Positions 1 to 64,000 of a stretch of DNA of 64,000 nt are shown one piece after another. The notes beneath the pieces are model-generated. The model was not told the origin of the DNA, ran no database searches, and saw only the letters and a program-made list of their open reading frames with translations. Position 1 is the stretch's first letter, and each line of letters begins with the position of its first letter. The stretch comes from Bacteroidaceae bacterium (GTDB lineage: Bacteria > Bacteroidota > Bacteroidia > Bacteroidales > Bacteroidaceae). The stretch is from positions 1 to 64,000 of the forward strand of contig JAFTYI010000018.1 in assembly GCA_017464815.1 (NCBI GenBank). The letters run 5' to 3'. The translations under genes were made by a program, and so were the position numbers.

Positions 1-114
1 AATCATGTAATCAGCAGTGGTGATTATATAATCAGCAGTGGTGATTAAACTTTTCTCTTTGGCTTCGCTGGTTTTTGCAACAGTCTTTTCGATTATTCTC
101 TGTGGTAATTCCAT
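1..114 (-). CDS. 5' part of an unrecognised gene, cut by the window edge
   Basis: From an ATG at 112-114 a minus-strand frame stays open for 38 codons to the left edge. The predicted protein starts MELPQRIIEKTVAKTSEAKE and runs into two copies of an ITTADY-type heptapeptide, encoded by a 21-bp tandem repeat (8-26 and 29-47). A TAnnTTTG-type -10 box (TACTTTTG, minus strand) lies at 190-197, giving a leader of about 70 bases. I do not recognise the family; too little is visible. The short plus-strand frame over the same bases (38-235) looks less like protein. Confidence is moderate that this is coding and low for any function. Confidence 0.5.
   Translation of the reverse strand, partial: MELPQRIIEKTVAKTSEAKEKSLITTADYIITTADYMI
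8..47. repeat. Two-copy 21-bp tandem repeat in the start of a coding frame
   Basis: The 19-mer TAATCAGCAGTGGTGATTA occurs at 8-26 and again at 29-47, a period of exactly 21 bases, so copy number changes would add or remove seven residues without breaking the minus-strand frame. More copies may lie outside the window. Confidence 0.85.
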
Positions 115-345
115 TTTTTGTCTTAAGAGTCATTTCGTTACACTTCGCATTTATGGGAGGAATGCACACATCCCTTCCGAATCGCTTCACAAAAGTATTG
201 AATCGTGCAAGAATAAACGCGCTAAAATTTGTTAAATCGTATTTTTAACCCTCAAATTGTCTAATTTCTGGACACTCGTTTGGGAGGATGCTTGCTTTTT
301 GCACGAAAAAAGGGGAAAAGGGAGGTGGTCGATAGACCGGAGGAG

Positions 346-372
346 TGTGTCAGGATGACAGAGACGGCATGA
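346..372. repeat. Partial copy of a dispersed REP-like sequence
   Basis: The stretch ATGACAGAGACGGCATGAA here is repeated at 42698-42717, where it is one arm of a long inverted repeat. Only one arm is recognisable here. The surrounding bases 115-423 hold no supportable gene apart from the promoter-like box at 190-197. Confidence 0.6.
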
Positions 373-423
373 ACCGTGAAGTTTGAATAACTGTAAAAGT
401 TTTAGCGGACACCAATAAAACCG

Positions 424-484
424 AACTCACGTTATAATAGTATAAGGCCGGAACGAATATAGTAGAAGCTAATAAACGTGAGTT
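424..484. terminator. Hairpin downstream of the DUF721 gene
   Basis: Arms AACTCACGTT (424-433) and AACGTGAGTT (475-484) are perfect 10-bp complements and begin 8 bases after the minus-strand stop at 492. There is no T-run, so it may be an RNA 3' end stabiliser rather than an intrinsic terminator. Confidence 0.4.
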
Positions 485-491
485 GCTTGAT

Positions 492-782
492 TTATCGGAA
501 AACAATGTCGGCAATGACCTGTGCGCCGACGGCCTCGTTGAGGCGGTGGACGAGCGATTGGCGCGACATCTGCAGGTTTTGTCTGAGGGCAGGCGAGGTG
601 AGGTGGACGTAGAGGGTCTGGTTCTTGATGTACATCTGCCCCGTGTAGCGGGCAATGGCTCTGCCAAGCACCGTCTCCCAGGCTTGGATGAGGCGGTACT
701 CGTTCAGGGGCGACTCCAGTCCCTCTTCGCGAAGGAACCGGCGGATCATGTCGCCGATGGGTAGGGCGTTTTGACGTTTCAT
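492..782 (-). CDS. DUF721 (DciA-like) protein
   Basis: This 96-residue protein matches the DUF721 family in length and pattern: an N-terminal helix with IGDMIRRFLREEGLESPLNE, the conserved W of AWETVLG, and a beta segment ending YVHLTSPALRQNL. DciA relatives load the replicative helicase in many bacteria, so a nucleic-acid role is likely; the Bacteroidetes members are usually annotated only as DUF721. It sits 55 bases downstream of recF on the same strand, a usual arrangement in this phylum, and probably shares its transcript. The ATG at 780-782 is the only good start. Family call is firm; function is inferred. Confidence 0.88.
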   Translation of the reverse strand: MKRQNALPIGDMIRRFLREEGLESPLNEYRLIQAWETVLGRAIARYTGQMYIKNQTLYVHLTSPALRQNLQMSRQSLVHRLNEAVGAQVIADIVFR

Positions 783-837
783 TCGTTCTTTTTGTTTTTA
801 GTTTTTAGGAGTGAAGGAGTGGCGCTTCTTAAATATC

Positions 838-1941
838 CTAATTCTGCTCTTTCACCTCTCCGTCCTCGACGACAAACAGCGTGTAGGGCTGGTCGATGGA
901 GTGGAGGATGTTGTCGAGGTGGTCGCGGTTGGTGTCGGTGATGAATATCTGGCCGAAGCTGTCGCCCGAGACAAGTTTCACTATCTGCTCCACGCGTGAG
1001 GCGTCGAGCTTGTCGAAGATGTCGTCCAACAGGAGGATGGGGGTCGTCTGACTGCCCGTGCGGCGCAGGAAGTCAAACTGGGCCAGCTTCAGGGCAATGA
1101 GGTAGGTCTTGTTCTGTCCCTGTGACCCCTCGCGCTTGATGGGGTAGTCGCCCAGTTTCATCTCCAGCTCATCCTTGTGGATGCCGTGGAGCGAATAGCC
1201 CACGATGCGGTCTTTGGCGCGGCTCTGGCGGATGACGTCGAGCAGGGAACCGCGCTGGGCGTGTGAGGTGTAGCTGAGGCTCACCTCCTCGTTGTCCTGT
1301 GAGATGAAGGAGTAGAAGCGGCGGAACGTGGGGATGAATTCATTGATGAACTCCTCGCGACGGCGGAAGATGAGTTCGCCCGTGGTGGCCATCATCTCCT
1401 CCCACACGCTGAGCAGCTCGGGGTCGGGCTCCTCCTCGGCCTTCAGCAGCGTGTTGCGCTGTTGCAGGGCTTTGTTGTAGCGCACGAGGGCGTCGAGGTA
1501 GGGGCGGTCGTACTGCGAGATGACCACGTCCATGAAGCGGCGGCGCTCCTCGCTGCCTCCGGCAATCAGGTCGGAGTCGGCCGGCGAGACGATAACCAGG
1601 GGGATGAACCCGATGTGGTCGGCCAGGCGCTGGTACTCCTTCTTGTTGCGCTTGAACTGTTTCTTGCGGCCCCGCTTCATGCCGCAATAAATCTCTTCGG
1701 GGGTGCCGTCTTCCTGTTCATAGAATCCCTGCACCACAAAGAACTCTTCGCCGTGGCAGATAATCTGTGAGTCGATGGGGTTGGTGCTGCTCTTGCAGAA
1801 CGAGAGGTAATAGACGGTGTCCAGCAGGTTGGTCTTGCCCACACCGTTGTGCCCGATGAAGCAATTCAGCTTCGGGGAAAAGGTGAGCTCCGCCTGGCGG
1901 ATATTCTTGTAGTTCAAAATGGAAAGTCGGTTCAGTATCAT
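838..1941 (-). CDS. recF: DNA replication and repair protein RecF
   Basis: RecF is an SMC-like ATPase that helps RecOR load RecA at gaps. The sequence shows Walker A GHNGVGKTN near the N-terminus, an ABC-type signature in SQGQNKTYLIALKLAQ, and Walker B PILLLDDIFDKLD near the C-terminus. The frame can be extended nine residues to 1968, but the usual RecF start MILNRLSILNYKN and the AAGGAAG directly before ATG 1941 favour the shorter 367-residue form, normal for the family. It leads the recF-DUF721 pair and is divergent from the TPR gene at 2120. Confidence 0.95.
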   Translation of the reverse strand: MILNRLSILNYKNIRQAELTFSPKLNCFIGHNGVGKTNLLDTVYYLSFCKSSTNPIDSQIICHGEEFFVVQGFYEQEDGTPEEIYCGMKRGRKKQFKRNKKEYQRLADHIGFIPLVIVSPADSDLIAGGSEERRRFMDVVISQYDRPYLDALVRYNKALQQRNTLLKAEEEPDPELLSVWEEMMATTGELIFRRREEFINEFIPTFRRFYSFISQDNEEVSLSYTSHAQRGSLLDVIRQSRAKDRIVGYSLHGIHKDELEMKLGDYPIKREGSQGQNKTYLIALKLAQFDFLRRTGSQTTPILLLDDIFDKLDASRVEQIVKLVSGDSFGQIFITDTNRDHLDNILHSIDQPYTLFVVEDGEVKEQN

Positions 1942-2119
1942 CTTCCTTTTTTCTGATTTTGCACGCAAAAATAACCATAATTATTCATTAAACACACCTA
2001 ATTGACTGAATAAATGCAAAAAAGTGCCCTGCAAATTTCGCCAATCTGTGGAAAAAGGCTAAATTTGCCCGCTGAATGTGTAAACTCGGATAGAAAACAA
2101 TAAAAAAGAACATAACAAA

Positions 2120-2800
2120 ATGGCAAAAGAAACAAAAAAACAAGAAGAATTGGTGAATGTGGCAGAAGTGGTAAACAAGTCTGAAGCATTCTTGACGAAG
2201 AACAAGAAAACCATCGTAGGTGGTATCGTTGGAGTGGTAGTGCTTATCGCTGCCGTGTTCTGTTACAACAACTATGTGAAGGCTCCCCGTGAACTGAAGG
2301 CCTCAGAGGCTCTGTTCCAGGCCGAGCAACTTTTCCGTGCCGGAAACTTCGAGCAGGCTCTCAACGGCGACAGCCTGGGCACCCTGGGCTTTGTGACAGT
2401 GGCCGAGGAGTACAGCGGCACCGAAGCCGGAAACTTGGCGAACGCATACGCTGGCATGAGCCTGGCACAGTTGAAGAACTACGAGGAGGCTATCAGCTAC
2501 CTCAGCAACTTCAGCGCCGATGACGCAATGATTGCCCCTGCCGCCCTGGGTACATTGGGTAACTGCTACGCCCAGTTGGGCCAGAACGACAAGGCTGCCT
2601 CTACACTGATGAAGGCCGCATCTATGTCGGACAGCCACTCACTCAGCCCCATCTACCTGTTGCAGGCTGGTCAGATTTACGAAGAGTTGGGCCAGAACGA
2701 CAAGGCTGTGGAGGCTTACAAGCAAATCAAGAACAAGTACTTCAACTCTATGCAGGCTTACGACATCGACAAGTACATCGAGCGCGCAAGCATGAAGTAA
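2120..2800 (+). CDS. Membrane-anchored tetratricopeptide protein
   Basis: The 226-residue protein has a charged N-terminal tail of about 33 residues, one membrane segment (roughly 34-51, TIVGGIVGVVVLIAAVFCY), then a periplasmic domain with TPR-like repeats rich in Ala, Gly and Leu-x-x-Tyr. The N-in, single-pass, TPR-out plan is that of the YfgM/anchored-TPR family, which in enterobacteria works with periplasmic chaperones and the Sec translocon; that role is only an analogy here. The N-terminal MAKETKKQEELVNVAEVVNKSEAFL is typical of the Bacteroidales orthologue. A TAAATTTG -10 box lies at 2060-2067. It stands divergent from recF and ahead of ribH with a terminator between. Confidence 0.85.
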   Translation: MAKETKKQEELVNVAEVVNKSEAFLTKNKKTIVGGIVGVVVLIAAVFCYNNYVKAPRELKASEALFQAEQLFRAGNFEQALNGDSLGTLGFVTVAEEYSGTEAGNLANAYAGMSLAQLKNYEEAISYLSNFSADDAMIAPAALGTLGNCYAQLGQNDKAASTLMKAASMSDSHSLSPIYLLQAGQIYEELGQNDKAVEAYKQIKNKYFNSMQAYDIDKYIERASMK

Positions 2801-2849
2801 GAAACACTCATCACTTTTTGGAACGAATGTGATTGAACAGGAGAATACA

Positions 2850-2901
2850 AGAGAGGCCAGACCTTTTTCCGCCAGAGCGGAGGGGGTGTGGCCTCTCTTT
2901 A
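2850..2901 (+). terminator. Rho-independent terminator between the TPR gene and ribH
   Basis: AGAGAGGCCA and TGGCCTCTC form a stem enclosing a smaller CCGC/GCGG hairpin, followed by a short T run (TCTTTATG). It ends the TPR transcript. Confidence 0.7.
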
Positions 2902-2953
2902 TGACCTCCCTATATATATTAATAAGGTATAAGAAACACTTAATAACAGAATT

Positions 2954-3448
2954 ATGGCTACAGCCTTTCACAATTTGTCAGATTATGACGCGGAGTCTGT
3001 TCCCGACGCGTCGGGTATGCGGTTTGGTATCGTTGTATCGGAGTGGAACAGTAACATCACGAGTGCCCTGCTCGATGGAGCAGTGAATACGCTGAAAAAA
3101 CATGGAGCCAAGGACGAGAACATCCTGGTGCAGACCGTGCCCGGCAGTTTCGAACTGACCTACGGCTCGGCACAGATGGTGAAGAGCGGCAAAGTGGACG
3201 CCGTCATTGCCATCGGATGCGTAGTGCGTGGCGACACTCCCCATTTCGACTACGTCTGCATGGGAGCAACCAACGGTATCACCCAACTGAACGCCGTCTC
3301 CGACGTGCCCGTAATCTATGGCCTGATTACCACCAACAATATGCAGCAAGCCGAAGACCGTTGTGGCGGCACATTGGGTAACAAAGGCGACGAATGTGCC
3401 ATCACTGCCATAAAAATGATAGATTTTTCTTGCAAGTTAAAAAAATAA
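2954..3448 (+). CDS. ribH: 6,7-dimethyl-8-ribityllumazine synthase
   Basis: RibH condenses the ribityl uracil amine with dihydroxybutanone phosphate in the penultimate step of riboflavin synthesis, usually as a 60-mer or pentamer. The 164-residue length is typical. Visible hallmarks are [13 protein letters not shown] near the N-terminus, the [10 protein letters not shown] loop, [18 protein letters not shown] with the catalytic His of TPHFD, and [31 protein letters not shown] at the C-terminus. It stands alone, after a terminator and before two tRNA genes. ribF, acting on the same vitamin, is at 30242. Confidence 0.97.
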
Positions 3449-3460
3449 GTCGTACCTTTG
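3430..3460 (+). promoter_or_regulatory. Promoter of the tRNA-Tyr/tRNA-Gly unit
   Basis: A -10-type TACCTTTG at 3453-3460 follows a TTG at 3430-3432 by 20 bases, which fits the Bacteroidetes housekeeping promoter. It overlaps the end of ribH. Confidence 0.65.
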
Positions 3461-3501
3461 CAGCGCAATTGAGACAGAGGGTTAGCTGCTCAATTGTTCT
3501 T

Positions 3502-3584
3502 GGGCAAATACCAGAGTGGCCAAATGGGGCAGACTGTAAATCTGCTGGCTTACGCCTTCGGTGGTTCGAATCCATCTTTGCCCA
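3502..3584 (+). tRNA. tRNA-Tyr (anticodon GTA)
   Basis: An 83-base cloverleaf with GGGCAAA/TTTGCCC acceptor arms, the anticodon loop ACTGTAAATCT reading GTA, a long class II variable arm, and the GGTTCGAATCC T-arm. The length and variable arm are right for tyrosine tRNA. Confidence 0.97.
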
Positions 3585-3594
3585 CTTCAATGTT

Positions 3595-3667
3595 GCGGAA
3601 GTAGCTCAGTTGATAGAGCATTAGCCTTCCAAGCTGAGGGTCGCGGGTTTGAGCCCCGTCTTCCGCT
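3595..3667 (+). tRNA. tRNA-Gly (anticodon TCC)
   Basis: A 73-base cloverleaf with GCGGAAG/CTTCCGC acceptor arms, D-arm GTAGCTCAGTTGATAGAGC, anticodon loop CTTCCAA (TCC) and T-arm GGGTTTGAGCCCC. It follows tRNA-Tyr by 10 bases and must be cotranscribed. Confidence 0.97.
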
Positions 3668-3673
3668 CTAAAC

Positions 3674-3704
3674 AAAAAAGGAACTCGCAAGAGTTCCTTT
3701 TTTT
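3674..3704 (+). terminator. Rho-independent terminator of the tRNA unit
   Basis: AAAAAAGGAACTC, loop GCAA, GAGTTCC and seven T residues form a classic strong terminator right after tRNA-Gly. Confidence 0.92.
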
Positions 3705-3743
3705 GTTGGGTTCGATTCGTTGCTCTGCCCCCCAAAAAAAAAT

Positions 3744-3813
3744 AGGCGCGGATTGCGCGGACAACACGGATAGATGATACAAAAATCCGTGTTAATCCGC
3801 GCAATCCGCGCCT
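3744..3813. repeat. Large inverted repeat of the CGCGGATTGCGCGG type
   Basis: The left arm 3744-3771 (AGGCGCGGATTGCGCGGACA then ACACGGAT) is an almost perfect reverse complement of 3785-3813, enclosing 13 bases. It fills the gap between the tRNAs and the next minus-strand gene and codes for nothing. Confidence 0.85.
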
Positions 3814-3835
3814 AAAAATTATGGCTGAGCCGCTT

Positions 3836-4177
3836 TTAGTTCTCGTCGTCAGTAATGCTGTTCCCGAATTCCATTTCGCCTTGAACGACAAAAAGAAGCT
3901 CTTCGGCTGAAAATCCGCGAACGTTGTCTTTCTCTGCTTCGGTCAGAAGGAACTCAACGATTTCGTCTTGGTCAATGTTGATGTATCCCTCTTCGTCGGG
4001 CTCGGCATCCAAGCATCCGCTTGTCGCGTAGTATTCGACAATGAGGTCGAGGAAGTAGTAGAGGTCTTCATCGGTGAATCGTTCCTTGAACTCCTGTGGC
4101 AGATAGTTCCTGATGAATGCGACGGTTTTTGCATCTTCCGCTGCGTCATCCAACAAAAAATCGTCTTCTGAACTCAT
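3836..4177 (-). CDS. Conserved acidic hypothetical protein
   Basis: The 113-residue protein is strongly acidic, has no signal peptide or membrane segment, and reads like a small helical cytoplasmic protein (LPQEFKERFTDEDLYYFLDLIVEYYA, then IDQDEIVEFLLTEAEKDN). I recognise the pattern as a short conserved Bacteroidales hypothetical usually next to thioredoxin and dnaE, but know no function. It lies 57 bases downstream of trxA on the same strand and probably belongs to its transcript. Confidence 0.8.
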   Translation of the reverse strand: MSSEDDFLLDDAAEDAKTVAFIRNYLPQEFKERFTDEDLYYFLDLIVEYYATSGCLDAEPDEEGYINIDQDEIVEFLLTEAEKDNVRGFSAEELLFVVQGEMEFGNSITDDEN

Positions 4178-4234
4178 AGTGGTAAGTTTTAAAAGGTTAA
4201 TGTTCCGGTTCCTTTTTTTCGCGTAGTTGGGACT

Positions 4235-4549
4235 TTACAGCATCGCCTTGATTTTGTCGGCAAATGCTGACTTGGGGGCGGCGCCAACCTGTTTGTCTAC
4301 AACTTCGCCGTTTTTGATGAACAGCACGGTGGGGATGTTGCGCACACCGAAACGAGAGGTGAGGTCGTCGTTCTCGTCTACGTCACACTTGCCCACAATT
4401 ACTTGTCCTGCAAACTCTTCGGCTAAAGCCTCAATGTCTGGAGCAATCTTTTTGCAAGGTCCACACCAGGTGGCCCAAAAGTCCAACACGATAGGTTTTC
4501 CTTGTGCAACCAGTTCTTCGTAGTTGCTGTCTGTAATTTCTAATGCCAT
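4235..4549 (-). CDS. trxA: Thioredoxin
   Basis: A 104-residue single-domain thioredoxin, the general cytoplasmic disulfide reductant. The active site WCGPCK is at residues 28-33, preceded by VLDFWAT, with the conserved cis-proline in VRNIPTVLFIKNGE. No signal peptide is present. A clear TTTG-19-TATCTTTG promoter lies at 4592-4622 (minus strand), so it is transcribed separately from dnaE although on the same strand. Confidence 0.97.
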   Translation of the reverse strand: MALEITDSNYEELVAQGKPIVLDFWATWCGPCKKIAPDIEALAEEFAGQVIVGKCDVDENDDLTSRFGVRNIPTVLFIKNGEVVDKQVGAAPKSAFADKIKAML

Positions 4550-4591
4550 AATCTTCTATGTCTTTAAAGTTCGTATTAAGTTTTCTGTGTA

Positions 4592-4622
4592 CAAAGATAG
4601 TGCAAGTCGGGGGAAGAACAAA
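4592..4622 (-). promoter_or_regulatory. Promoter of trxA
   Basis: On the minus strand TTTG (4622-4619) is followed after exactly 19 bases by TATCTTTG (4599-4592), a textbook Bacteroidetes sigma-A-type promoter about 40 bases before the trxA start. Confidence 0.85.
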
Positions 4623-4673
4623 ATAAAATCGTTTATTTTTTCTTCCAAACCGTCACCAGTCTCTGATAGTCCA

Positions 4674-7600
4674 CTAATTTATAATGAAATCCAGTGCAGG
4701 ATTGTTCTTGAGGTAGTGGATAAGTTTCTTTCCCACCGTCACCTGGGTGGTCTTGGATATCAAGTTGGCTTGCATCTGGTTCTCAACGTCCTTTATCAGG
4801 AAGTGCAGCTTCACATTTCCCGCTTGTTCGGTAAAGAGGGATGTCAGTTCTTCCAGCAAGGAGTCGTCCAGTGCGTCGAGGGTGGTGCTGATGGTTATTT
4901 TCTCTATCAGCTTGTCCTTGACGTCGGGCAACAGCTCTATCTTGTTTATCTTGACTTCCAACTCCTCCTGACGCCATTGCTTGGGTTGCACTTTGGCGTG
5001 GATGAACAGGAAGCATCCTTGTTGCATGTATCGTCCCCAGTCGATCCAGTCTTGTCCGAACAGGGGGATTTCTGTTGCGCCTGAATAGTCTTCGATTCTG
5101 GCAATGCCAAAGGGATTCCCCTTTTTGGTGTACCCTTCGCGCAAGCCGGTGACGATGCCTCCCAGTGTGATGTCCCGGTTGGCAAGTGAGTTGAGCTGTT
5201 CGTTCAACTCGTCCAGACGGGTGGTGCAGACGTGCTCCAGGATGACGGAGTATTCGTCCAGCGGGTGGGCTGAAAGATAGATGCCCACCAGCTCGCGCTC
5301 TTTGTCGAGGCGTTCCAAGTCGCTCCAAGGCTCGGCGGCGGGGATGTCAGGGGTGGCGATTTCTACCGAGTCGAAACCTCCGAACAGACTGTTGGCAGCT
5401 TCGGCTTTGGCGCTCTGATAGAGGTTGCCGTAGCGCACCAATTGTTCACAGAAGACCTCGCCTTTGTTGTTTGAGGCAAAGAATTGCTCGCGGGTGATTT
5501 CCTTGAAGTTGTCGAAGGCGCCGGCTAGTGCCAAGCCTTCTATGTTCTTGCGGTTGCAGGCTGACAGGTTGACGCGTTGGACAAAGTCGAAGATGTTTTT
5601 GAAGGGACCATTCTCTTTTCGCTCCTTGATGATGCATGCAACGGCGTTTTCGCCCACTCCCTTGATGGCTCCCATGCCGAATCGGATGTCTCCGGAGGCG
5701 TTGACTGAGAATTTCAGGTTACTTTCGTTTACGTCAGGTCCCAATGTCTGTATGCCCATCGACTTGCACTCGTCCATCAGCTTGGTGATTTCGGTGATGT
5801 TGCTGATGTTGCGGCTCATGGTGGCGGCCATGTACTGGCTGGGATAGTTGGCTTTGAGGTAAGCCGTCTGGTAGGCAACCCATGAGTAGCAGGTGGCGTG
5901 GCTCTTGTTGAAGGCATACGAGGCGAATTTCTCCCAGTCGGCCCAGATTTTCTCCAGCACCTTGGGGTCGTGGCCGTTCTTCTGTCCGCCTTTGATGAAC
6001 TTGGGCTTCATCTGATCCAGCTTGTCGCGCAATTTTTTACCCATTGCCTTACGCAGGGCGTCGCTCTCGCCTCGGGTGAAGTCGGCCAACAGACGCGAGA
6101 GGAGCATCACCTGCTCCTGGTAGACGGTGATTCCGTAGGTGTCCTTCAGGTACTTTTCCATGATGGGGATGTCGTACTCGATGGGCTTGCGTCCCTGCTT
6201 GCGGTCGATGAAGTCGGGGATGTAGTCCATCGGTCCCGGCCGGTAGAGGGCATTCATGGCGATGAGGTCTTCGAAGGTTGACGGTTGCAGCTCGCGCAAA
6301 TACTTCTGCATACCGGCCGACTCGAACTGGAAGGTGCCGACGGTTTTGCCTTCGCAATAGAGCTGGTAAGTCTTGGGGTCGTTGATGTCGATGGAGTCGA
6401 TGTCGATGTCGATGCCCAAGCTTTGGCGCACATTCTCCACGGCCTCCTTGATGATGGAGAGGGTCTTCAGTCCGAGGAAGTCCATCTTGATGAGTCCCGT
6501 GTCCTCGATGACACTTCCTTCGTATTGGGTCACCAGCATCTTTTCGCCCGTCTCCTTGTCTTCAGCGGTGCTGACGGGCACCCAGTCGGTGATGTCGTCG
6601 CGACAGATGATGGTGCCGCAGGCATGTACGCCCGTGTTGCGCACGTTGCCTTCCAGCATCTTGGCATATTTCAGCGTGTCGCGCAAGATGGGGTTGGGCG
6701 AGGCTTCGGCCTCTTGTAACTCGGGCACGTATGCAATGGCGTTGGGCAAGTTCAGTTTCTTGTCGGGTATCTTGTCGGGTATGAGTTTGCACAGGCGGTT
6801 TGATTCGTCGAGCGGCAACTTTTGCACACGTGCCACGTCCTTGATGGCCAGTTTGGTGGCCATGGTGCCGTAGGTGATGATGTGTGCCACCTTCTCCTGT
6901 CCGTACTTCTCGGTTACCCAGCGCAGCACTTCCCCTCGGCCGTCATCGTCGAAGTCGACGTCGATATCGGGGAGTGAGATACGGTCGGGGTTGAGGAAAC
7001 GCTCGAACAGCAGGTCGTAGGCGATGGGGTCAATCTTGGTGATGCCCAAGCAGTATGCCACGGCCGAGCCGGCAGCCGAGCCACGTCCGGGGCCTACGGA
7101 TACGCCCAACTCGCTGCGGGCAGCGCCGATGAAGTCCTGCACGATGAGGAAGTATCCGGGGAAACCCATCGTCTTCATGATGTGCAGTTCGAACTTGAGA
7201 CGTTCTTCCACCTCCTCGCTCAGCGGGTCGCCATAGAGCTTTTTGGCACCAATCATGGTCAGTTCGCGCAGGTAGTCGGCCTCCAGCTTGATGCGGTAGA
7301 GCTTGTCGTATCCGCCCAGTTTCTTTATTTTCTCCTTGGCATCTTCTTCGCTCAGCACCACGTTGCCATTTTCGTCGCGGGTGAATTCGTTGAACAGGTC
7401 CTCTTCGGTGAGTGTCTGGCGGTAGCCCTCCTCGGTGCCGAACTCTTCGGGGATGGGGAAGGTGGGCATGATGGGGGCGTGGTCGATGCTGTAGAACTCC
7501 ACCTGGTCGCAGATGTCGCACGTGTTGCTCAGTGCTTCGGGCACGTCGGCAAACAGGGCGTTCATCTCTTCACGCGTCTTGAACCACTCCTGCTTGCTGT

Positions 7601-8489
7601 AGAGCATGCGCTTGGGGTCGTCCAGGTCTTTGCTGGTACTCAGGCAGATGAGGCGGTCATGGGCTTCGGCATTCTCTTCCTCCACGAAGTGGACATCGTT
7701 GGTGCACACCAGCTTGATGCCATACTTCTTGCTGTATTCAATCAGCTTTTCGTTCACCTGCACTTGCAGGCCGTACGTCTCGTGGTTGGCGCGTGGCACG
7801 GTGGCTTTGTGGAGTTGCAACTCCAGGTAGTAATCGTCGCCAAACGTCTTTTTGTGCCATTGGATAGCCTCTTCGGCGTCGTCCAGGCGTCCGGCCAATA
7901 TCTTTTTGGGCACTTCGCCACCGATGCAGGCGCTGCATACGATGAGCCCTTCGCGATGCTTTTCCAGCTCGTGCCGGTCGGTACGCGGCCGGTTGTAGTA
8001 TCCTTCCGTCCAGGCTTTCGACACCAGTTTGATGAGGTTGTGATAGCCCTTTTCATTCTTGGCCAACACAACCAGGTGGTAACCGCCTTGGTTCTCCTTC
8101 CCCTCCTTGTTGTGCATGTCGCCGTTTCGTGCCACGTACATTTCGCAACCGATGATGGGCTTGAACAGCTTCCTTTGCAGCTCGGGCAGGCGGGTGCGGC
8201 AATCGGCCAATTCGGCTTGGGCGTCGCCATTCCATTCTTCGCCGGCTTCGGCGCCTCCCTCCAGCTCCTTGATACGCTTCTTCAGCTTCTTGATGTCGCC
8301 GTTGGTGCCTCCGTTCTTCTTGTTGACATAGTTGAAGAACTCTTTGATGCCGAACATGCTTCCATGGTCGGTGACGGCCATGCCGCGCATGCCGTTGGCG
8401 ATGGCCTTGTCCACCAGACGGGGTATGCTGGCTTGTCCGTCGAGGATCGAGTATTGGGTGTGGACATGTAAATGTACAAAATCTTGCAT
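4674..8489 (-). CDS. dnaE: DNA polymerase III alpha subunit
   Basis: This is the replicative polymerase, 1,271 residues. It opens with the PHP domain (HLHVHTQYSILDG), followed by the C-family polymerase core with GPGRGSAAGS and the catalytic acidic cluster PDIDVDFDDDGR, then the KMDFLGLKTL fingers region, and a helix-hairpin-helix plus OB-fold part near the C-terminus (DITLGGIVTGLREGYTKKG). An extra charged coiled segment (KKLKKRIKELEGG, about residues 60-95) inside the PHP region is usual in Bacteroidetes. I prefer the ATG at 8489 over 8519 because homologues begin MQDFVHLHVHTQ and GGAAAG precedes it. Confidence 0.96.
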   Translation of the reverse strand: MQDFVHLHVHTQYSILDGQASIPRLVDKAIANGMRGMAVTDHGSMFGIKEFFNYVNKKNGGTNGDIKKLKKRIKELEGGAEAGEEWNGDAQAELADCRTRLPELQRKLFKPIIGCEMYVARNGDMHNKEGKENQGGYHLVVLAKNEKGYHNLIKLVSKAWTEGYYNRPRTDRHELEKHREGLIVCSACIGGEVPKKILAGRLDDAEEAIQWHKKTFGDDYYLELQLHKATVPRANHETYGLQVQVNEKLIEYSKKYGIKLVCTNDVHFVEEENAEAHDRLICLSTSKDLDDPKRMLYSKQEWFKTREEMNALFADVPEALSNTCDICDQVEFYSIDHAPIMPTFPIPEEFGTEEGYRQTLTEEDLFNEFTRDENGNVVLSEEDAKEKIKKLGGYDKLYRIKLEADYLRELTMIGAKKLYGDPLSEEVEERLKFELHIMKTMGFPGYFLIVQDFIGAARSELGVSVGPGRGSAAGSAVAYCLGITKIDPIAYDLLFERFLNPDRISLPDIDVDFDDDGRGEVLRWVTEKYGQEKVAHIITYGTMATKLAIKDVARVQKLPLDESNRLCKLIPDKIPDKKLNLPNAIAYVPELQEAEASPNPILRDTLKYAKMLEGNVRNTGVHACGTIICRDDITDWVPVSTAEDKETGEKMLVTQYEGSVIEDTGLIKMDFLGLKTLSIIKEAVENVRQSLGIDIDIDSIDINDPKTYQLYCEGKTVGTFQFESAGMQKYLRELQPSTFEDLIAMNALYRPGPMDYIPDFIDRKQGRKPIEYDIPIMEKYLKDTYGITVYQEQVMLLSRLLADFTRGESDALRKAMGKKLRDKLDQMKPKFIKGGQKNGHDPKVLEKIWADWEKFASYAFNKSHATCYSWVAYQTAYLKANYPSQYMAATMSRNISNITEITKLMDECKSMGIQTLGPDVNESNLKFSVNASGDIRFGMGAIKGVGENAVACIIKERKENGPFKNIFDFVQRVNLSACNRKNIEGLALAGAFDNFKEITREQFFASNNKGEVFCEQLVRYGNLYQSAKAEAANSLFGGFDSVEIATPDIPAAEPWSDLERLDKERELVGIYLSAHPLDEYSVILEHVCTTRLDELNEQLNSLANRDITLGGIVTGLREGYTKKGNPFGIARIEDYSGATEIPLFGQDWIDWGRYMQQGCFLFIHAKVQPKQWRQEELEVKINKIELLPDVKDKLIEKITISTTLDALDDSLLEELTSLFTEQAGNVKLHFLIKDVENQMQANLISKTTQVTVGKKLIHYLKNNPALDFIIN

Positions 8490-8627
8490 CGTCTTTCCAG
8501 GTTTTCTTAAAAAGTGCATAAAGGTAGTTCTCTTTTGCCGAATCTCAAACTTCCGAATCGAAAACTTCCATATTCTGCCTCATTTTTGTGATATTTAAGT
8601 TTTCATATCTAATTATAAGGCCATTTA

Positions 8628-8659
8628 TTTGCATCTTTTAAAAGATTCCTCTATCTTTG
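8628..8659 (+). promoter_or_regulatory. Promoter of psd-pssA
   Basis: TTTG at 8628-8631 and TATCTTTG at 8652-8659 are separated by 20 bases. Transcription would begin about 20 bases before the psd ATG. Confidence 0.82.
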
Positions 8660-8685
8660 CGCGATAAAAGATACTGTGTAAAGCT

Positions 8686-9372
8686 ATGAAGCAATTGAAA
8701 AGACTGAAAAGAATCAGGATACATCACGAGGGCACTGACACGCTTATCATCAGTGCCATCTTATTGTTGGCGCTGAATTCGGCCTTATACTATTATATAG
8801 AATCCAAGTGGCCTTTTTATGTAGTGGCTCCGGTGAGCATTGTCCTGTGGCTGCTCTTGCTGAACTTCTTCCGCTGTCCCATACGCCTGTTTGGTGGAGA
8901 CACAAAGCAGATTGCCGTTGCACCTGCCGACGGCAAGGTCGTGTGCATTGAAGAGGTGGACGAGCATGAGTATTTTCACGACCGTCGTCTGATGGTCAGC
9001 ATCTTCATGAGTGTGTTGAACGTCCATGCCAATTGGTATCCGGTGGATGGCGTGGTGAAGAAGGTGGGACATCAGAACGGACGTTTCCAAGCCGCCTGGT
9101 TGCCCAAGGCCAGCACCGAGAACGAGCGCTCGATGGTTGTCATTGAAACTCCCGAAGGTGTGGAGGTCATGGCCCGTCAAATCGCCGGTGCGATGGCGCG
9201 TCGCATTGTTACCTATGCCGAAGCAGGTGAAGATTGCTTCATCGACGAGCACATGGGCTTCATCAAGTTCGGCTCGCGAGTGGACGTGTATCTGCCTTTG
9301 GGCACCGAGGTCCTTGTGAAGTTGGGCGACCGCACGGTGGGCAACGAAACCATCATTGCCAAGTTGAAATGA
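8686..9372 (+). CDS. psd: Phosphatidylserine decarboxylase
   Basis: Psd converts phosphatidylserine to phosphatidylethanolamine at the inner membrane. This is the short (228-residue) archaeal-type form with N-terminal hydrophobic segments (about 20-36 and 43-61), a [14 protein letters not shown] motif, the HANWYPVDG segment and the self-cleavage site GS at 196-197, where Ser197 would become the pyruvoyl cofactor. It is the first gene of a pathway operon with pssA, which makes its substrate, 107 bases downstream. Confidence 0.95.
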
Positions 9373-9479
9373 TTGAGGGGCGAGGTTCAAGGTCCCAAAT
9401 TCAAGGTTGATGACCGATTTCTTAACCCTATGTTCTACACTCTCGCTCTGCACGTTTAATTTTTAATTTTCAGATTTCC

Positions 9480-10187
9480 ATGGCAAATTGCATCACACGC
9501 CACATCCCTAATACGGTTACATGCTGTAACTTGTTTTCGGGCTGTATCGCCGTCGTTGTGGCTTATCAGGGGAACTATCAGGCAGCCCTTGCCTTCATCG
9601 TCTTGGGTGCCATCTTCGACTTCTTCGACGGCATGTTGGCCCGTGCCTTGAAAGCCTATTCTCCCTTGGGCAAAGAGTTGGATTCACTGGCCGACGATGT
9701 CACCTTCGGTGTGGCACCTTCCATGATTGTCTTTTCGCTTTTCAAGGAGGTGAGTGTGCCTGCATTTCTTGCCCCTGTGGCAACATACTTGCCCTTTGCC
9801 GCTTTCTTGATAGCCGTGTTTTCGGCTTTACGCTTGGCCAAGTTCAACATCGACACACGCCAGAGCACCTCTTTCATCGGTGTACCCACGCCGGCCAATG
9901 CCCTGTTTTGGGGAGCTTTGGTCGTTGGTGGTCACGATTTCCTGGTGTCCGACCACTTCAATGCCCTCTACCTGTTGGCACTGATAGCGCTCACCTCATG
10001 GTTACTGGTGGCCGAGATTCCGATGTTTTCCTTGAAATTCAAGAATCTCTCGTGGCGCGACAACCGTGTCCAGTTCATCTTCCTGTTGGGCTGTGTGCCT
10101 CTGATGCTGTTTTTGGGGATTGCCGGATTGGCGGCCGTCATCATTTGGTATGCTTTGCTCTCCCTCATCACGCAACGCAAAGCCTAA
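9480..10187 (+). CDS. pssA: CDP-diacylglycerol-serine O-phosphatidyltransferase
   Basis: PssA makes phosphatidylserine from CDP-diacylglycerol and serine. The CDP-alcohol phosphotransferase signature DFFDGMLARAL followed by GKELDSLADD is complete, with all four metal-binding Asp. The 235-residue protein has about seven hydrophobic segments. It follows psd and supplies its substrate, so the two genes form the phosphatidylethanolamine route. The 107-base gap before it carries AAGGTTCAAGG-type repeats but no terminator. Confidence 0.96.
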   Translation: MANCITRHIPNTVTCCNLFSGCIAVVVAYQGNYQAALAFIVLGAIFDFFDGMLARALKAYSPLGKELDSLADDVTFGVAPSMIVFSLFKEVSVPAFLAPVATYLPFAAFLIAVFSALRLAKFNIDTRQSTSFIGVPTPANALFWGALVVGGHDFLVSDHFNALYLLALIALTSWLLVAEIPMFSLKFKNLSWRDNRVQFIFLLGCVPLMLFLGIAGLAAVIIWYALLSLITQRKA

Positions 10188-10276
10188 TCAGTCTTAAATG
10201 ATTGTGCCAAAATGGCAGATGGCACGTTGGTTGTTATAGATAAGGAAACAAAACGTAACAATAAACAGAAAAGATT

Positions 10277-10537
10277 GTGGGAATATTCGGATTCATATTT
10301 ATCATATTGCCAATCATCCTATTCATTATTATATTAGGTATTGGCGTCACTCTTGTGCGCAATGTTTTGCGTGTGTTCGGGTGGAGACGCACTTCGAACA
10401 CTTACGGACAAGGAGTTGGCGAAGGAAATGGTCGTCAATCCGGGAATCGTCACTCTTCAACACAAGAACCTCCCAAAAATAAGAAAGTCATAGGTGATGA
10501 TGAAGGGGAATACGTGGACTTCGAGGAGGTCAAATAA
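10277..10537 (+). CDS. DUF4834 small membrane protein
   Basis: An 86-residue protein with one N-terminal membrane segment (about 3-29, FIFIILPIILFIIILGIGVTL), a basic RVFGWRR stop, a polar low-complexity middle and an acidic end (GEYVDFEEVK). This layout is the DUF4834 family of Bacteroidetes, of unknown function. The start is a GTG at 10277; no in-frame ATG is close. It follows pssA by 89 bases and ends before a hairpin. Confidence 0.75.
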   Translation: MGIFGFIFIILPIILFIIILGIGVTLVRNVLRVFGWRRTSNTYGQGVGEGNGRQSGNRHSSTQEPPKNKKVIGDDEGEYVDFEEVK

Positions 10538-10567
10538 TCCTCTTCACGATTTATTATGATGTATTCA

Positions 10568-10613
10568 CCATAAGAATACCAGTCTTCAATCGATAAGATT
10601 AGTATTCTTATGG
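10568..10613. terminator. Hairpin between convergent DUF4834 and luxS
   Basis: CCATAAGAATAC (10568-10579) and GTATTCTTATGG (10602-10613) are perfect 12-bp arms. It lies between convergent genes and could end both transcripts, although T-runs are weak. Confidence 0.55.
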
Positions 10614-10652
10614 CAAAAGATTACTATTCTTCTGAACGTGAGAATTGTCTTC

Positions 10653-11132
10653 TCATTTTGGATATACAAGATTTTCCTCCGTTGCCACCTCCAGCACTTC
10701 GGTCAGATACTTGCGGGCTTCCCATCGGGCCATGGGGAGGTCCTGCAACAGGTAGTTGCCGCAATCTTTGGCGGTGGCACCAGGGATTTCCCCCTCGTAA
10801 CCGGCAATGAAGCGGAAGGTTTCAATCATCAACGGCAGGATGTCGGTTGAGCGAAGGTCGCCCTTTACCAACAGGTAGTTGCCTGTGAGGCAGCCCATAG
10901 GACCCCAGTAGACAATCTTCTCGGCCCATGTCGGGTGGTTGCGCAGGAAGGTGGCTGCCAGATGCTCGATGGTGTGCAGCGCCCCTTGTCCGAGGGCGGG
11001 TTCGCGGTTAGGTTCCTTCATGCGGATGTCGAAGGTGGTTACCATGTCGCCTCCCACTTGATCTTGGCGCGATACGTAGATGCCGCGCACGAGGCGGTTG
11101 TGGTCGATGGTAAAGCTGGGTATCTTCTTCAT
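10653..11132 (-). CDS. luxS: S-ribosylhomocysteine lyase (AI-2 synthase)
   Basis: LuxS splits S-ribosylhomocysteine into homocysteine and DPD, the precursor of autoinducer 2. The metal ligands are visible as H53 and H57 of HTIEH and C124 of KDCGNY, with E56 and C81 as catalytic residues. The 159-residue length is normal. The gene starts 3 bases after the mtn stop, so the two enzymes that recycle S-adenosylhomocysteine are made from one message. Confidence 0.97.
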   Translation of the reverse strand: MKKIPSFTIDHNRLVRGIYVSRQDQVGGDMVTTFDIRMKEPNREPALGQGALHTIEHLAATFLRNHPTWAEKIVYWGPMGCLTGNYLLVKGDLRSTDILPLMIETFRFIAGYEGEIPGATAKDCGNYLLQDLPMARWEARKYLTEVLEVATEENLVYPK

Positions 11133-11135
11133 TGT

Positions 11136-11840
11136 CTATAGTTCTTTGGGTAAAGCATTCAAGAATTGGTGAGTAATGCCAAAGGAGCGTTCGGCCACCG
11201 TCTGCCAGAAGTTGGTGTACTGTTGCCAATGTTCGTCGGCTCCCGGTGTGTCGCTGATGATGCGGAAACTGATGAAGGGCACTCCATAGAGGTGGCACAC
11301 GTGGGCAATGGCCCCCGACTCCATGTCCACGGCCAACCCGTCGGGGAAGCACCCCTTGATGAAGTCCAACTCGGTGCGGTCGGTGATGAACTTGTCGCCA
11401 CTACAGATGAGGCCTCCATGAATCTTCATCCCCTCAGCCTCAGGGGTGAGCGAGAGGGCGCAATCGAGCAACGCTTTGTCGCCCGTGAAGTAGGTGGGAA
11501 GTCCCTGTATCTGACCATATTCATTGCCTTCGCCACACCACACGTCGTGATACACGATGCGGCTGCTGGCCACCACGTCCATCACCTTCAGGCACTCGTC
11601 AATGCCTCCGGCCACGCCGGTGCTGATGAGGCAATCGGGCTTGAAGCGGCTGATGAGCTCCACGGCTCCTGCAGCTGCGTTCACCTTTCCGATGCCGCAT
11701 TGCATCAGGATGAGGGTGTTTCCGCCCGCTTCACCCACGGTAAAGTGGAAGGGACCTCCTGTCGTTTCTTTCTTATTGCTCAAGAGCTTGACAACCTGCT
11801 CGTGTTCGACGCTCATGGCGGTGATGATTCCTATTTTCAT
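11136..11840 (-). CDS. mtn: 5'-methylthioadenosine/S-adenosylhomocysteine nucleosidase
   Basis: This enzyme removes adenine from methylthioadenosine and S-adenosylhomocysteine; the second product feeds LuxS next door. Seen are the start MKIGIITAMSVEHEQV, the FHFTVGEAGGNTLILMQCGIGKVNAA segment, STGVAGG, and the substrate-binding VDMESGAIAHVC with Glu, followed by RIISDTPG. The frame can be extended five residues to 11855, but MKIGII is the usual family start. The mtn-luxS pair is divergent from the YfhO gene. Confidence 0.96.
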   Translation of the reverse strand: MKIGIITAMSVEHEQVVKLLSNKKETTGGPFHFTVGEAGGNTLILMQCGIGKVNAAAGAVELISRFKPDCLISTGVAGGIDECLKVMDVVASSRIVYHDVWCGEGNEYGQIQGLPTYFTGDKALLDCALSLTPEAEGMKIHGGLICSGDKFITDRTELDFIKGCFPDGLAVDMESGAIAHVCHLYGVPFISFRIISDTPGADEHWQQYTNFWQTVAERSFGITHQFLNALPKEL

Positions 11841-11943
11841 TGCTGTAAGTGTCAAATTTTTGTTTTAAACTGAGATTTCTGCCTGCAAATGTACGGATTT
11901 TATCAGAGTTAGTTGTATCTTTGCGGCTCTTAATAACAGTTTT

Positions 11944-14466
11944 ATGATGAATTTTGTGAAAAAGATACTGCCCGATGTGGTAGTTGTGGCCTTGTTTGCC
12001 CTCATTTCGTTTGCTTATTTCTATCCCGCCAACGTGGAGGGATTGGTGTTGGGACAACACGACCATGCCGCTGGCATCGGCGCAGGTCAGGAGTCAAAGG
12101 AGTATATGGAGCGCACCGGTGAGCGCACCCGTTGGACAAACTCGTTGTTCGGCGGAATGCCCACCTATCAGATGGCGCCCAGTTATGAATCGAGCAACAC
12201 CCTTGCTTGGGTTGAACTTGCCTATCGCCTCTTCATCCCTGGCTACACCTATTATGTGTTTATCATGCTCTTGGGCTTCTACATCCTGCTGCGTGCCTTT
12301 GACTTCCGTGCTTGGATGGCAGCCCTCGGTGCCGTGTTGTGGTCCTTCTCGTCCTACTTCTTCATCATCATTGCGGCGGGTCACATCTGGAAGGTGCTCA
12401 CTTTGGCCTACATCCCCGTCACCATTGCAGGCATGGTGTTGATATACAGGGGCAAGTGGCTGTGGGGAGCTTTGCTGACGGCTCTGTTCGTGGGGCTTCA
12501 GATACGCTCTAACCACGTGCAGATGACCTACTATTTCCTCTATCCGATGTTTTTTATGGCCGTGGCATATGGCGTGGATGCTTGGCGCAAGGGACGTTTT
12601 GCCCACTATTGGAAGTCGTCGGCCATTCTGTTGGTGGCCGGTTTGGTGGGCGTGTGCACCAATCTGTCAAACCTCTACCACACCTATGAGTACAGCAAGG
12701 AGACCATGCGGGGCAAGAGCGAGCTGGTAAAAGCCGATAGTGGCAACCAGACGAGCAGCGGACTCGAGCGCGACTACATCACCGCTTGGAGTTACGGCAT
12801 CGGTGAGACATGGACCCTGCTCGTGCCCAACACCAAGGGAGGAGCCTCTGTGCCTATGGGACGCAACGAGGATGCCATGAAGAAGGCCAACCCCATGTAT
12901 CGCAGCATCTTCAACCAGATAGGCCAGTATTGGGGCGAACAACCCGGCACGTCAGGTCCCGTGTATGTGGGAGCCTTCGTGGTGGTGCTCTTTGTCCTTG
13001 GGCTCCTCATTGTCCGTGGTCCTATGAAATGGGCTTTGCTGGTGGCCACCGTGCTCTCCATCCTGCTTTCATGGGGAAAGAACTTCATGGGATTCACCGA
13101 CTTTTTCCTCGACTACGTGCCCATGTACGCCAAGTTCCGTGCCGTGGCCTCTATCCTTGTCATTGCCGAATTTACCATCCCCTTGCTGGCCATGATGGCA
13201 CTGAAGGAGGTGGTGCAACGCGTGGAGGAGGGCGGACTGAACGAGCCTCTCTATTGCAACCGCAAACTTTCGCTGCTCAAGAGCCTTTGCATCAGTGCCG
13301 GTGTCGTGGGTGGCGTCACCCTGCTCTTTGCCCTTATGCCCGACACCTTCTTCCCCAACTACATATCCACTAGCGAGATGAGTATGCTGAAGGGGGGCTT
13401 GCCGGCCGAACACCTGAATCCCTTTATGGCCAATCTTATAGAGGTGCGCCAGAGCATCTTCGCCAGCGACGCACGGCGCAGCTTCTTCATCATCCTTGCA
13501 GGCACCGTCGTGGTGATGGCCTTTGTGTGGCGCAAGCTCAGTGCCAAGTGGATGGTGGGATTGCTCTTTGTCCTCTGCCTCTTCGACATGTGGCAGGTCA
13601 ACCTCCGTTACCTCAACCCCGATGACAAAGGACAATTCACCCCTAAGCGCGCCATCGCCAACACCTTCAAGAAAACCCCTACCGACGAAACCATCCTGAA
13701 GGATAAGGCACTCGACTACCGCGTATTGAACCTGGCAAGCAACACTTTCAACGAAAACAACACCTCCTATTTCCACAAGAGCGTGGGTGGCTACCATGCA
13801 GCCAAACTCCGTCGTTATCAGGAGATGATTGAGGAGCATATCTCCGGCGAGATGCGTAGTGTCATGGAGGAAGTCGTGCGCACCGGTGGACAAATGGACA
13901 GTGTGCAAGCACAGAAATTCCCCGTACTCAACATGCTCAACACCCGTTGGTTTATCATGCCCACCCAAGGCGGAGGCACCATGCCCCTCTTCAATCCTTA
14001 CGCACATGGCAATGCCTGGTTTGTCTACAACGTGAAGTGCGTAGCCAATGCCAATGAAGAGATAGAGGCCCTGCACACCATCAATCCCGCCATCACCGCC
14101 GTGGTGGATAACAAGTTCAAGGAGCAGGTGCAAGCCACGGATTCCGAAGGCCAGATTATCCTCAAGAGCTATGACGCCAACCGTCTGGTGTATGAAACCG
14201 AAAGCGAAACAGGTGGTGTAGTTGTATTCTCTGAAATCTACTATCCTGGCTGGCGCTCCTACATCGATGGCGAAGAGGTGGAGCATGGTCGTGCCAACTA
14301 CATCCTGCGTGCCATGAACGTGCCCGCTGGCAAGCACACCATCGAGTTCGTCTTCGACCCCCAGTCACTTCATGTCACCGAGGCCATCGCCTACACAGCC
14401 CTTGCCCTCCTCCTCCTCGGCTTCATCGCCGCCCTCGTCATGCAAGTGCGCAGGCGAAATCACTAA
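11944..14466 (+). CDS. YfhO-family polytopic membrane protein
   Basis: An 840-residue protein with an N-terminal membrane segment, a long outer loop containing LFGGMPTYQMAP, about a dozen further hydrophobic segments and a C-terminal soluble domain that ends in a membrane helix (AIAYTALALLLLGFIAALVMQV). This matches the YfhO family (GT-C-like fold); some members glycosylate lipoteichoic acid in Firmicutes, while Bacteroidetes members are of unknown substrate. A TATCTTTG -10 box lies at 11916-11923, about 20 bases before the start. The start could equally be the next ATG at 11947. Confidence 0.88.
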   Translation: MMNFVKKILPDVVVVALFALISFAYFYPANVEGLVLGQHDHAAGIGAGQESKEYMERTGERTRWTNSLFGGMPTYQMAPSYESSNTLAWVELAYRLFIPGYTYYVFIMLLGFYILLRAFDFRAWMAALGAVLWSFSSYFFIIIAAGHIWKVLTLAYIPVTIAGMVLIYRGKWLWGALLTALFVGLQIRSNHVQMTYYFLYPMFFMAVAYGVDAWRKGRFAHYWKSSAILLVAGLVGVCTNLSNLYHTYEYSKETMRGKSELVKADSGNQTSSGLERDYITAWSYGIGETWTLLVPNTKGGASVPMGRNEDAMKKANPMYRSIFNQIGQYWGEQPGTSGPVYVGAFVVVLFVLGLLIVRGPMKWALLVATVLSILLSWGKNFMGFTDFFLDYVPMYAKFRAVASILVIAEFTIPLLAMMALKEVVQRVEEGGLNEPLYCNRKLSLLKSLCISAGVVGGVTLLFALMPDTFFPNYISTSEMSMLKGGLPAEHLNPFMANLIEVRQSIFASDARRSFFIILAGTVVVMAFVWRKLSAKWMVGLLFVLCLFDMWQVNLRYLNPDDKGQFTPKRAIANTFKKTPTDETILKDKALDYRVLNLASNTFNENNTSYFHKSVGGYHAAKLRRYQEMIEEHISGEMRSVMEEVVRTGGQMDSVQAQKFPVLNMLNTRWFIMPTQGGGTMPLFNPYAHGNAWFVYNVKCVANANEEIEALHTINPAITAVVDNKFKEQVQATDSEGQIILKSYDANRLVYETESETGGVVVFSEIYYPGWRSYIDGEEVEHGRANYILRAMNVPAGKHTIEFVFDPQSLHVTEAIAYTALALLLLGFIAALVMQVRRRNH

Positions 14467-14518
14467 GAATCCTCTCCACTATTAACGGGAAACAATAAAT
14501 CCAAAACGGAATTTTATC

Positions 14519-14590
14519 ACCCGCTCAAAAAAAAGAACTATCAGCTGACAGCACCATAGCCATTAGCTGATAGTTCTTTTTTGAGCGGGT
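14519..14590. terminator. Bidirectional terminator between YfhO gene and S41 protease gene
   Basis: Arms 14519-14546 and 14565-14590 are near-perfect complements (ACCCGCTC, A-run, GAACTATCAGCT against AGCTGATAGTTC, T-run, GAGCGGGT). A-runs and T-runs inside the stem let it end transcription in both directions between convergent genes. Confidence 0.88.
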
Positions 14591-14623
14591 GTCCGCGGGG
14601 GATGTCCTATTGGCAGGAGAACC

Positions 14624-16201
14624 TTATTTCTTTGTTTTCTGTAACAAATCGAGGGCTTTTGTTACGCTTTCATTCTCTTCGTTCATGATGCGGAAGTATT
14701 CGTTCATTTCCCATAGATCGCGGGCGATGAGGGCTTTCATCTGTAATTTCAGTTGGGGAAGAGCTTCGGTGTAGAGGGCTTCGTCGAACTTCACTCCGGC
14801 TTTGTTACCGTTCTCTACCAATTGTTGGAGGAGGTCGGGGGTGACTTCAAACTTTTGGTTGAAGGAGTCGAAGTTCTTGTAGCGGCTGGTCAGTTCTTCG
14901 CGATGGTTGTCGATGTAGCGCAAGCTGGCGTTGATGATGCTGCCTTTGGCTGCGAGGTCGCGGTGATATTTGTTGTAGCGGGTGGTGTCGAGGGGGATGA
15001 AGTAGTCGGGCATGATGCCTCCACCGCCGTAGACGATGCGGCCTTCTTTGCGGGTGGTGTACTTCAGCGAATCGGGGAAATGGATGCTGTCAGCGTGGAT
15101 GAATTCGCCCTTTTTGAAGCGGTCGTTCAGGTCTTCTTTGTACTTTTTCTTGTCGTCGTAGGGCTTCTGTATGCAACGTCCGGCGGGGGTGTAGTAGCGG
15201 GCGGTGGTGAGTCGTATCATGGAGCCGTCGGGGAGGTCTAACGGGCGTTGTACCAATCCCTTGCCAAAGGAGCGGCGGCCAACAACTTGTCCGCGGTCCC
15301 AATCTTGGATGGCTCCCGAAACAATCTCGGAGGCGGATGCCGAGAATTCGTCAATCAGCACCACGATGTTGCCTGTGCGCAGTTTGCCGTCGCCCTTAGC
15401 CTTGAATTCGCGGCGTGGTTGGCGCAGGCCTTCGGTGTAGACAATCAGTTCGTCGGCTTCCAGAAATTCGTTGGCGATGTCCACGGCTGCATTCAGGTAG
15501 CCTCCGCCATTGCCTTGAAGGTCGAGGATGAGGTGTTTCATGCCTTGTTTCTTCAGTTGGGTGATGGCGTCGGTGAACTCGGTGTGGGTGGTTGCACCAA
15601 AGCTGCTGATGCGCACGTATCCGATGCCTTTGCGGATGAGGTAGGCGGCATCGATGGTGTGAAGGGGTATCTTGTCGCGAGTGACGTCGAAGGTGAGCAA
15701 TTCATTGAATCCGTGGCGGCTGATGCCCAGTTTGACGTGTGTGCCTTTAGGGCCTCGCAAACGGCGCATGATGTCCTCGCGGCTCATTTTTACGCCGGCA
15801 ATGGTGGTGTCGTTCACCGTCACGATGCGGTCGCCGGCCAATATGCCCACTTTCTCTGAAGGGCCTCCTGAAACGGGTTGGATGATGAAGAGCGTGTCTT
15901 CCACCATGTTGAATTGTACACCGATACCTTCGAAGTTTCCTTGCAGGGGTTCGTTCATCTTCTTCACCTCTTCGGCATTGGAGTAGGCCGAGTGGGGGTC
16001 GAGCTTTTCCAACATGCCTTTGATGGCGTCTTCCACCAGTTTTTCTTCATCCACCTTGTCGACATAGAGGTTGGCGATGGCAAACTCTGCCAATTGCAAC
16101 TTGCGCATGGGGGACTGGGCATTTGCTTGGGGATTGTTTTGTGCCTGCAGGTGAAGGACACCGAGGAGGAGGGGGATTATCAGTGTACAGAGATGTTTCA
16201 T
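14624..16201 (-). CDS. S41-family C-terminal processing peptidase
   Basis: A 525-residue periplasmic protease of the CtpA/Prc type. Order: signal peptide (1-20, cut after LHLQA), helical segment, PDZ domain (about 85-170, with PVSGGPSEKVGILAGDRIVTVND), and the S41 catalytic core with the SASASE segment at 287-292 and Lys314 in FGKGLVQ forming the Ser-Lys dyad. Such enzymes trim envelope proteins from their C-termini. It is the third gene of a parE-coaD-protease run, 37 bases downstream of coaD. Confidence 0.93.
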   Translation of the reverse strand: MKHLCTLIIPLLLGVLHLQAQNNPQANAQSPMRKLQLAEFAIANLYVDKVDEEKLVEDAIKGMLEKLDPHSAYSNAEEVKKMNEPLQGNFEGIGVQFNMVEDTLFIIQPVSGGPSEKVGILAGDRIVTVNDTTIAGVKMSREDIMRRLRGPKGTHVKLGISRHGFNELLTFDVTRDKIPLHTIDAAYLIRKGIGYVRISSFGATTHTEFTDAITQLKKQGMKHLILDLQGNGGGYLNAAVDIANEFLEADELIVYTEGLRQPRREFKAKGDGKLRTGNIVVLIDEFSASASEIVSGAIQDWDRGQVVGRRSFGKGLVQRPLDLPDGSMIRLTTARYYTPAGRCIQKPYDDKKKYKEDLNDRFKKGEFIHADSIHFPDSLKYTTRKEGRIVYGGGGIMPDYFIPLDTTRYNKYHRDLAAKGSIINASLRYIDNHREELTSRYKNFDSFNQKFEVTPDLLQQLVENGNKAGVKFDEALYTEALPQLKLQMKALIARDLWEMNEYFRIMNEENESVTKALDLLQKTKK

Positions 16202-16238
16202 GTTCTTATACCTTATATTAATAATATAGATGCGTTGT

Positions 16239-16721
16239 TCAGTCCTTGGGCTGTTCGCCCTCGTCCATCGTTATCTTCATTCCTTCGGGGAGGAAGGGGG
16301 TTACGTCCTTGCCATAGCTCATCAGTTCGCGCACGACGCTGGAGCTGATGTTGGTCAACTCCGGCTCGGTGAAGAGCAGGATGGTTTCCAATCCTGCCAA
16401 CTGGCGGTTGATGTCGGCAATGCTCTCTTCGTACTCGAAGTCCTTCACCGAGCGGATGCCGCGGATGATGAACTGCGCCTCCATGCGGCGGGCGAAGTCG
16501 ATGGTGAGGTCACTGTATGCCTCCACGCGGATGCGTGGTTCGTTGGCGTAGTAGTCGCGCACCATCTGCAGACGTTTCTCGGTAGGTAACACTGTGCGTT
16601 TCTTTTCGTTCACGCCGATGCCGATGATTATCTCATCCATGAAGGTGAGTGCGCGGCGCACGATGCTGGCGTGTCCTGTGGTGAAGGGATCGAAGGTGCC
16701 GGGGAATATTGCTCGTTTCAT
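16239..16721 (-). CDS. coaD: Pantetheine-phosphate adenylyltransferase
   Basis: CoaD adenylates 4'-phosphopantetheine in coenzyme A synthesis. Hallmarks are [14 protein letters not shown] (the T/HxGH nucleotide-binding site), [25 protein letters not shown], and ISSSVVRE near the C-terminus; 160 residues is normal. A GTG at 16727 is in frame, but the ATG at 16721 gives the usual [12 protein letters not shown] start and has GGCGGAGGAG just upstream. The start lies 2 bases after the parE stop, so the genes are translationally coupled. Confidence 0.96.
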
Positions 16722-16723
16722 AG

Positions 16724-18667
16724 TCACTCCTCCGCCTTATCTTCCTCTACAACGAGGTTGTCGATGATGAAGTTTTGTCGCTCCATCGTGTTTTTACCCA
16801 TGTAGAAGGCAAGCAGTTCTTTCACCAAGTCGTTCTTGCGGAGCGACACTTGTTCGAGGCGGATGTCGGGGCCAATGAAGTTCTTGAACTCGTCGGGCGA
16901 GATTTCACCCAGACCTTTGAATCGGGTGATTTCGGGGTCGGGGCCCAGCTGTTCGATGGCCGTCAGGCGCTCTTCCTCGCTGTAACAGTATCGGGTGATG
17001 AATTCGCTCTTGCCTCCCTTCTCGCAGATGGCAGCTTCCACCACGGATTTGTCCTTTATCTTGCTCCGTTTGTTGCGCACTCGGAAGAGCGGTGTTTGCA
17101 GGATGTAGACGTGTCCCTTCTTGATGAGGTCGGGGAAGAATTGCAGGAAGAAGGTTATCATCAGGAGGCGGATGTGCATACCGTCCACATCGGCATCGGT
17201 GGCGATGATGACTTTGTTGTAGCGAAGTCCGTCGATACCCTCTTCGATGTTGAGTGCGGCTTGCAGGAGGTTGAACTCTTCGTTTTCGTACACCACCTTC
17301 TTGGTCAGCCCGTAGGTGTTCAAGGGTTTACCGCGGAGGCTGAAGACGGCTTGTGTGTTCACGTCGCGGCTTTTGGTGATGGAGCCGCTGGCCGAGTCGC
17401 CCTCGGTGATGAAGATGCTGCTCTCCTGACGGGTGTCTCCCTTGTTGTCGCTCAGGTGGACACGGCAATCGCGCAACTTGCGGTTGTGCAGATTGGCCTT
17501 CTTGGCGCGTTCGCGAGCCAGCTTGGTGACTCCGGCAATGGCCTTGCGCTCCTTCTCCGACTCGGTAATCTTCTGCAGCATCACGTCGGCCACCTCGGCA
17601 TTCTTGTGCAGGTAGTTGTCCACTTCCTGCTTCACAAAGTCGCCCACGTACTTGTTCACGCTCACCCCGTCGGGCGACATGGTGGGCGAGCCGAGCTTCA
17701 CCTTTGTCTGGCTTTCAAACACGGGCTCTTCCACGTTCAGTGCGATGGCAGCTACGATGCCGTTTCGGATGTCGCCGTACTCGTGATTCTTGTTGTAGAA
17801 CTCCTTGATGGTGCGGGCAATGTGCTCCTTGAAGGCACTTTGATGAGTACCGCCCAGCGGAGTGTACTGGCCATTGACGAAGGAGTAATACTCTTCACCA
17901 TTCTGATTGGTGTGGGTGAAGGCAATTTCGATGTCCTCGCCATGCAGGTGTACGATGGGGTAAAGTTCCTGAGCCGTCATGCGGTCTTTCAACAGGTCCA
18001 TCAAACCGTTGCGCGAGATGAGGCGGCGTCCGTTGTAGACGATGGCAAGTCCGGTGTTCAGGTAGGTGTAGTTGCGCAGCATGGTGTCCACCGTCTCTTG
18101 CCGGTAGCTGTAGTTTTTGAACAGTGTGTTGTCCGGTTCAAAGAAGATGTAGGTGCCGTTTTCGTCGGTGGTGTCTTGGGTGGTGTCGCTTTGCAACACC
18201 CCTTTTTCGAAGATGGCCGAACGCACCTTTCCGTCGCGGTAGCTACGCACTTCGAAGTGGCTGCTGAGGGCATTCACTGCCTTCACACCCACGCCGTTCA
18301 AGCCTACGCTCTTCTTGAACGCCTTGCTGTCGTACTTGCCACCGGTGTTCAACACGCTGACGGCTTCAATCATCTTTCCCTGCGGGATTCCTCGGCCATA
18401 GTCGCGCACGCTGACGCGCAGATGTTCGTCGATGTCTATCTCGATGCGCTTGCCGGCGTTCATCTTGAATTCGTCGATGCTGTTGTCGATGACCTCTTTC
18501 AGCAGGACGTAGATGCCGTCGTCGCTATGGCTTCCGTCGCCCAACTTTCCGATGTACATACCTGGACGGGTGCGCACATGATCCATGTCGCTCAGGTGGC
18601 GGATGTTGTCCTCGTTATACTCCACGGTGGGAGCTTCAGGGTTGAGGTTAAGGTTGAGTTCTTCCAT
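16724..18667 (-). CDS. parE: DNA topoisomerase IV subunit B
   Basis: ParE is the ATPase subunit of topoisomerase IV, which unlinks daughter chromosomes. The 647-residue protein has the GHKL ATPase ([32 protein letters not shown]), a transducer domain, and the TOPRIM segment with EGDSASGS and [12 protein letters not shown]. It lacks the extended GyrB region, which with a separate topoisomerase IV A gene at 50591 supports ParE rather than GyrB. coaD and an S41 protease follow in the same unit. Confidence 0.94.
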
Positions 18668-18681
18668 TGTGTTAATAAGAC

Positions 18682-18812
18682 TCTCCCCTTGCCCCTCCCT
18701 CTATGGAGGGGAGTGGATTGTCTTGTTATTTGGTTCTTAATTTTCTTCTATGCACATAAATGTATCTGCTCCCCTCCATAGAGGGAGAGGGCAGGGGGGA
18801 GGGTCTGTCCTT
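18682..18812. repeat. Inverted repeat of a CTCCCCTCCATAGAGGGAG element
   Basis: The arm at 18682-18715 is the near-perfect reverse complement of 18769-18812, separated by about 53 bases. The pair fills the whole gap between the GNAT gene stop and the parE start. It looks like a REP-type element rather than a simple terminator. Confidence 0.8.
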
Positions 18813-19946
18813 TTATAATTTCTTCTTATACGCTCTTCTCCGTTTGTGTTGGGTGGTGTCGAAGTATTCCCATTGTGCCTGCACCTTGTTGTTGGTCTCC
18901 AGCTCGGGGTTACTCTCGGCATCCTTGAATCCCAATGATTGGTAGACGGGAATCAGGTCGGTGAACAGCAGCGAGTTCACTCCCTTGCTCTGATACTCGG
19001 GTTTCACGCCCACCAGCATCAGGTCGAGTGTCTTCGGCCGGTTCCACTTCAGTGCCTTCAGCAGGTGCCACCATCCGAAGGGGAGCATCTTGCCTTTTGC
19101 CTTCTGGAGGGCTTTCGACATCGAGGGCATAGACACGCCCACGGCCACCAGGTTGTTCTCTTCATCCTCCACGAGGGTGACCATGCGCAGGTCGAGGACG
19201 GGCAGGTAGGTGTCCACGTACTGGTCAATCTGTCGCTGATTCATGCGCGAGTAGCCATAGAGGGGGGCGTATGCTTCGTTGATGAGGTCGAAGATTTTCT
19301 GCCCGTATCTGCCCTCCTTCACCTCCTTCATGTCCTTCAGTTTCTTGATGTGGAGGCCATATTTGCGACTGATGAGGTCGGCGATGCGCTTCATCTTGTC
19401 GGGGATGGCGTCGGGGATGTTTATCTTGAACTCCACCCAGTCGGCGTCCTTCTCCATGCCGTACTGTTCGATGTGCTTCTGGTAGTAGGGGAAGTTGTAG
19501 ATGGTGGCCATGGTGCTCAGTTGGTCGAATCCCTCGATGAGCAATCCCTCGGCATCCATGTCGGTGAAGCCGAGGGGGCCTTGCATGTCGGTCATCCCAC
19601 GCTCTTTTCCCCAAGCGGCCACGGTGTCGAGCAAGGCGCGGCTCACGGCCTCGTCGTCCACGAAGTCGATCCATCCGAAGCGCACGTTCTTTGTCTCCCA
19701 CGTCTCGTTCGAGCGGTGGTTGATGATGGCGGCCACGCGCCCCACCACTTCGCCCTTGTCGTCGTAGGCCAGGAAGTAGTCGGCTTCGCAAAACTCGAAA
19801 GCCGGATTCTTCTGCCGGTCAAAGGTGCCCAGCATGTCGTCGTACAGGTCGGGCACGGAGTAGGGGTTCTCCCTGTATAGTTCATAGTTGAAGCGGATGA
19901 AGGCTTTCAACTCTTTCTTTGTCGTGACTTTCTTTACTTTTATCAT
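18813..19946 (-). CDS. GNAT-fold acetyltransferase-like protein
   Basis: A 377-residue cytoplasmic protein with two GNAT-like halves: an N-terminal part with YFLAYDDKGEVVGRVAAIINH and a C-terminal part with LDLMLVGVKPEYQSKGVNSLLFTDL, the usual acetyl-CoA loop region (Q/R-x-x-G-x-G/N). Bacteroidetes carry many such conserved N-acetyltransferase-like proteins with unknown substrates. No signal peptide is present. Upstream (19991-20048) lies an unusual set of overlapping hairpins that would be in its leader or in the 3' end of the antiporter message. Confidence 0.8.
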   Translation of the reverse strand: MIKVKKVTTKKELKAFIRFNYELYRENPYSVPDLYDDMLGTFDRQKNPAFEFCEADYFLAYDDKGEVVGRVAAIINHRSNETWETKNVRFGWIDFVDDEAVSRALLDTVAAWGKERGMTDMQGPLGFTDMDAEGLLIEGFDQLSTMATIYNFPYYQKHIEQYGMEKDADWVEFKINIPDAIPDKMKRIADLISRKYGLHIKKLKDMKEVKEGRYGQKIFDLINEAYAPLYGYSRMNQRQIDQYVDTYLPVLDLRMVTLVEDEENNLVAVGVSMPSMSKALQKAKGKMLPFGWWHLLKALKWNRPKTLDLMLVGVKPEYQSKGVNSLLFTDLIPVYQSLGFKDAESNPELETNNKVQAQWEYFDTTQHKRRRAYKKKL

Positions 19947-19990
19947 TCCTTTTTTCTGTAGATTCCTTAATAAACCTTAAGCGTAACCTG

Positions 19991-20048
19991 AGGCAGGCTT
20001 AGCCTTGGGATGAGCCTGCCTTATCCCAAGGCTGATGTCGGCTCATCC
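19991..20048 (-). promoter_or_regulatory. Three mutually exclusive hairpins between antiporter and GNAT genes
   Basis: Three perfect pairings overlap: AGGCAGGCT/AGCCTGCCT (19991-19999 with 20013-20021), AGCCTTGGGAT/ATCCCAAGGCT (20001-20011 with 20023-20033) and GGATGAGCC/GGCTCATCC (20008-20016 with 20040-20048). They cannot all form at once. The arrangement could be an attenuator-like RNA switch, a pseudoknot, or just a decayed palindromic repeat. Confidence 0.5.
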
Positions 20049-20088
20049 ATAAGACGAGGTTTTTGCCCCCTCTCTCTTTTCGCCCCTC

Positions 20089-21045
20089 CTATTGCTGCAT
20101 AATCAGGTAGATGGTGTAAGCCACATAGCAGGCAACCAAGAAGAGTCCTTCGGGGCGGGTGATAGTGCGTTTGCCCATGAAGCAACCGGCAATCCAGAGG
20201 AGGATACTGGCCACTATCAGGGTCATGAAGTCGAGGTTGGTGATGCCTCCCGTCGGCAGGTCGCTCACCGTTGCGCTGGTGCCCAACACACAGAAGGCGT
20301 TGAACAGGTTGCTGCCGATGACGTTACCGATGGCAATGCCCGGATTCTTCTTCAGCGCAGCCGACACAGAGGTGGCCAACTCGGGGAGCGAAGTGCCTCC
20401 TGCCACCAGCGTAAGGCCGATGATGGACTCGCTCACGCCCAGCGAGCGCGCAATGCCCGAGGCTCCGTCCACAAACAGTTGTCCGCCACCGATGAGGGCG
20501 CCGAGGCCCAGCAGGATGAAGAGCGTTGATTTCCATACAGGGAAACTCTTGATTTCGCCCTCCTCTTCACCTGCTCCATCCTTGGCAATGGCAAAGGTGT
20601 AACCCACGAAGATGGCAAAGAAGCAGAGCAGCAACAATCCGTCCACGCGGCTGATGATGTTGCTTGCACCACCGTCGATCAGCACGTCGTTGGCACACAG
20701 GAGGAGGACGATGGACGAGAGCACACACAGGGGAATCTCCTTCGCCAGTGTGCCCTTTCCCACGGGGATGGGAGCCACCATGGCCGTCACACCCACAATC
20801 ATCAGGGCATTGAAAATGTTGCTTCCCACCACGTTACCGATGGAGAGTTCGGCGCTTCCGTTCAGGGCAGAAAAGAAGCTGACGACAAACTCCGGCATCG
20901 AAGTGCCGAAAGCCACGATGGTGAGTCCGATTACGAGGTTAGAGATGTGGAAGCGCTTGGCCACCGAGGCCGCGCCGTCCGTCAAGGCATTGGCTCCCCA
21001 AAGGATGAGGAGCAGTCCGCCTACCAGTAGTAAGATGTTAATCAT
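20089..21045 (-). CDS. Calcium/sodium antiporter (CaCA family, YrbG-like)
   Basis: A 318-residue inner-membrane exchanger with about ten hydrophobic segments and the two inverted alpha-repeats of the family: GLTIVAFGTSMPEFVVS with SIGNVVGSNIFNAL in the first half, GLTLVAGGTSLPELATS with AIGNVIGSNLFNAF in the second. Both repeats keep the Glu that binds cation. I use the ATG at 21045 (MINILLLVGG); the frame extends to 21096 but that part is polar and overlaps the preceding gene. It lies 47 bases downstream of the methyltransferase gene in the same direction. Confidence 0.92.
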   Translation of the reverse strand: MINILLLVGGLLLILWGANALTDGAASVAKRFHISNLVIGLTIVAFGTSMPEFVVSFFSALNGSAELSIGNVVGSNIFNALMIVGVTAMVAPIPVGKGTLAKEIPLCVLSSIVLLLCANDVLIDGGASNIISRVDGLLLLCFFAIFVGYTFAIAKDGAGEEEGEIKSFPVWKSTLFILLGLGALIGGGQLFVDGASGIARSLGVSESIIGLTLVAGGTSLPELATSVSAALKKNPGIAIGNVIGSNLFNAFCVLGTSATVSDLPTGGITNLDFMTLIVASILLWIAGCFMGKRTITRPEGLFLVACYVAYTIYLIMQQ

Positions 21046-21092
21046 AAATGAATCTTTTTCAGCTTGTTGTTTTTTTATACTCAAATGGATTG

Positions 21093-22337
21093 TCAATCGT
21101 TGTTTTCGTCCCTAGTCTCACCGATAGCCTTCTGACAGAGAATCCACACCTTTTCCCCTTCGCCCAGGGTGGTGGCAAACAGGTAGTCATCTCCCCCCTC
21201 GGCCAGCTTCAACCGCTTGCGCAGGTCGGCCACGCTGTTGGGGAAGTTGCGCACCGTCAGGTTGGCCTTCTTCACCGATTCGAGCAGGTTCTTCACCTCG
21301 CGCTTTCCGAATCCGCCGTGGGTAATCACCTCAAAGGCGCGTCCGGGGAAGTCCTTTATCAGCTGGTCGCTGGTGTAGAGGTGGCTGTTGGGGTGCAGCT
21401 TCTCCACCCCATAGTGTGCGGCCACCATGCGGAAAGCGCCCGCCTTCAGCAGGACACTGTTCGGCTCATAGAGGTAAGCCTTCACTCCGGTGGCTAACTG
21501 ATAGTCAGCCTCCTCCTCCTGCTGCTTGGTGAAGCTGAAGGGAGTCGGCCACACGGTGGGTATGCTCGTCGGCAGGTTGGCACACACGATGCGTGCCTCG
21601 GCCGAACGTGCCTCGGGCTCCATCACCAGCAACAGCTCCTTGCACTCGCCTCCCACGGCCACCACATGCACCTCGCGGATGGTCGGCAGCTGTTCGAGAG
21701 CCAAGCTGATGTCCAACATGGGCGAGAGCTTCACAATCACCCTCCGCGCCTTGGCCATCAACAACTCGTGCAAGCGGCTGATGTCGGGGTCGCAATCGCT
21801 GATGAGCACCGTCTTCCTCCCCTTCAAGTCGCGTCGGGCAGGGTCGGCAAAGATGACCGACTGTTGGGGCAGGCTCTCGAGAATCTTTGTCGAGTCGGCG
21901 TTCACCACCTGTGCGTGAGGCAGTCCCAGCAGAGGCAGGTTGTGCTCGGCCAGCGAGCAAAGTTCCTCCTGGCGTTCAACGTATGTCGCTTCGTCGAACC
22001 CCTGCGCCATACACGCGAAGTCGACGCCGAATCCTCCTGAGAGGTCGGTAAAGCTCCCGCTCTTCAACTCCTCGGGAATCAGTGCCGCCTTGTATCGCGC
22101 CGTCACCTCCGACGAGCATTGCTCCATCGCCAGGTGGCTCGGGTAGCGTATGCCCGTCGTCTTCCACCAGGTGGGCAGTTTGGTGCGCGCCGTCTGTCGG
22201 GCCGCAATCTGTATGATAGCCGTAGCCATGTTTACTTTAGGGAAGCGTGCAGCTCTCAAGGCCAATGTCTGAACATTGTCCCCTGCGTGCTCTTCGATGA
22301 AAGCCTCGGTTTCGGGTGAAATCTCTTTCTTTGCCAT
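21093..22337 (-). CDS. PG_1098-like class I SAM-dependent methyltransferase
   Basis: A 414-residue cytoplasmic protein. Residues about 90-300 form a Rossmann methyltransferase: GSFTDLSGGFGVDFACMAQGF is motif I, VERQEELCSLA motif II, and the catalytic IFADPARR (DPxR) replaces the DPPY of base methylases. The C-terminal part resembles the THUMP-like domain of this family. Members are annotated as RNA methyltransferase-like proteins of unknown target. The ATG at 22337 (MAKKEISPETEAF) is preferred to the longer 22514 frame, whose extra residues look non-coding. A -10 box TACCTTTG (minus) is at 22429-22436. Confidence 0.88.
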   Translation of the reverse strand: MAKKEISPETEAFIEEHAGDNVQTLALRAARFPKVNMATAIIQIAARQTARTKLPTWWKTTGIRYPSHLAMEQCSSEVTARYKAALIPEELKSGSFTDLSGGFGVDFACMAQGFDEATYVERQEELCSLAEHNLPLLGLPHAQVVNADSTKILESLPQQSVIFADPARRDLKGRKTVLISDCDPDISRLHELLMAKARRVIVKLSPMLDISLALEQLPTIREVHVVAVGGECKELLLVMEPEARSAEARIVCANLPTSIPTVWPTPFSFTKQQEEEADYQLATGVKAYLYEPNSVLLKAGAFRMVAAHYGVEKLHPNSHLYTSDQLIKDFPGRAFEVITHGGFGKREVKNLLESVKKANLTVRNFPNSVADLRKRLKLAEGGDDYLFATTLGEGEKVWILCQKAIGETRDENND

Positions 22338-22555
22338 GCAGTTTTTCTTGTCCGGATATAGGTTATTGGGGAATCCTCCCCTTTGTCCGTAGCCAAAGGC
22401 AGTATCCCCACATACGAATTGTTTGCCGCAAAGGTACAAATAATATGGGAATCTGCCAACCATTTTCAATATATTTGGCTTTAAAAAAATCCTGCGGGTT
22501 GCGCATGCGTACATTTTTAATGGCTTACGAGGGCTGATTCAATGGCTTGCGAGGA

Positions 22556-23035
22556 CTAAAAATCGCAAATTATGCGAATGTCATTGTCGTCTATAATTGT
22601 TTGTTTATGTCCACAAAGTACACCGTTTTGGGTGGTGTGGACAGGGCGTTTGTTGATGCTTCTCACCATTCCGTTTCTTTTTGTCTCCATCAACAGGTTC
22701 ATGAGCTTCTTCAGCGCTTCACGTGAGGCATTGAATAACATTTTCTCGCCTATGGGATTGTTCATTTCCAATGTCTGGCGGGTGATGTTGACGCTGATTA
22801 GTTCGTCCAGATTGATGATGAGGCTCTTGCCGATTCGGGCAAAGCTGTTGTTGCTGTATGACAATTGCTCTTTGATGATGCTCTCCACTTGGCCTAATTG
22901 GAATGAGAGCATATATTCGTTGCCATTAGCGTGGTGCAGATTGCAATAGTTTCCGTCTGCCTCGATACAGATGATTTGGCTTGGTGTGAAGCTGAATGCT
23001 TCGTTTACGGTGTGTATGATGAGTTTTTCCTTCAT
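22556..23035 (-). CDS. LytTR-domain DNA-binding protein coupled to the helicase
   Basis: A 159-residue protein whose first about 115 residues are a LytTR DNA-binding domain (ICIEADGNYCNLHHANG, then FARIGKSLIINLDELISVN and LFNASREALKKLMNLL). There is no receiver domain and no membrane segment, so it is a stand-alone regulator. The last about 40 residues (RPVHTTQNGVLCGHKQTIID region) are an extension I cannot assign. Its start lies 5 bases after the stop of the large helicase, so the two are one operon. It may regulate that operon; this is inference from position only. Confidence 0.85.
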   Translation of the reverse strand: MKEKLIIHTVNEAFSFTPSQIICIEADGNYCNLHHANGNEYMLSFQLGQVESIIKEQLSYSNNSFARIGKSLIINLDELISVNITRQTLEMNNPIGEKMLFNASREALKKLMNLLMETKRNGMVRSINKRPVHTTQNGVLCGHKQTIIDDNDIRIICDF

Positions 23036-23040
23036 GATGG

Positions 23041-26000
23041 TTATGCACTTCTTATTTCACTTAATATGTTTTCTATCACATGATTCGGACGTTCAAACCA
23101 GTCTAACGTCCAGATGCGCTTGACTCTCCAATCCAATGATTCCAACACGGATGGTTGCACAATTTCCCTGTCGCTCATGGAGGGGATGGTGTAATATGTC
23201 TTGTCATCCAACAATATTCCTAAAAGGTATTTGCCCTCGTTTTTGGGGTCTTGTATGGCTATGTTTACTTTGAAGCGCGATTTGCCGACAAATGTGCTCA
23301 CCTTCACCCCTTTTTCTTCCAACCTACGGGCAATCTGCATGGTGATGACCTTCTCCATGGTGGCATCGTCGTGGAAATAGGCGTTTTCGATGAGTGTGCC
23401 ATTTTCGGCATAGTCGAGAAAACGGCGCAAGCCCTGTACTCCCTTTGCATTTGAGCGACGCAAGTCAATGTCTTTTGCATGAAGGGATGAAAACACCATC
23501 ATTTCATATCGTGAACGGGTTACCGCCACGTTCAGTCGCCGTTCGCCACCCGTCAAGTTCAACGGGCCGAAATTCATAGAAACCTTCCCTTGCTTGTCGG
23601 GCCCATATCCGATGGAGAAGAGAATGACGTCGCGCTCATCACCTTGCACATTTTCCAAGTTCTTGATGAAGATGGGTTCTTCGCATTCTTCTGCTAATGC
23701 TTTCAGGCTCTTGTTCCTGTCCATGCGCTCCTCCAGCAAGTCTTCGATGAGGTATTGTTGCTGGACGTTGAAACTGATGACACCGATGGAGAATTTGCGT
23801 AGCTTTTCATCCGTCAGCCTGCGCTCAATCTCGTTGACGATAGCCAGAGCTTCATTCTTGTTGCTTCGGCTTCCTCCCTTCTGGTAGATGCCATTGACGG
23901 GTACATACGTGATCCTGCGCTCTTGGTCGTCAGTGGCAGGAAATGTGTGGAGCTTGTTTTCATAGTATTCATTGTTGCTGAAGCTTATCAAGCTCTCATG
24001 CTTGCTGCGATAGTGCCACGACAGAAGTCGTGAAGGCATCTTCAGGGCTTGGCAATCCTCAAGGATGCTTTCCAGGTCGTCCACATCAAATTCCTCCTCC
24101 GTCGTTTTGTTGTTGGTGAAGAAGGTGGTGGGAGGCATCTGTTTGGTGTCGCCCACAATCACGACGGCCTTACCGCGTGCAATGGCTCCTATGGCTTCGT
24201 TGGTAGGTATTTGGGAGGCTTCGTCAAAAATTACCAAGTCAAACATGCCTTTCTTCACCTCCAGAAATTGGGCTACAGACATGGGGCTCATCAACATGCA
24301 AGGGCAGAAGTGGGCTAACACATCGGGCATCTGCTCAAACATGCGGCGGATGGTGATGCCTCGGCCGTTGTTGGACAATGCCTTATGAAGAATCACCGAT
24401 TGATTGTTCCACATCTGATTTTCATTGGCTCCTCTTGCTCTTTCCAACAGGCGGTTGAACAATTCTTCTTTGCTCAAGTCTTGGAACCGCTTTGCCAGGT
24501 TCTTGTAGTGGTTCACCTTTTCGTCGAAGAGCATACCGTTGAACATGCCGGTCGTGGGGTTGTTGGCTATTTGCCTGTCGGCCAGTTCATAGAAATAACG
24601 GGCGAAATATCTGTTTTTGAGTTTGTCAAGCGGGATGGCTTCCTTTTCCAATATAGTGGCAATCTCACCCATATTCTTTTGATCCAAATCTTCCTTGATG
24701 AGGCACCATTGTTTCCAATCCTTCAACAGATTTAGGTGGGCGACCCATCGTCTCATCCGTTCCTCCAGTTCGTATGTGGATAAGAGCTCCCAATGCTCCA
24801 CTTCCAACCATGAGCAGAGTTTTCCGAAAACGTCTTGCCAGGCATGGTATAGTGTCAATGGTTCTTCCAGATGAGCTTTCGCGTCGATCTGTTTGTGAAG
24901 CGGCATTTTGTTGAGTGCCACCAATGAATGGATAAATTCGTCCAATGTGTCCCATGTGATGGTTGGCGCGAATGTTTTCACATCGTTCAGCAGTCTCCAT
25001 CTCTTGAGGAATGCAAAGGCAGGATTGGATTGTCGGATGGCCGCTTGCCTTCTTTCAAATTCGTCAACTCTCTGTGGCAAGATGTCCCCAATTGTTGACT
25101 TGCGGATGCTTTCCCTTTCTTGGTGGAGCTCCTTCACGTCTTCCATAAATGACGTAATGTCCTTCATGGATACGAGTGAAGTCCCCCTCGAATGCTGGCG
25201 GGCCCAATGTACGATTCTTCTCAAACTGTCGAGATGTGTTAAACATCCGTTGAAGACGGACTCCAATTCAGGCAAGTGCGCCATGGTTTGCGCATTAGTG
25301 CCCAATCCCAACAACGGATGGCTGGAAGGTTCGCCAATCAGGCGGATGATGGCTCTCAAACGGTCGATGTAATATTCATGTTCAGTCAGGTTTTGAGGAG
25401 TGATGGCGGGACGCGCCTCGTCTTTCAGCTCTTGAAGGCCGTCTTCGTTGAAACGGCAATAATGCATGATGCTTTCATAGATGGAAAAGTCCTCTTCCGC
25501 CTGACGTCGATGCAGGGCGTCCACGTGTGTCACCAACTCTTTTCGCTGAGTATGTAACTGTGCAGCTATGGGCAGGTGTTTGTCGGTCAATCCTCCCTTG
25601 TCCAGCTTTTCGAGGACGGAGGCTAACTGTTGGAGCAGGTGTCGCTTTGTCGCTTTATTGGAGTGCAGTTCAAGGCAAAAGTCACTCAATCCCAATCTCT
25701 CCAACCGCTCTTCTACCACCGAGAGGGCTGCCATCTTTTCCGCCACGAACAACACCCGTTTGCCATGGTAAAGTGCGTTGGTTATCATGTTGGTGATTGT
25801 TTGTGACTTTCCCGTGCCTGGAGGGCCATGAAGGATGAAACTCTCGCCCTTTGATGTAGCCATGATGGCCGACAATTGTGACGAGTCGAATGGTAGGGGC
25901 GTACACATGTCGCTCGGTTTGACGGTTTCATCCAACCTCGTCTCGTCGGTGGCGTTGTCAGCTTGTATGATGTCGCTCTCTACCAGGGCATCTACGATAG

Positions 26001-27876
26001 GGCTCTGCCTCATCTGTTCACCGTGCGAGTGGAGGTCGTTCCACATGACAAATTTGCTGAAACTGAATATCCCTATCAGGCATTCCTCCTGCACGTTCCA
26101 ATTGGGTTTCTTTATCAATCCTTTGCGGATGATGCTGAAAATCTGTTGCAGGTTGAAACTGCCGTCTCCGTTAAGAGCTTCATCCAGACCTTCGAATTCC
26201 AATTCATGGGTCTGCTTGAGGTATTCGAACAAGGTGACATTCAGCAATGTCTCTTCGTCCCGCCATTTGATATGGTAAATCTGATTCTTGTAAGTCAGTT
26301 CCACCGGCAGTAGCAGGATGGGGGCCAAATGGCTCACGCCACTTTCGTCAATCCACTTCATCAGTCCGAAGGTCATGTAGAGGGAGTTTGCCCCATTCTC
26401 CTCCATCAGGGTTCGTGCCGAGCGGCGGAGCCTTTTCAAGGTGTCGCTTGTCTCCTTGTCGCTGTGAAAACTGTGCAGGCGGGCATTCCTGATGTCTTCC
26501 TTCACCAGGTTTATCATGTCCATGTTCAACTGCATGGAGTCAAAGATGAGGTCTGTGTCACTTTCCACACCCATGCTTTCGGGTACTTCATCTATGCGGA
26601 TTCCATTCTTTAGCTCCAGCATCCTGCTTGCTATGTCCTTCAAGCTGACGGACATCAACTGGATGGCCGATGACATCTTTACGCTGAGCAGGTTGTTCCT
26701 CATGGTGAAGTCGAGCAGCTTGCGCTCCCATAGCAGTTGTTTGGTTGGCCTGGAGTTCTCGGCCTTTCCTGTATTCATGGGAGCAAGAGGCAATTCCTCC
26801 CTGTTTGCATAGTGGTTCTCGTCTCCCTCGGCCACCACCCACACATTTTCCCGTTTTACGATTTGCGGCAATGGGTGAAACCCCTCGAGCCGGCAACGGT
26901 ATATGTCGATGAACAGTTGGAACGCCTCCTTGCCATTGAGCAGGGTTAAAGCTGCCTCTACGGCAGCATCGAAGGGCACTCTATCTGCATTGGCAAACAG
27001 GGTTGATTCCACAACGATAATCTCTTCAATGCCTTCGGAGACCTTTTTCAAAAGGAAAGTGAGGTCGTCATCCGCGCTTCGGATGTGGCTGTCAGGAGTC
27101 AGCCATGCCCCCAGGTAGATGTGCTCCCGCTCTACAATCAATAAGGCGTTGATTCCCACATACTCAAGACATGCGGCGAAGAGCAGGGTCAAATCCAGGC
27201 AATTACCAAGTTTGTCGTTGGTGACTTCGCTGGCCAGTCGGATGCGCTGCCCTTTCTCCTCGTAGGAAGGCACATTCAAGGCGTATGACAACTTCTCATC
27301 TTGCAAAGACTGGTAAATAGCCTTTATCTGGCGGCGCACATCTTCCTTGTTCCCAGTGTGATAACCGTTGAGCGCATTTGTGCCGCATTCGCCCAGCAGG
27401 TGGTCTGACGCACGTTTCACAATGCGGGCAATGCATGGGTGGTTTGGGGTGATGAACGAAGCCAGCAACTGGGGGTAACAATCGATGCCGTGCCATTGGT
27501 TGTACGCCATGAAGGTGATAGGAAACAACGACTCTTCCAATATCTCTTCACCCGAAACAATCCGCAAGCGGATGTTTGACGAGACCCTCTCCGTCAACGA
27601 AAGCAGTTTGTCCGCGTTCACCCGTAGCTTGATGTCCTGTACACGTATCCTCTGTTTGGCCTCCAGCCTGAAAGGCATAGACTGATAGGTCTCCACGTAT
27701 TCATTGGAAATGTCAAGTTGGATGTTTTCCATGTCTGCATCCGAATTGTTTTCGATGATGCACCAATTACAGATATCCATTTTGGATTGAACCAACGCAT
27801 AGTTGACCTCCTCCAGATAGTCAAATGCTATTGCAATGCCAGTGTTGTCCATGGGTCTCATATTTCCTTCCTCCAT
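23041..27876 (-). CDS. Large DUF4011-type SF1 helicase, Hhe-like defence candidate
   Basis: A 1,611-residue multidomain protein. Order: an N-terminal beta-rich part; a transglutaminase-like patch with C226 (KLGNCLDLTLLF) and H252 (REHIYLGAWL); a DUF4011-like region (LLWERKLLDFTMRNNLLSV, about 380-640); an SF1 helicase with Walker A GPPGTGKSQ (K690), DEAS box VIFDEASQIP, VVIVGDTKQMPP, LSWHYRSKHE and the C-terminal VQGDERDVILFS, LNVAVTRSR motifs; then a C-terminal Vsr/MTES_1575-like nuclease fold (about 1510-1605, ending RIWTLDWF). This order is that of DUF4011-helicase-Vsr proteins reported as antiphage. In the nuclease part the expected ID and ECDG residues read VN (N1538) and LLDD, so it may be inactive. 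A second ATG at 27861 has GGAGGAAGG before it and may be the true start. Confidence 0.85.
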   Translation of the reverse strand: MEEGNMRPMDNTGIAIAFDYLEEVNYALVQSKMDICNWCIIENNSDADMENIQLDISNEYVETYQSMPFRLEAKQRIRVQDIKLRVNADKLLSLTERVSSNIRLRIVSGEEILEESLFPITFMAYNQWHGIDCYPQLLASFITPNHPCIARIVKRASDHLLGECGTNALNGYHTGNKEDVRRQIKAIYQSLQDEKLSYALNVPSYEEKGQRIRLASEVTNDKLGNCLDLTLLFAACLEYVGINALLIVEREHIYLGAWLTPDSHIRSADDDLTFLLKKVSEGIEEIIVVESTLFANADRVPFDAAVEAALTLLNGKEAFQLFIDIYRCRLEGFHPLPQIVKRENVWVVAEGDENHYANREELPLAPMNTGKAENSRPTKQLLWERKLLDFTMRNNLLSVKMSSAIQLMSVSLKDIASRMLELKNGIRIDEVPESMGVESDTDLIFDSMQLNMDMINLVKEDIRNARLHSFHSDKETSDTLKRLRRSARTLMEENGANSLYMTFGLMKWIDESGVSHLAPILLLPVELTYKNQIYHIKWRDEETLLNVTLFEYLKQTHELEFEGLDEALNGDGSFNLQQIFSIIRKGLIKKPNWNVQEECLIGIFSFSKFVMWNDLHSHGEQMRQSPIVDALVESDIIQADNATDETRLDETVKPSDMCTPLPFDSSQLSAIMATSKGESFILHGPPGTGKSQTITNMITNALYHGKRVLFVAEKMAALSVVEERLERLGLSDFCLELHSNKATKRHLLQQLASVLEKLDKGGLTDKHLPIAAQLHTQRKELVTHVDALHRRQAEEDFSIYESIMHYCRFNEDGLQELKDEARPAITPQNLTEHEYYIDRLRAIIRLIGEPSSHPLLGLGTNAQTMAHLPELESVFNGCLTHLDSLRRIVHWARQHSRGTSLVSMKDITSFMEDVKELHQERESIRKSTIGDILPQRVDEFERRQAAIRQSNPAFAFLKRWRLLNDVKTFAPTITWDTLDEFIHSLVALNKMPLHKQIDAKAHLEEPLTLYHAWQDVFGKLCSWLEVEHWELLSTYELEERMRRWVAHLNLLKDWKQWCLIKEDLDQKNMGEIATILEKEAIPLDKLKNRYFARYFYELADRQIANNPTTGMFNGMLFDEKVNHYKNLAKRFQDLSKEELFNRLLERARGANENQMWNNQSVILHKALSNNGRGITIRRMFEQMPDVLAHFCPCMLMSPMSVAQFLEVKKGMFDLVIFDEASQIPTNEAIGAIARGKAVVIVGDTKQMPPTTFFTNNKTTEEEFDVDDLESILEDCQALKMPSRLLSWHYRSKHESLISFSNNEYYENKLHTFPATDDQERRITYVPVNGIYQKGGSRSNKNEALAIVNEIERRLTDEKLRKFSIGVISFNVQQQYLIEDLLEERMDRNKSLKALAEECEEPIFIKNLENVQGDERDVILFSIGYGPDKQGKVSMNFGPLNLTGGERRLNVAVTRSRYEMMVFSSLHAKDIDLRRSNAKGVQGLRRFLDYAENGTLIENAYFHDDATMEKVITMQIARRLEEKGVKVSTFVGKSRFKVNIAIQDPKNEGKYLLGILLDDKTYYTIPSMSDREIVQPSVLESLDWRVKRIWTLDWFERPNHVIENILSEIRSA

Positions 27877-28231
27877 TTTATTGTGCGAATATACATGATT
27901 TATTTGAATCCGTCTGCAAAATTCTCCATTTTTACCGACGTGGCAAAGAGAATTTTCGCATTCTGTACGAACTCCCCCGTTTTGTGTATGAAATCATTCT
28001 CTTCATTTAAGAGTGCTCCATGATTCTCCTTTGTTGACAGCTAGTAACCATGTTGTGTAAACATTTCGCCATGTGTGGTGTAAGAAAACAGAAAATCTGC
28101 CATCCCTCATTTGTTCCATCTCAAGGCTAAATTGCTCTTTCCTTTGGATTAAGATGTCCTTCTCTGTGGGTTGATTGTCAGTCGCTTATGGCGTGGCTGG
28201 AAAAAATGCTTGTTTTCGTTCAAAATAAAAT
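27877..28231. other. Gene-free AT-rich stretch upstream of the helicase
   Basis: No supportable gene. The only signal is a weak promoter-like TATATTCG (minus strand) about 10 bases before the helicase ATG, with a TTTG some 23 bases further upstream. Confidence 0.5.
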
Positions 28232-28260
28232 CCGCGTGCATATACGCGATTCTCACGCGG
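28232..28260. repeat. Short inverted repeat CCGCGTG/CACGCGG
   Basis: Seven-base perfect arms (28232-28238 and 28254-28260) enclose 15 bases. It is the first of a series of hairpins in this gap. Confidence 0.5.
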
Positions 28261-28267
28261 TCAGTTT

Positions 28268-28300
28268 TGCATAAATATACGTCTACTGTATATTTATGCA
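28268..28300. repeat. Inverted repeat TGCATAAATATAC/GTATATTTATGCA
   Basis: Perfect 13-bp arms (28268-28280 and 28288-28300) around a 7-base loop. The right arm lies within ACTGTATATTTATGCA (28285-28300), which recurs with one change at 28485-28500, exactly 200 bases further on, on the other side of the array. Confidence 0.8.
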
Positions 28301-28346
28301 TTTTTCGGTCGGGAAAATCATGCAAAAACCGCCTTCTTCCTACCCT

Positions 28347-28461
28347 TTAGCCGCTAAGGTGTCGAGAGGTCAGCCGCTGACCTCTTGAGAGGACACGGGC
28401 TAACCGTCGGACACCTTAGCCGCTGACCACTTGAGAGGTTAGCCGCTGACCACTTTGTATC
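28347..28461. repeat. Five-unit array with 23-nt period and palindromic cores
   Basis: Units start at 28347, 28370, 28393, 28416 and 28439. Cores read TTAGCCGCTAA, TCAGCCGCTGA, a diverged ACACGGGCTAACCGT, and TTAGCCGCTGA twice; linkers are mostly TTGAGAGG. The second unit has 10-bp perfect arms (AGAGGTCAGC, C, GCTGACCTCT). T-to-C changes in left arms are matched by A-to-G in right arms between units 1 and 2. It lies downstream of the toxin gene. Confidence 0.8.
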
Positions 28462-28484
28462 TTGCCTCATCCCCTCACCTTCAT

Positions 28485-28500
28485 ACTGTATATATATGCA
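28485..28500. repeat. Right-flank copy of ACTGTATATTTATGCA
   Basis: ACTGTATATATATGCA matches 28285-28300 in 15 of 16 positions, in the same orientation. The two copies bracket the 23-nt array. Confidence 0.7.
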
Positions 28501-28632
28501 ATTATGCCTCCTTTACGGGGTGTTTCGCTTCGACGAAATGGGAATGAAACAGAAGTGCGGGATTTATTACTGAGTGGTGTAAAGAATTATAAATAAAGTG
28601 GTTGGCTCGTCCCGATAGTCGAACCTGAGTTG

Positions 28633-28905
28633 TTATCTTTTTCTGTAGTGGTATCTCATAGAGAATACATAAACCGTAATGATGTCCTCATTGACGGAGT
28701 ATATGAGGCGGTGCTCAGCATTGATTCGTCTCGACCATTTACCTGCCAAGTCGTATTTCAGTTGTTCAGGCTTGCCAATTCCTGTATAAGGGTGTGCCAC
28801 GATGTCTTTCAATAGGGCTGAAATTTTGTTCATGATAGCTACATTGCCCGTCCTTTTCCAATATTCGCGGTCTTTTTGGGCTTGAGGTGTAAGGACTATT
28901 TCCAT
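28633..28905 (-). CDS. YoeB/Txe-family mRNA interferase toxin
   Basis: A 90-residue RelE-superfamily toxin that would cut ribosome-bound mRNA. The family pattern is complete: YWKRTGNVAIMNKISALLKDI, GIGKPEQLKYDLAGKWSRRI with the catalytic Glu, EHRLIYSV with Arg, and the C-terminal RYHY with the catalytic His-Tyr. It overlaps the antitoxin gene by 10 bases, as usual for translational coupling, and is transcribed second. Confidence 0.95.
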   Translation of the reverse strand: MEIVLTPQAQKDREYWKRTGNVAIMNKISALLKDIVAHPYTGIGKPEQLKYDLAGKWSRRINAEHRLIYSVNEDIITVYVFSMRYHYRKR

Positions 28906-29156
28906 AAGTCATCAATTCCTACGTGGATTCCTTTGCCCGCTTTCAAGTCTTCTTCTCCCTGTCGGATGTCTCTCATTGTTTCGGGTGAAGACATGATGTA
29001 TTCAGTCTCTTTCAAAGAATTGTATTCCTCCAAAGAGATAAGCACCACTCCTGAATTATTTCCTCGATTGATGATTACCGTTTCACAATCTTCAATGACT
29101 GAGTCGATATATCCCTTCAGATTGGCTCTAAAATCGGTGTAGTTGGCAGTTCTCAT
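28896..29156 (-). CDS. YefM/Axe-family antitoxin
   Basis: An 86-residue Phd/YefM antitoxin: the N-terminal DNA-binding part (NYTDFRANLKGYIDSVIEDCETVIINRGNNSGVVLISLEEYNSL) and a C-terminal toxin-binding tail (MRDIRQGEEDLKAGKG). It is the first gene of the pair and should repress its own promoter. The palindrome at 29182-29203 is the likely operator. Confidence 0.95.
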   Translation of the reverse strand: MRTANYTDFRANLKGYIDSVIEDCETVIINRGNNSGVVLISLEEYNSLKETEYIMSSPETMRDIRQGEEDLKAGKGIHVGIDDLWK

Positions 29157-29181
29157 ACCTGTTCTATGTTTTTAATACGCA

Positions 29182-29214
29182 GCAAAGATAAGTACTTATT
29201 TGCGTACTTGCAAG
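29182..29214 (-). promoter_or_regulatory. Promoter and probable operator of the yefM-yoeB pair
   Basis: On the minus strand TATCTTTG (29190-29183) follows CTTG (29214-29211) by 20 bases. An imperfect palindrome GCAAAGATAAGT/ACTTATTTGC (29182-29203) covers the -10 box, which suits autorepression by the antitoxin. Confidence 0.65.
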
Positions 29215-29278
29215 TTTCTCGGCTAAAGTTTTGTGTTTTTTTGCGTAAAAGAAAGAATAACCGTGGTGAAAGCCCGAG

Positions 29279-29315
29279 ACAAAAAAAGGAAACTGCCGAA
29301 CAGTTTCCTTTTTTG
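29279..29315 (-). terminator. Rho-independent terminator of tRNA-Met
   Basis: AAAAAAAGGAAACTG and CAGTTTCCTTTTTT enclose CCGAA directly downstream of the tRNA on the minus strand. The stem is followed by T residues in that direction. Confidence 0.9.
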
Positions 29316-29389
29316 TGGGCCATCTTGGGCTTGAACCAAGGACCTCCAGATTATGAGTCTGTTGCTCTAACCAACTGAGCTAAAAGCCC
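29316..29389 (-). tRNA. tRNA-Met (anticodon CAT)
   Basis: A 74-base cloverleaf on the minus strand: GGGCTTT acceptor, D-arm TAGCTCAGTTGGTTAGAGC, anticodon loop CTCATAA (CAT), T-arm CTTGG-TTCAAGC-CCAAG. One acceptor mismatch is present. The D-loop and acceptor suggest an elongator rather than an initiator; tRNA-Ile2 (lysidine) cannot be excluded. Confidence 0.93.
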
Positions 29390-29603
29390 GTGCACAATCC
29401 GTCTGTCGGGATTTGCTCTGCAAAGGTACGGCTTATTGTTGAGATGTGCAAATAATTCCTTTCTTTTTTTGTTCCTTCTTCATGAAGTCAACAAAAATAG
29501 CTACCTTTGCAGGCGCTAACAGAAGGCGGGTCTCTCATCGGGTAAAGGTGTGGAGGCTCATCGGAGAAGAGGGGCTGGATGTTCATCATAAGTAAAGAAA
29601 AGT

Positions 29604-30245
29604 ATGGATACTCGTAAGATAAAGAATCTGATATTCGACTTTGGCGGGGTGCTTGTCAGCTTGGACAAGGCACGTTGCCTGGAGGCGTTTGCCCGCATTG
29701 GTTTCTCCGAGGCGGCCGGCATGATTGATGCTTATAGCCAGCAGGGAGTGTTCGGCCAGCTGGAGGCGGGGGCTGTTTCTCCGCAGGAGTTTTGTGCCGA
29801 GGTGCGCCGCCTGACCGGTTGCCAAGCCTCGGATGAGGCTATCTGGGAGGCATGGAACCTCTTCCTTGTGGGCATCCCCACGTGGAAACTGGAGGCGCTG
29901 GTGGAGTTGCGGAAGCATTACCCCATCTATCTGCTGAGCAACACCAACGAGCCGCATTGGCAACACGCCGTGGAGCACTTCTTCCCGCATGGCGAATGGC
30001 GGGTGGAGGACTATTTCGACCGCATCTTCCTCTCCTACGAGCTGCATCAGGTGAAGCCGGGAGCCGATATCTTCCGCACGGTGATTGAGCAGACGGGAGT
30101 GGTGCCCGAGGAGACGCTGTTCATCGACGATGCCGAGGCCAATTGTGCCACAGCCCGTTCGCTGGGATTCTGCACCTATCAGCCCCTTCCTGATGAGGAT
30201 TGGCGCAAGTTGTTTGGAGGTCTTATTAACAGGGGGGACAGATGA
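29604..30245 (+). CDS. HAD-superfamily hydrolase, subfamily IA
   Basis: A 213-residue phosphatase-like enzyme: motif I IFDFGGVLVSLD (the second Asp is replaced by Gly, as in many IA members), motif II LLSNTNEPH, the Lys of VKPGADIF and motif IV LFIDDAEANC. An alpha-helical cap lies between about 20 and 90. Substrate is unknown. A TACCTTTG -10 box lies at 29502-29509. Its stop overlaps the ribF start as ATGA, so the two are coupled; a role on flavin or a nearby phosphate ester is possible but unproven. Confidence 0.9.
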   Translation: MDTRKIKNLIFDFGGVLVSLDKARCLEAFARIGFSEAAGMIDAYSQQGVFGQLEAGAVSPQEFCAEVRRLTGCQASDEAIWEAWNLFLVGIPTWKLEALVELRKHYPIYLLSNTNEPHWQHAVEHFFPHGEWRVEDYFDRIFLSYELHQVKPGADIFRTVIEQTGVVPEETLFIDDAEANCATARSLGFCTYQPLPDEDWRKLFGGLINRGDR

Positions 30246-31168
30246 GGCTCATTACTGACATATCCGAGGGGCTGACCGCTTCGTTGCCCGCTTCCGTCGC
30301 CACCATCGGCTTTTTCGATGGAGTACATCGCGGGCACCATTTTCTCATCAGTCAAGTGTGTCGTGCGGCAGGCGAGCGTTCGTTGGCCTCCATGCTGATT
30401 ACCTTTCCAGTGCATCCGCGTATGGTGATGCAGGCCGACTATCAGCCCCGTCTTCTCTCCACGTTTGATGAGAAGTGTGCCTTGTTGGCCAAGGCGGGGG
30501 CGGATGCTTGTGTGGCGTTGCCCTTCACCGCTGAGTTGGCTGCTCTTTCAGCCCGTGAGTTTATGCAACAGGTGTTGCACGACCGCCTGAAGGTGCGCAC
30601 GCTGGTCATTGGCTATGACCACCGCTTCGGGCGCGACCGTAGCGAAGGCTTCGACGACTACGTGCGCTACGGGGCCGACCTGGGCATTGAAGTCCTTCGT
30701 GCCGAAGCCTTCCAATTGGGCGACATCCACGTGAGTTCATCCGTTGTGCGGGCTTTTCTGGAGGCGGGCGAGGTGGACGTGGCCGCCCGTTGCTTGGGAT
30801 ATGACTATTTCCTCTGTGGCAGTGTCACTTCGGGACAACAGATAGGCCGCACCTTGGGCTTCCCCACGGCTAATCTGCAGGTGGACGATTCCTTGAAGCT
30901 GGTGCCTGCCGATGGAGTCTATGCCGTGCGTGTGCATGTAGGTGCCCATGTATATAAAGGTATGCTCAACATCGGTTGCCGTCCCACCATCGACGATGAT
31001 TCCCGTCGCACCATCGAGGTGCATCTGTTCCATTTCGCGGGCGACCTCTATGGCCAGTCGTTGCGTGTGGAGTTCCTCCGCCGCATTCGTGGTGAGCAGA
31101 AGTTCCACAGTCGCGAAGCCCTTGCCCGCCAGTTGCAGCAGGATGCACGGGCGTGTGAAGAGATGTAG
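30242..31168 (+). CDS. ribF: Bifunctional riboflavin kinase/FMN adenylyltransferase
   Basis: RibF makes FMN and FAD from riboflavin. The 308-residue protein has the N-terminal adenylyltransferase (TIGFFDGVHRGHHFLI nucleotide site, GYDHRFGRDRS, VSSSVVRAFLEAG) and the C-terminal kinase (GRTLGFPTANLQVDD, GVYAVRV, LNIGCRPTIDDDSRRTIEVHLF). Both halves look intact. It is the second gene after the HAD hydrolase (ATGA overlap) and is followed by a strong hairpin. Confidence 0.96.
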   Translation: MRLITDISEGLTASLPASVATIGFFDGVHRGHHFLISQVCRAAGERSLASMLITFPVHPRMVMQADYQPRLLSTFDEKCALLAKAGADACVALPFTAELAALSAREFMQQVLHDRLKVRTLVIGYDHRFGRDRSEGFDDYVRYGADLGIEVLRAEAFQLGDIHVSSSVVRAFLEAGEVDVAARCLGYDYFLCGSVTSGQQIGRTLGFPTANLQVDDSLKLVPADGVYAVRVHVGAHVYKGMLNIGCRPTIDDDSRRTIEVHLFHFAGDLYGQSLRVEFLRRIRGEQKFHSREALARQLQQDARACEEM

Positions 31169-31192
31169 CTGTTATACCCTTTCGACTTAAGC

Positions 31193-31244
31193 AGTTAACT
31201 CCGTTGGCAAACCGTGTTTGTTTGGTTCGCCAACGGAGTTAACT
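31193..31244 (+). terminator. Long hairpin after ribF
   Basis: AGTTAACTCCGTTGGC (31193-31208) and GCCAACGGAGTTAACT (31229-31244) are perfect 16-bp arms. There is no T-run behind it. The sequence resembles the hairpin at 63247-63294 (shared AACTCCG, AACCGTG, CGGAGTT), so it may be a dispersed element doubling as a 3' end. Confidence 0.75.
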
Positions 31245-31346
31245 GTTCAGAAGAATGGCATTCGTTTACAGGGAAGAATGGCATTGTATGGACTATGGAA
31301 CTCAACGTATGGAGTATGGAAATCTATGAAGATACTATGGATTATG

Positions 31347-31430
31347 AAGATACGGATGTCGGGCGCTGAAGATTTGAATCTTTTAGGCTCAACATCCGTA
31401 TCTTTTAGTGTGTTAACATCCGTATCTTTC
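31347..31430. repeat. Three copies of ACATCCGTATCTTT
   Basis: ACATCCGTATCTTT is found at 31392-31405 and 31416-31429 (24 bases apart) and inverted as AAGATACGGATGT at 31347-31359. The group lies just downstream of the GH127 stop and may fold as a hairpin with alternative partners. Confidence 0.7.
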
Positions 31431-31434
31431 GGGT

Positions 31435-33870
31435 CTACTTCACCTCCCATTCATAGACGCCGATGGAGTGTTCGTCGGGTTGGTCGATCTCCAGCTTGAG
31501 GGCGGTGGTGGTGATGGGGGCGAACTGCACGGTGTTGGTCTCGTTCTTCGAACAAGGGTAGGGGGTGAGGTTCTTCACCGGCATCCATTCACCACGCTCG
31601 TCCTTATAAAGGATGCGCCATGCCTTGGGTATGCGGCATCCGCCCCACGGGCCGTCGTCGAACCAATAAAGGGTGCAAGCCGACACCTTCATTGCCTTCG
31701 GGAAGGTGTAGGTGAGCCATTCGGTGCCAGCCTGTTTGGGCCATGTGTGGTAGTAGGGGACAGCGCGGTCGTTGCTGTGTTGTGGCAACAGTCCGTCCTT
31801 CACTGCGCCGAGGGCCGAGGTACGGATGGAGGCATCCACCTTGCTCAGCGTGGCTGCTGTTGGGGGAACTCCCGGACGGGCGGCACTCAGCTCGGCGGGC
31901 AGCCACACGGACATCTTGCCACTGCCGCGATGGGCCCAGGCGTAGTAGGGGATGAGGGTCAGCGTCACGTCCTTTGCCTGCAGGCGGCCTTGCTGGTCGT
32001 AGCTCAGCGTCTGTGCCTGTGTCTTCAGCTGGGTGATGCCGTGGAGCAGGTCGTCGCGGCGCACCTCCTCGAACTGGGGAGTGCGGTTGAGCAGGAGGGT
32101 CATGATGTCGAACTCGTTGTCGGGCCACTCGGCACAGTAGACGATGGGTCCGCGCTCGATGGCCAGGCGTCCGCGGTCGGCGGCTACTTGGGAGTGGGCC
32201 TTCACGGTGCGTGGTTGCATGTCGAGCTTCATCTCGATGTGGTCGCCCTTTTTCCAGCGGCGGTTGATGGCCAGGTAGCCGTCTTCACCGGTGGCATCCT
32301 CCACCGGTTGTCCGTTCACGGTGACGGTGTAGCTGAGGCGCTTGTTGTCGGCGTAGCTGTAGAGGTCCGAGGGTACCACTTGTCCCTTTACCCATCCAGG
32401 GATGCGCAGCTTCAGGGTGAAGTCGCGGCCGGTGGCACGGTCAACGGTCAGACTCACGGCTCCGTCCCACGGGTAGTTGGTCTTCTGTGAGAGGGTGAGG
32501 CGCTTGCCGTCCACCTTCAGGGTGGCGGTGTTGCTGACGAAGAGGTTGACGTAGACGTTTGCCTCCTTCACGGCATAGACATAGCCCGGCAGTGAGGGGA
32601 TGAAGCGGCAGATGTTCGAGGGGCAGCATGCACAGCCGAACCACGGTTGGCGCTGGTGTTGGCCCATCGACTCCAGGGGGTTGGGGTAGAAGAATCCGCC
32701 ACCGTCGAGCGAGACGCCCGAGATGAGGCCGTTGTAGAGCGAGCGCTCGAGCACGTCGTAGTACTTGCTCTGGCCATGCAGCAGGAAGAGGCGGTAGTTC
32801 ATGTAGACGTTGCCGATGGCGGCACAGGTCTCGCAGTAGGCCGACATGTTAGGCAGCTCGTAGTTCCTGCCGAAGGCCTCGCCACTGGCTGTGGCACCGA
32901 TGCCGCCGGTGATATAGAGCTTCTTGCCCACGATGTTGTTCCAGATGCGGCCGATGGCATTGATGTAGGCTGTGTCGCCGGTGAGGGCAGCCACGTCGGC
33001 CATGCCGCTGTACATGTAGGCGGCACGCACGGCATGTCCCACGGCCTCGCTCTGTTCCACCACGGGCTGGTGGGCTTGGCTGTACTGGTCGCGGCGGGAT
33101 GTGTAGCCACGCTTGTCGAGGAAGAACTTGGCCAGGTCGAGGTATTTCCGCTCGCCTGTCACCGTGTAGAGCTTGGCCAGGGCCATTTCGGCAATCTGGT
33201 GGCCCGGCACATAGACCTGCTTGCCCTCGCCTTCGCCAATCTCGTTGTAGATGCAGTCGGCATAGCGGATGGCGATGTCGAGGAAGTTGCGCTTGCCGGT
33301 GGCCTGGTAGTGGGCGATGGCACCCTCCACCATGTGGCCCAGGTTATAGAACTCGTGGCTGAGGTCTTCCACCTTCACCCAGCGCTTGTTGCCTGCCCAC
33401 TCGTGGGGTGCGGCGGGATTCTGTGTGCGCGAGGTATAGAGGTAGCCGTCAGGCTCTTGGGCCGAGGCCACGATGACGAGCACGCTGTCGATGTAGCGTT
33501 TCAGCTTCTTGTCGGGGTAGGTCTGAAGCAGGTAGCTGGCTCCCTCGATGGTCTTGTAGACGTCGGTGTCGTCAAAGGAGTATCCGCCCACCTTCACTCC
33601 CCTTGCCACCTCGGCATATCGGGGGTCGTCCTTCAGGGCGGGGTTTTTCTGCAGTTCCATCATCAGGGCCGAGCGGGTGAAGTTGTCGTAGCGTCCCGTC
33701 TCCTCGCACTTGCTGAAGGCGAGGGGGATGGTCACTTCGCGGCTGGCCTGTAGGCGCTGGCCCCAGAACTGGTCGGTCACCTTCACGTTGGTGAACGAAA
33801 CGGGTGTGATGGGATAGCCTCCGTTGGTGGAGGGGGTCTGCTGTGCTGCAGCAGGGCCGGCGGCCATCAT
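31435..33870 (-). CDS. Glycoside hydrolase family 127 (beta-L-arabinofuranosidase type)
   Basis: An 811-codon enzyme of the DUF1680/GH127 family, which removes beta-L-arabinofuranose from plant glycans and hydroxyproline-linked arabinans. Seen are the alpha/alpha-barrel segments (NLGHMVEGAIAHYQATG, VGHAVRAAYMYSG), YCETCAAIG, and GCACCPSN with C415-C416, the position of the zinc-bound cysteine nucleophile. A C-terminal beta domain follows. The ATG at 33870 leaves only the last third of a signal peptide (MMAAGPAAAQQ); in-frame codons upstream to about 33906 (KNRQTLPAALCL) complete it, but lack a normal start. It follows the M16 gene closely. Likely periplasmic or outer-membrane. Confidence 0.88.
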   Translation of the reverse strand: MMAAGPAAAQQTPSTNGGYPITPVSFTNVKVTDQFWGQRLQASREVTIPLAFSKCEETGRYDNFTRSALMMELQKNPALKDDPRYAEVARGVKVGGYSFDDTDVYKTIEGASYLLQTYPDKKLKRYIDSVLVIVASAQEPDGYLYTSRTQNPAAPHEWAGNKRWVKVEDLSHEFYNLGHMVEGAIAHYQATGKRNFLDIAIRYADCIYNEIGEGEGKQVYVPGHQIAEMALAKLYTVTGERKYLDLAKFFLDKRGYTSRRDQYSQAHQPVVEQSEAVGHAVRAAYMYSGMADVAALTGDTAYINAIGRIWNNIVGKKLYITGGIGATASGEAFGRNYELPNMSAYCETCAAIGNVYMNYRLFLLHGQSKYYDVLERSLYNGLISGVSLDGGGFFYPNPLESMGQHQRQPWFGCACCPSNICRFIPSLPGYVYAVKEANVYVNLFVSNTATLKVDGKRLTLSQKTNYPWDGAVSLTVDRATGRDFTLKLRIPGWVKGQVVPSDLYSYADNKRLSYTVTVNGQPVEDATGEDGYLAINRRWKKGDHIEMKLDMQPRTVKAHSQVAADRGRLAIERGPIVYCAEWPDNEFDIMTLLLNRTPQFEEVRRDDLLHGITQLKTQAQTLSYDQQGRLQAKDVTLTLIPYYAWAHRGSGKMSVWLPAELSAARPGVPPTAATLSKVDASIRTSALGAVKDGLLPQHSNDRAVPYYHTWPKQAGTEWLTYTFPKAMKVSACTLYWFDDGPWGGCRIPKAWRILYKDERGEWMPVKNLTPYPCSKNETNTVQFAPITTTALKLEIDQPDEHSIGVYEWEVK

Positions 33871-33905
33871 GAGGCACAGCGCGGCGGGGAGGGTCTGTCT
33901 GTTTT

Positions 33906-36722
33906 TTACTTCGTTCCACTGATGCTCACCTCGATGCAGTTGCCCTGCTTGATGAGCTTCTTCACGTATTTCTGGAGGTCTTTGCCTGTGATGCTGTTCA
34001 CCATCTTTTCATAGTCCTTGTTGGTGTCCAGTCCGTTCCAGTAGAATTCCTTCAACTGGCTCATCCAGTAGGTGTTCTCCTTCTGGTTCTCCTGATACTT
34101 CTTCAGCATGAACTCCTTCACACGAGCCAGTTGCTCGGGGTTGGGTCCGTTCTTGATGAAGTCGTCCAAGCCTTGGCGGATGACCTCGGTCATGCGTGCG
34201 CGGCGTTCGGGGTCGGTGTCGAAGGCAATCTGCAGTTGGATTTCCTCCTTCGGATAGTGCTTGATGCCGCCGCTGACGCCCACGCCATAGGTGCCACCCT
34301 CCTTCTCACGCACGCTTTCGGTGTAGACCATGTCCATCACCTGGGTGAACATGCTCATCATCAGCTTGCCCTTCATGTCGTACTTGCCCTTGCCTGTGTA
34401 GAGCAGGAAGACGGTGCTCTTGGGCAGCTCCATGGGGCGGTCGAAGTTGTTGGTGAGTCGGCCCTTTTGGATGTCGGGGTTGGCTGTGGGGTTGAACTTC
34501 TCGGCTCCGGCCTTCACGGGCAGTGCGCCCAGATACTGTTCAAAGAGCGGGATGGCCGTGGCCTCGTCGATGTTGCCCACGAAGAGGAAGGTGAAGTCGT
34601 CACCGTCGGCAAAGCGCTCGCGGTACATCTCCATGGTGCGTGCGTAATCAATCTGGTCCACCATCTCCTTGGTGAACTTGATGTTGCGCGGATGCTTGCC
34701 ATAGATGGTGGCCGACAGGGTATCCTGGAAGGCCGTCATGGGGTCGAGCTCTTGGTTTTGCAGGGCGGCCTTCACGCGGTTCTTATAGGAGGCGAAGGCG
34801 GCGTCGTCCATGCGCGGAGCGGTGAACATCAGGTAGGCAATCTGCAGCTGGGTCTCCAGGTCCTTGGGCGAGCAGCTGCCGCTCATGCCCTCTTCCAACG
34901 GGTTGACGTAGGGGGTCAGTGCCACAATCTTGCCTGCCAACACCTTCATCAGGTCGGTGCTGTTGAAGTTGCCCAGTCCGCCCAGTTCACACACCTCGTT
35001 GAGCACCTCGATGTTGATGATGTCCTCGGTGGGGAGCAGGCTGTTGCCGCCGGGGCTGAAGGCAGCCATGCGAATCTCGTCGGCCTTGTAGTCGGTGGGT
35101 TTCACGATGACCCTCACGCCGTTGCTGAGGGTGTAGACCTTTGAGCCGAAGTGTCCCTCCTCGGTCTTCACCACCTTGCCTGCCTGGGGCAGCTGGCTGA
35201 TGAGCGGTTCGTCGGACACCTTGTCCACGTAGGGGGCGATGTCCTCGGCCTTCACCTGGGCCACCAGTTCCAGCATGCGCTCCTTGGTGGGGTAGGTGAT
35301 GCCCTCCTTCTCGGGGGCAAACAGGGTGATGACCAGGTTGCTGTCGCTCATGAGACTTTGCATGAGCTGGTTCACTGCTGCCACGGGGATGGCGGGTGCT
35401 ATCTGGCTCATGATGCCGTACTCGGCTTCGATGCCGGGGATGGGCTCATTGTCGATGTAGTGGCGCACGTACTCTTCGGCATACTGTGTGTTCTTCGTCT
35501 TGTTGCGCTCGTTGTAGGCATTCTCCAGGGCGCGCAGGTAGTTGGCCTTGGCGCGGGCGAACTCGCCCTCGGTGAATCCGTGACGACGGGCACGCTCCAT
35601 CTCGCGTACCAGTGTGGTGAAGGCGGTCTCCACGCCGTCCTCCTTGCAGACGGCGTATCCGGTGAAGGCGTCCTTGGTTTTGGCAATCAGGTAGTCGTCG
35701 TCGAAGACCGAGGCACCCATAAAGGGCGGGTTGGCGCTCTGCTCCACAATCTCGGCGAAGCGGTCGTCAAACATCTGCGACATCATGCTTGTGGCAAAGT
35801 TCATCACCAGGTAGTTGAGGTCGCTCTTGGCCTCGTTGGGGATGGCGGCGTGCTTCATCATGTACTGGATGATGGCGCGTTGCTGTTCCTTGTCGGTGGC
35901 GATGGCCACAATGGGTTCCTTGTTGTCGGGCACGGGGTAGTAGATGCGTTCGGCGGCATCGGCGGGCATCTCCACGTCGCTGAAGATGGCCTTCACCTTG
36001 GCCTCCATCTGGTCCACGTCGAAGTCGCCCACGATGATGATTCCCTGTTGGTCGGGGCGGTACCACTTCTCGTAGTAGTCGCGCAGTGCCTTATAGGGGA
36101 AGTTGTCCACCACTTCCATGGTGCCGATGGGCAGACGGTTGGCATACTGGCTGCCGGGGAATGCCAGGGGGAACACCTTCTCGTAGATGCGCATGGTGGC
36201 TCCCATGCGGGTGCGCCACTCTTCGTGGATGACGCCGCGCTCCTTGTCAATCTCCTCTTCGCCCAGGGTGAGGCCGTCGCTCCAGTCGCGCAACATCCAC
36301 AGGCATGAGTCCACTGCCTCGGGCACCTTGTGGATGGGCACGTTGTTGATGTTGTACACCGTCTCGTCCATGGCGGTGTAGGCATTAAGGTTCACGCCGA
36401 ACTTCACGCCGATGTTCTCCAGGTACTCGCGCAGGCGGTTGCCGGGGAAGTGGTCGGTGCCGTTGAAGCACATGTGCTCAAGGAAGTGGGCGAGGCCCCT
36501 TTGTGGCTCCTCTTCGAGGATCGAGCCGACCTTCTGTGCGATGTAGAAGTCGGCCTGTCCCTCGGGCAGGTTGTTGTGGCGGATGTAGTAGGTGAGCCCG
36601 TTCTCCAGTTTGCCGATACGCACGTTGGGGTCAACGGGTATGGGCTGTGCCTGCTGGGCAAGCACGGGGATGCTGAGGCACACCATCAGCGTGGCCAGCA
36701 GTCCTTTGATTGTTCTTTTCAT
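33906..36722 (-). CDS. M16-family zinc metallopeptidase, two-domain
   Basis: A 938-residue secreted protease of the pitrilysin/insulinase family. Signal peptide about 1-22 (cut near VLAQQ), then the inverted zinc motif HFLEH at 79-83 with a downstream Glu-rich helix (EEEIDKERGVIHEEWR), and two pairs of M16 domains to the C-terminus. The full length and intact motif indicate an active enzyme, probably digesting peptides in the periplasm. It lies between a CPBP protease gene (33 bases upstream) and GH127, all on one strand. Confidence 0.94.
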   Translation of the reverse strand: MKRTIKGLLATLMVCLSIPVLAQQAQPIPVDPNVRIGKLENGLTYYIRHNNLPEGQADFYIAQKVGSILEEEPQRGLAHFLEHMCFNGTDHFPGNRLREYLENIGVKFGVNLNAYTAMDETVYNINNVPIHKVPEAVDSCLWMLRDWSDGLTLGEEEIDKERGVIHEEWRTRMGATMRIYEKVFPLAFPGSQYANRLPIGTMEVVDNFPYKALRDYYEKWYRPDQQGIIIVGDFDVDQMEAKVKAIFSDVEMPADAAERIYYPVPDNKEPIVAIATDKEQQRAIIQYMMKHAAIPNEAKSDLNYLVMNFATSMMSQMFDDRFAEIVEQSANPPFMGASVFDDDYLIAKTKDAFTGYAVCKEDGVETAFTTLVREMERARRHGFTEGEFARAKANYLRALENAYNERNKTKNTQYAEEYVRHYIDNEPIPGIEAEYGIMSQIAPAIPVAAVNQLMQSLMSDSNLVITLFAPEKEGITYPTKERMLELVAQVKAEDIAPYVDKVSDEPLISQLPQAGKVVKTEEGHFGSKVYTLSNGVRVIVKPTDYKADEIRMAAFSPGGNSLLPTEDIINIEVLNEVCELGGLGNFNSTDLMKVLAGKIVALTPYVNPLEEGMSGSCSPKDLETQLQIAYLMFTAPRMDDAAFASYKNRVKAALQNQELDPMTAFQDTLSATIYGKHPRNIKFTKEMVDQIDYARTMEMYRERFADGDDFTFLFVGNIDEATAIPLFEQYLGALPVKAGAEKFNPTANPDIQKGRLTNNFDRPMELPKSTVFLLYTGKGKYDMKGKLMMSMFTQVMDMVYTESVREKEGGTYGVGVSGGIKHYPKEEIQLQIAFDTDPERRARMTEVIRQGLDDFIKNGPNPEQLARVKEFMLKKYQENQKENTYWMSQLKEFYWNGLDTNKDYEKMVNSITGKDLQKYVKKLIKQGNCIEVSISGTK

Positions 36723-36754
36723 GTCTTTTTGATGTTATTTGATTTGATTGTTTG

Positions 36755-37501
36755 TTATTCTCCCATTTCCATGTGGTGGCGCAGCTTGCGCCCTACCACG
36801 AAGGCACAGGCGAGGGCAATGATGGCTGCCAGTGCCAGCTCCGGGGCGGGCATGGTGGTGTAGTCGGGCGCGGTGCCGCGGCTTTCGTTGGTCACCATCT
36901 CCACCACGCTCAGGCTGTTGTTCACCACGTGGCCTATGATGGCCGGCCACAGGCTGCGGGTCTGCACGGTTATCCACCCCAAGGCGATGCCCATGGGGAT
37001 GGCAAAGAACACCTGTGCGGGGTTCACGTGGATGAGGCCGAAGAGCAGCGCCGAGAGCACGATGCCCCGCCAAGGCGACCTCCGGCCCCGGTTGAGCCGT
37101 TGCAGGATGGCTCCACGGAAGAGCAGCTCCTCCACCCATGGGGCCACCAGGGTTATGCCGGCCACGCCCAGCAGGTTGTGGCTCAGGTCGGTGAAGTCGG
37201 ATGCCAGCCAGTTGGGCAGTGTGATGAGTTCACTCAGGGCATTGCATCCTATCATGGTCGACAGGGTGCAGACGATGCAGCACAGCATGGAGTTCAGCCC
37301 CACGGGGCGGAAGCTCTGCCTCAGGTCGACGTAGCGGCCTGCCACGAGGTGCACCGTCATGGCTGCCCCCGACAGCAGCAGGCTCAGGGCCAGCTGGGTC
37401 GTCGGCCCCACGGGCCACAGCTGCGACAGCCCCATCATGGCAGCCCCGAAGAGCAACTGATAGGCGAAGTAGAGGAGCAGTAATTTGATAGCTGTTTTCA
37501 T
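36755..37501 (-). CDS. CPBP-family intramembrane metalloprotease
   Basis: A 248-residue polytopic membrane protein with about seven hydrophobic segments and the Abi/CPBP signature: PWVEELLFRGAIL (EExxxR), LFGLIHVNP (FxxxH) and IIGHVVNNSLS (HxxxN). Such proteins relate to Rce1-type prenyl proteases and to bacteriocin self-immunity; the substrate here is unknown. It heads the run CPBP, M16 peptidase, GH127. A TTACTTTG box resembling a -10 lies near 37534 on the minus strand. Confidence 0.9.
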   Translation of the reverse strand: MKTAIKLLLLYFAYQLLFGAAMMGLSQLWPVGPTTQLALSLLLSGAAMTVHLVAGRYVDLRQSFRPVGLNSMLCCIVCTLSTMIGCNALSELITLPNWLASDFTDLSHNLLGVAGITLVAPWVEELLFRGAILQRLNRGRRSPWRGIVLSALLFGLIHVNPAQVFFAIPMGIALGWITVQTRSLWPAIIGHVVNNSLSVVEMVTNESRGTAPDYTTMPAPELALAAIIALACAFVVGRKLRHHMEMGE

Positions 37502-37707
37502 GCGCGCGTGTGTTCCTTATCACTATATCTTATGCAAAGTAACGGATTTTTCTCAGAGTGACCCAATATTTCGCCCTTTTTTTACCGTTTTTAACAATGG
37601 GAGGGGAGGCGGCGGGGCCGGCTTTTTATGAAAAAGGGGAGAAATGGTTGCGAATAATCATGACATACCTCACCCCCTCGCGGAGGCATCGGGAAGGGGG
37701 GCTCAGC
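37502..37707. other. Gene-free stretch upstream of the CPBP gene
   Basis: No supportable gene. It holds the likely CPBP promoter region (TTACTTTG near 37534, minus strand) and a CG-rich CCCCCTCGCGGAGGC segment leading into the palindromic array. Confidence 0.5.
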
Positions 37708-37903
37708 GACATCAAGATGTCACCCTCAGCGACATCAAGTTCCCACCCTCGGTGACATCAAGTTCCCACCACTGGTGACATCAAGTTCCCTCCTGAGGAG
37801 ACATACGTATGTCACCTCATGGGACACACGTGTGTCATGAGTGGGGAGACACGTGTCTCTCTTGAGGGGACACACGTGTGTCGTCGCAGCGACTTACGTA
37901 AGG
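37708..37903. repeat. Nine-unit array with 23-nt period and palindromic 14-mers
   Basis: Units of 14 bases start at 37708, 37731, 37754, 37777, 37800, 37823, 37846, 37869 and 37891, separated by 9-base linkers (8 before the last). Cores include GACATCAAGATGTC, GACATCAAGTTCCC (three times), GACATACGTATGTC, GACACACGTGTGTC (twice), GAGACACGTGTCTC and GACTTACGTAAGG. Linkers resemble TCTTGAGGG, ATGAGTGGG, TCCTGAGGA. The array ends 3 bases past the permease stop, so it would be in that gene's 3' region. Confidence 0.9.
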
Positions 37904-37906
37904 GGT

Positions 37907-39169
37907 TCAGCGGGTCACCCCGAAGCCTATGTTCTCCACGGCTTGGCGGACGGCTTCGGGTGATGGGTTGCCGTGGATAATGGCTTGAGCGTCAGCGAGA
38001 TTCACCTCCACGCTTGTCACTCCCGGCACGGCCTTGATGGCCTGCTCCACATTGGCGCGGCAGTGGTTGCAGCTCATGCCGGTGATGTGCAGTGTGAGCA
38101 CCTCGTCCGCCTCGGTGGAGTGGTGGCAAGCCTCGTCGTGGCAGTGGCAGTGGGCGTGGCCGCAGCCCCCCTTATGGAAGTAGCGGAGCCACAAGGCATG
38201 GAGTAAAAGAAGTAGTAAAACAACCGAACAAACGACGTTAAACCAAGGCGTATGCTCGTGGCAGCAACTCTGCATGGCCTCCAGGTGCGAGGTGAACCAG
38301 TGGCGGGGCAGCAGGTAGTCGATGGTGAGTGCAAACCCCACGGCTCCGCTCACGATGGATAGCAGGTAGAGCATCAGCGTGCGCAGGCCCATCACCTTTC
38401 TCACCACCAGCATCGAGGCCACATTGACGGCCGGGCCGGCCATCAGCAGCACCAGTGCCGTGCCGGGTGAAAGCCCCTTCAGCATCAGCGCCACGGCGAT
38501 GGGGATTGAGCCCGTGGCACACAGGTACATGGGCACGGCGCAGGCCAGCACCACCACGATGCTGAGCACCGTGTTGTCGGCCAGCAGGGCAAACACCGAG
38601 TCGGGCACGTAGGCCGTGATGAGGCCGGCAATGACGAGGCCCATGACGAGCCACCGTCCGATGTCCTGCATCATCTCAACGAAGGCATAGTGGAGTGCTT
38701 CGCGGACGCGGGCGAAGAATCCCATCCTCGGCCGCTCCTCCTCCTCGGCCACGGGGGCAGTGGCGGTGGGGGTGGGCGTGGTGTCCAGCCAGTTGACCAG
38801 CTGTCCGCCCAACAGCGAAGTGACGATGGCCACCAACGGACGCATCAGGGCAAAGGGCAGGCCCATCAGCGAATAGGTGGCAATGATGGAGTCGACCCCC
38901 GTCTGCGGAGTGGCAATGAGGAACGACACGCTGGCCCCCTTCGACGCCCCCTGTCTGTAGAGCGACATGGCAGTGGGAATCACGCCACACGAGCACAGGG
39001 GGATGGGCAGGCTCAGCAGCATGGCATTCGTCACCGAGCGGAAGTTGGGCTGTCCCAAGTAGCGATGGTAGAGGTGAGTGGGGATAAACGCGCGCATCAG
39101 GCCTGCCAACAGGAATCCCAGCAGCAGGTAGGGCGACATCTCGTTCATGAGGTCTATTATTTCATGCAT
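37907..39169 (-). CDS. SO_0444-type Cu/Zn efflux permease with HMA domain
   Basis: A 420-residue protein: two permease repeats, each with conserved SLPIPLCSCGVIP-like and YLCATGSIPIA motifs and about eight membrane segments, then a His/Cys-rich cytoplasmic stretch (GCGHAHCHCHDEACHH, about 335-350) and a heavy-metal-associated domain with GMSCNHC. Families of this architecture (DUF318 permease plus HMA) are assigned to Cu/Zn efflux. The His-rich loop supports soft-metal binding. A -10 box TACCTTTG (minus) is at 39207-39214. It ends at the palindromic array. Confidence 0.9.
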   Translation of the reverse strand: MHEIIDLMNEMSPYLLLGFLLAGLMRAFIPTHLYHRYLGQPNFRSVTNAMLLSLPIPLCSCGVIPTAMSLYRQGASKGASVSFLIATPQTGVDSIIATYSLMGLPFALMRPLVAIVTSLLGGQLVNWLDTTPTPTATAPVAEEEERPRMGFFARVREALHYAFVEMMQDIGRWLVMGLVIAGLITAYVPDSVFALLADNTVLSIVVVLACAVPMYLCATGSIPIAVALMLKGLSPGTALVLLMAGPAVNVASMLVVRKVMGLRTLMLYLLSIVSGAVGFALTIDYLLPRHWFTSHLEAMQSCCHEHTPWFNVVCSVVLLLLLLHALWLRYFHKGGCGHAHCHCHDEACHHSTEADEVLTLHITGMSCNHCRANVEQAIKAVPGVTSVEVNLADAQAIIHGNPSPEAVRQAVENIGFGVTR

Positions 39170-39267
39170 ACGGTCAGTTATTAGTGGTTATTCCAGTTTC
39201 GGGCGGCAAAGGTAAACAAACTTTTCCTAACGAAGGTTGTCCCGAGGTGAAAAAAACGTGAAAACTC

Positions 39268-39298
39268 TTTGCCGTCCGAACGGTTTGCCGTATCTTTG
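39268..39298 (+). promoter_or_regulatory. Promoter of tsaB
   Basis: TTTG (39268-39271), 19 bases, TATCTTTG (39291-39298): a consensus promoter that also settles the tsaB start at 39332 rather than the longer frame from 39269, which would begin upstream of the transcript start. Confidence 0.88.
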
Positions 39299-39331
39299 TG
39301 GCGGTTTTTAGAGAGATATAAACGTAACGCT

Positions 39332-40030
39332 ATGTCATGTATCCTACATATCGAGACCTCCACCGAGGTCTGCTCCGTGGCCCTGAGCCAGGATGGCGCC
39401 TGCATCTTTGAGCAAGAAGAGCCGCAGGGCCAGCAGCACGCCGTCAAACTGGGAGTGTTTGTGGACGAAGCCCTCTCCTTTGCCGACAGCCATGCCATCC
39501 CCGTGGATGCCGTGGCCGTGAGCTGCGGCCCCGGGTCGTACACCGGCCTGCGCATCGGTGTCTCCATGGCCAAGGGCGTGTGCTACGGGCGCAACCTGCC
39601 CCTCATCGGCCTTCCCACGCTGGAGGTGATGAGCGTGCCCGTGCTCCTGCGCCACGAACTGCCCGACGACGCCCTCCTGTGCCCCATGATTGACGCCCGC
39701 CGCATGGAGGTATATGCCGCCATCTACGACCGGGCACTGCGCCCCGTGCGCCCCACGGCGGCCGATGTGGTGGACGAGGCCACCTACCAGGAGTTCCTCG
39801 ACCGTCACCCCGTCTACTTCTTCGGCAACGGCTCGGCCAAGTGTCAAGAGAAGATTCACCACCCCAACGCCCACTTCATCCCCGGCATACGCCCGCTGGC
39901 CAAGATGATGTATCCGCTGGCCGAGAAGGCCGTGGCACTGGAGGACTACAAGGACGTGGCCTACTTCGAACCCTTCTACCTCAAGGAGTTTGTGGCCACC
40001 GTGGCCAAGTCGAAGGTGCTGCAGGGATAA
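39332..40030 (+). CDS. tsaB: tRNA threonylcarbamoyladenosine biosynthesis protein TsaB
   Basis: TsaB is the partner that binds TsaD and TsaE in making t6A on ANN-decoding tRNAs. This 232-residue ASKHA-fold protein shows ILHIETSTEVCSVALS, the HAVKLGVFVDEAL helix, AVSCGPGSYTGLRIGVSMAKGVCYG and DARRMEVYAAIYD. It lacks the metal-binding HxxxH of TsaD, as expected. It is the first gene of tsaB-DUF4290-murA-rimM. Confidence 0.94.
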   Translation: MSCILHIETSTEVCSVALSQDGACIFEQEEPQGQQHAVKLGVFVDEALSFADSHAIPVDAVAVSCGPGSYTGLRIGVSMAKGVCYGRNLPLIGLPTLEVMSVPVLLRHELPDDALLCPMIDARRMEVYAAIYDRALRPVRPTAADVVDEATYQEFLDRHPVYFFGNGSAKCQEKIHHPNAHFIPGIRPLAKMMYPLAEKAVALEDYKDVAYFEPFYLKEFVATVAKSKVLQG

Positions 40031-40090
40031 GCCACAGCCGACGGCCGAGTGACTGGAAATGAAAGAAATAACAGCTTATTCAACCCGATA

Positions 40091-40702
40091 ATGAAATATA
40101 ATACGCAAGAACGACGCCTGGCCATGCCCGAGTATGGCCGCTGCGTGCAGAACATGGTGAACCATGCCCTCACCATCGAGAACAGGGCCGAGCGCCAACG
40201 ATGCGCCAACACCATCATCAAGATAATGGGAAACATGTATCCCCTGTTGAAGGAGATGCCCGACTTCAAGCAGAAACTGTGGGATCACCTGGCCATCATG
40301 TCCGACTTCAAGCTCGACATCGACTACCCGTGTGAAGTGGTGCGCCCCGACTCACTCAGCTCGGCCCCCGACCGCATCCCCTATGCCAGCGGACGCATAC
40401 GCTACCGCCACTACGGACGCTTCCTGGAGAACCTCATACGCAAGGCCGTGGAGATGCCTGAAGGGCCGGAGCGCTCACAACTGGTGCACCTCATCGCCAT
40501 ACAGATGCGCAAGAACTTCATCACCTGGAACAAGGACTCGGTGGAGATCCGCAAACTCATCACCGACCTCGAGGACTACACCGATGGAGCCATCTCGCTC
40601 CGTGAAGAGGACCTGGAGATTGCCGAACTGCAACCCTCGGCCGCACAAAGGCACCGCGCCGCCATGGTGCAGCAACGCCGCCGGCCGGCCAGGAAGAAGT
40701 AA
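40091..40702 (+). CDS. DUF4290 protein
   Basis: A 203-residue basic cytoplasmic protein of the Bacteroidetes-only DUF4290 family, with the conserved start MKYNTQERRLAMPEYGR and helical segments (FLENLIRKAVEMPEGPER, LVHLIAIQMRKNFITWNKD). Function is unknown; it regularly precedes murA, as here (32 bases). A GTG 42 bases upstream is in frame, but the ATG matches the family start. Confidence 0.9.
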   Translation: MKYNTQERRLAMPEYGRCVQNMVNHALTIENRAERQRCANTIIKIMGNMYPLLKEMPDFKQKLWDHLAIMSDFKLDIDYPCEVVRPDSLSSAPDRIPYASGRIRYRHYGRFLENLIRKAVEMPEGPERSQLVHLIAIQMRKNFITWNKDSVEIRKLITDLEDYTDGAISLREEDLEIAELQPSAAQRHRAAMVQQRRRPARKK

Positions 40703-40734
40703 GTCTAACCCCCTAACCCCCCAATCCCCATACC

Positions 40735-42048
40735 ATGGCTTCATTTGTTATTGAAGGCGGCCACAGGCTAAGTGGCGAAATCCGCCCGATGGGCGCCAAG
40801 AACGAAGTGCTTGAAATCCTCTGTGCCACCCTGCTCACGGCAGGGGAGGTGACCGTGCGCAATGTGCCCGACATACTGGACGTGAACAACCTCATCCAAC
40901 TCATGCGCGACATGGGCGTGAAGGTCGCCCGCATCGAGACGGACACCTACACCTTCCAGGCCGACGACGTCGACCTCTCCTACATCCAGAGCGAGGAGTT
41001 CATGCAGAAGTGCAGCAGTCTGCGCGGCTCGGTGATGCTGCTCGGCCCCCTGGTGACACGCTTTGGCAAGGCCCTCATCTCCAAGCCGGGAGGCGACAAG
41101 ATTGGCCGACGACGCATCGACACCCACCTGCTGGGCATCGAGAAACTGGGCGCTGCCTTCACCTACAATGCCGAGCAAGGCGTCTTTGAACTGGTCGCAC
41201 CCGAGGGAGGACTCGCCGGCGCAAGCATGTTGCTCGACGAAGCCTCGGTGACGGGCACGGCCAACATCATCATGGCAGCCGTCCTGGCAAAGGGCACCAC
41301 CACCATCTACAACGCCGCCTGTGAACCCTACATCCAACAGCTCTGCAAAATGCTCAACCGCATGGGGGCACGCATCAGCGGCATCGCCAGCAACCTGCTC
41401 ACCATCGAGGGAGTGGATGCGCTGGGCGGATGTGACCACACCGTCCTGCCCGACATGATTGAGGTGGGCAGCTTCATCGGCATGGCCGCCATGACCCAGA
41501 GCGAGATTACCATCAAAGACGTCTCCTACGAAAACCTCGGCATCATCCCCGAAGCCTTCCGCCGCCTTGGCATCCGCCTGGAACAGCGGGGCGACGACAT
41601 CTTCGTGCCCGCACAGGAGCACTACGAGATAGAGTCCTTCATCGACGGCTCCATCATGACCATCGCCGACGCACCTTGGCCGGGACTGACGCCCGACCTC
41701 CTCAGTGTGATGCTCGTCGTGGCCACGCAGGCCAAGGGCAGTGTGCTGATACATCAGAAGATGTTCGAAAGCCGACTCTTCTTCGTGGACAAACTCATCG
41801 ACATGGGGGCACAGATTATCCTCTGCGACCCGCACCGCGCCGTAGTCATCGGACACGACCACCAGTTCAAGCTCCGCGGAGGAAAAATGACCTCGCCCGA
41901 CATCCGTGCCGGCATCGCCCTGCTCATCGCCGCACTGAGTGCCGACGGGGTGAGCCGCATCCACAACGTGGAGCAGATTGACCGTGGCTATCAGGACATC
42001 GAACAGCGGCTCAACGCCCTGGGCGCACGCATAACAAGAATGAACTAA
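40735..42048 (+). CDS. murA: UDP-N-acetylglucosamine 1-carboxyvinyltransferase
   Basis: MurA adds enolpyruvate to UDP-GlcNAc, the first committed step of peptidoglycan synthesis. The 437-residue EPSP-synthase-fold protein has GAKNEVLEILCATLL at the N-terminus and LRGSVMLLGPLVTRFGKA before the active-site loop. In the loop the residue that is Cys115 in E. coli MurA is Asp121 here (PGGDKIGRRRIDTH). That replacement is the known basis of natural fosfomycin insensitivity. It follows DUF4290 and precedes rimM by 20 bases. Confidence 0.96.
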   Translation: MASFVIEGGHRLSGEIRPMGAKNEVLEILCATLLTAGEVTVRNVPDILDVNNLIQLMRDMGVKVARIETDTYTFQADDVDLSYIQSEEFMQKCSSLRGSVMLLGPLVTRFGKALISKPGGDKIGRRRIDTHLLGIEKLGAAFTYNAEQGVFELVAPEGGLAGASMLLDEASVTGTANIIMAAVLAKGTTTIYNAACEPYIQQLCKMLNRMGARISGIASNLLTIEGVDALGGCDHTVLPDMIEVGSFIGMAAMTQSEITIKDVSYENLGIIPEAFRRLGIRLEQRGDDIFVPAQEHYEIESFIDGSIMTIADAPWPGLTPDLLSVMLVVATQAKGSVLIHQKMFESRLFFVDKLIDMGAQIILCDPHRAVVIGHDHQFKLRGGKMTSPDIRAGIALLIAALSADGVSRIHNVEQIDRGYQDIEQRLNALGARITRMN

Positions 42049-42068
42049 GGAAAAAAAGGAGGTGAGAA

Positions 42069-42584
42069 GTGATACGAAAAGAAGACGTTTACCGCATCGG
42101 CCAACTGACCAAGCCCCACGGCATCAAGGGGGAGGTGGCCTTCAGCTTCACCGACGACATCTTTGACCGCACCGACGAGTGTGACTATCTGGTCTGCCTC
42201 ATGGACGGCATCATGGTGCCCTTCTTCATGGAAGAGTACCGCTTCAAGAGCGATACGGTGGCCCTCGTGAAGTTCGAGGGGGTCGACACGGCCGAACAGG
42301 CCCGCCGCTTCACCAACATCGAGGTCTACTATCCCACCCGATACGCCGAGGAGAGCGACGAACTCTCGTGGAGCTACTTCGTGGGCTTCCGCATCGAGGA
42401 CGAGCAGCTCGGCCTGCTGGGCGAGGTGGAGGAGATTGACGAGAGCACCATCAACACCCTCTTCATCGTCCGTCGCCCCAGCGGCGAGGAACTCCTCATT
42501 CCTGCCCAAGAGGCATTCATCACCGATATGGACCACAAGCAGCGCACCATCACCATGTCCCTCCCCGAGGGAATGGTGGAGTAG
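42069..42584 (+). CDS. rimM: Ribosome maturation factor RimM
   Basis: RimM binds S19 and helps mature the 30S head. The 171-residue protein has the N-terminal barrel ([20 protein letters not shown]) and a C-terminal PRC-barrel ([44 protein letters not shown]). The start is GTG at 42069 with a near-complete Shine-Dalgarno AAAGGAGGTGA right before it, rare in this phylum. It closes the tsaB-DUF4290-murA-rimM unit. Confidence 0.94.
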
Positions 42585-42605
42585 GTGCTTCCTTATACCC
42601 ACTGA

Positions 42606-42711
42606 CGGTCTCTTGTCATGCTGAGCGAAGTCGAAGCATCTGGCAGTCGGGCTTTTATAATAATACTCAGGTTACTAGATACTTCGACTTCGCTCAGCAT
42701 GACAGAGACGG
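42606..42711. repeat. REP-like inverted repeat TCATGCTGAGCGAAGTCGAAG
   Basis: The arm 42606-42641 and its reverse complement 42677-42711 differ at few positions and enclose about 35 bases. The right arm's ATGACAGAGACGGCATGAA recurs at about 352-372. It lies directly after rimM and may act as its 3' hairpin. Confidence 0.85.
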
Positions 42712-42734
42712 CATGAATTACAGGGGAATATAAC

Positions 42735-42940
42735 GGGTCAGTCCAAAAAGTCGGTTGTATATGGTATACATGATGTCTCTGTCATTCTGAACGTAGTGAA
42801 GAATCTGTAAACGCAAGCAGAATACTATAATGCTGACGTATTCAGATTCTTCACTGCGTTCAGACGAGTTGTTGAGCGTAGCGAAAAATGACACAGAGAC
42901 GGCATAATTTGCAACTGGATTTTCGGACTGACCCAATATA
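42735..42940. mobile_element. MITE-like element with GGGTCAGTCC terminal inverted repeats
   Basis: About 206 bases bounded by GGGTCAGTCCAAAAA (from 42735) and the inverted GATTTTCGGACTGACCC (to about 42935), with TATA-rich flanks. Inside is a second inverted repeat: GTCTCTGTCATTCTGAACG...GAAGAATCTG (42774-42807) against CAGATTCTTCACTGCGTTCAGA (42843-42864) plus ATGACACAGAGAC (42888-42900). It has no coding capacity. No target-site duplication is obvious. Confidence 0.55.
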
Positions 42941-42972
42941 ACAGCGGAATTTTTACCAGACGCCTATATAAG

Positions 42973-43005
42973 AAAAAAGGGTTGTACCGTGTGGTACAAC
43001 CCTTT
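42973..43005 (-). terminator. Rho-independent terminator of tRNA-Thr
   Basis: GGGTTGTACC, loop, GGTACAACCC with A-run at 42973-42978, which is the T-run on the minus strand just downstream of the tRNA. Confidence 0.9.
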
Positions 43006-43012
43006 ACTTTTG

Positions 43013-43086
43013 AGCCTCTTGTCGGATTCGAACCAACGACCCCGAGATTACAAATCACGTGCTCTGGCCAACTGAGCTAAAGAGGC
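43013..43086 (-). tRNA. tRNA-Thr (anticodon TGT)
   Basis: A 74-base minus-strand cloverleaf: GCCTCTT/AAGAGGC acceptor, D-arm TAGCTCAGTTGGCCAGAGC, anticodon loop TTTGTAA (TGT), T-arm GTTGG-TTCGAAT-CCGAC. Confidence 0.96.
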
Positions 43087-43379
43087 GGGTGGGCAAGCTT
43101 GCTATATCGCGTCGCTACAACCTTCTACCTTTGCTGCGGTCAAGCCCTGGAGGATTCGAAAGGAGCTGACCGTATAGGACTTGCCCGTTTTTGCGCTGCA
43201 AAGGTAGAGCTTTTCGCGCATTTGAGCAAGAAAACTGCCCGTTTTTTCTCCCTTACTCCCCCTTTTTCTCTCGTTTTGGTGGTTTTAAGGGGGCAAAAAC
43301 GCATTATCTTTTGTTAATTGCGTGGTTATTTGCATGAATTGTCGTACTTTTGCAAGCAGTATATACCTATTATTATATA
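43087..43379. other. Gene-free leader between tRNA-Thr and DUF4199
   Basis: No supportable gene. A CAAAGGTA (43199-43206), i.e. TACCTTTG on the minus strand, is the likely tRNA-Thr promoter; TACTTTTG at 43345-43352 is the likely -10 box of the DUF4199 gene. Confidence 0.55.
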
Positions 43380-43931
43380 ATGGAAGCAAATACCCCAACC
43401 GGTCAGTTAGTGAATGGTGCCATGGTCTATGGCACCTCAATGGGCTTGTTTTGGATACTGAAGTTCATGCTTGTCCCGTTCATCTTCACAATGCCGCTCG
43501 CTTCGCTCTCCTTCTTGGGGCTGACGGCGGCAGTCCCCTTCGTGGGATACTTCCTGGTCCGCCAGTATCGCAACCGCTACTGCCCGGGTGGGCGGATAGG
43601 CTTCACGCAGGCCTGGATGTTCAGCCTGCTGATGTATGCCTTCGCCGCCCTGTTGGTGTCGGTGGCCCACTATGTCTTCTTCCGCTATGTGGACGGCGGC
43701 ACCATGGTGGCTACCTACAGAAGCCTGCTGGACGAGTTGCAGGCCACAGCCCCCGAGATGGACGAATTGATGAAGCAGTATCGTCAGGCAGCCGACATGG
43801 TGGCGGCAATGACGCCCATCGAACTGACCGTGCAACTGATAATGAACAACCTCTTCTACGGAATGCTGTTGGCCTTGCCCACAGCCCTTTTCGTGTCGCT
43901 GAAGCGCAACCGTGGACAGGGAAAACAATGA
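43380..43931 (+). CDS. DUF4199 membrane protein
   Basis: A 183-residue protein with four membrane segments (about 19-37, 41-60, 76-95, 148-170) and a helical loop between the third and fourth (YRSLLDELQATAPEMDELMKQYR). This is the DUF4199 pattern of Bacteroidetes, of unknown function, usually directly before a dolichyl-phosphate-mannose-synthase-like glycosyltransferase, as here (14 bases). The start at 43380 suits the TACTTTTG box at 43345-43352. Confidence 0.9.
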   Translation: MEANTPTGQLVNGAMVYGTSMGLFWILKFMLVPFIFTMPLASLSFLGLTAAVPFVGYFLVRQYRNRYCPGGRIGFTQAWMFSLLMYAFAALLVSVAHYVFFRYVDGGTMVATYRSLLDELQATAPEMDELMKQYRQAADMVAAMTPIELTVQLIMNNLFYGMLLALPTALFVSLKRNRGQGKQ

Positions 43932-43945
43932 TAAGAGACACTTAA

Positions 43946-44938
43946 ATGATAAAGGATATGAAGGAGAAAGATATGGAAAAGACGCCGTTGGACATCTCAG
44001 TGGTGGTCCCTCTGTATAATGAAGACGAGTCGTTGCCCGAACTCTACGCCTGGATTGAGCGTGTGATGCAGGCCAACGGATTCAGCTTTGAAGTGATATT
44101 TGTGAACGACGGCAGCACCGACCGCTCATGGGAGGTTATCGAGGAACTGCAGGCCAAGTCGACCCACGTGAAGGGCATCAAGTTCCGTCGCAACTACGGC
44201 AAGTCGCCTGCCCTGTACTGCGGATTTGAACGTGCACAGGGACGGGTGGTCATCACCATGGATGCCGACCTGCAGGACAGTCCCGACGAAATCCCCGAGC
44301 TCTACCGCATGATAACCGAGGAGGGCTACGACCTCGTCTCGGGGTGGAAGCAGAAACGCTACGATCCCCTGTCGAAGACCATCCCTACGAAGCTCTTCAA
44401 CGCTACGGCACGCAAGGTGTCGGGCATTCACAATCTGCACGACTTCAACTGCGGCCTCAAGGCCTACCGCAGCGAGGTGGTGAAGAACATCGAGGTGTAT
44501 GGCGAGATGCACCGCTACATCCCCTACCTGGCCAAGAACGCCGGCTTCAAGCGCATTGGCGAGAAGGTGGTGCAGCATCAGGCACGCAAGTATGGCGTCA
44601 CCAAGTTTGGTCTCGACCGCTTTGTGAACGGCTACCTCGACCTGCTCTCCCTCTGGTTCCTTTCCCGCTTCGGCGTGAAGCCCATGCACATCTTCGGTCT
44701 GTTGGGTACGCTGATGTTTATGCTCGGCTTCATCGCCGTCTGCATAGTAGGAGGCACCAAGCTCTACGCCCTCTCGGTGGGTGAGCCTGCCCGCTTGGTG
44801 ACCGACTCGCCCTACTTCTACCTAGCACTGGTGGGAATGATACTGGGCACCCAGCTCTTCTTGACGGGCTTTGTGGCCGAACTGGTGACCCGCAATTCGC
44901 CCGAACGTAACAAGTATCAGATAGAGAAAGAGATATGA
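43946..44938 (+). CDS. Family 2 glycosyltransferase, DPM1/GtrB-like
   Basis: A 330-residue membrane-attached enzyme: GT-A domain with VVPLYNEDESLPELY, FVNDGSTDRSW, the DADLQDSP metal site and HDFNCGLKAYRSE, then two C-terminal membrane helices (about 245-270 and 285-310). Such enzymes move a sugar from a nucleotide to a polyprenyl phosphate for envelope glycans or protein glycosylation. The ATG at 43973 has AAGGAG six bases upstream and may be the real start. Its end overlaps the next gene as ATGA. Confidence 0.92.
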   Translation: MIKDMKEKDMEKTPLDISVVVPLYNEDESLPELYAWIERVMQANGFSFEVIFVNDGSTDRSWEVIEELQAKSTHVKGIKFRRNYGKSPALYCGFERAQGRVVITMDADLQDSPDEIPELYRMITEEGYDLVSGWKQKRYDPLSKTIPTKLFNATARKVSGIHNLHDFNCGLKAYRSEVVKNIEVYGEMHRYIPYLAKNAGFKRIGEKVVQHQARKYGVTKFGLDRFVNGYLDLLSLWFLSRFGVKPMHIFGLLGTLMFMLGFIAVCIVGGTKLYALSVGEPARLVTDSPYFYLALVGMILGTQLFLTGFVAELVTRNSPERNKYQIEKEI

Positions 44939-45522
44939 AAAGATTGTTGAAGGGGATGGCACTGTCTGCACTGCTGTGTGCAGGCTTGTCGGGATGTGAA
45001 AGCGGCGACTGCATGCTCTCCAGCGAGTCCTATTGCAGCTTCTCCTTTGTCAATGCGGCCGGTAAGGGAATCAAGCTGCTTGACACGCTCACTGTGGCTG
45101 TCAACCTGAACGACTATGACACGACCTATGTCTACCGATGCGACACCGACACCGTCGTGAGCCAGCTGCCCGTGGATACCCTGGAGGCAAAGGGTTACGA
45201 CCTTTTGCTGCTTGCCAACCGGGTGCAGGGCATACTGCTCAACCGCAAGAGCGGGGCCGAGAGGGTGGAGCTTCCGCTCTCGTTCACTGCCGACCGGGAT
45301 ACCTTCTTCTTCCACTATAGCGCCCGTTTGTCCGATACCGTGTGGGTGGAGCATCAGAACCACCCCTATTTTTCCTCGATGGATTGTGGCACGGTCATGC
45401 ATTACAAGATTGTCGGAATCGCCTCGACAACCCACTTGATTGACTCCATTCAGGTGACGGCTCCCGAGGTGACTAATACGCTTAAAGAGAATGTTAAGAT
45501 CTATTTTACTGTTAGCCATTAG
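44935..45522 (+). CDS. DUF6452 lipoprotein
   Basis: A 195-residue protein with a lipoprotein signal (LCAGLSGC, lipidated Cys about 21) and a beta-rich mature part with paired Tyr and Asp (TVAVNLNDYDTTYVYRC). It matches the Bacteroidetes DUF6452 family of unknown function. The ATGA overlap with the glycosyltransferase and the 32-base overlap with DUF6048 make it the middle gene of a tight unit. Confidence 0.85.
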   Translation: MKRLLKGMALSALLCAGLSGCESGDCMLSSESYCSFSFVNAAGKGIKLLDTLTVAVNLNDYDTTYVYRCDTDTVVSQLPVDTLEAKGYDLLLLANRVQGILLNRKSGAERVELPLSFTADRDTFFFHYSARLSDTVWVEHQNHPYFSSMDCGTVMHYKIVGIASTTHLIDSIQVTAPEVTNTLKENVKIYFTVSH

Positions 45523-46210
45523 CCTGCTGCTCACCGTAGCACCGGCGTCGGCACAGACCCGCAAGATGCGCCCGTCGGCAGAGTCCCAGCGTAGCAAGAT
45601 TGCTGAGTGGCTCGACCTCACGGACTCTATCCCCGTGTTTCAGGGAGTGAGTGTGATGACCGACTTGGTGGGGCCGGGTTGGTATGCCTTTGGGGGCGAC
45701 TTCCTGAGTACCGAAGTCGCTGTGGAGGTGAACCTGCTCAACCGCTTCTTCCCTGTGTTGGAGGTGGGCTATGGACGCACCGATGCCACCAACGAGGACA
45801 CCGAGCTGCACTACAAGACAGCTGCTCCCTACTTCCGCGTGGGCCTCAATTACAACGTGCAGTACAAGAAGAAGTCCCCCGGCTACATCTTTGCCGGCGC
45901 CCGCTTGGGCTACACCTCGTTTGAATACGACGTGGATGGCCCCCCGATGACCGACCCTGTGTGGGGAGGCGAACTGCCCTTCCACTTCAGCGGCATCCGC
46001 AGCCATGCCCTATGGACCGAACTGATGATAGGGGTGCGTGCTCAGATTCACAAGAATTTCCACATGGGATGGAGCTTCCGCTACAAGGTGCGTCTGAATG
46101 TAAAGGACAGCCCCAATGCCTCCCCCTGGTACATCCCCGGATTCGGAGCCAGCGACAACACCACCTTTGGCGTTACCTACGACCTCGTCTATCGCATCCC
46201 CTGGAATTAG
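45491..46210 (+). CDS. DUF6048 outer-membrane-like protein
   Basis: A 239-residue protein with a signal peptide (cut near VAPASAQ, about 22) and an even pattern of amphipathic beta strands (FFPVLEVGYGRTD, APYFRVGLNYNVQYK, FHMGWSFRYKVRL) ending in an aromatic-rich strand (FGVTYDLVYRIPWN). This suits a small outer-membrane barrel and the DUF6048 family. It overlaps DUF6452 by 32 bases, suggesting a joint envelope role. Confidence 0.85.
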   Translation: MLRSILLLAISLLLTVAPASAQTRKMRPSAESQRSKIAEWLDLTDSIPVFQGVSVMTDLVGPGWYAFGGDFLSTEVAVEVNLLNRFFPVLEVGYGRTDATNEDTELHYKTAAPYFRVGLNYNVQYKKKSPGYIFAGARLGYTSFEYDVDGPPMTDPVWGGELPFHFSGIRSHALWTELMIGVRAQIHKNFHMGWSFRYKVRLNVKDSPNASPWYIPGFGASDNTTFGVTYDLVYRIPWN

Positions 46211-46213
46211 TAT

Positions 46214-46386
46214 CAAGGTTTAAGGTTCAAGGTTCAAGGTTTAGGGTTTAGAGTTTAGGGTTTAGAGTTTAGGGATTTCAGAACTAACTCCCTCCACCTT
46301 ACACCCTCCACCTTACACCTTACACCCTCCACCCTCCACCCTCCACCTTACATTTATAATTAATAATTCACAATTCATAATTAATC
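46214..46386. repeat. Telomere-like heptamers, C-rich repeats and AT-rich tail
   Basis: Three blocks fill the gap: 46214-46274 is a run of AAGGTTC/AGGGTTT/AGAGTTT heptamers; 46288-46352 repeats CCTCCACCTTACAC and CCTCCAC; 46353-46386 is AT-rich with AATTCACAATTCATAATTAAT. Similar AAGGTTCAAGG pieces occur at 9383-9408. No gene or terminator is visible. Confidence 0.85.
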
Positions 46387-46390
46387 AACC

Positions 46391-46963
46391 GTGTCTCAAC
46401 TCGAAATCTGGCTCTTGGCCTTGGCTCTGGCGATGGATTGCTTTACCGTAGCCATCACGAGCGGCATCATCCAACGTCGTTGGCATGGCCGCACGGCATT
46501 GTCCATATCCCTGTCCTTTGGCCTCTTCCAAGGCTTGATGCCTGTACTCGGTTGGATGTGTACCCGCTATCTGCATGGGGTGATAGAGTCGTTCGACCAT
46601 TGGATAGCCTTCGGCCTGCTTCTCTTCTTGGGAGGCCGGATGCTGTTTGAGGGACTGAAAGGGGAGGAGAGCGACCATCACTTCGACCCCTCTGACCTGA
46701 AGACGGTGCTCCTGTTGGGCGTGGCCGTCAGCATCGATGCGCTGGCCGTGGGCATCTCCTTTGCTTGTGTGGGACTCACCTCTTGGCAGCAGTTGACCTA
46801 CCCTATATTGATTATCACGCTGGTCTCCTGTGTGTTGGCTCTGTTGGGGTATGTGCTGGGCCTGTTCTTTGGTCGGGGGCTGAAGTTGCCGGCCGAACCC
46901 ATTGGTGGATTGATACTTATTGCCATCGGATGCCGGATTCTCTATGAACATCTGGTGGTGTAG
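46391..46963 (+). CDS. mntP: Manganese efflux pump MntP
   Basis: MntP exports manganese. The 190-residue protein has six membrane segments in two repeats, each with the family's acidic motif (ALALAMDCFTVAITSGI and GVAVSIDALAVGISFACVG). The start is a GTG at 46391; no ATG is suitably placed. The usual Mn riboswitch is not evident in the repeat-filled leader. Confidence 0.92.
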   Translation: MSQLEIWLLALALAMDCFTVAITSGIIQRRWHGRTALSISLSFGLFQGLMPVLGWMCTRYLHGVIESFDHWIAFGLLLFLGGRMLFEGLKGEESDHHFDPSDLKTVLLLGVAVSIDALAVGISFACVGLTSWQQLTYPILIITLVSCVLALLGYVLGLFFGRGLKLPAEPIGGLILIAIGCRILYEHLVV

Positions 46964-46990
46964 TGCAAATGAATAAAATGTAATAGAATC

Positions 46991-48019
46991 ATGGAAGAAA
47001 ATAAAAGGAAGAAACTTCGTTGGCAATTGCCCTTTCTCGCCCTGCTGATTGTGGGCACAATCGTGATATTGAGCAAGCAGGACCGTTCCCCCTATCGCAC
47101 CAATCAGGGCATGGTGTTCGGCACCGTGTATAAGATTACCTACCAATATGCCGAAGACCTGCAGGCCGACATCAAAGCCGAGCTGGACAAGGTGAATGCT
47201 TCGCTCTCCCCCTTCCAGAAGAACTCCATCATCAGCCGCATCAATGGCAACGACCCCACGGTCATTCCCGACAGCATGTTCCTGCACGTCTTCCAGTTGG
47301 CCCGCTCCATCTCGGCCGACACACATGGAGCATTTGACATCACCGTGGGTCCCTTGGTCAATGCCTGGGGTTTCGGTTTCGAGAGCAGTCAGGGTGTCGA
47401 CTCCCTCACCATCGACTCCCTCCGCCAGTTTGTGGGCATGTCAAATGTCACCTTCGACGGCGAGCAGGTCATCAAGGCCGACTCGTGCGTCAAACTCGAT
47501 TGCAGTGCCATCGCCAAAGGCTATGGGTGCGATGTGGTGGCAGCCCTGTTCAACCGCAAGGGCATCCGCAACTACATGGTGGAGATAGGTGGCGAAATAG
47601 TTGTCAAAGGCGTCAACTCCAAGCGCAACCGCTGGACCATAGGCATCAACAAACCGGTGGAAGATTCGTTGGCACAATCATCTGAGTTGCAGACCATCGT
47701 CCATGTCTCCGACATCGCCATGGCCACGTCGGGCAACTATCGCAACTTCTACTATCGCGATGGCAAAAAGGTGGCCCACACCATCGACCCCCGCACCGGT
47801 TATCCTGTGCAACACTCCATCCTGTCTGCCACGGTGCTTGCTCCCGATTGTGCCACTGCCGATGCCTATGCCACCTCCTTCATGGTGTTGGGTCTGGACT
47901 CTGCCATGGCCATCTGCAACCGCCATCCCGAACTGCAAGGCTACTTCATCTATGCCGACGGCCAAGGCCAGTTCGCCACCTGCCACAGCCACGGCTTCGA
48001 GCAGTGGTTGAAGAGGTGA
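46991..48019 (+). CDS. apbE: FAD:protein FMN transferase
   Basis: ApbE links FMN covalently to threonines of respiratory subunits such as NqrB/C and RnfG. The 342-residue protein has an N-terminal membrane anchor (about 13-28), GTVYKITY, GAFDITVGPLVNAWGFG, LDCSAIAKGYGCDVVA, MVEIGGEIVVKG, and the metal-binding HTIDPRTGYPV. It is periplasm-facing. It lies 27 bases after mntP and before a bidirectional hairpin. Confidence 0.94.
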   Translation: MEENKRKKLRWQLPFLALLIVGTIVILSKQDRSPYRTNQGMVFGTVYKITYQYAEDLQADIKAELDKVNASLSPFQKNSIISRINGNDPTVIPDSMFLHVFQLARSISADTHGAFDITVGPLVNAWGFGFESSQGVDSLTIDSLRQFVGMSNVTFDGEQVIKADSCVKLDCSAIAKGYGCDVVAALFNRKGIRNYMVEIGGEIVVKGVNSKRNRWTIGINKPVEDSLAQSSELQTIVHVSDIAMATSGNYRNFYYRDGKKVAHTIDPRTGYPVQHSILSATVLAPDCATADAYATSFMVLGLDSAMAICNRHPELQGYFIYADGQGQFATCHSHGFEQWLKR

Positions 48020-48087
48020 TAGGTTGATGTATCCGTCATTCGGAACAGCTTCTACGGAACATTTCTCTTAGTTTGACGAAAAAAGTA

Positions 48088-48123
48088 AAGAGGATGTGTC
48101 ATGGTGTCGACGCATCCTCTTTC
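48088..48123. terminator. Bidirectional terminator between apbE and the FKBP gene
   Basis: AAAGAGGATG and CATCCTCTTT form the stem around GTGTCATGGTGTCGACG, with A and T flanks on the two sides. It lies between convergent genes. Confidence 0.8.
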
Positions 48124-48144
48124 TTTATATATTCAATTCTCCCC

Positions 48145-48747
48145 TCACTTCCACTCCGGAACAACGGTGCCTGTGGGATAGATGCCGGTCAGGTGTACCC
48201 AGTACTTTAGGGTTGAATAGCCGGGGACATCGCCGCTCTCGCGGGTGCCATAGCCTAATTGGTAGGGGATGTAGATGGTCCATGAGTCGCCCACATGCAT
48301 CTGTTGCATGGCGGTAGTCCATCCGACGATGGTGCCGCTCATGGCGAACTTGCTGGGGACGCTGATGGCTGGGTTGAATTCGCCACGGAACGACTGGTCA
48401 ATCAGGGCATCGTTGATGAGCCACACGCGGTAGCTGGCGCGGATGCTGTCGGTGTAGATGGGCGATGTGGTGCCCGTCCCGTTCTCCTCGATGTGGCAAT
48501 ATACGTAGTTGTTGACGTCCTTCACCATGGCCAGGTCGTTGGGGTTGTCGGCCGGGAGGGTGTAGCTCTTGTATATCCGCCAATTGCCGTCGGCATTCTC
48601 TTCAGCAACGGCTGCAATGGAGTCGACGAACCGCTGGTTGCGTTCGCGCCAGTTGGCGTACTCGCTCTCCTCGGAGGTTTCGTCACATGCCGTGAAAAGG
48701 CATGGGATTGTCAGTGCTGCCCACAGCAGCCAGGGGATTCTTTTCAT
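48145..48747 (-). CDS. FKBP-type peptidyl-prolyl isomerase lipoprotein
   Basis: A 200-residue lipoprotein: signal LLWAALTIPCLFTAC (lipidated Cys about 21), a helical segment, and an FKBP domain with FRGEFNPAISVPSKFAMSGTIVGWTTAMQQMHVGDSWTIYIPYQLGYG. Some active-site aromatics of classic FKBPs are not kept, so isomerase activity is uncertain. The start is taken at 48747 (MKRIPWLLW); the longer frame to 48822 adds a non-signal-like tail. It follows glyS on the same strand. Confidence 0.87.
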   Translation of the reverse strand: MKRIPWLLWAALTIPCLFTACDETSEESEYANWRERNQRFVDSIAAVAEENADGNWRIYKSYTLPADNPNDLAMVKDVNNYVYCHIEENGTGTTSPIYTDSIRASYRVWLINDALIDQSFRGEFNPAISVPSKFAMSGTIVGWTTAMQQMHVGDSWTIYIPYQLGYGTRESGDVPGYSTLKYWVHLTGIYPTGTVVPEWK

Positions 48748-48812
48748 CTTTATCTTAACCTTTACCTTATTTATATAATGATGTGTGGAAGGGGTTGTCC
48801 TTCGCGTTTTGA

Positions 48813-48871
48813 GGAATGGCAATCTTCATGCCCGAGGGGTGCTGTCCTTCAGGCATGAAGATTGGTATTCC
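48813..48871. terminator. Long hairpin after glyS
   Basis: GGAATGGCAATCTTCATGCC (48813-48832) and its near-perfect reverse complement (48852-48871; 18 of 20 pairs) lie 5 bases past the glyS stop. It may end glyS transcripts or reduce readthrough into the FKBP gene. Confidence 0.7.
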
Positions 48872-48875
48872 TTGC

Positions 48876-50417
48876 TTATCTCAGAGTCTTCAACAAGCCG
48901 GTGATGCTCACCTTGTCGGCGATGATGTTGTTCAGCTCGCTGATGGCTACGCGCTCCTGTTGCATGGTGTCGCGGTTACGCAGGGTCACGCAGTTGTCTT
49001 CCAGTGTCTGGTGGTCAACGGTGATGCAATAGGGGGTGCCGATGGCATCCTGACGGCGGTAGCGCTTGCCGATAGAGTCCTTCTCGTCGTACTGGCAATT
49101 GAAGTGGAACTTCAGGTCGTCCACAATCTCGCGGGCCTTTTCGGGCAGACCGTCTTTCTTCACCAAGGGGAGTACGGCCAGTTTCACGGGGGCCAAAGCT
49201 GCGGGCAACTTCAGCACTACGCGGGTTTCGCCATTCTCCAGCTTTTCTTCCTGGTAAGAGGCGCACATCACGCTGAGGAACATGCGGTCCACACCGATGG
49301 AGGTCTCAATCACGTAGGGCACGTAGCTTTCGTTCAGTTCGGGGTCGAAGTACTTGATGCTCTTGCCTGAGTACTTCTCGTGTTGGCTGAGGTCGAAGTT
49401 GGTGCGGCTGTGGATACCCTCCACCTCCTTGAAGCCGAAGGGCATGAGGAACTCGATGTCGGTGGCGGCATTGGCGTAGTGGGCCAACTTGTCGTGGTCG
49501 TGGTAGCGATAGTGGTCGTCGCCGAAGCCAAGGGCCTTGTGCCACTTCAGGCGGGTCTCTTTCCACTGCTTGAACCACTCGAGCTCTGAGCCGGGGCGAA
49601 CGAAGAACTGCATCTCCATCTGTTCGAACTCGCGCATGCGGAAGATGAACTGACGGGCCACAATCTCGTTACGGAAGGCTTTACCAATCTGAGCGATACC
49701 GAAAGGAATCTTCATGCGGCCGGTCTTCTGCACGTTCATGTAGTTCACGAAGATACCCTGAGCCGTTTCGGGACGGAGGTACACCTTCATGGCACCGTCG
49801 GAGGTGGAACCCATTTCGGTGGAGAACATGAGGTTGAACTGGCGCACCTCGGTCCAGTTCTTGGTGCCGCTGATGGGGCATACAATCTCCTCGTCGAGGA
49901 TAATCTGGCGCAGTTCGTTCAGGTCGTTGTCGTTCAATGCCTTCTGGAAACGGGCGTGCAGCGCATCGCGCTTGGCCTGATTCTCCAACACACGGCCGTT
50001 GGTGGCGCGGAACTGGGCCTCGTCGAACGCCTCACCGAAGCGCTTGGCAGCCTTGGCTACCTCCTTGTTGATTTTGTCGTCGTACTTGGCCAACTGGTCC
50101 TCGATGAGCACGTCGGCGCGGTAGCGCTTCTTGCTGTCGCGGTTGTCAATCAGGGGATCGTTGAATGCGTCAACGTGTCCGCTGGCCTTCCAAATGGTGG
50201 GGTGCATGAAGATGGCCGAGTCGATGCCCACGATGTTCTCGTGGAGCAATACCATGCTCTGCCACCAATACTGCTTGATGTTGTTCTTCAACTCTACACC
50301 CATCTGGCCGTAATCATACACGGCGCCCAATCCGTCATAGATGTCACTTGACGGAAACACAAAACCGTACTCCTTGCAATGTGAGACGATTTTCTTGAAT
50401 ACATCTTCTTGTGCCAT
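48876..50417 (-). CDS. glyS: Glycine-tRNA ligase, dimeric type
   Basis: A 513-residue class II synthetase of the single-chain alpha2 type that charges tRNA-Gly. Seen are FVFPSSDIYDGLGAVYDYGQMG near the start, motif 2 region FRNEIVARQFIFRMREFEQMEMQFFV, the YRYHDHDKLAHYANAATDIEF segment, motif 3 ETSIGVDRMFLSV and a C-terminal anticodon-binding domain (KLAVLPLVKKDG). Its substrate tRNA is encoded at 3595. Confidence 0.97.
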   Translation of the reverse strand: MAQEDVFKKIVSHCKEYGFVFPSSDIYDGLGAVYDYGQMGVELKNNIKQYWWQSMVLLHENIVGIDSAIFMHPTIWKASGHVDAFNDPLIDNRDSKKRYRADVLIEDQLAKYDDKINKEVAKAAKRFGEAFDEAQFRATNGRVLENQAKRDALHARFQKALNDNDLNELRQIILDEEIVCPISGTKNWTEVRQFNLMFSTEMGSTSDGAMKVYLRPETAQGIFVNYMNVQKTGRMKIPFGIAQIGKAFRNEIVARQFIFRMREFEQMEMQFFVRPGSELEWFKQWKETRLKWHKALGFGDDHYRYHDHDKLAHYANAATDIEFLMPFGFKEVEGIHSRTNFDLSQHEKYSGKSIKYFDPELNESYVPYVIETSIGVDRMFLSVMCASYQEEKLENGETRVVLKLPAALAPVKLAVLPLVKKDGLPEKAREIVDDLKFHFNCQYDEKDSIGKRYRRQDAIGTPYCITVDHQTLEDNCVTLRNRDTMQQERVAISELNNIIADKVSITGLLKTLR

Positions 50418-50590
50418 TGTTTTATCTGTTTTTATACGTTATTTTAGTCACTTTCTCGACGTTTTTTTGGTACTCTCTACCAAATTTGCTGCAAAGTAAG
50501 CGATTTTTTTGCAAATAATTCGTACTTTTGCAAGCATACTAATACAGTTTAACTATTTTAGGTGCAAAAAAACATTAACCTGGCCACTAT

Positions 50591-53278
50591 ATGAGTGAAG
50601 AAATCGTAGAAAAAGACAATCTCGACGATAATTTGTCGACAGAGGGAGTTTCGGAAGAACATTCGGAGTACAAGCCTGCCGATGTGAGGGACGAAAATGT
50701 GAAGTACCAGTTGACGGGAATGTACCAAAACTGGTTCTTGGATTATGCTTCGTATGTGATTCTGGAGCGTGCCGTTCCACATATCAACGACGGATTCAAG
50801 CCTGTGCAGCGTCGCATACTCCATTCGATGAAGCGACTGGACGACGGAAGATACAACAAGGTGGCCAACATCGTGGGACACACCATGCAGTTCCACCCCC
50901 ATGGCGACGCCTCCATTGGCGATGCTCTGGTGCAGTTGGGACAGAAGGACCTGTTGGTCGATTGCCAGGGAAACTGGGGTAACATCCTGACGGGTGATGC
51001 GGCAGCTGCTCCGCGATACATCGAAGCCCGCCTGTCGAAGTTTGCGTTGGACGTGGTGTTCAACCCCAAGACGACGGAGTGGAAACTCTCCTACGACGGA
51101 CGCAACAAAGAGCCTATCACCCTGCCGGTGAAGTTCCCCCTGTTGTTGGCACAGGGAGTTGAAGGCATTGCCGTAGGTCTCTCCTCCAAGATTCTTCCTC
51201 ACAACTTCAATGAACTGTGCGACGCGGCCATTGCCTATCTCCACGACGAACCCTTCCAACTCTACCCCGACTTCCTTACCGGTGGCTCCATCGACGTGGC
51301 CAAGTACAACGATGGCGAGCGTGGCGGCGTGGTGAAGGTGCGTGCCAAAATCAGCAAGCTCGACAACAAGACACTCGTCATCACCGAGATACCCTACGGA
51401 AAGACCACTACCACCCTCATCGAATCCATCCTGAAGGCAGCCGAGAAGGGAAAGATTAAAATCCGCAAGGTGGACGACAACACCTCGGCCCAGGTGGAGA
51501 TACAGGTGCATTTGGCACCGGGTGTGTCCAGCGACAAGACGTTAGATGCCCTTTATGCCTTCACCGATTGCGAGGTGAGCATCTCGCCCAACTGTTGTGT
51601 GATCGACGACAACAAACCCCACTTCCTCACCGTGAGCGACGTGCTCCGCAAGTCGGTGGACAACACCATGGCCCTCATCCGCAAAGAGCTGGAAATCCGC
51701 AAGGGCGAGTTGCAGGAGCTGCTTCACTTCGCTTCATTGGAGAAGATATTCATCGAAGAGCGCATCTACAAGGACAAGCAGTTCGAGCAGGCCCCCAACA
51801 TGGATGCGGCATGTGAACACATCGACAACCGCCTGACCCCCTTCTACCCACAATTCATACGCGAAGTCACCAAGGACGACATCCTGCGTCTGATGGAGAT
51901 AAAGATGGCCCGCATCCTGCGCTTCAACAAGGACAAGGCCGACGAAGCCATAGCCCGCATGAATGGCGAGATTGAGGAGATTGACCGCAAACTGGCCAGC
52001 ATGGTGGAGGTGACGAGTGACTGGTTCCGCATGTTGAAGGAGAAGTACGGCAAGGAGCATCCGCGCCTCACCGAGCTCCGCAACTTCGACACCATCGAAG
52101 CCGCCAAGGTGGCCGAGGCCAACGAGAAACTCTACATCAACCGCGAAGAAGGATTCATCGGCACCTCGCTCAAGAAGGACGAGTTTGTCGACAATTGCTC
52201 CGACATCGACGACGTCATCCTCTTCTACAAGGACGGCAAGTATAAGATTGTGCGCGTGAGCGAAAAGATGTTTGTCGGCAAGAATGTCCTCCACGTAGGC
52301 ATCTTCAAGAAGAACGACAAGCGCACCGTCTACAACGTGGTCTACCGCGACGGAAAGGAGGGATTCCACTACATCAAGCGATTCTCCGTCACCACCATGA
52401 CGCGCGACAGGGACTACGACCTCACACAAGGCACCCCCGGCTCCAAGCTGGTCTACTTCAGTGCCAATCCCAATGGCGAGGCCGAAATCATCAAGGTGAC
52501 ACTGAAACCCAATGCACGGGTGAAGAAAATCATGTTCGAGAAAGACTTCAGCGACATCCACATCAAGGGACGCCAGTCGATGGGCAACATCCTCACCAAG
52601 TTCGACGTGCACCGCATCGGCCTGAAGCAGCGCGGAGGCTCCACGTTGGGCGGTCGTCAGGTGTGGTTCGATTGGGATGTGCAGCGCCTCAACTACGACG
52701 GACGCGGCCAATTCCTCGGCGAGTTCCACAGCGACGATTCCATACTGGTGATGCTCGAGGGAGGCGACTACTACCTGAGCAACTTCGACGTGAACAACCA
52801 CTACGAGACGAACATCAAACTGATTGAGAAGTACGACCCCTCGAAGGTGTGGACCGTCGCCCTCTACGATGCCGACAACAACGGCTATCCCTACCTGAAA
52901 CGCTTCATGCTCGACGCCACCACCAAGCGTCAGAACTACCTGGGCGAAAATCGCGAGAACCGCGAACTGCTCATCTCCACCCAATACTATCCCCGCCTGC
53001 AAGTGATGTTTGGTGGAGGCGACAGCTTCCGCGAACCACTCGTCATCGATGCCGAGGAGTTCATCGCCGTCAAGGGCTACAAGGCCAAGGGCAAGCGCAT
53101 CACCACCTTCGAAGTGGCCGAGATAGTGGAGCTTGAACCCCTCCGCTTCCCCACGGAGGAGGAGCTGGCCAAGCCCGAGGAACCGGTGGAAGAACCAGTG
53201 AACGAAGACCCCGATGCCGGCAAGAGCGCCAGCGACATCCTCGACGAACTCACGGGGCAGATGAAACTCTTTGAATGA
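50591..53278 (+). CDS. parC: DNA topoisomerase IV subunit A
   Basis: ParC is the DNA-cleaving subunit of topoisomerase IV, partner of ParE at 16724. The 895-residue protein has the winged-helix/tower core with DYASYVILERAVPHINDGFKPVQRRIL, the quinolone-determining HPHGDASIGDAL, the catalytic Tyr in AAPRYIEARLS, and C-terminal beta-pinwheel blades. An acidic N-terminal tail of about 40 residues is typical for the phylum. A TACTTTTG box lies at 50523-50530. Its TGA overlaps the DUF3316 start. Confidence 0.95.
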   Translation: MSEEIVEKDNLDDNLSTEGVSEEHSEYKPADVRDENVKYQLTGMYQNWFLDYASYVILERAVPHINDGFKPVQRRILHSMKRLDDGRYNKVANIVGHTMQFHPHGDASIGDALVQLGQKDLLVDCQGNWGNILTGDAAAAPRYIEARLSKFALDVVFNPKTTEWKLSYDGRNKEPITLPVKFPLLLAQGVEGIAVGLSSKILPHNFNELCDAAIAYLHDEPFQLYPDFLTGGSIDVAKYNDGERGGVVKVRAKISKLDNKTLVITEIPYGKTTTTLIESILKAAEKGKIKIRKVDDNTSAQVEIQVHLAPGVSSDKTLDALYAFTDCEVSISPNCCVIDDNKPHFLTVSDVLRKSVDNTMALIRKELEIRKGELQELLHFASLEKIFIEERIYKDKQFEQAPNMDAACEHIDNRLTPFYPQFIREVTKDDILRLMEIKMARILRFNKDKADEAIARMNGEIEEIDRKLASMVEVTSDWFRMLKEKYGKEHPRLTELRNFDTIEAAKVAEANEKLYINREEGFIGTSLKKDEFVDNCSDIDDVILFYKDGKYKIVRVSEKMFVGKNVLHVGIFKKNDKRTVYNVVYRDGKEGFHYIKRFSVTTMTRDRDYDLTQGTPGSKLVYFSANPNGEAEIIKVTLKPNARVKKIMFEKDFSDIHIKGRQSMGNILTKFDVHRIGLKQRGGSTLGGRQVWFDWDVQRLNYDGRGQFLGEFHSDDSILVMLEGGDYYLSNFDVNNHYETNIKLIEKYDPSKVWTVALYDADNNGYPYLKRFMLDATTKRQNYLGENRENRELLISTQYYPRLQVMFGGGDSFREPLVIDAEEFIAVKGYKAKGKRITTFEVAEIVELEPLRFPTEEELAKPEEPVEEPVNEDPDAGKSASDILDELTGQMKLFE

Positions 53279-54075
53279 TGAAAAGACCACTCCTCACCCT
53301 GTTGCTCGTCGGACTGGCAAGCCTGCTTCCCGCTCAGACGGGCCGCGAGCGACCCATCACCCGCTCCACCATGTACGGAGCAGGCGTGGTGAACCTCTAT
53401 GACACCTACCTCTCCCCCTTGGAGTACAAGGGAGAGCAGGTGCGCGTGCTTCGCGAGAGCGTGCGTCCGATGCCGTGGTGCGATGGGCGCGTGTCGCGTC
53501 AGACCCTCTTTCAAGGCCATCTGGCCATGGCCGACAATCCCGCTGAAACGTCCAGCGAACTGGCAGGCATGGTCAATTGGAACTATGCCCTCCACCACAA
53601 CTTCTCCCTGCTCGATGGCCGATTGCGCCTGGGTGCAGGGCCTATGGTGCAGCTCCACGGCGGATTCCTCTACAACACACGAGGTGGCAACAATCCCGCC
53701 CAAGCCCGTCTCTATGCCAACCTGGCCGCATCGGGCATAGCACACTACGAAGTGCCGTTGAAGCGCTGTCCCTTGGTCTTGCGCTATCAGTTGGACGTCC
53801 CTTTCCTCGGAGTCATGTTCTCGCCCACCTACGGGCAGTCCTACTACGAAATCTTCTCCCTTGGCCACACCGATGGCACCATCCACTTCACCTCCCTCCA
53901 CAACCAGCCCACCCTGCGCCATTGGCTGACAGCCGACATGAAGTTCCACAACTTCACCCTCCGTCTCGGCTACATGGCCGACATGCAGCAATCCCGCGTC
54001 GGCGGTCTCCGCACCCACGACTACAGCCACTCCTTCATGGTGGGGTTGGTCAAGACTCTCCTGCCCGTCAAGTGA
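53275..54075 (+). CDS. DUF3316 outer-membrane-like protein
   Basis: A 266-residue protein with a signal peptide (cut near LLPAQ, about 21) and repeated amphipathic strands (LRLGAGPMVQLHGGFLYNTRGG, LRYQLDVPFLGVMFSP, FTLRLGYMADMQQ), matching DUF3316 of Bacteroidetes. Function is unknown. It overlaps parC (ATGATG) and so shares its transcript. The next 48 bases lead into a 33-bp tandem repeat. Confidence 0.87.
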   Translation: MMKRPLLTLLLVGLASLLPAQTGRERPITRSTMYGAGVVNLYDTYLSPLEYKGEQVRVLRESVRPMPWCDGRVSRQTLFQGHLAMADNPAETSSELAGMVNWNYALHHNFSLLDGRLRLGAGPMVQLHGGFLYNTRGGNNPAQARLYANLAASGIAHYEVPLKRCPLVLRYQLDVPFLGVMFSPTYGQSYYEIFSLGHTDGTIHFTSLHNQPTLRHWLTADMKFHNFTLRLGYMADMQQSRVGGLRTHDYSHSFMVGLVKTLLPVK

Positions 54076-54122
54076 TGGGCGTCTGCTTTTTGAAGCTGAT
54101 ACACCGATTGAATACAAAAAAA

Positions 54123-54210
54123 TAGGAAAACGCACCTTTTTGAGGGCTAATTTTATAGGAAAACGCACCTTTTTAGCCTGATTTTTTATAGGAAAACGCA
54201 CCTTTTTATG
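54123..54210. repeat. Three-copy 33-bp tandem repeat TAGGAAAACGCACCTTTTT
   Basis: Copies start at 54123, 54156 and 54189, exactly 33 bases apart. The first 19 bases of each are identical; the remaining 14 are T-rich and vary. Read on the minus strand one frame gives an 11-residue repeat with KKVRFPI. The block lies between the convergent DUF3316 and TPR regulator genes. Confidence 0.92.
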
Positions 54211-54269
54211 AAATAAGATGTATATTATGTCATGTTCTTCGAGAATGTTTCCCCACGTGGTAGAGTCCT

Positions 54270-56090
54270 TCAACCTTCCATCATCTCCTCACACTCCTTA
54301 TAATATCGTTTGACAGTTTGCAGTTTCTTTCCCGATGCACGATACATCATATCCTCATCGCTCAGTCCCAAAGCCATCAGGTAACACATCATTTGCTTGG
54401 TAGGGTTGTTTGTCATATTGTCTATGCGCCGACGCATACCCGGACATTCCTCATCTAATAAAGCTTCTATCATTGGACGAATCTCTTCATCAGGAATCTG
54501 TTCACCCACGTACATATTACCATGCTTCAACTGCATCAGTAGAGCGCCTATCTGATTGGTCTTACCATTCACGCGGTAGCGCATGATGCGTTGATTTATC
54601 AGTTTGTCGTGTTCCACTTTATCGGCCACCAACTGCAGTTCCCGCTGTTCTTTGAGGGTCGTTTCCAGATCCTTTTCCAATTCACGTTTTTCCCGCACCA
54701 TGGCAGACCCGGCCTCCTTCAGTTGCTTTATTTCGTCCACCTTCTCCTTCACTTTATCTCTTTCTCTCTGCAGTCTTTCCTTCTGTCTCTGCTCCATGTT
54801 CCCTATCTGTTCTTTCTTGCGTTCCATCTGATAGTTCAGCAGTCCTATCTCTCTGTTTTTCTCGCTTTGTGCTTTAATCATTTCACTCATCTCCCTGTCA
54901 TCCTCCGCCAATCGGTTCTGCCACTCCTGTCGTTGTTGACCATGTTTTTTTCTGATAAGCACATACACTATGCAACTTACCAGTGCCACCACAATCAGGC
55001 ACACTGTCAGTCCCCATCTCACTTTCACTCCTTCTTGGTGAGCGATCTCCAGTGTTTTCACCTTCACTTCGTGGGGAATGGCCGCCACTTCTGCAGTCTT
55101 CATCCGCAGTTTTATATCACTGTCATACACCCTGTACTGGTCGTGAAAATGTTGACTTTCATTTACATGTCCCAACTGCCTGTGAATCCGGTATAAATTG
55201 AGCAACCCAGCACGCACAACCACACTATCTTCACTCCCTATCACCTTTTCAGCATACGCTAATGCCCTGCCGTATTCTTCCATCTTATAGTAAAGCGTAG
55301 CCAAACTGGAGTAGAGCGAGTATCTCCGTTCACCCGTTATATGTTGCTCACACTCCAACAACATTTGTTCAGCTTTCTCATATTCTCCATTCTTTCTGAG
55401 GAAATTGGCATAGTCCTTTACATATAGAAAATATTTGGAAGAAGAAATCCTATCTTTATATTGGAGACCTTTTTCAAAATAACTTTGGGCACTGTCCAAA
55501 TTACCCAATAACTCATAGATATTGGCTATAGAACTACATGTCAACATTGTATAATAGGCGGAATCTCCTTTAAGCTCGTGATGATATGTTTTTTTAAAAT
55601 AATGCAAAGCATTCACAAAATTTTCTTCTGACTGCATCAATAAACCGTAATGATTATATAGCAACGCCTTATACTGGTCATCCTCCACCCCTTCAAACCA
55701 TTGTTCGCTTAGGGCAAATGCTTCAGCAGCCTTCTCCACCTCTTTACGTTGTTTGTGCACCAAGCCTTTGTAAAGCAGAGCCTTGGCGGCATATTGTCTT
55801 TCCTTATGTTGCGTATAATAGTCCACTGCTACGTTGATTAGCGAATCATCCCCCAACGGAAGGTGGCATTTATGTCGTGCCTGCGTCCAAAGAAATGCAT
55901 ATTTAGCTCGCTGAGAATCAGAATCAAATGCAATACAATCCATTTTTTCAAGCATTCGGATGACACTGTCGGGACTTGTCTCCATGCACTCCTCTGCATG
56001 ACGTAAAATCACACTCTTATTGTCTTCCTGGCATCCCAAAAGTGAGCCTAAAAGGAGAACTGTTAATGCTATTTTTATAAATTTTGTCAT
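54270..56090 (-). CDS. Membrane-spanning TPR regulator with cytoplasmic coiled coil
   Basis: A 606-residue protein: lipoprotein-like signal (VLLLGSLLGC), periplasmic TPR array (about 25-320, e.g. AAKALLYKGLVHKQRKEVEKAAEAF, AIANIYELLGNLDSAQSYFEKGL), one membrane helix (about 355-377, WGLTVCLIVVALVSCIVYVLI), a long coiled coil (about 385-490) and a C-terminal helical domain with LSDEDMMYRASGKKLQTVKRYYKEC that resembles a helix-turn-helix. This is a one-piece sensor-regulator layout common in this order. The ATG at 56090 gives the proper signal. It is divergent from the secreted-protein genes at 56451 onward. Confidence 0.85.
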   Translation of the reverse strand: MTKFIKIALTVLLLGSLLGCQEDNKSVILRHAEECMETSPDSVIRMLEKMDCIAFDSDSQRAKYAFLWTQARHKCHLPLGDDSLINVAVDYYTQHKERQYAAKALLYKGLVHKQRKEVEKAAEAFALSEQWFEGVEDDQYKALLYNHYGLLMQSEENFVNALHYFKKTYHHELKGDSAYYTMLTCSSIANIYELLGNLDSAQSYFEKGLQYKDRISSSKYFLYVKDYANFLRKNGEYEKAEQMLLECEQHITGERRYSLYSSLATLYYKMEEYGRALAYAEKVIGSEDSVVVRAGLLNLYRIHRQLGHVNESQHFHDQYRVYDSDIKLRMKTAEVAAIPHEVKVKTLEIAHQEGVKVRWGLTVCLIVVALVSCIVYVLIRKKHGQQRQEWQNRLAEDDREMSEMIKAQSEKNREIGLLNYQMERKKEQIGNMEQRQKERLQRERDKVKEKVDEIKQLKEAGSAMVREKRELEKDLETTLKEQRELQLVADKVEHDKLINQRIMRYRVNGKTNQIGALLMQLKHGNMYVGEQIPDEEIRPMIEALLDEECPGMRRRIDNMTNNPTKQMMCYLMALGLSDEDMMYRASGKKLQTVKRYYKECEEMMEG

Positions 56091-56126
56091 ATCTTCTATT
56101 TTTTCACATCTTCTACAAAGGTACAC

Positions 56127-56349
56127 GATATTTCACAGAGTACCAAACATACATTCAAAAATCGTCGCTTCTCTTTTTGATGGCTATGAAAGTTTTCTAA
56201 ATTTATCCCTCTAATTAAACTCCACCAATGTGCATCTGCATATGCTGAAATCCAAACAATAAATTTGTCGACTCTGATTATCAGTATTTTATCTTTTTCT
56301 ATGAGCATTTACCAACATTTTATCTCATCCAAAATAGTGACTTTTTTTC
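56127..56349. other. Gene-free divergent regulatory stretch
   Basis: No supportable gene. It is AT-rich and separates the TPR regulator from the DUF3244-like gene; the promoter at 56350-56380 lies at its right end. Confidence 0.55.
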
Positions 56350-56380
56350 TTGGCCATTACATTTTTGCACTCTAACTTTG
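56350..56380 (+). promoter_or_regulatory. Promoter of the DUF3244-like gene
   Basis: TTGG (56350-56353), 19 bases, TAACTTTG (56373-56380). The -33 box differs from TTTG by one base. The leader is about 65 bases. Confidence 0.65.
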
Positions 56381-56450
56381 CAATAACCAAATGGGTAGAG
56401 CTCACCCAAAATTTTAATAAAAGACGTAATTAACAATTAAAGAAAACATC

Positions 56451-56843
56451 ATGAAGAAGCTAACTGTAAAGGCCCTGCTTATGGCAGGCATCATTGCGTT
56501 TTCTGCTAACATTTTTGCAGATCCCGTAACAACACCTTCAGAGGAGAAGGAAATTGAATTAGGGAACGATGGCAATAACATCGCAAATGACAAGACCCTC
56601 CAAGTTCCCGTCACCGCCACAGTCAACAATGGTGTAGTGAACGTGCAGTTTACAGGCACTGTACCCCATGCCACCGTACGAGTAAATAACGCACTCACAG
56701 GTGCCACCGTAGGCCAGCAGTCCATGTCGGCTACAGCGGGAACGGTCAGCATGATTCCTGTTTCAGGTCTCACCATGGGCACCATCACAGTTACTAATAA
56801 CCTGAGCGGAGCAAGCGTGAGCGGTGACTTTACAACGGAATAA
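56451..56843 (+). CDS. Small secreted DUF3244-like protein
   Basis: A 130-residue protein with a signal peptide (cut after FSANIFA, 23) and a short beta-sandwich-like mature part ending SGASVSGDFTTE, like DUF3244/Por-secretion-tail-related proteins. Function is unknown. It is divergent from the TPR regulator and upstream of three secreted proteins. Confidence 0.75.
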   Translation: MKKLTVKALLMAGIIAFSANIFADPVTTPSEEKEIELGNDGNNIANDKTLQVPVTATVNNGVVNVQFTGTVPHATVRVNNALTGATVGQQSMSATAGTVSMIPVSGLTMGTITVTNNLSGASVSGDFTTE

Positions 56844-56879
56844 AGGAAACTCGTATTACACAGTATTTGATGGAGAGGC

Positions 56880-56907
56880 AGAGGCCTGTTGCATCAAGCA
56901 GGCTTCT
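56880..56907 (+). terminator. Weak hairpin after the DUF3244-like gene
   Basis: AGAGGCCTG and CAGGCTTCT form a stem around TTGCATCAAG, followed by TACCTTTCTT. It may reduce readthrough from the small gene into the next. Confidence 0.45.
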
Positions 56908-56960
56908 ACCTTTCTTCGAAAAAAGAAAAATTCAATATTAACACTTTAATTAATAGTAAC

Positions 56961-58238
56961 ATGAAAAAAACAATTTTATTTGCAGGCATGATGCTTGCAG
57001 CAGTTTGTGCACAGGCACAGTTGAAGGTAAATTCCAGTGGAAATGTCATGATCAAATCTGAAAGTGCATCCGCCAATTTGACGATTGGAGAGTCTGGAAC
57101 AAATCGCGGAATTGCCGTGAGCAGCAGACAAAGTAGTCTTTATGCAACAAGAACTGGAGCTTGCGTAGGTCCTACCGTAGCCCCTACTATTGATGCGTAT
57201 AATACGCCTTATTCTTATTTCTATTGTATAGGATTAAAAGGACAAACATATAGCACGACTGCTACCTCTTCTGGAAGGGCGTTTGGCGTACATGGAGAAG
57301 CAGGAAACACGACCAATGGTTATAACTATGGAGTATTTGGAAGTCTCGCAGGAGCACAAAATGGTGCAGGAGTATACGGAACGACTCAATCAGATTATGG
57401 AGTTGACACAGGTGGCCGATACGCCGGTTATTTCAACGGTGATGTAAAGGTTACAGGTTCACTTTATGCCTCAGTTGTCACCTCCACTGCTGCCTCTGCA
57501 AGCATTGCAACCGGACAAGTGGCATTGGCAGAAAACAACGCTACGTCAGAAAACGTGTCTGACAAGTTGGCACAATTGTCTGCTGTTCAATACAATTTGA
57601 ATATGCCTACTGCATTGGCCTCCACCACTTCAACCACCTTTGCCACCAGAGTGATTTCCGACACCCTTTCAACCACAACAATGGGCGACACCGTAGAAGT
57701 GGCCTACCCGTCGGACATCGAGCTGCAAGCTCTTTCGAAGAACCACTACGGACTGATGGCGGCGCAGCTGCAACAGATATACCCCGACCTAGTGTATGAG
57801 AACCAACAGGGCGACCTCTGCATCAACTACATCGAAATGATTCCTTTGCTCGTGGAGTCCATCAAAGAGTTGAAGGCAGAAATCACCACGCTGCAAGGCG
57901 GTAACGGTGGTGGTGCAGTGGTGATGAGCCGTGCCATGCCTAGTGCTACGGGCATTGAAGAAGCTGCCGCCGTAGCTATTCCCATGCTGAAACAGAACAC
58001 CCCCAATCCGTTTACCGAGAACACCGTAATTGAATACACTTTGCCTGAAACAGTACAGACTGCAACCCTTTACATCTACGACATGAACGGCAAACAAATC
58101 GAACAGATTGCACTTACCGAACGTGGAGAATCATCCGTCAACGTCAACGGCGGACAACTGTCAGCGGGAATGTACCTCTATTCACTCATTGCCGACGGAA
58201 AGGTTGTTGATACGAAGAGAATGATTTTAACGAAGTGA
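56961..58238 (+). CDS. Secreted S74-chaperone protein with T9SS sorting domain
   Basis: A 425-residue protein: signal peptide (MKKTILFAGMMLAAVCAQA), a repetitive Gly/Ser/Thr-rich beta region like phage tail fibres, an intramolecular-chaperone (peptidase S74-like) segment (NHYGLMAAQLQQIYPDLVYE, then NYIEMIPLLVESIKELKAEI), and a T9SS C-terminal domain (NTPNPFTENTVIEYTLPE, YDMNGKQIEQ, SAGMYLYSLIADGKVVDTKRMIL). S74 domains help trimeric beta-helices fold and may be cut off. Here it precedes the C25 protease gene by 21 bases. The start at 56961 gives a proper signal. Confidence 0.88.
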   Translation: MKKTILFAGMMLAAVCAQAQLKVNSSGNVMIKSESASANLTIGESGTNRGIAVSSRQSSLYATRTGACVGPTVAPTIDAYNTPYSYFYCIGLKGQTYSTTATSSGRAFGVHGEAGNTTNGYNYGVFGSLAGAQNGAGVYGTTQSDYGVDTGGRYAGYFNGDVKVTGSLYASVVTSTAASASIATGQVALAENNATSENVSDKLAQLSAVQYNLNMPTALASTTSTTFATRVISDTLSTTTMGDTVEVAYPSDIELQALSKNHYGLMAAQLQQIYPDLVYENQQGDLCINYIEMIPLLVESIKELKAEITTLQGGNGGGAVVMSRAMPSATGIEEAAAVAIPMLKQNTPNPFTENTVIEYTLPETVQTATLYIYDMNGKQIEQIALTERGESSVNVNGGQLSAGMYLYSLIADGKVVDTKRMILTK

Positions 58239-58259
58239 AAACCTTAAAAATGGATCACC

Positions 58260-60530
58260 ATGAAACGAATTTTATTTATCGGATTATATCTGTTATCATG
58301 TATATGTTTGGTCGCACAAACGACCAAGACATATACTGTAACATTTGACAGGGAAAATTTCACTATCACGAATTACAGAGGTAATAAGATTATCACATCT
58401 GCAACATACGATTTGGCATTTGACGAAGATACCTTAAAACCCGCGATTCCGTATAAAATAGTAAATATCCTGCTACCTGAAAAACAAAAATTAAAAAGTT
58501 TTTCATTTTCGGTAGGCAATACATTAACTATGGAAGGTGTAACCCTTTCTAGCAATCCTACTTACATGGCCACGAACCAAATTTCAACGTCAATCCTATC
58601 TTCTCAGATTTGTTATCCACAAGTCAATTATCCATTGGAAGTCGAATTACTGAGGGAACAGACATTGGAATGTTATCGCTATGCATGTTTTAAGGTGCCT
58701 GTACTTTCATACAATGCAGCCTCAAAAGTTATCACTTGGGCTTGTGGCGTCAACATTAATATTGAAACAGAAGAATTTGTTTCTGACAGCCAACAGCTTG
58801 CTCGTCAAGATGTAATCACTGGCATATTACAGAATATATTATTCAATCCAGATGAAATATATGAACCTTCAGCAAATCCGATACCCCGGTCTACGATGAC
58901 TGTGGATACAGAGGGGATTAAATATCTCATCATCACCGCTTCAAATTTGAAGAATGCTTTTGCTCCACTGGCGGCATGGAAGACTATCAAAGGCGTAAAA
59001 GCCAAGATTGTTACTGTCGATGAAATTTATGCAAGATATGCATCCGAAACAACATCTAATCAATTAAAAATCAAACAATGCATATATGATTATTACGTAA
59101 ATGGATTGAATTATGTCTTGCTAGGAGGAGATGAAACCATTGTTCCAGTACAGAAATGTTATGCAACAAACACTATTTCAGATGCAACATCGGCAGAAGA
59201 AGTCCCTACGGATTTGTATTATGCAAATCTGACGGGGCGACTTGACTGGAATGCCGATGGAGACAATTTGATTGGGGAAAGTACGGATAACACGAATTTT
59301 TTTCCTAATGTGGCTATTGGACGACTTCCGGTGAATAGTGCCGCGCAAGCAAATTTGCTTGTACAAAGAATCGTCAACTACGAAAAAAATCCACCACGGA
59401 ACAATTGGGCTAATAGGATGCTGTTATCTGGAGCCAACTCAGAAGAAGGAGATAATATGGCAGGACAAAGTGAAAACATGTTTTCAACATACATCCAACC
59501 TTATTGGAGCAATGTGGCAAAATATCGTTTTTATGACACGGAAACAGACTTTGAAGGAGGAAGCGACTACGAGCTCAATTCCACGAATCTACAAGCACAA
59601 ATCAACAATGGATATCACCATATCCACATGAACTGTCATGGATTGGAAACCGCTTGGTGGTTGGAGCGAGGAACTTTTTTGAGTAATCAGGCGAGCTTAT
59701 TAAATAATCCATCCCCCACAATCATCGCGACAACAGCCTGCTTCACAAATGCTTTCGACAAAACTGTACCATGTTTAGGAGAAGCATTGTTACGTGCGTC
59801 AAATAGCAATATTATTGCCTATTTAGGTTCCACACGCGAAGGATTAGATGGGAATTATTCTTTATTAGGGCCATCTTCCAATTATAACGGAGAATTCTAC
59901 AAAAGAATCTTTCGAAACAGACTTTCAATAGGAGATGCACTGAAAGAATCGAAATGCTATGTATCAAGTAACAATCTCGGGGACAACAATTATCAATGGG
60001 TATTGTACACTTTGAATTTGATGGGCGACCCAGAGTTAAACACTTATACAGATTCCATACAAATTCTTGAAGATATAACAGACTATCAGATGTTTCTTGG
60101 CGAAGGTTCATTATCGTTAAGGAGTTCGAGCGACGACCTTATCGTTTCACTAACAAGTAAACAAGACAATGGAGCGTCCTACTGCGATGTGCTTACACAT
60201 TACAGTAGCAGCTATCAGAATACGATGTATTACGATTTTGGTATTCCAGAATCTGTATCCATGGAAGACCTTCAAATTTGTATTACCAAGAAAAATCATC
60301 TTCCCGTGATAATAGAAGATATAGAAGGTGTATACATCCAAAATGAAGAATACACAGGTAACCGTACCTTCTCTGGAAAGAACATTTATGTCGGAAGCAA
60401 TGTAACACGTTCTAAATCAGAAGGACCAGTTATAATTAAAAGCGGGAATGTTGTATTTGATGCGAGCAATTCTGTCACAATTAAAAATGATTTCGAATGC
60501 AAACAAGGTGCAACTCTCGAAATTAAATAA
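58260..60530 (+). CDS. C25-family (gingipain-like) cysteine peptidase
   Basis: A 756-residue secreted protease: signal peptide (about 1-20, cut near LVAQ), a propeptide-like N-terminal half with YLIITASNLKNAFAPLAAWKTIKGVKAKIVTVDE, the caspase-like catalytic core with His460 in MNCHGLETAW and Cys494 in TTACFTNAFD, and GDPELNTYTD after it. The C-terminus (DASNSVTIKNDFECKQGATLEIK) resembles a short sorting or beta-helix-like end rather than a full T9SS domain. It is likely cotranscribed with the S74 protein and may mature it or other surface proteins. Confidence 0.9.
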   Translation: MKRILFIGLYLLSCICLVAQTTKTYTVTFDRENFTITNYRGNKIITSATYDLAFDEDTLKPAIPYKIVNILLPEKQKLKSFSFSVGNTLTMEGVTLSSNPTYMATNQISTSILSSQICYPQVNYPLEVELLREQTLECYRYACFKVPVLSYNAASKVITWACGVNINIETEEFVSDSQQLARQDVITGILQNILFNPDEIYEPSANPIPRSTMTVDTEGIKYLIITASNLKNAFAPLAAWKTIKGVKAKIVTVDEIYARYASETTSNQLKIKQCIYDYYVNGLNYVLLGGDETIVPVQKCYATNTISDATSAEEVPTDLYYANLTGRLDWNADGDNLIGESTDNTNFFPNVAIGRLPVNSAAQANLLVQRIVNYEKNPPRNNWANRMLLSGANSEEGDNMAGQSENMFSTYIQPYWSNVAKYRFYDTETDFEGGSDYELNSTNLQAQINNGYHHIHMNCHGLETAWWLERGTFLSNQASLLNNPSPTIIATTACFTNAFDKTVPCLGEALLRASNSNIIAYLGSTREGLDGNYSLLGPSSNYNGEFYKRIFRNRLSIGDALKESKCYVSSNNLGDNNYQWVLYTLNLMGDPELNTYTDSIQILEDITDYQMFLGEGSLSLRSSSDDLIVSLTSKQDNGASYCDVLTHYSSSYQNTMYYDFGIPESVSMEDLQICITKKNHLPVIIEDIEGVYIQNEEYTGNRTFSGKNIYVGSNVTRSKSEGPVIIKSGNVVFDASNSVTIKNDFECKQGATLEIK

Positions 60531-60536
60531 ATAATG

Positions 60537-60568
60537 TTTGGATATACAAATATTTATCCTTATATTTG
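60537..60568 (+). promoter_or_regulatory. Promoter of the large secreted protein gene
   Basis: TTTG (60537-60540), 20 bases, TATATTTG (60561-60568), just after the C25 stop. The leader would be about 20 bases. Confidence 0.82.
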
Positions 60569-60597
60569 CCCCTGATTAACCCTTTAACTGAATACGT

Positions 60598-63198
60598 ATG
60601 AAACTTAAGACTTTATTCTTTACATGGATGGCATGCTTATTCGCAATCAGCGTGTATGCCGAGAGACAAAAGCCGATGGTGACAAACTACCCTGTCGAAA
60701 CCATAGCGATTGACGGAAAGAGCGAGTACTATATGTACAACACTGGTACCCAGAAGTTCTGGGTTGGAGCCAATCTTTGGGGCACACAGGCATCTGTCGG
60801 TCCCACTGGTTGGAAAGTGAAATTCACACAACATGTTGCTACTAAAGGCGAAGCATGGGATGAAAAAACGGTTCTGCTCGAGGACTTTGCAATGAACAAA
60901 GTGACTTGGCTGAAAGCATGGTTCGTGGCTGATGCCAACATCATGTACACTGACTATAACGGTCAGCCTGATTATTTCTGGTGCATCCAGAAAACGGGTG
61001 ATACATACCGCCTTTCAGCCAGTGCATCGAACCCCAATCCAACGGTAGCAAGTTACGCCAACAAGTACGTGGGCATTGATGTGACTAAGGGGGACTCTGT
61101 CCTCTACAGCGACTTGACCGAGAGTGAAACCAACCACATCGATTGGATATTTTTCAACGCTACGGCTTACGACGCTGCACTCGACCTGTATGAAGATGCA
61201 CAGTTCCTGCTGAAACGCATCACTGAAGCTGAAAAAAAGGGGCTCGACGTGACAGCCCAAAAGCAGGTATATGACAACAATGAAGCTACTGCCGAAGAGG
61301 TGTCCAGTGCCATTGCAGCCGTGAACATAGCCATCAGTGAATATGAAGAGAAGAATGTGAGTCCAAACGCTCCTGTGGACAAGACCTCTTTAATCGTCAA
61401 CCCCAATTATGATAACAACGACAATGAAGGATGGAGCGGAACAACCCCGCTGTTCCAAACATACACCAATGCCGAACATTACAACAAGACGTTTGACTCC
61501 TGGCAAGTGTTGGAGAACATCCCCAATGGTGTGTACAAGCTGACCGTTCAAGGATTCTATCGCCCGTCAAATAGCAACAGATGGAATTATGAGAATGGGG
61601 AAGCACCACAGTATGCAGTGTTCTACGCCAGCAATGGGGCCGACAGCCTGATTTCCCCCGTTCCCAATATCCACTGCGACACAGATGACTCTGATATCCT
61701 GCCGAACAACATGCAACAGACCGGCGAGGCTTTTGCAGCTGGTAAGTATGTGACAACTCTCCACTTCGTGGTTTCTGACCACAGGGTGCGCATCGGCATT
61801 GCCCAAAATGAGAAGGCCGGTGATTCCGATTGGGTGATTTGGGACAACTGGCAACTGACCTACTATGGCAATAAGGGAGAGGCCTCCTTCAATAGTGCCG
61901 TAAAAGAGATGATTGATGCCAATCTGACACGGTTTGATGCTGTAACGGAAAAGATGTCAATTGGAATTGTAGACACGTATAAGGCCACCATCAGCAAACT
62001 GACGGCAACAGACTTGGCAAGCGTCAACAAAGCCAAGCAAACGATAGAAAGTGCTATTGATGCGGTAGAGGAGAACCTTAGTGCTTGGAAAAAGTATCTG
62101 GAACCGATGGAAGAATGGAACGAATTATTCCAAAATGATTATGTGCAAATTCATCATTGGAACAAAGCGTTGAGGAATCTTGACGACTACCTAAAAAAGG
62201 AGGCCATTGCATTTATCAAGGAACAGGATGCGACTACCGCAGAATTACAAGAAGAGACAGAGAAACTGAAGGCTCTGATAAATGCAACTTTCGTTACCAA
62301 AGATTTTTCATTAGTAAATGCCGTGTGGAGTTATGTTCACTTTGACCGTACACACGTAACCGAAACCGGAGATGTGAAAGAAATCAACAATTACATTCGC
62401 TATACCGTGTTGGATAAGCCAGAAAATATCGATCGCATGACCTACTATCCGTTGGTTAAATATACCACTTGTGAATACGAAGAAGGAAAAGAGGTTGCAA
62501 CTTACCGCATCAGAATGGAGGAGAACCGTGTCTACATACTGAAGGAGGATGCACCCGAATCTTTCGGCGAAATGGGAATTCTGAAAGAAGAAGGTAAAGA
62601 CTATATACTGTACGATTTCAATCTGAAAGAAGGAGATGAATTCTGCAAACTTGAAAATGGAAATAGTGTGAACATGTCTGACAGTTCATCAGTAACCACC
62701 ATCGACGGAAAGGAATTCAATACTTTGAATGTCATGAATAACCACTGGATTGAAGGTATAGGCTCAATCTATGACTTCTTGACTCCACTACCATATGCCG
62801 AGGTGGATTGCGATTGTGGCTTTGTTCTCAATTATTTCAAAAATCAAATATATGGGGAAATCGTCGTTTACAAGAATCCTTTAGGAGATATTACCTCTGT
62901 CAGCACAGCCTTCAAAGCAGACGATTGTGCCTCAGGGGCTGATGCCATCAAGCAAATCATCAAAGAGCAAGAAAGTGCACAAGTCCATCCCATCGGTCAA
63001 ACCCTCCTCTGCACTTCCCCCACAGCCACCAAACTGGAGGTCTACACCATGGATGCCATCAAGGTAGATGAAGCTGCTTTTGCAAACGGTGAAGCCACGG
63101 TGAAAGTGAAAAAGACTCCTGCAACGTACCTCTACATCGTGACCTACCCTGACGGACGGCGCGAGAGTGGGAAGGTGATGGTGAAGATTAAAAATTAA
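60598..63198 (+). CDS. Large secreted protein with T9SS-like C-terminal domain
   Basis: An 866-residue protein with a signal peptide (MKLKTLFFTWMACLFAISVYA), N-terminal beta-trefoil-like or ricin-like segment (YYMYNTGTQKFWVGANLWG), a carbohydrate-binding-like middle part (SWQVLENIPNGVYKLTVQGFYRPS, WVIWDNWQLTYYG), helical FIVAR-like spacers (VDTYKATISKLTATDLASVN), and a C-terminal TKLEVYTMDAIKVDE...YLYIVTYPDGRRESGKVMVKI like a sorting domain. It looks like a surface adhesin or glycan-binding protein. It has its own promoter. Confidence 0.8.
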   Translation: MKLKTLFFTWMACLFAISVYAERQKPMVTNYPVETIAIDGKSEYYMYNTGTQKFWVGANLWGTQASVGPTGWKVKFTQHVATKGEAWDEKTVLLEDFAMNKVTWLKAWFVADANIMYTDYNGQPDYFWCIQKTGDTYRLSASASNPNPTVASYANKYVGIDVTKGDSVLYSDLTESETNHIDWIFFNATAYDAALDLYEDAQFLLKRITEAEKKGLDVTAQKQVYDNNEATAEEVSSAIAAVNIAISEYEEKNVSPNAPVDKTSLIVNPNYDNNDNEGWSGTTPLFQTYTNAEHYNKTFDSWQVLENIPNGVYKLTVQGFYRPSNSNRWNYENGEAPQYAVFYASNGADSLISPVPNIHCDTDDSDILPNNMQQTGEAFAAGKYVTTLHFVVSDHRVRIGIAQNEKAGDSDWVIWDNWQLTYYGNKGEASFNSAVKEMIDANLTRFDAVTEKMSIGIVDTYKATISKLTATDLASVNKAKQTIESAIDAVEENLSAWKKYLEPMEEWNELFQNDYVQIHHWNKALRNLDDYLKKEAIAFIKEQDATTAELQEETEKLKALINATFVTKDFSLVNAVWSYVHFDRTHVTETGDVKEINNYIRYTVLDKPENIDRMTYYPLVKYTTCEYEEGKEVATYRIRMEENRVYILKEDAPESFGEMGILKEEGKDYILYDFNLKEGDEFCKLENGNSVNMSDSSSVTTIDGKEFNTLNVMNNHWIEGIGSIYDFLTPLPYAEVDCDCGFVLNYFKNQIYGEIVVYKNPLGDITSVSTAFKADDCASGADAIKQIIKEQESAQVHPIGQTLLCTSPTATKLEVYTMDAIKVDEAAFANGEATVKVKKTPATYLYIVTYPDGRRESGKVMVKIKN

Positions 63199-63246
63199 AA
63201 GTGAAGAGTTAAAAATTAGAGCTAAAAACTAAAAGTCAGAATCAAA

Positions 63247-63294
63247 CAAACTCCGCTCGCGAACCGTGCAAATACGGCAGGCGGGCGGAGTTTG
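63247..63294 (+). terminator. Long hairpin after the large secreted protein gene
   Basis: CAAACTCCGC (63247-63256) and GCGGAGTTTG (63285-63294) with further CGC/GCG pairs form a stem around AACCGTGCAAATACGG. It resembles the ribF hairpin at 31193-31244. Confidence 0.7.
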
Positions 63295-63465
63295 CTTTGT
63301 TCTCCAAGAGAAGTGACTCATTAAACTTCTCTATTTTTTCAGCGGAAAGTCTCAGCTCCGCACGAATTGTCGGATAGAATAATCAAGATAAATCCGCGTT
63401 ATCTAAAAAAGTAATTGTGACACACCTTCCTCGAGTTGGAGGGGGGCACTCCTCTTGCATCCTCT
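63295..63465. other. Gene-free stretch before the broken XRE gene
   Basis: No supportable gene; only C-rich CCTCGAGTTGGAGGGGGG and AT-rich segments. Confidence 0.5.
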
Positions 63466-63730
63466 TCAGCTCGCCATCCCCCCCTTGTCAAGCAGACAGC
63501 GCAGCGCGTGAATGACAAACTCTTCCAACGTTTCCTGGTCGGTACGCTGACGTAATGCGGCCAGGAAACGCACCATTGTGTGCATCGTCAGTTCCCCCTT
63601 TTTAATTTGGCAATGGTGGTGTGTCCCATGTGTGCCTCTTCATGCAGATAGCGGACCAAGTGTTCGCGTTCGATAATTTCACTGATGACTAGCCCCAATT
63701 GGGGACTTTGAAAAACCGTTTCTTTCATTT
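63466..63730 (-). pseudogene. XRE-type helix-turn-helix gene broken by two frameshifts
   Basis: Reading leftwards from ATG 63730 the frame stops after 13 codons. In the next frame lies TVFQSPQLGLVISEIIERE, then YLHEEAHMGHTTIAKLKRGN and a stop (63588-63590). In a third frame (63466-63585) lies MHTMVRFLAALRQRTDQETL to LDKGGMAS. Adding one A in the A-run near 63720 and one G in the G-run near 63595 joins all three into about 88 residues with a clear XRE/Cro helix-turn-helix. Both breaks are in homopolymers, so sequencing error or phase variation are alternatives to decay. Confidence 0.65.
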
Positions 63731-64000
63731 TTCTACCTGTTTTTAGTTAATATTCTGTTATATAAGTTAATCTTTTTAACAATGTTCCCCGAAGTGCGGG
63801 ATTTTGGGAACACCATTTTTGAAAGTATTCCGACCTTTGCACATGCGATGCTGCAAAAGTAATGAAATTAGACGAAAGACGGGAATTGTAATCAGACATA
63901 AGAACATAAGCACATAAGGATAGGCTCTTTTGTTCTTTTGTCAAAAAGAAGAAAGGGAAAAAGTAAATTATAAATGAATTTATGAACTGGTTTAAACATT
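63731..64000. other. Gene-free right edge with promoter-like boxes
   Basis: No supportable gene. A minus-strand TACTTTTG (63854-63861) lies upstream of the broken XRE gene and may be its -10 box; a plus-strand GACCTTTG is nearby at about 63833-63840. AAGAACATAAGCACATAAGG repeats the TAAG motif. Confidence 0.5.

Follow-up and report, generated by a model that had tools for sequence, protein, structure and literature searches.

What maintains a row of nine 14-bp units, several of them perfect palindromes, at an almost invariant step of 23 bp next to the stop codon of a metal permease gene, and is there a molecule that reads it? This question is raised by positions 37,708–37,904 (no strand assigned) of the window, which is the whole stretch of 64,000 nucleotides of Bacteroidaceae DNA analysed here. 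A preliminary description of this DNA had reported nine 14-mers with a 23-base period, a last step of 22 and 9-base linkers. This geometry is confirmed by the unit starts (37,708, 37,731, 37,754, 37,777, 37,800, 37,823, 37,846, 37,869, and 37,891), which give seven steps of 23 and a final step of 22, by TRF, and by a lag scan from 15 to 39, in which the array stretch shows up only at lag 23.

The array in the window and its relatives in other genomes

The nine units fall into three types. Four AAG-type units (GACATCAAGATGTC once and GACATCAAGTTCCC three times; 37,708–37,790) are followed by four ACGT-type units (GACATACGTATGTC, GACACACGTGTGTC, GAGACACGTGTCTC, and again GACACACGTGTGTC; 37,800–37,882), every one a perfect palindrome, and by a degenerate final unit, GACTTACGTAAGGG (37,891–37,904), which is preceded by the 22-bp step. 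The five perfect or near-perfect palindromes counted previously thus resolve into four perfect ones among the nine units (at 37,800, 37,823, 37,846, and 37,869) and the first unit, in which six of seven positions pair. The three neighbouring units described as non-palindromic are the GACATCAAGTTCCC units, and the last unit is likewise non-palindromic. That such units represent an older state is not clearly so, since GACATCAAGTTCCC words make up seven arrays in the own genome and also precede a gene of the HU-HIG family discussed below; they may rather be read as two different half-sites facing one another. Four consecutive units of the window score 28 of 28 paired positions, and 60 resamples generated from the whole window with an order-1 Markov model reached at most 22 as their best four-unit score over steps 16–40. 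As had been noted, the array adjoins the stop codon of a metal permease gene: it ends two bases beyond the stop of an SO_0444-family Cu/Zn efflux transporter with a C-terminal metal-binding domain, named by profile (37,907–39,169, minus strand). This gene is regarded as a neighbour and is not thought to be part of the array system. A gene for a CPBP-type membrane protease, for which all NCBIfam matches lie under their cut-offs, flanks the array on its other side (36,755–37,501, minus strand).

The window contains further repeats. A second array with a step of 23 and the odd-centred palindromic core GGTCAGCCGCTGACC is located at 28,341–28,455 and has no cognate among the HU-HIG loci fetched, and a two-unit array with a step of 21 (TAATCAGCAGTGGTGATTA; 8–47) resembles the core before an HU-HIG gene of the same genome (L393); neither has an assigned strand. 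Moreover, adjoining heptamer tracts of GGTTTAG and CCCTCCA, with about eight imperfect copies each, are present at 46,217–46,347, and a 33-nt repeat beginning with ATAGGAAAACGCACCTTTTT occurs in 2.6 copies at 54,122–54,208. Elsewhere in the own genome (G000; 2.63 Mb, 79% complete), seven arrays consist of AAG words (contigs C15, C24, C37, C39, C42, C49, and C56), and ACGT words at step 23 are found on C14, C24, and C49. A match to the FopS small RNA (RF04319; L149:1864–1930) ends about 60 bp before the C24 array. The own genome also holds a CTTAAG family of dispersed step-22 arrays that are alike in their linkers too, at nine loci (L245–L250, L253, L262, and L268; seven at E 1e-10 or better, two more by eye), and no HU-HIG cognate was found for these nine loci.

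Arrays were sought over 1,518,207 bases at steps 16–40 with a detector requiring three similar palindromes at a single step. It returned 27 arrays at steps 21 (3), 22 (13), and 23 (11), three at step 18, and none at any other step. The scan includes stretches chosen for having hits (L176–L178 of G008, L185 and L186 of G003) or for holding a permease relative (L066–L145, with L100, L109, L112, and L119 excluded), and one of the 27 arrays (L104) comes from a metagenome-assembled genome (MAG) named only to order. A mirror-symmetry control returned a single array at step 23, none at 21 or 22, and four outside this range. No arrays were detected in 325,073 bases sampled from other Bacteroidales families, nor, at steps 21–23, in 180,072 bases sampled outside the Bacteroidota. 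Three ACGT centres at step 23 occur in 16 of 150 genomes searched, the own genome counted in; one genus member has no ACGT-centre arrays, but 51 matches to the reversed pattern with TGCA centres. In G085, a relative that was sampled, cores are mostly private to a single array. Across the class, the step is constant and the core variable.

The placement of the arrays was examined in 49 stretches of 954,554 bases with 25 arrays, 20 of them in gaps of at least 120 bp, three inside called open reading frames, and two at edges or in short gaps. The genes around the 20 arrays are codirectional in nine cases, divergent in seven, and convergent in four, and gap length predicts fractions of 0.48, 0.31, and 0.20; since the orientation matches gap lengths, a role as promoter or terminator element was rejected for the class as a whole. 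Flanking genes could be named on one or both sides of 18 arrays. HU-HIG or HU_rel genes adjoin four of these, glycoside hydrolase 43 and fucokinase-type genes two each, and a sigma factor and a penicillinase repressor one each. No cas gene is among the named flanks, and the 9-bp linkers are too short for spacer matching as in a CRISPR comparison. A fucokinase-type gene is preceded by arrays with different words in L152 (G000) and L163 (G002), which is perhaps another shared slot. A phage origin was rejected as well: viral contigs gave no match for the AAG pair or the CTTAAG pair and a single match for the ACGT pair, in DNA that resembles host DNA and that carries, judging gene names by eye, an mnmE-like gene beside an integrase.

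Turnover of the arrays and symmetry of their half-sites

Between neighbouring units, core positions are 70–96% identical (22 of 28 positions at least 80%) and linker positions 33–69%, a comparison that favours the cores, as the detector itself demands similar cores. The permease slot of the nearest relative (G005; permease 85% identical) also contains nine units, of which one was dropped for the best core match; cores agree at 98 of 112 positions and linkers at 37 of 72. The same stretch is seen in a Bacteroidaceae MAG from sheep rectum (L066). At the permease slot of L067 other words are present (GCCTCCGCGGAGGC), a core that also precedes an HU-HIG gene of G013 (L431), and L068 has no array at this slot. 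Before rarA, the detector reported arrays in two of 18 genomes (8+4 units in the own genome, five in G012), and an alignment revealed 3+2 units in G013. After rplS, four of eight genomes have arrays with four different cores (detected automatically in G002 and G006, only with a looser threshold in G004, and by eye in the own genome); the own rplS array and that on C56 consist mostly of non-palindromic units, so that they escaped the palindrome detector and were seen by eye. The S1-like gene beside the C24 arrays was compared with seven relative loci in six genomes, all of which lack an array. These slot comparisons show that arrays come and go and that their words change, and that arrays held in common keep their cores against drift.

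The symmetry of the units could be maintained by base pairing in RNA or by a dimeric protein, and the preliminary description had suggested both on the basis of paired changes that keep the symmetry. Such changes are seen in the four ACGT units of the window and between arrays, where shuffling halves pooled across arrays (67 distinct units) lowers pairing at pairs 1, 5, 6, and 7 of the seven. They are not seen within arrays: in 116 units of 20 arrays, 605 pairs were observed, and shuffles of the right halves inside each array gave a mean of 606.7 (P 0.63), with only pair 6 in excess when pairs are taken singly (P 0.017). A dimeric reader explains both the independence of the halves within an array and the difference of both halves between arrays, and an RNA stem fails the first. 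A homodimer with a drifting preference would also give between-array changes in both halves. Tandem hairpins at the RNA level, as part of a 3′ UTR, a terminator, or a small RNA, would suit an array that comes after a permease stop codon, whose perfect palindromes are able to fold and whose relatives change in both halves together. Against this stand the missing covariation within the 20 arrays, the AAG units, which are mostly unpaired, the flanking-gene orientation expected from gap lengths, and an Rfam search with no match to the array above its thresholds. By the within-array shuffle and the Rfam search this reading was rejected, and we regard it as very improbable; maintained base pairing is disfavoured, and dyad symmetry for a dimeric protein is favoured over it.

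HU-HIG genes and the arrays upstream of them

The four arrays next to HU-HIG or HU_rel genes are located in G002, G008, G085, and G000, and in each case the gene begins about 66–97 bp past the array. A profile search of seven genomes returned 132 matches to the HU-HIG family, 14–22 per genome, of which 17 are in the own genome and a few are ordinary HU; other genera have 3–12 family matches each. Sixty of the 132 were fetched (15 from G000, 12 from G008, 18 from G085, and 15 from G013; G002, G003, and G005 were left aside), and upstream DNA was not a criterion in this choice. An array of step 21–23 lies at most 450 bp upstream of 30 of these 60 genes (nine in G000, nine in G085, seven in G008, and five in G013), or of 28 of 57 without the three genes that raised the idea; some of the 30 are marginal, and one (L387) is an AT tract. 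The same detector found no upstream array for the other 30. Among sampled control genes, upstream arrays were found for 24 of 611 in all stretches (17 of 179 where the gap is at least 250 bp) and for 23 of 428 in G085 and G000 alone (16 of 116 with such gaps), and a Fisher test against the two-genome controls gives 2e-17 for all genes and 5e-7 for large gaps. Downstream of HU-HIG genes an array is present in one of 58 cases. Within 700 bp upstream, a scan of steps 15–40 called steps of 17 (one gene), 21 (7), 22 (9), 23 (15), and 24 (3), and none at any other value. Most HU-HIG upstream arrays have a core of their own, and one core is common to three G085 paralogs. These counts link the array class strongly to HU-HIG promoters. 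Upstream of two near-identical HU-HIG genes of the own genome (L389 and L390), direct repeats of CGGAACTGTG or similar at about 11 bp, half the usual step, and no palindromes are visible by eye.

In a second set, drawn from Bacteroides sp., Phocaeicola plebeius, Paraprevotella, Prevotella, T. forsythia, G022, and G026, arrays were found at nine of 21 HU-HIG genes within 700 bp and at seven within 450 bp, with one of the calls (L462) being a simple repeat of step 20. One of nine ordinary HU genes has an array, of step 25, and the HU-HIG genes examined from T. forsythia, Paraprevotella, and Prevotella have none.

The step follows the phylogeny of the proteins. On a tree of the 60 proteins, with a step called for 34 genes, seven step changes are needed, and 1000 shuffles need at least 12. 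Six members of a clade of seven have step 21, and in a clade of 16 that includes the candidate binder of the window array 11 members have step 23 and two have step 24, the remaining three being without a call; step 22 alone is unclustered, with 8 changes against a shuffled mean of 8.6. This clustering could alternatively result from promoters copied along with their genes. Motif similarity declines with protein distance (33 genes, rho -0.17; one of 500 permutations as low), with some word sets including flank units. For 12 proteins of the wider clade, core similarity correlates with similarity of the N-terminus, the body, and the arm alike (equalled in 5, 29, and 8 of 2000 permutations, respectively), and within the seven-member G085 clade no segment of the protein follows the core significantly. 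Two G085 paralogs, L403 and L407, are 91% identical with identical arm segments, their differences being densest in the first 30 residues; their arrays are equally distant from the genes but differ in words, which implies that recognition lies elsewhere in the protein or that these proteins do not read the sequence. Our hypothesis is that each HU-HIG protein would read its own word.

A candidate binder of the window array is encoded at C56:53630 of the own genome. This HU-HIG gene (L384) specifies 173 residues with a glycine-rich tail, and it scores 68.5 bits against the HU-HIG Pfam profile (cut-off 26.2) and 62.8 bits against TIGR01201, which is under the cut-off of 68.6. Five units, GACATCAAGATGTC, three copies of GGGAACTTGATGTC, and GACATCTTGATGTC, start 97–189 bp before it; allowing for strand they represent two words, and both are words of the four AAG units of the window. 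The detector misses this array, so that it stands outside the count of 30 in 60. ACGT words precede related HU-HIG genes in G002, G008, and G085, and in the own genome the search turned up no HU-HIG gene preceded by an ACGT-type array. Both unit types of the window may be bound by a single protein or by a close paralog of it. The sampled stretches of G085 and G000 contain 19 dispersed arrays. Two of these, including the window's own array, agree to within one mismatch with an array fetched from an HU-HIG promoter in their genome, and for the other 17 no cognate was found; with stretches chosen for hits added, six of 24 match (28 rows minus three promoter arrays and one duplicate).

Possible readers of the arrays and comparison with known systems

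We propose, as a reading that we hold to be somewhat more probable than its negation, that dimers of a protein from the HU-HIG branch of the HU/IHF superfamily bind the array, which would be one of their dispersed sites; this predicted binding is suggested by the many arrays that directly precede genes of such HU-like proteins. Each 14-mer would consist of two inverted half-sites read by one dimer, and dimers at the fixed 23-bp centre-to-centre spacing would touch and bind cooperatively. An array at an HU-HIG promoter would then serve autoregulation, and dispersed arrays, which have no gene-orientation bias, may form nucleoprotein patches that help to organise the chromosome. Unit number would vary as in minisatellites, and half-site words would drift as the preference of the protein drifts; arrays of GACATCAAG and GACACACGTGTGTC are the predicted preferred targets of the L384-type protein. 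A wider and more tentative proposal, which we consider rather doubtful as a whole, is that some Bacteroidaceae possess a many-paralog, sequence-specific chromatin system. In this system 12–20 HU-HIG proteins per genome would each recognise a private palindromic word, provided that it recurs at a clade-specific step of 21–24 bp, and would autoregulate from their own promoter array, some paralogs would hold dispersed arrays, and words would be replaced from one species to the next, much as in an arms race or a self-labelling code.

The arrays could instead be operators of another dimeric DNA-binding family, with HU-HIG promoters as merely frequent hosts, for example because HU-HIG genes are regulated by that family. 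Most dispersed arrays have no HU-HIG cognate, close HU-HIG paralogs have different cores, and 14-bp sites at steps of 22–23 bp also fit helix-turn-helix (HTH) repressors such as phage 434 CI, all of which this explanation would accommodate; however, the array step tracks the HU-HIG clade while cores turn over, and next to the 18 flank-named arrays HU-HIG or HU_rel genes appear four times and the sigma factor and penicillinase repressor once each, so that we judge it unlikely. Less likely still is a minisatellite or MITE without a host role, similar to the BrickBuilt element, whose units would arise by slippage and spread as mobile DNA. Its merits are the unit number before rarA, which varies between species (8+4, 3+2, 0+5), the CTTAAG arrays as dispersed copies with similar linkers, and a step of 23 nt that BrickBuilt, in the part of its description available, likewise has. 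Yet slippage leaves unexplained the conserved cores with drifting linkers, the symmetry, and steps confined to 21–24, and the link to HU-HIG promoters also speaks against it. Moreover, the 200-bp flanks of ten AAG and ACGT arrays have no boundary sequence, leader, tail, or terminal repeat in common, with one weak 29-nt match between two of them, and terminal inverted repeats of the BrickBuilt type like GAGACCTTTGCA are not enriched in the window (nine matches with at most two mismatches, 6.4 expected), none adjoining the array. Given the lack of common flanks or terminal repeats, the MITE reading was rejected.

If binding by HU-HIG dimers is true, proteins of the HU/IHF nucleoid type, the textbook weak-specificity DNA benders, would have diversified within a major family of gut bacteria, giving rise to many sequence-specific factors that have tandem operator arrays private to them. 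They would provide a natural library of protein/DNA-word pairs for how the HU fold reads sequence and a testable model for chromosome organisation in the Bacteroidaceae, and an intergenic repeat class without a description among the literature matches listed would be explained.

The earlier statement that no named repeat class has these properties is in line with our literature search, in which neither a description of the array class nor of HU-HIG binding sites was present among the matches listed. The nearest known element is the BrickBuilt MITE of Porphyromonas gingivalis, which, in the part of its description available, is an intergenic element with a 23-nt tandem step, 19 copies in strain ATCC 33277, and a strain-variable unit number, its spacer-less repeats lying within a leader and a tail with IS5-like terminal repeats (PMC4596501). 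The present array shares the 23-nt tandem repeat. On the points covered by this description, the arrays studied here differ by 9-bp linkers, many cores per genome, steps of 21–24, and their position before HU-HIG genes. A repeat of Prevotella intermedia was set aside since its unit, in the part of the source available, is 188 bp.

Palindromes clustered in intergenic regions are also typical of REP/BIME elements with their RAYT transposase, for which we know of no fixed step of 21–24. The transposase domain Y1_Tnp is not consistent among array-bearing genomes (none in G002 and G012, one weak partial match of 27.5 bits in the own genome, weak matches in G003 and G005, and a clear match of 83.5 bits in G008), and the RAYT/REP reading was rejected. 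The operators of phages 434 and lambda consist of palindromic sites of 14–17 bp at 22–24 bp, with conserved outer bases and a variable centre. They comprise three sites at one promoter that are read by an HTH repressor, whereas the arrays have three to nine sites at many loci and a candidate reader with an HU fold. HU and IHF are known to bind DNA as dimers, and ordinary HU is hardly sequence-specific; the clades of HU and IHF were reportedly surveyed in 2017 by Burroughs and colleagues. HU-HIG (PF18291) and HU_rel (TIGR01201) proteins belong to the same superfamily by profile, and a profile of 13 HU-HIG proteins matches IHF/HU chains with a best value of 3.8e-9. In contrast to ordinary HU, the array-rich genomes hold 14–22 family matches, many with an upstream palindrome array, which each of these proteins may recognise as its own.
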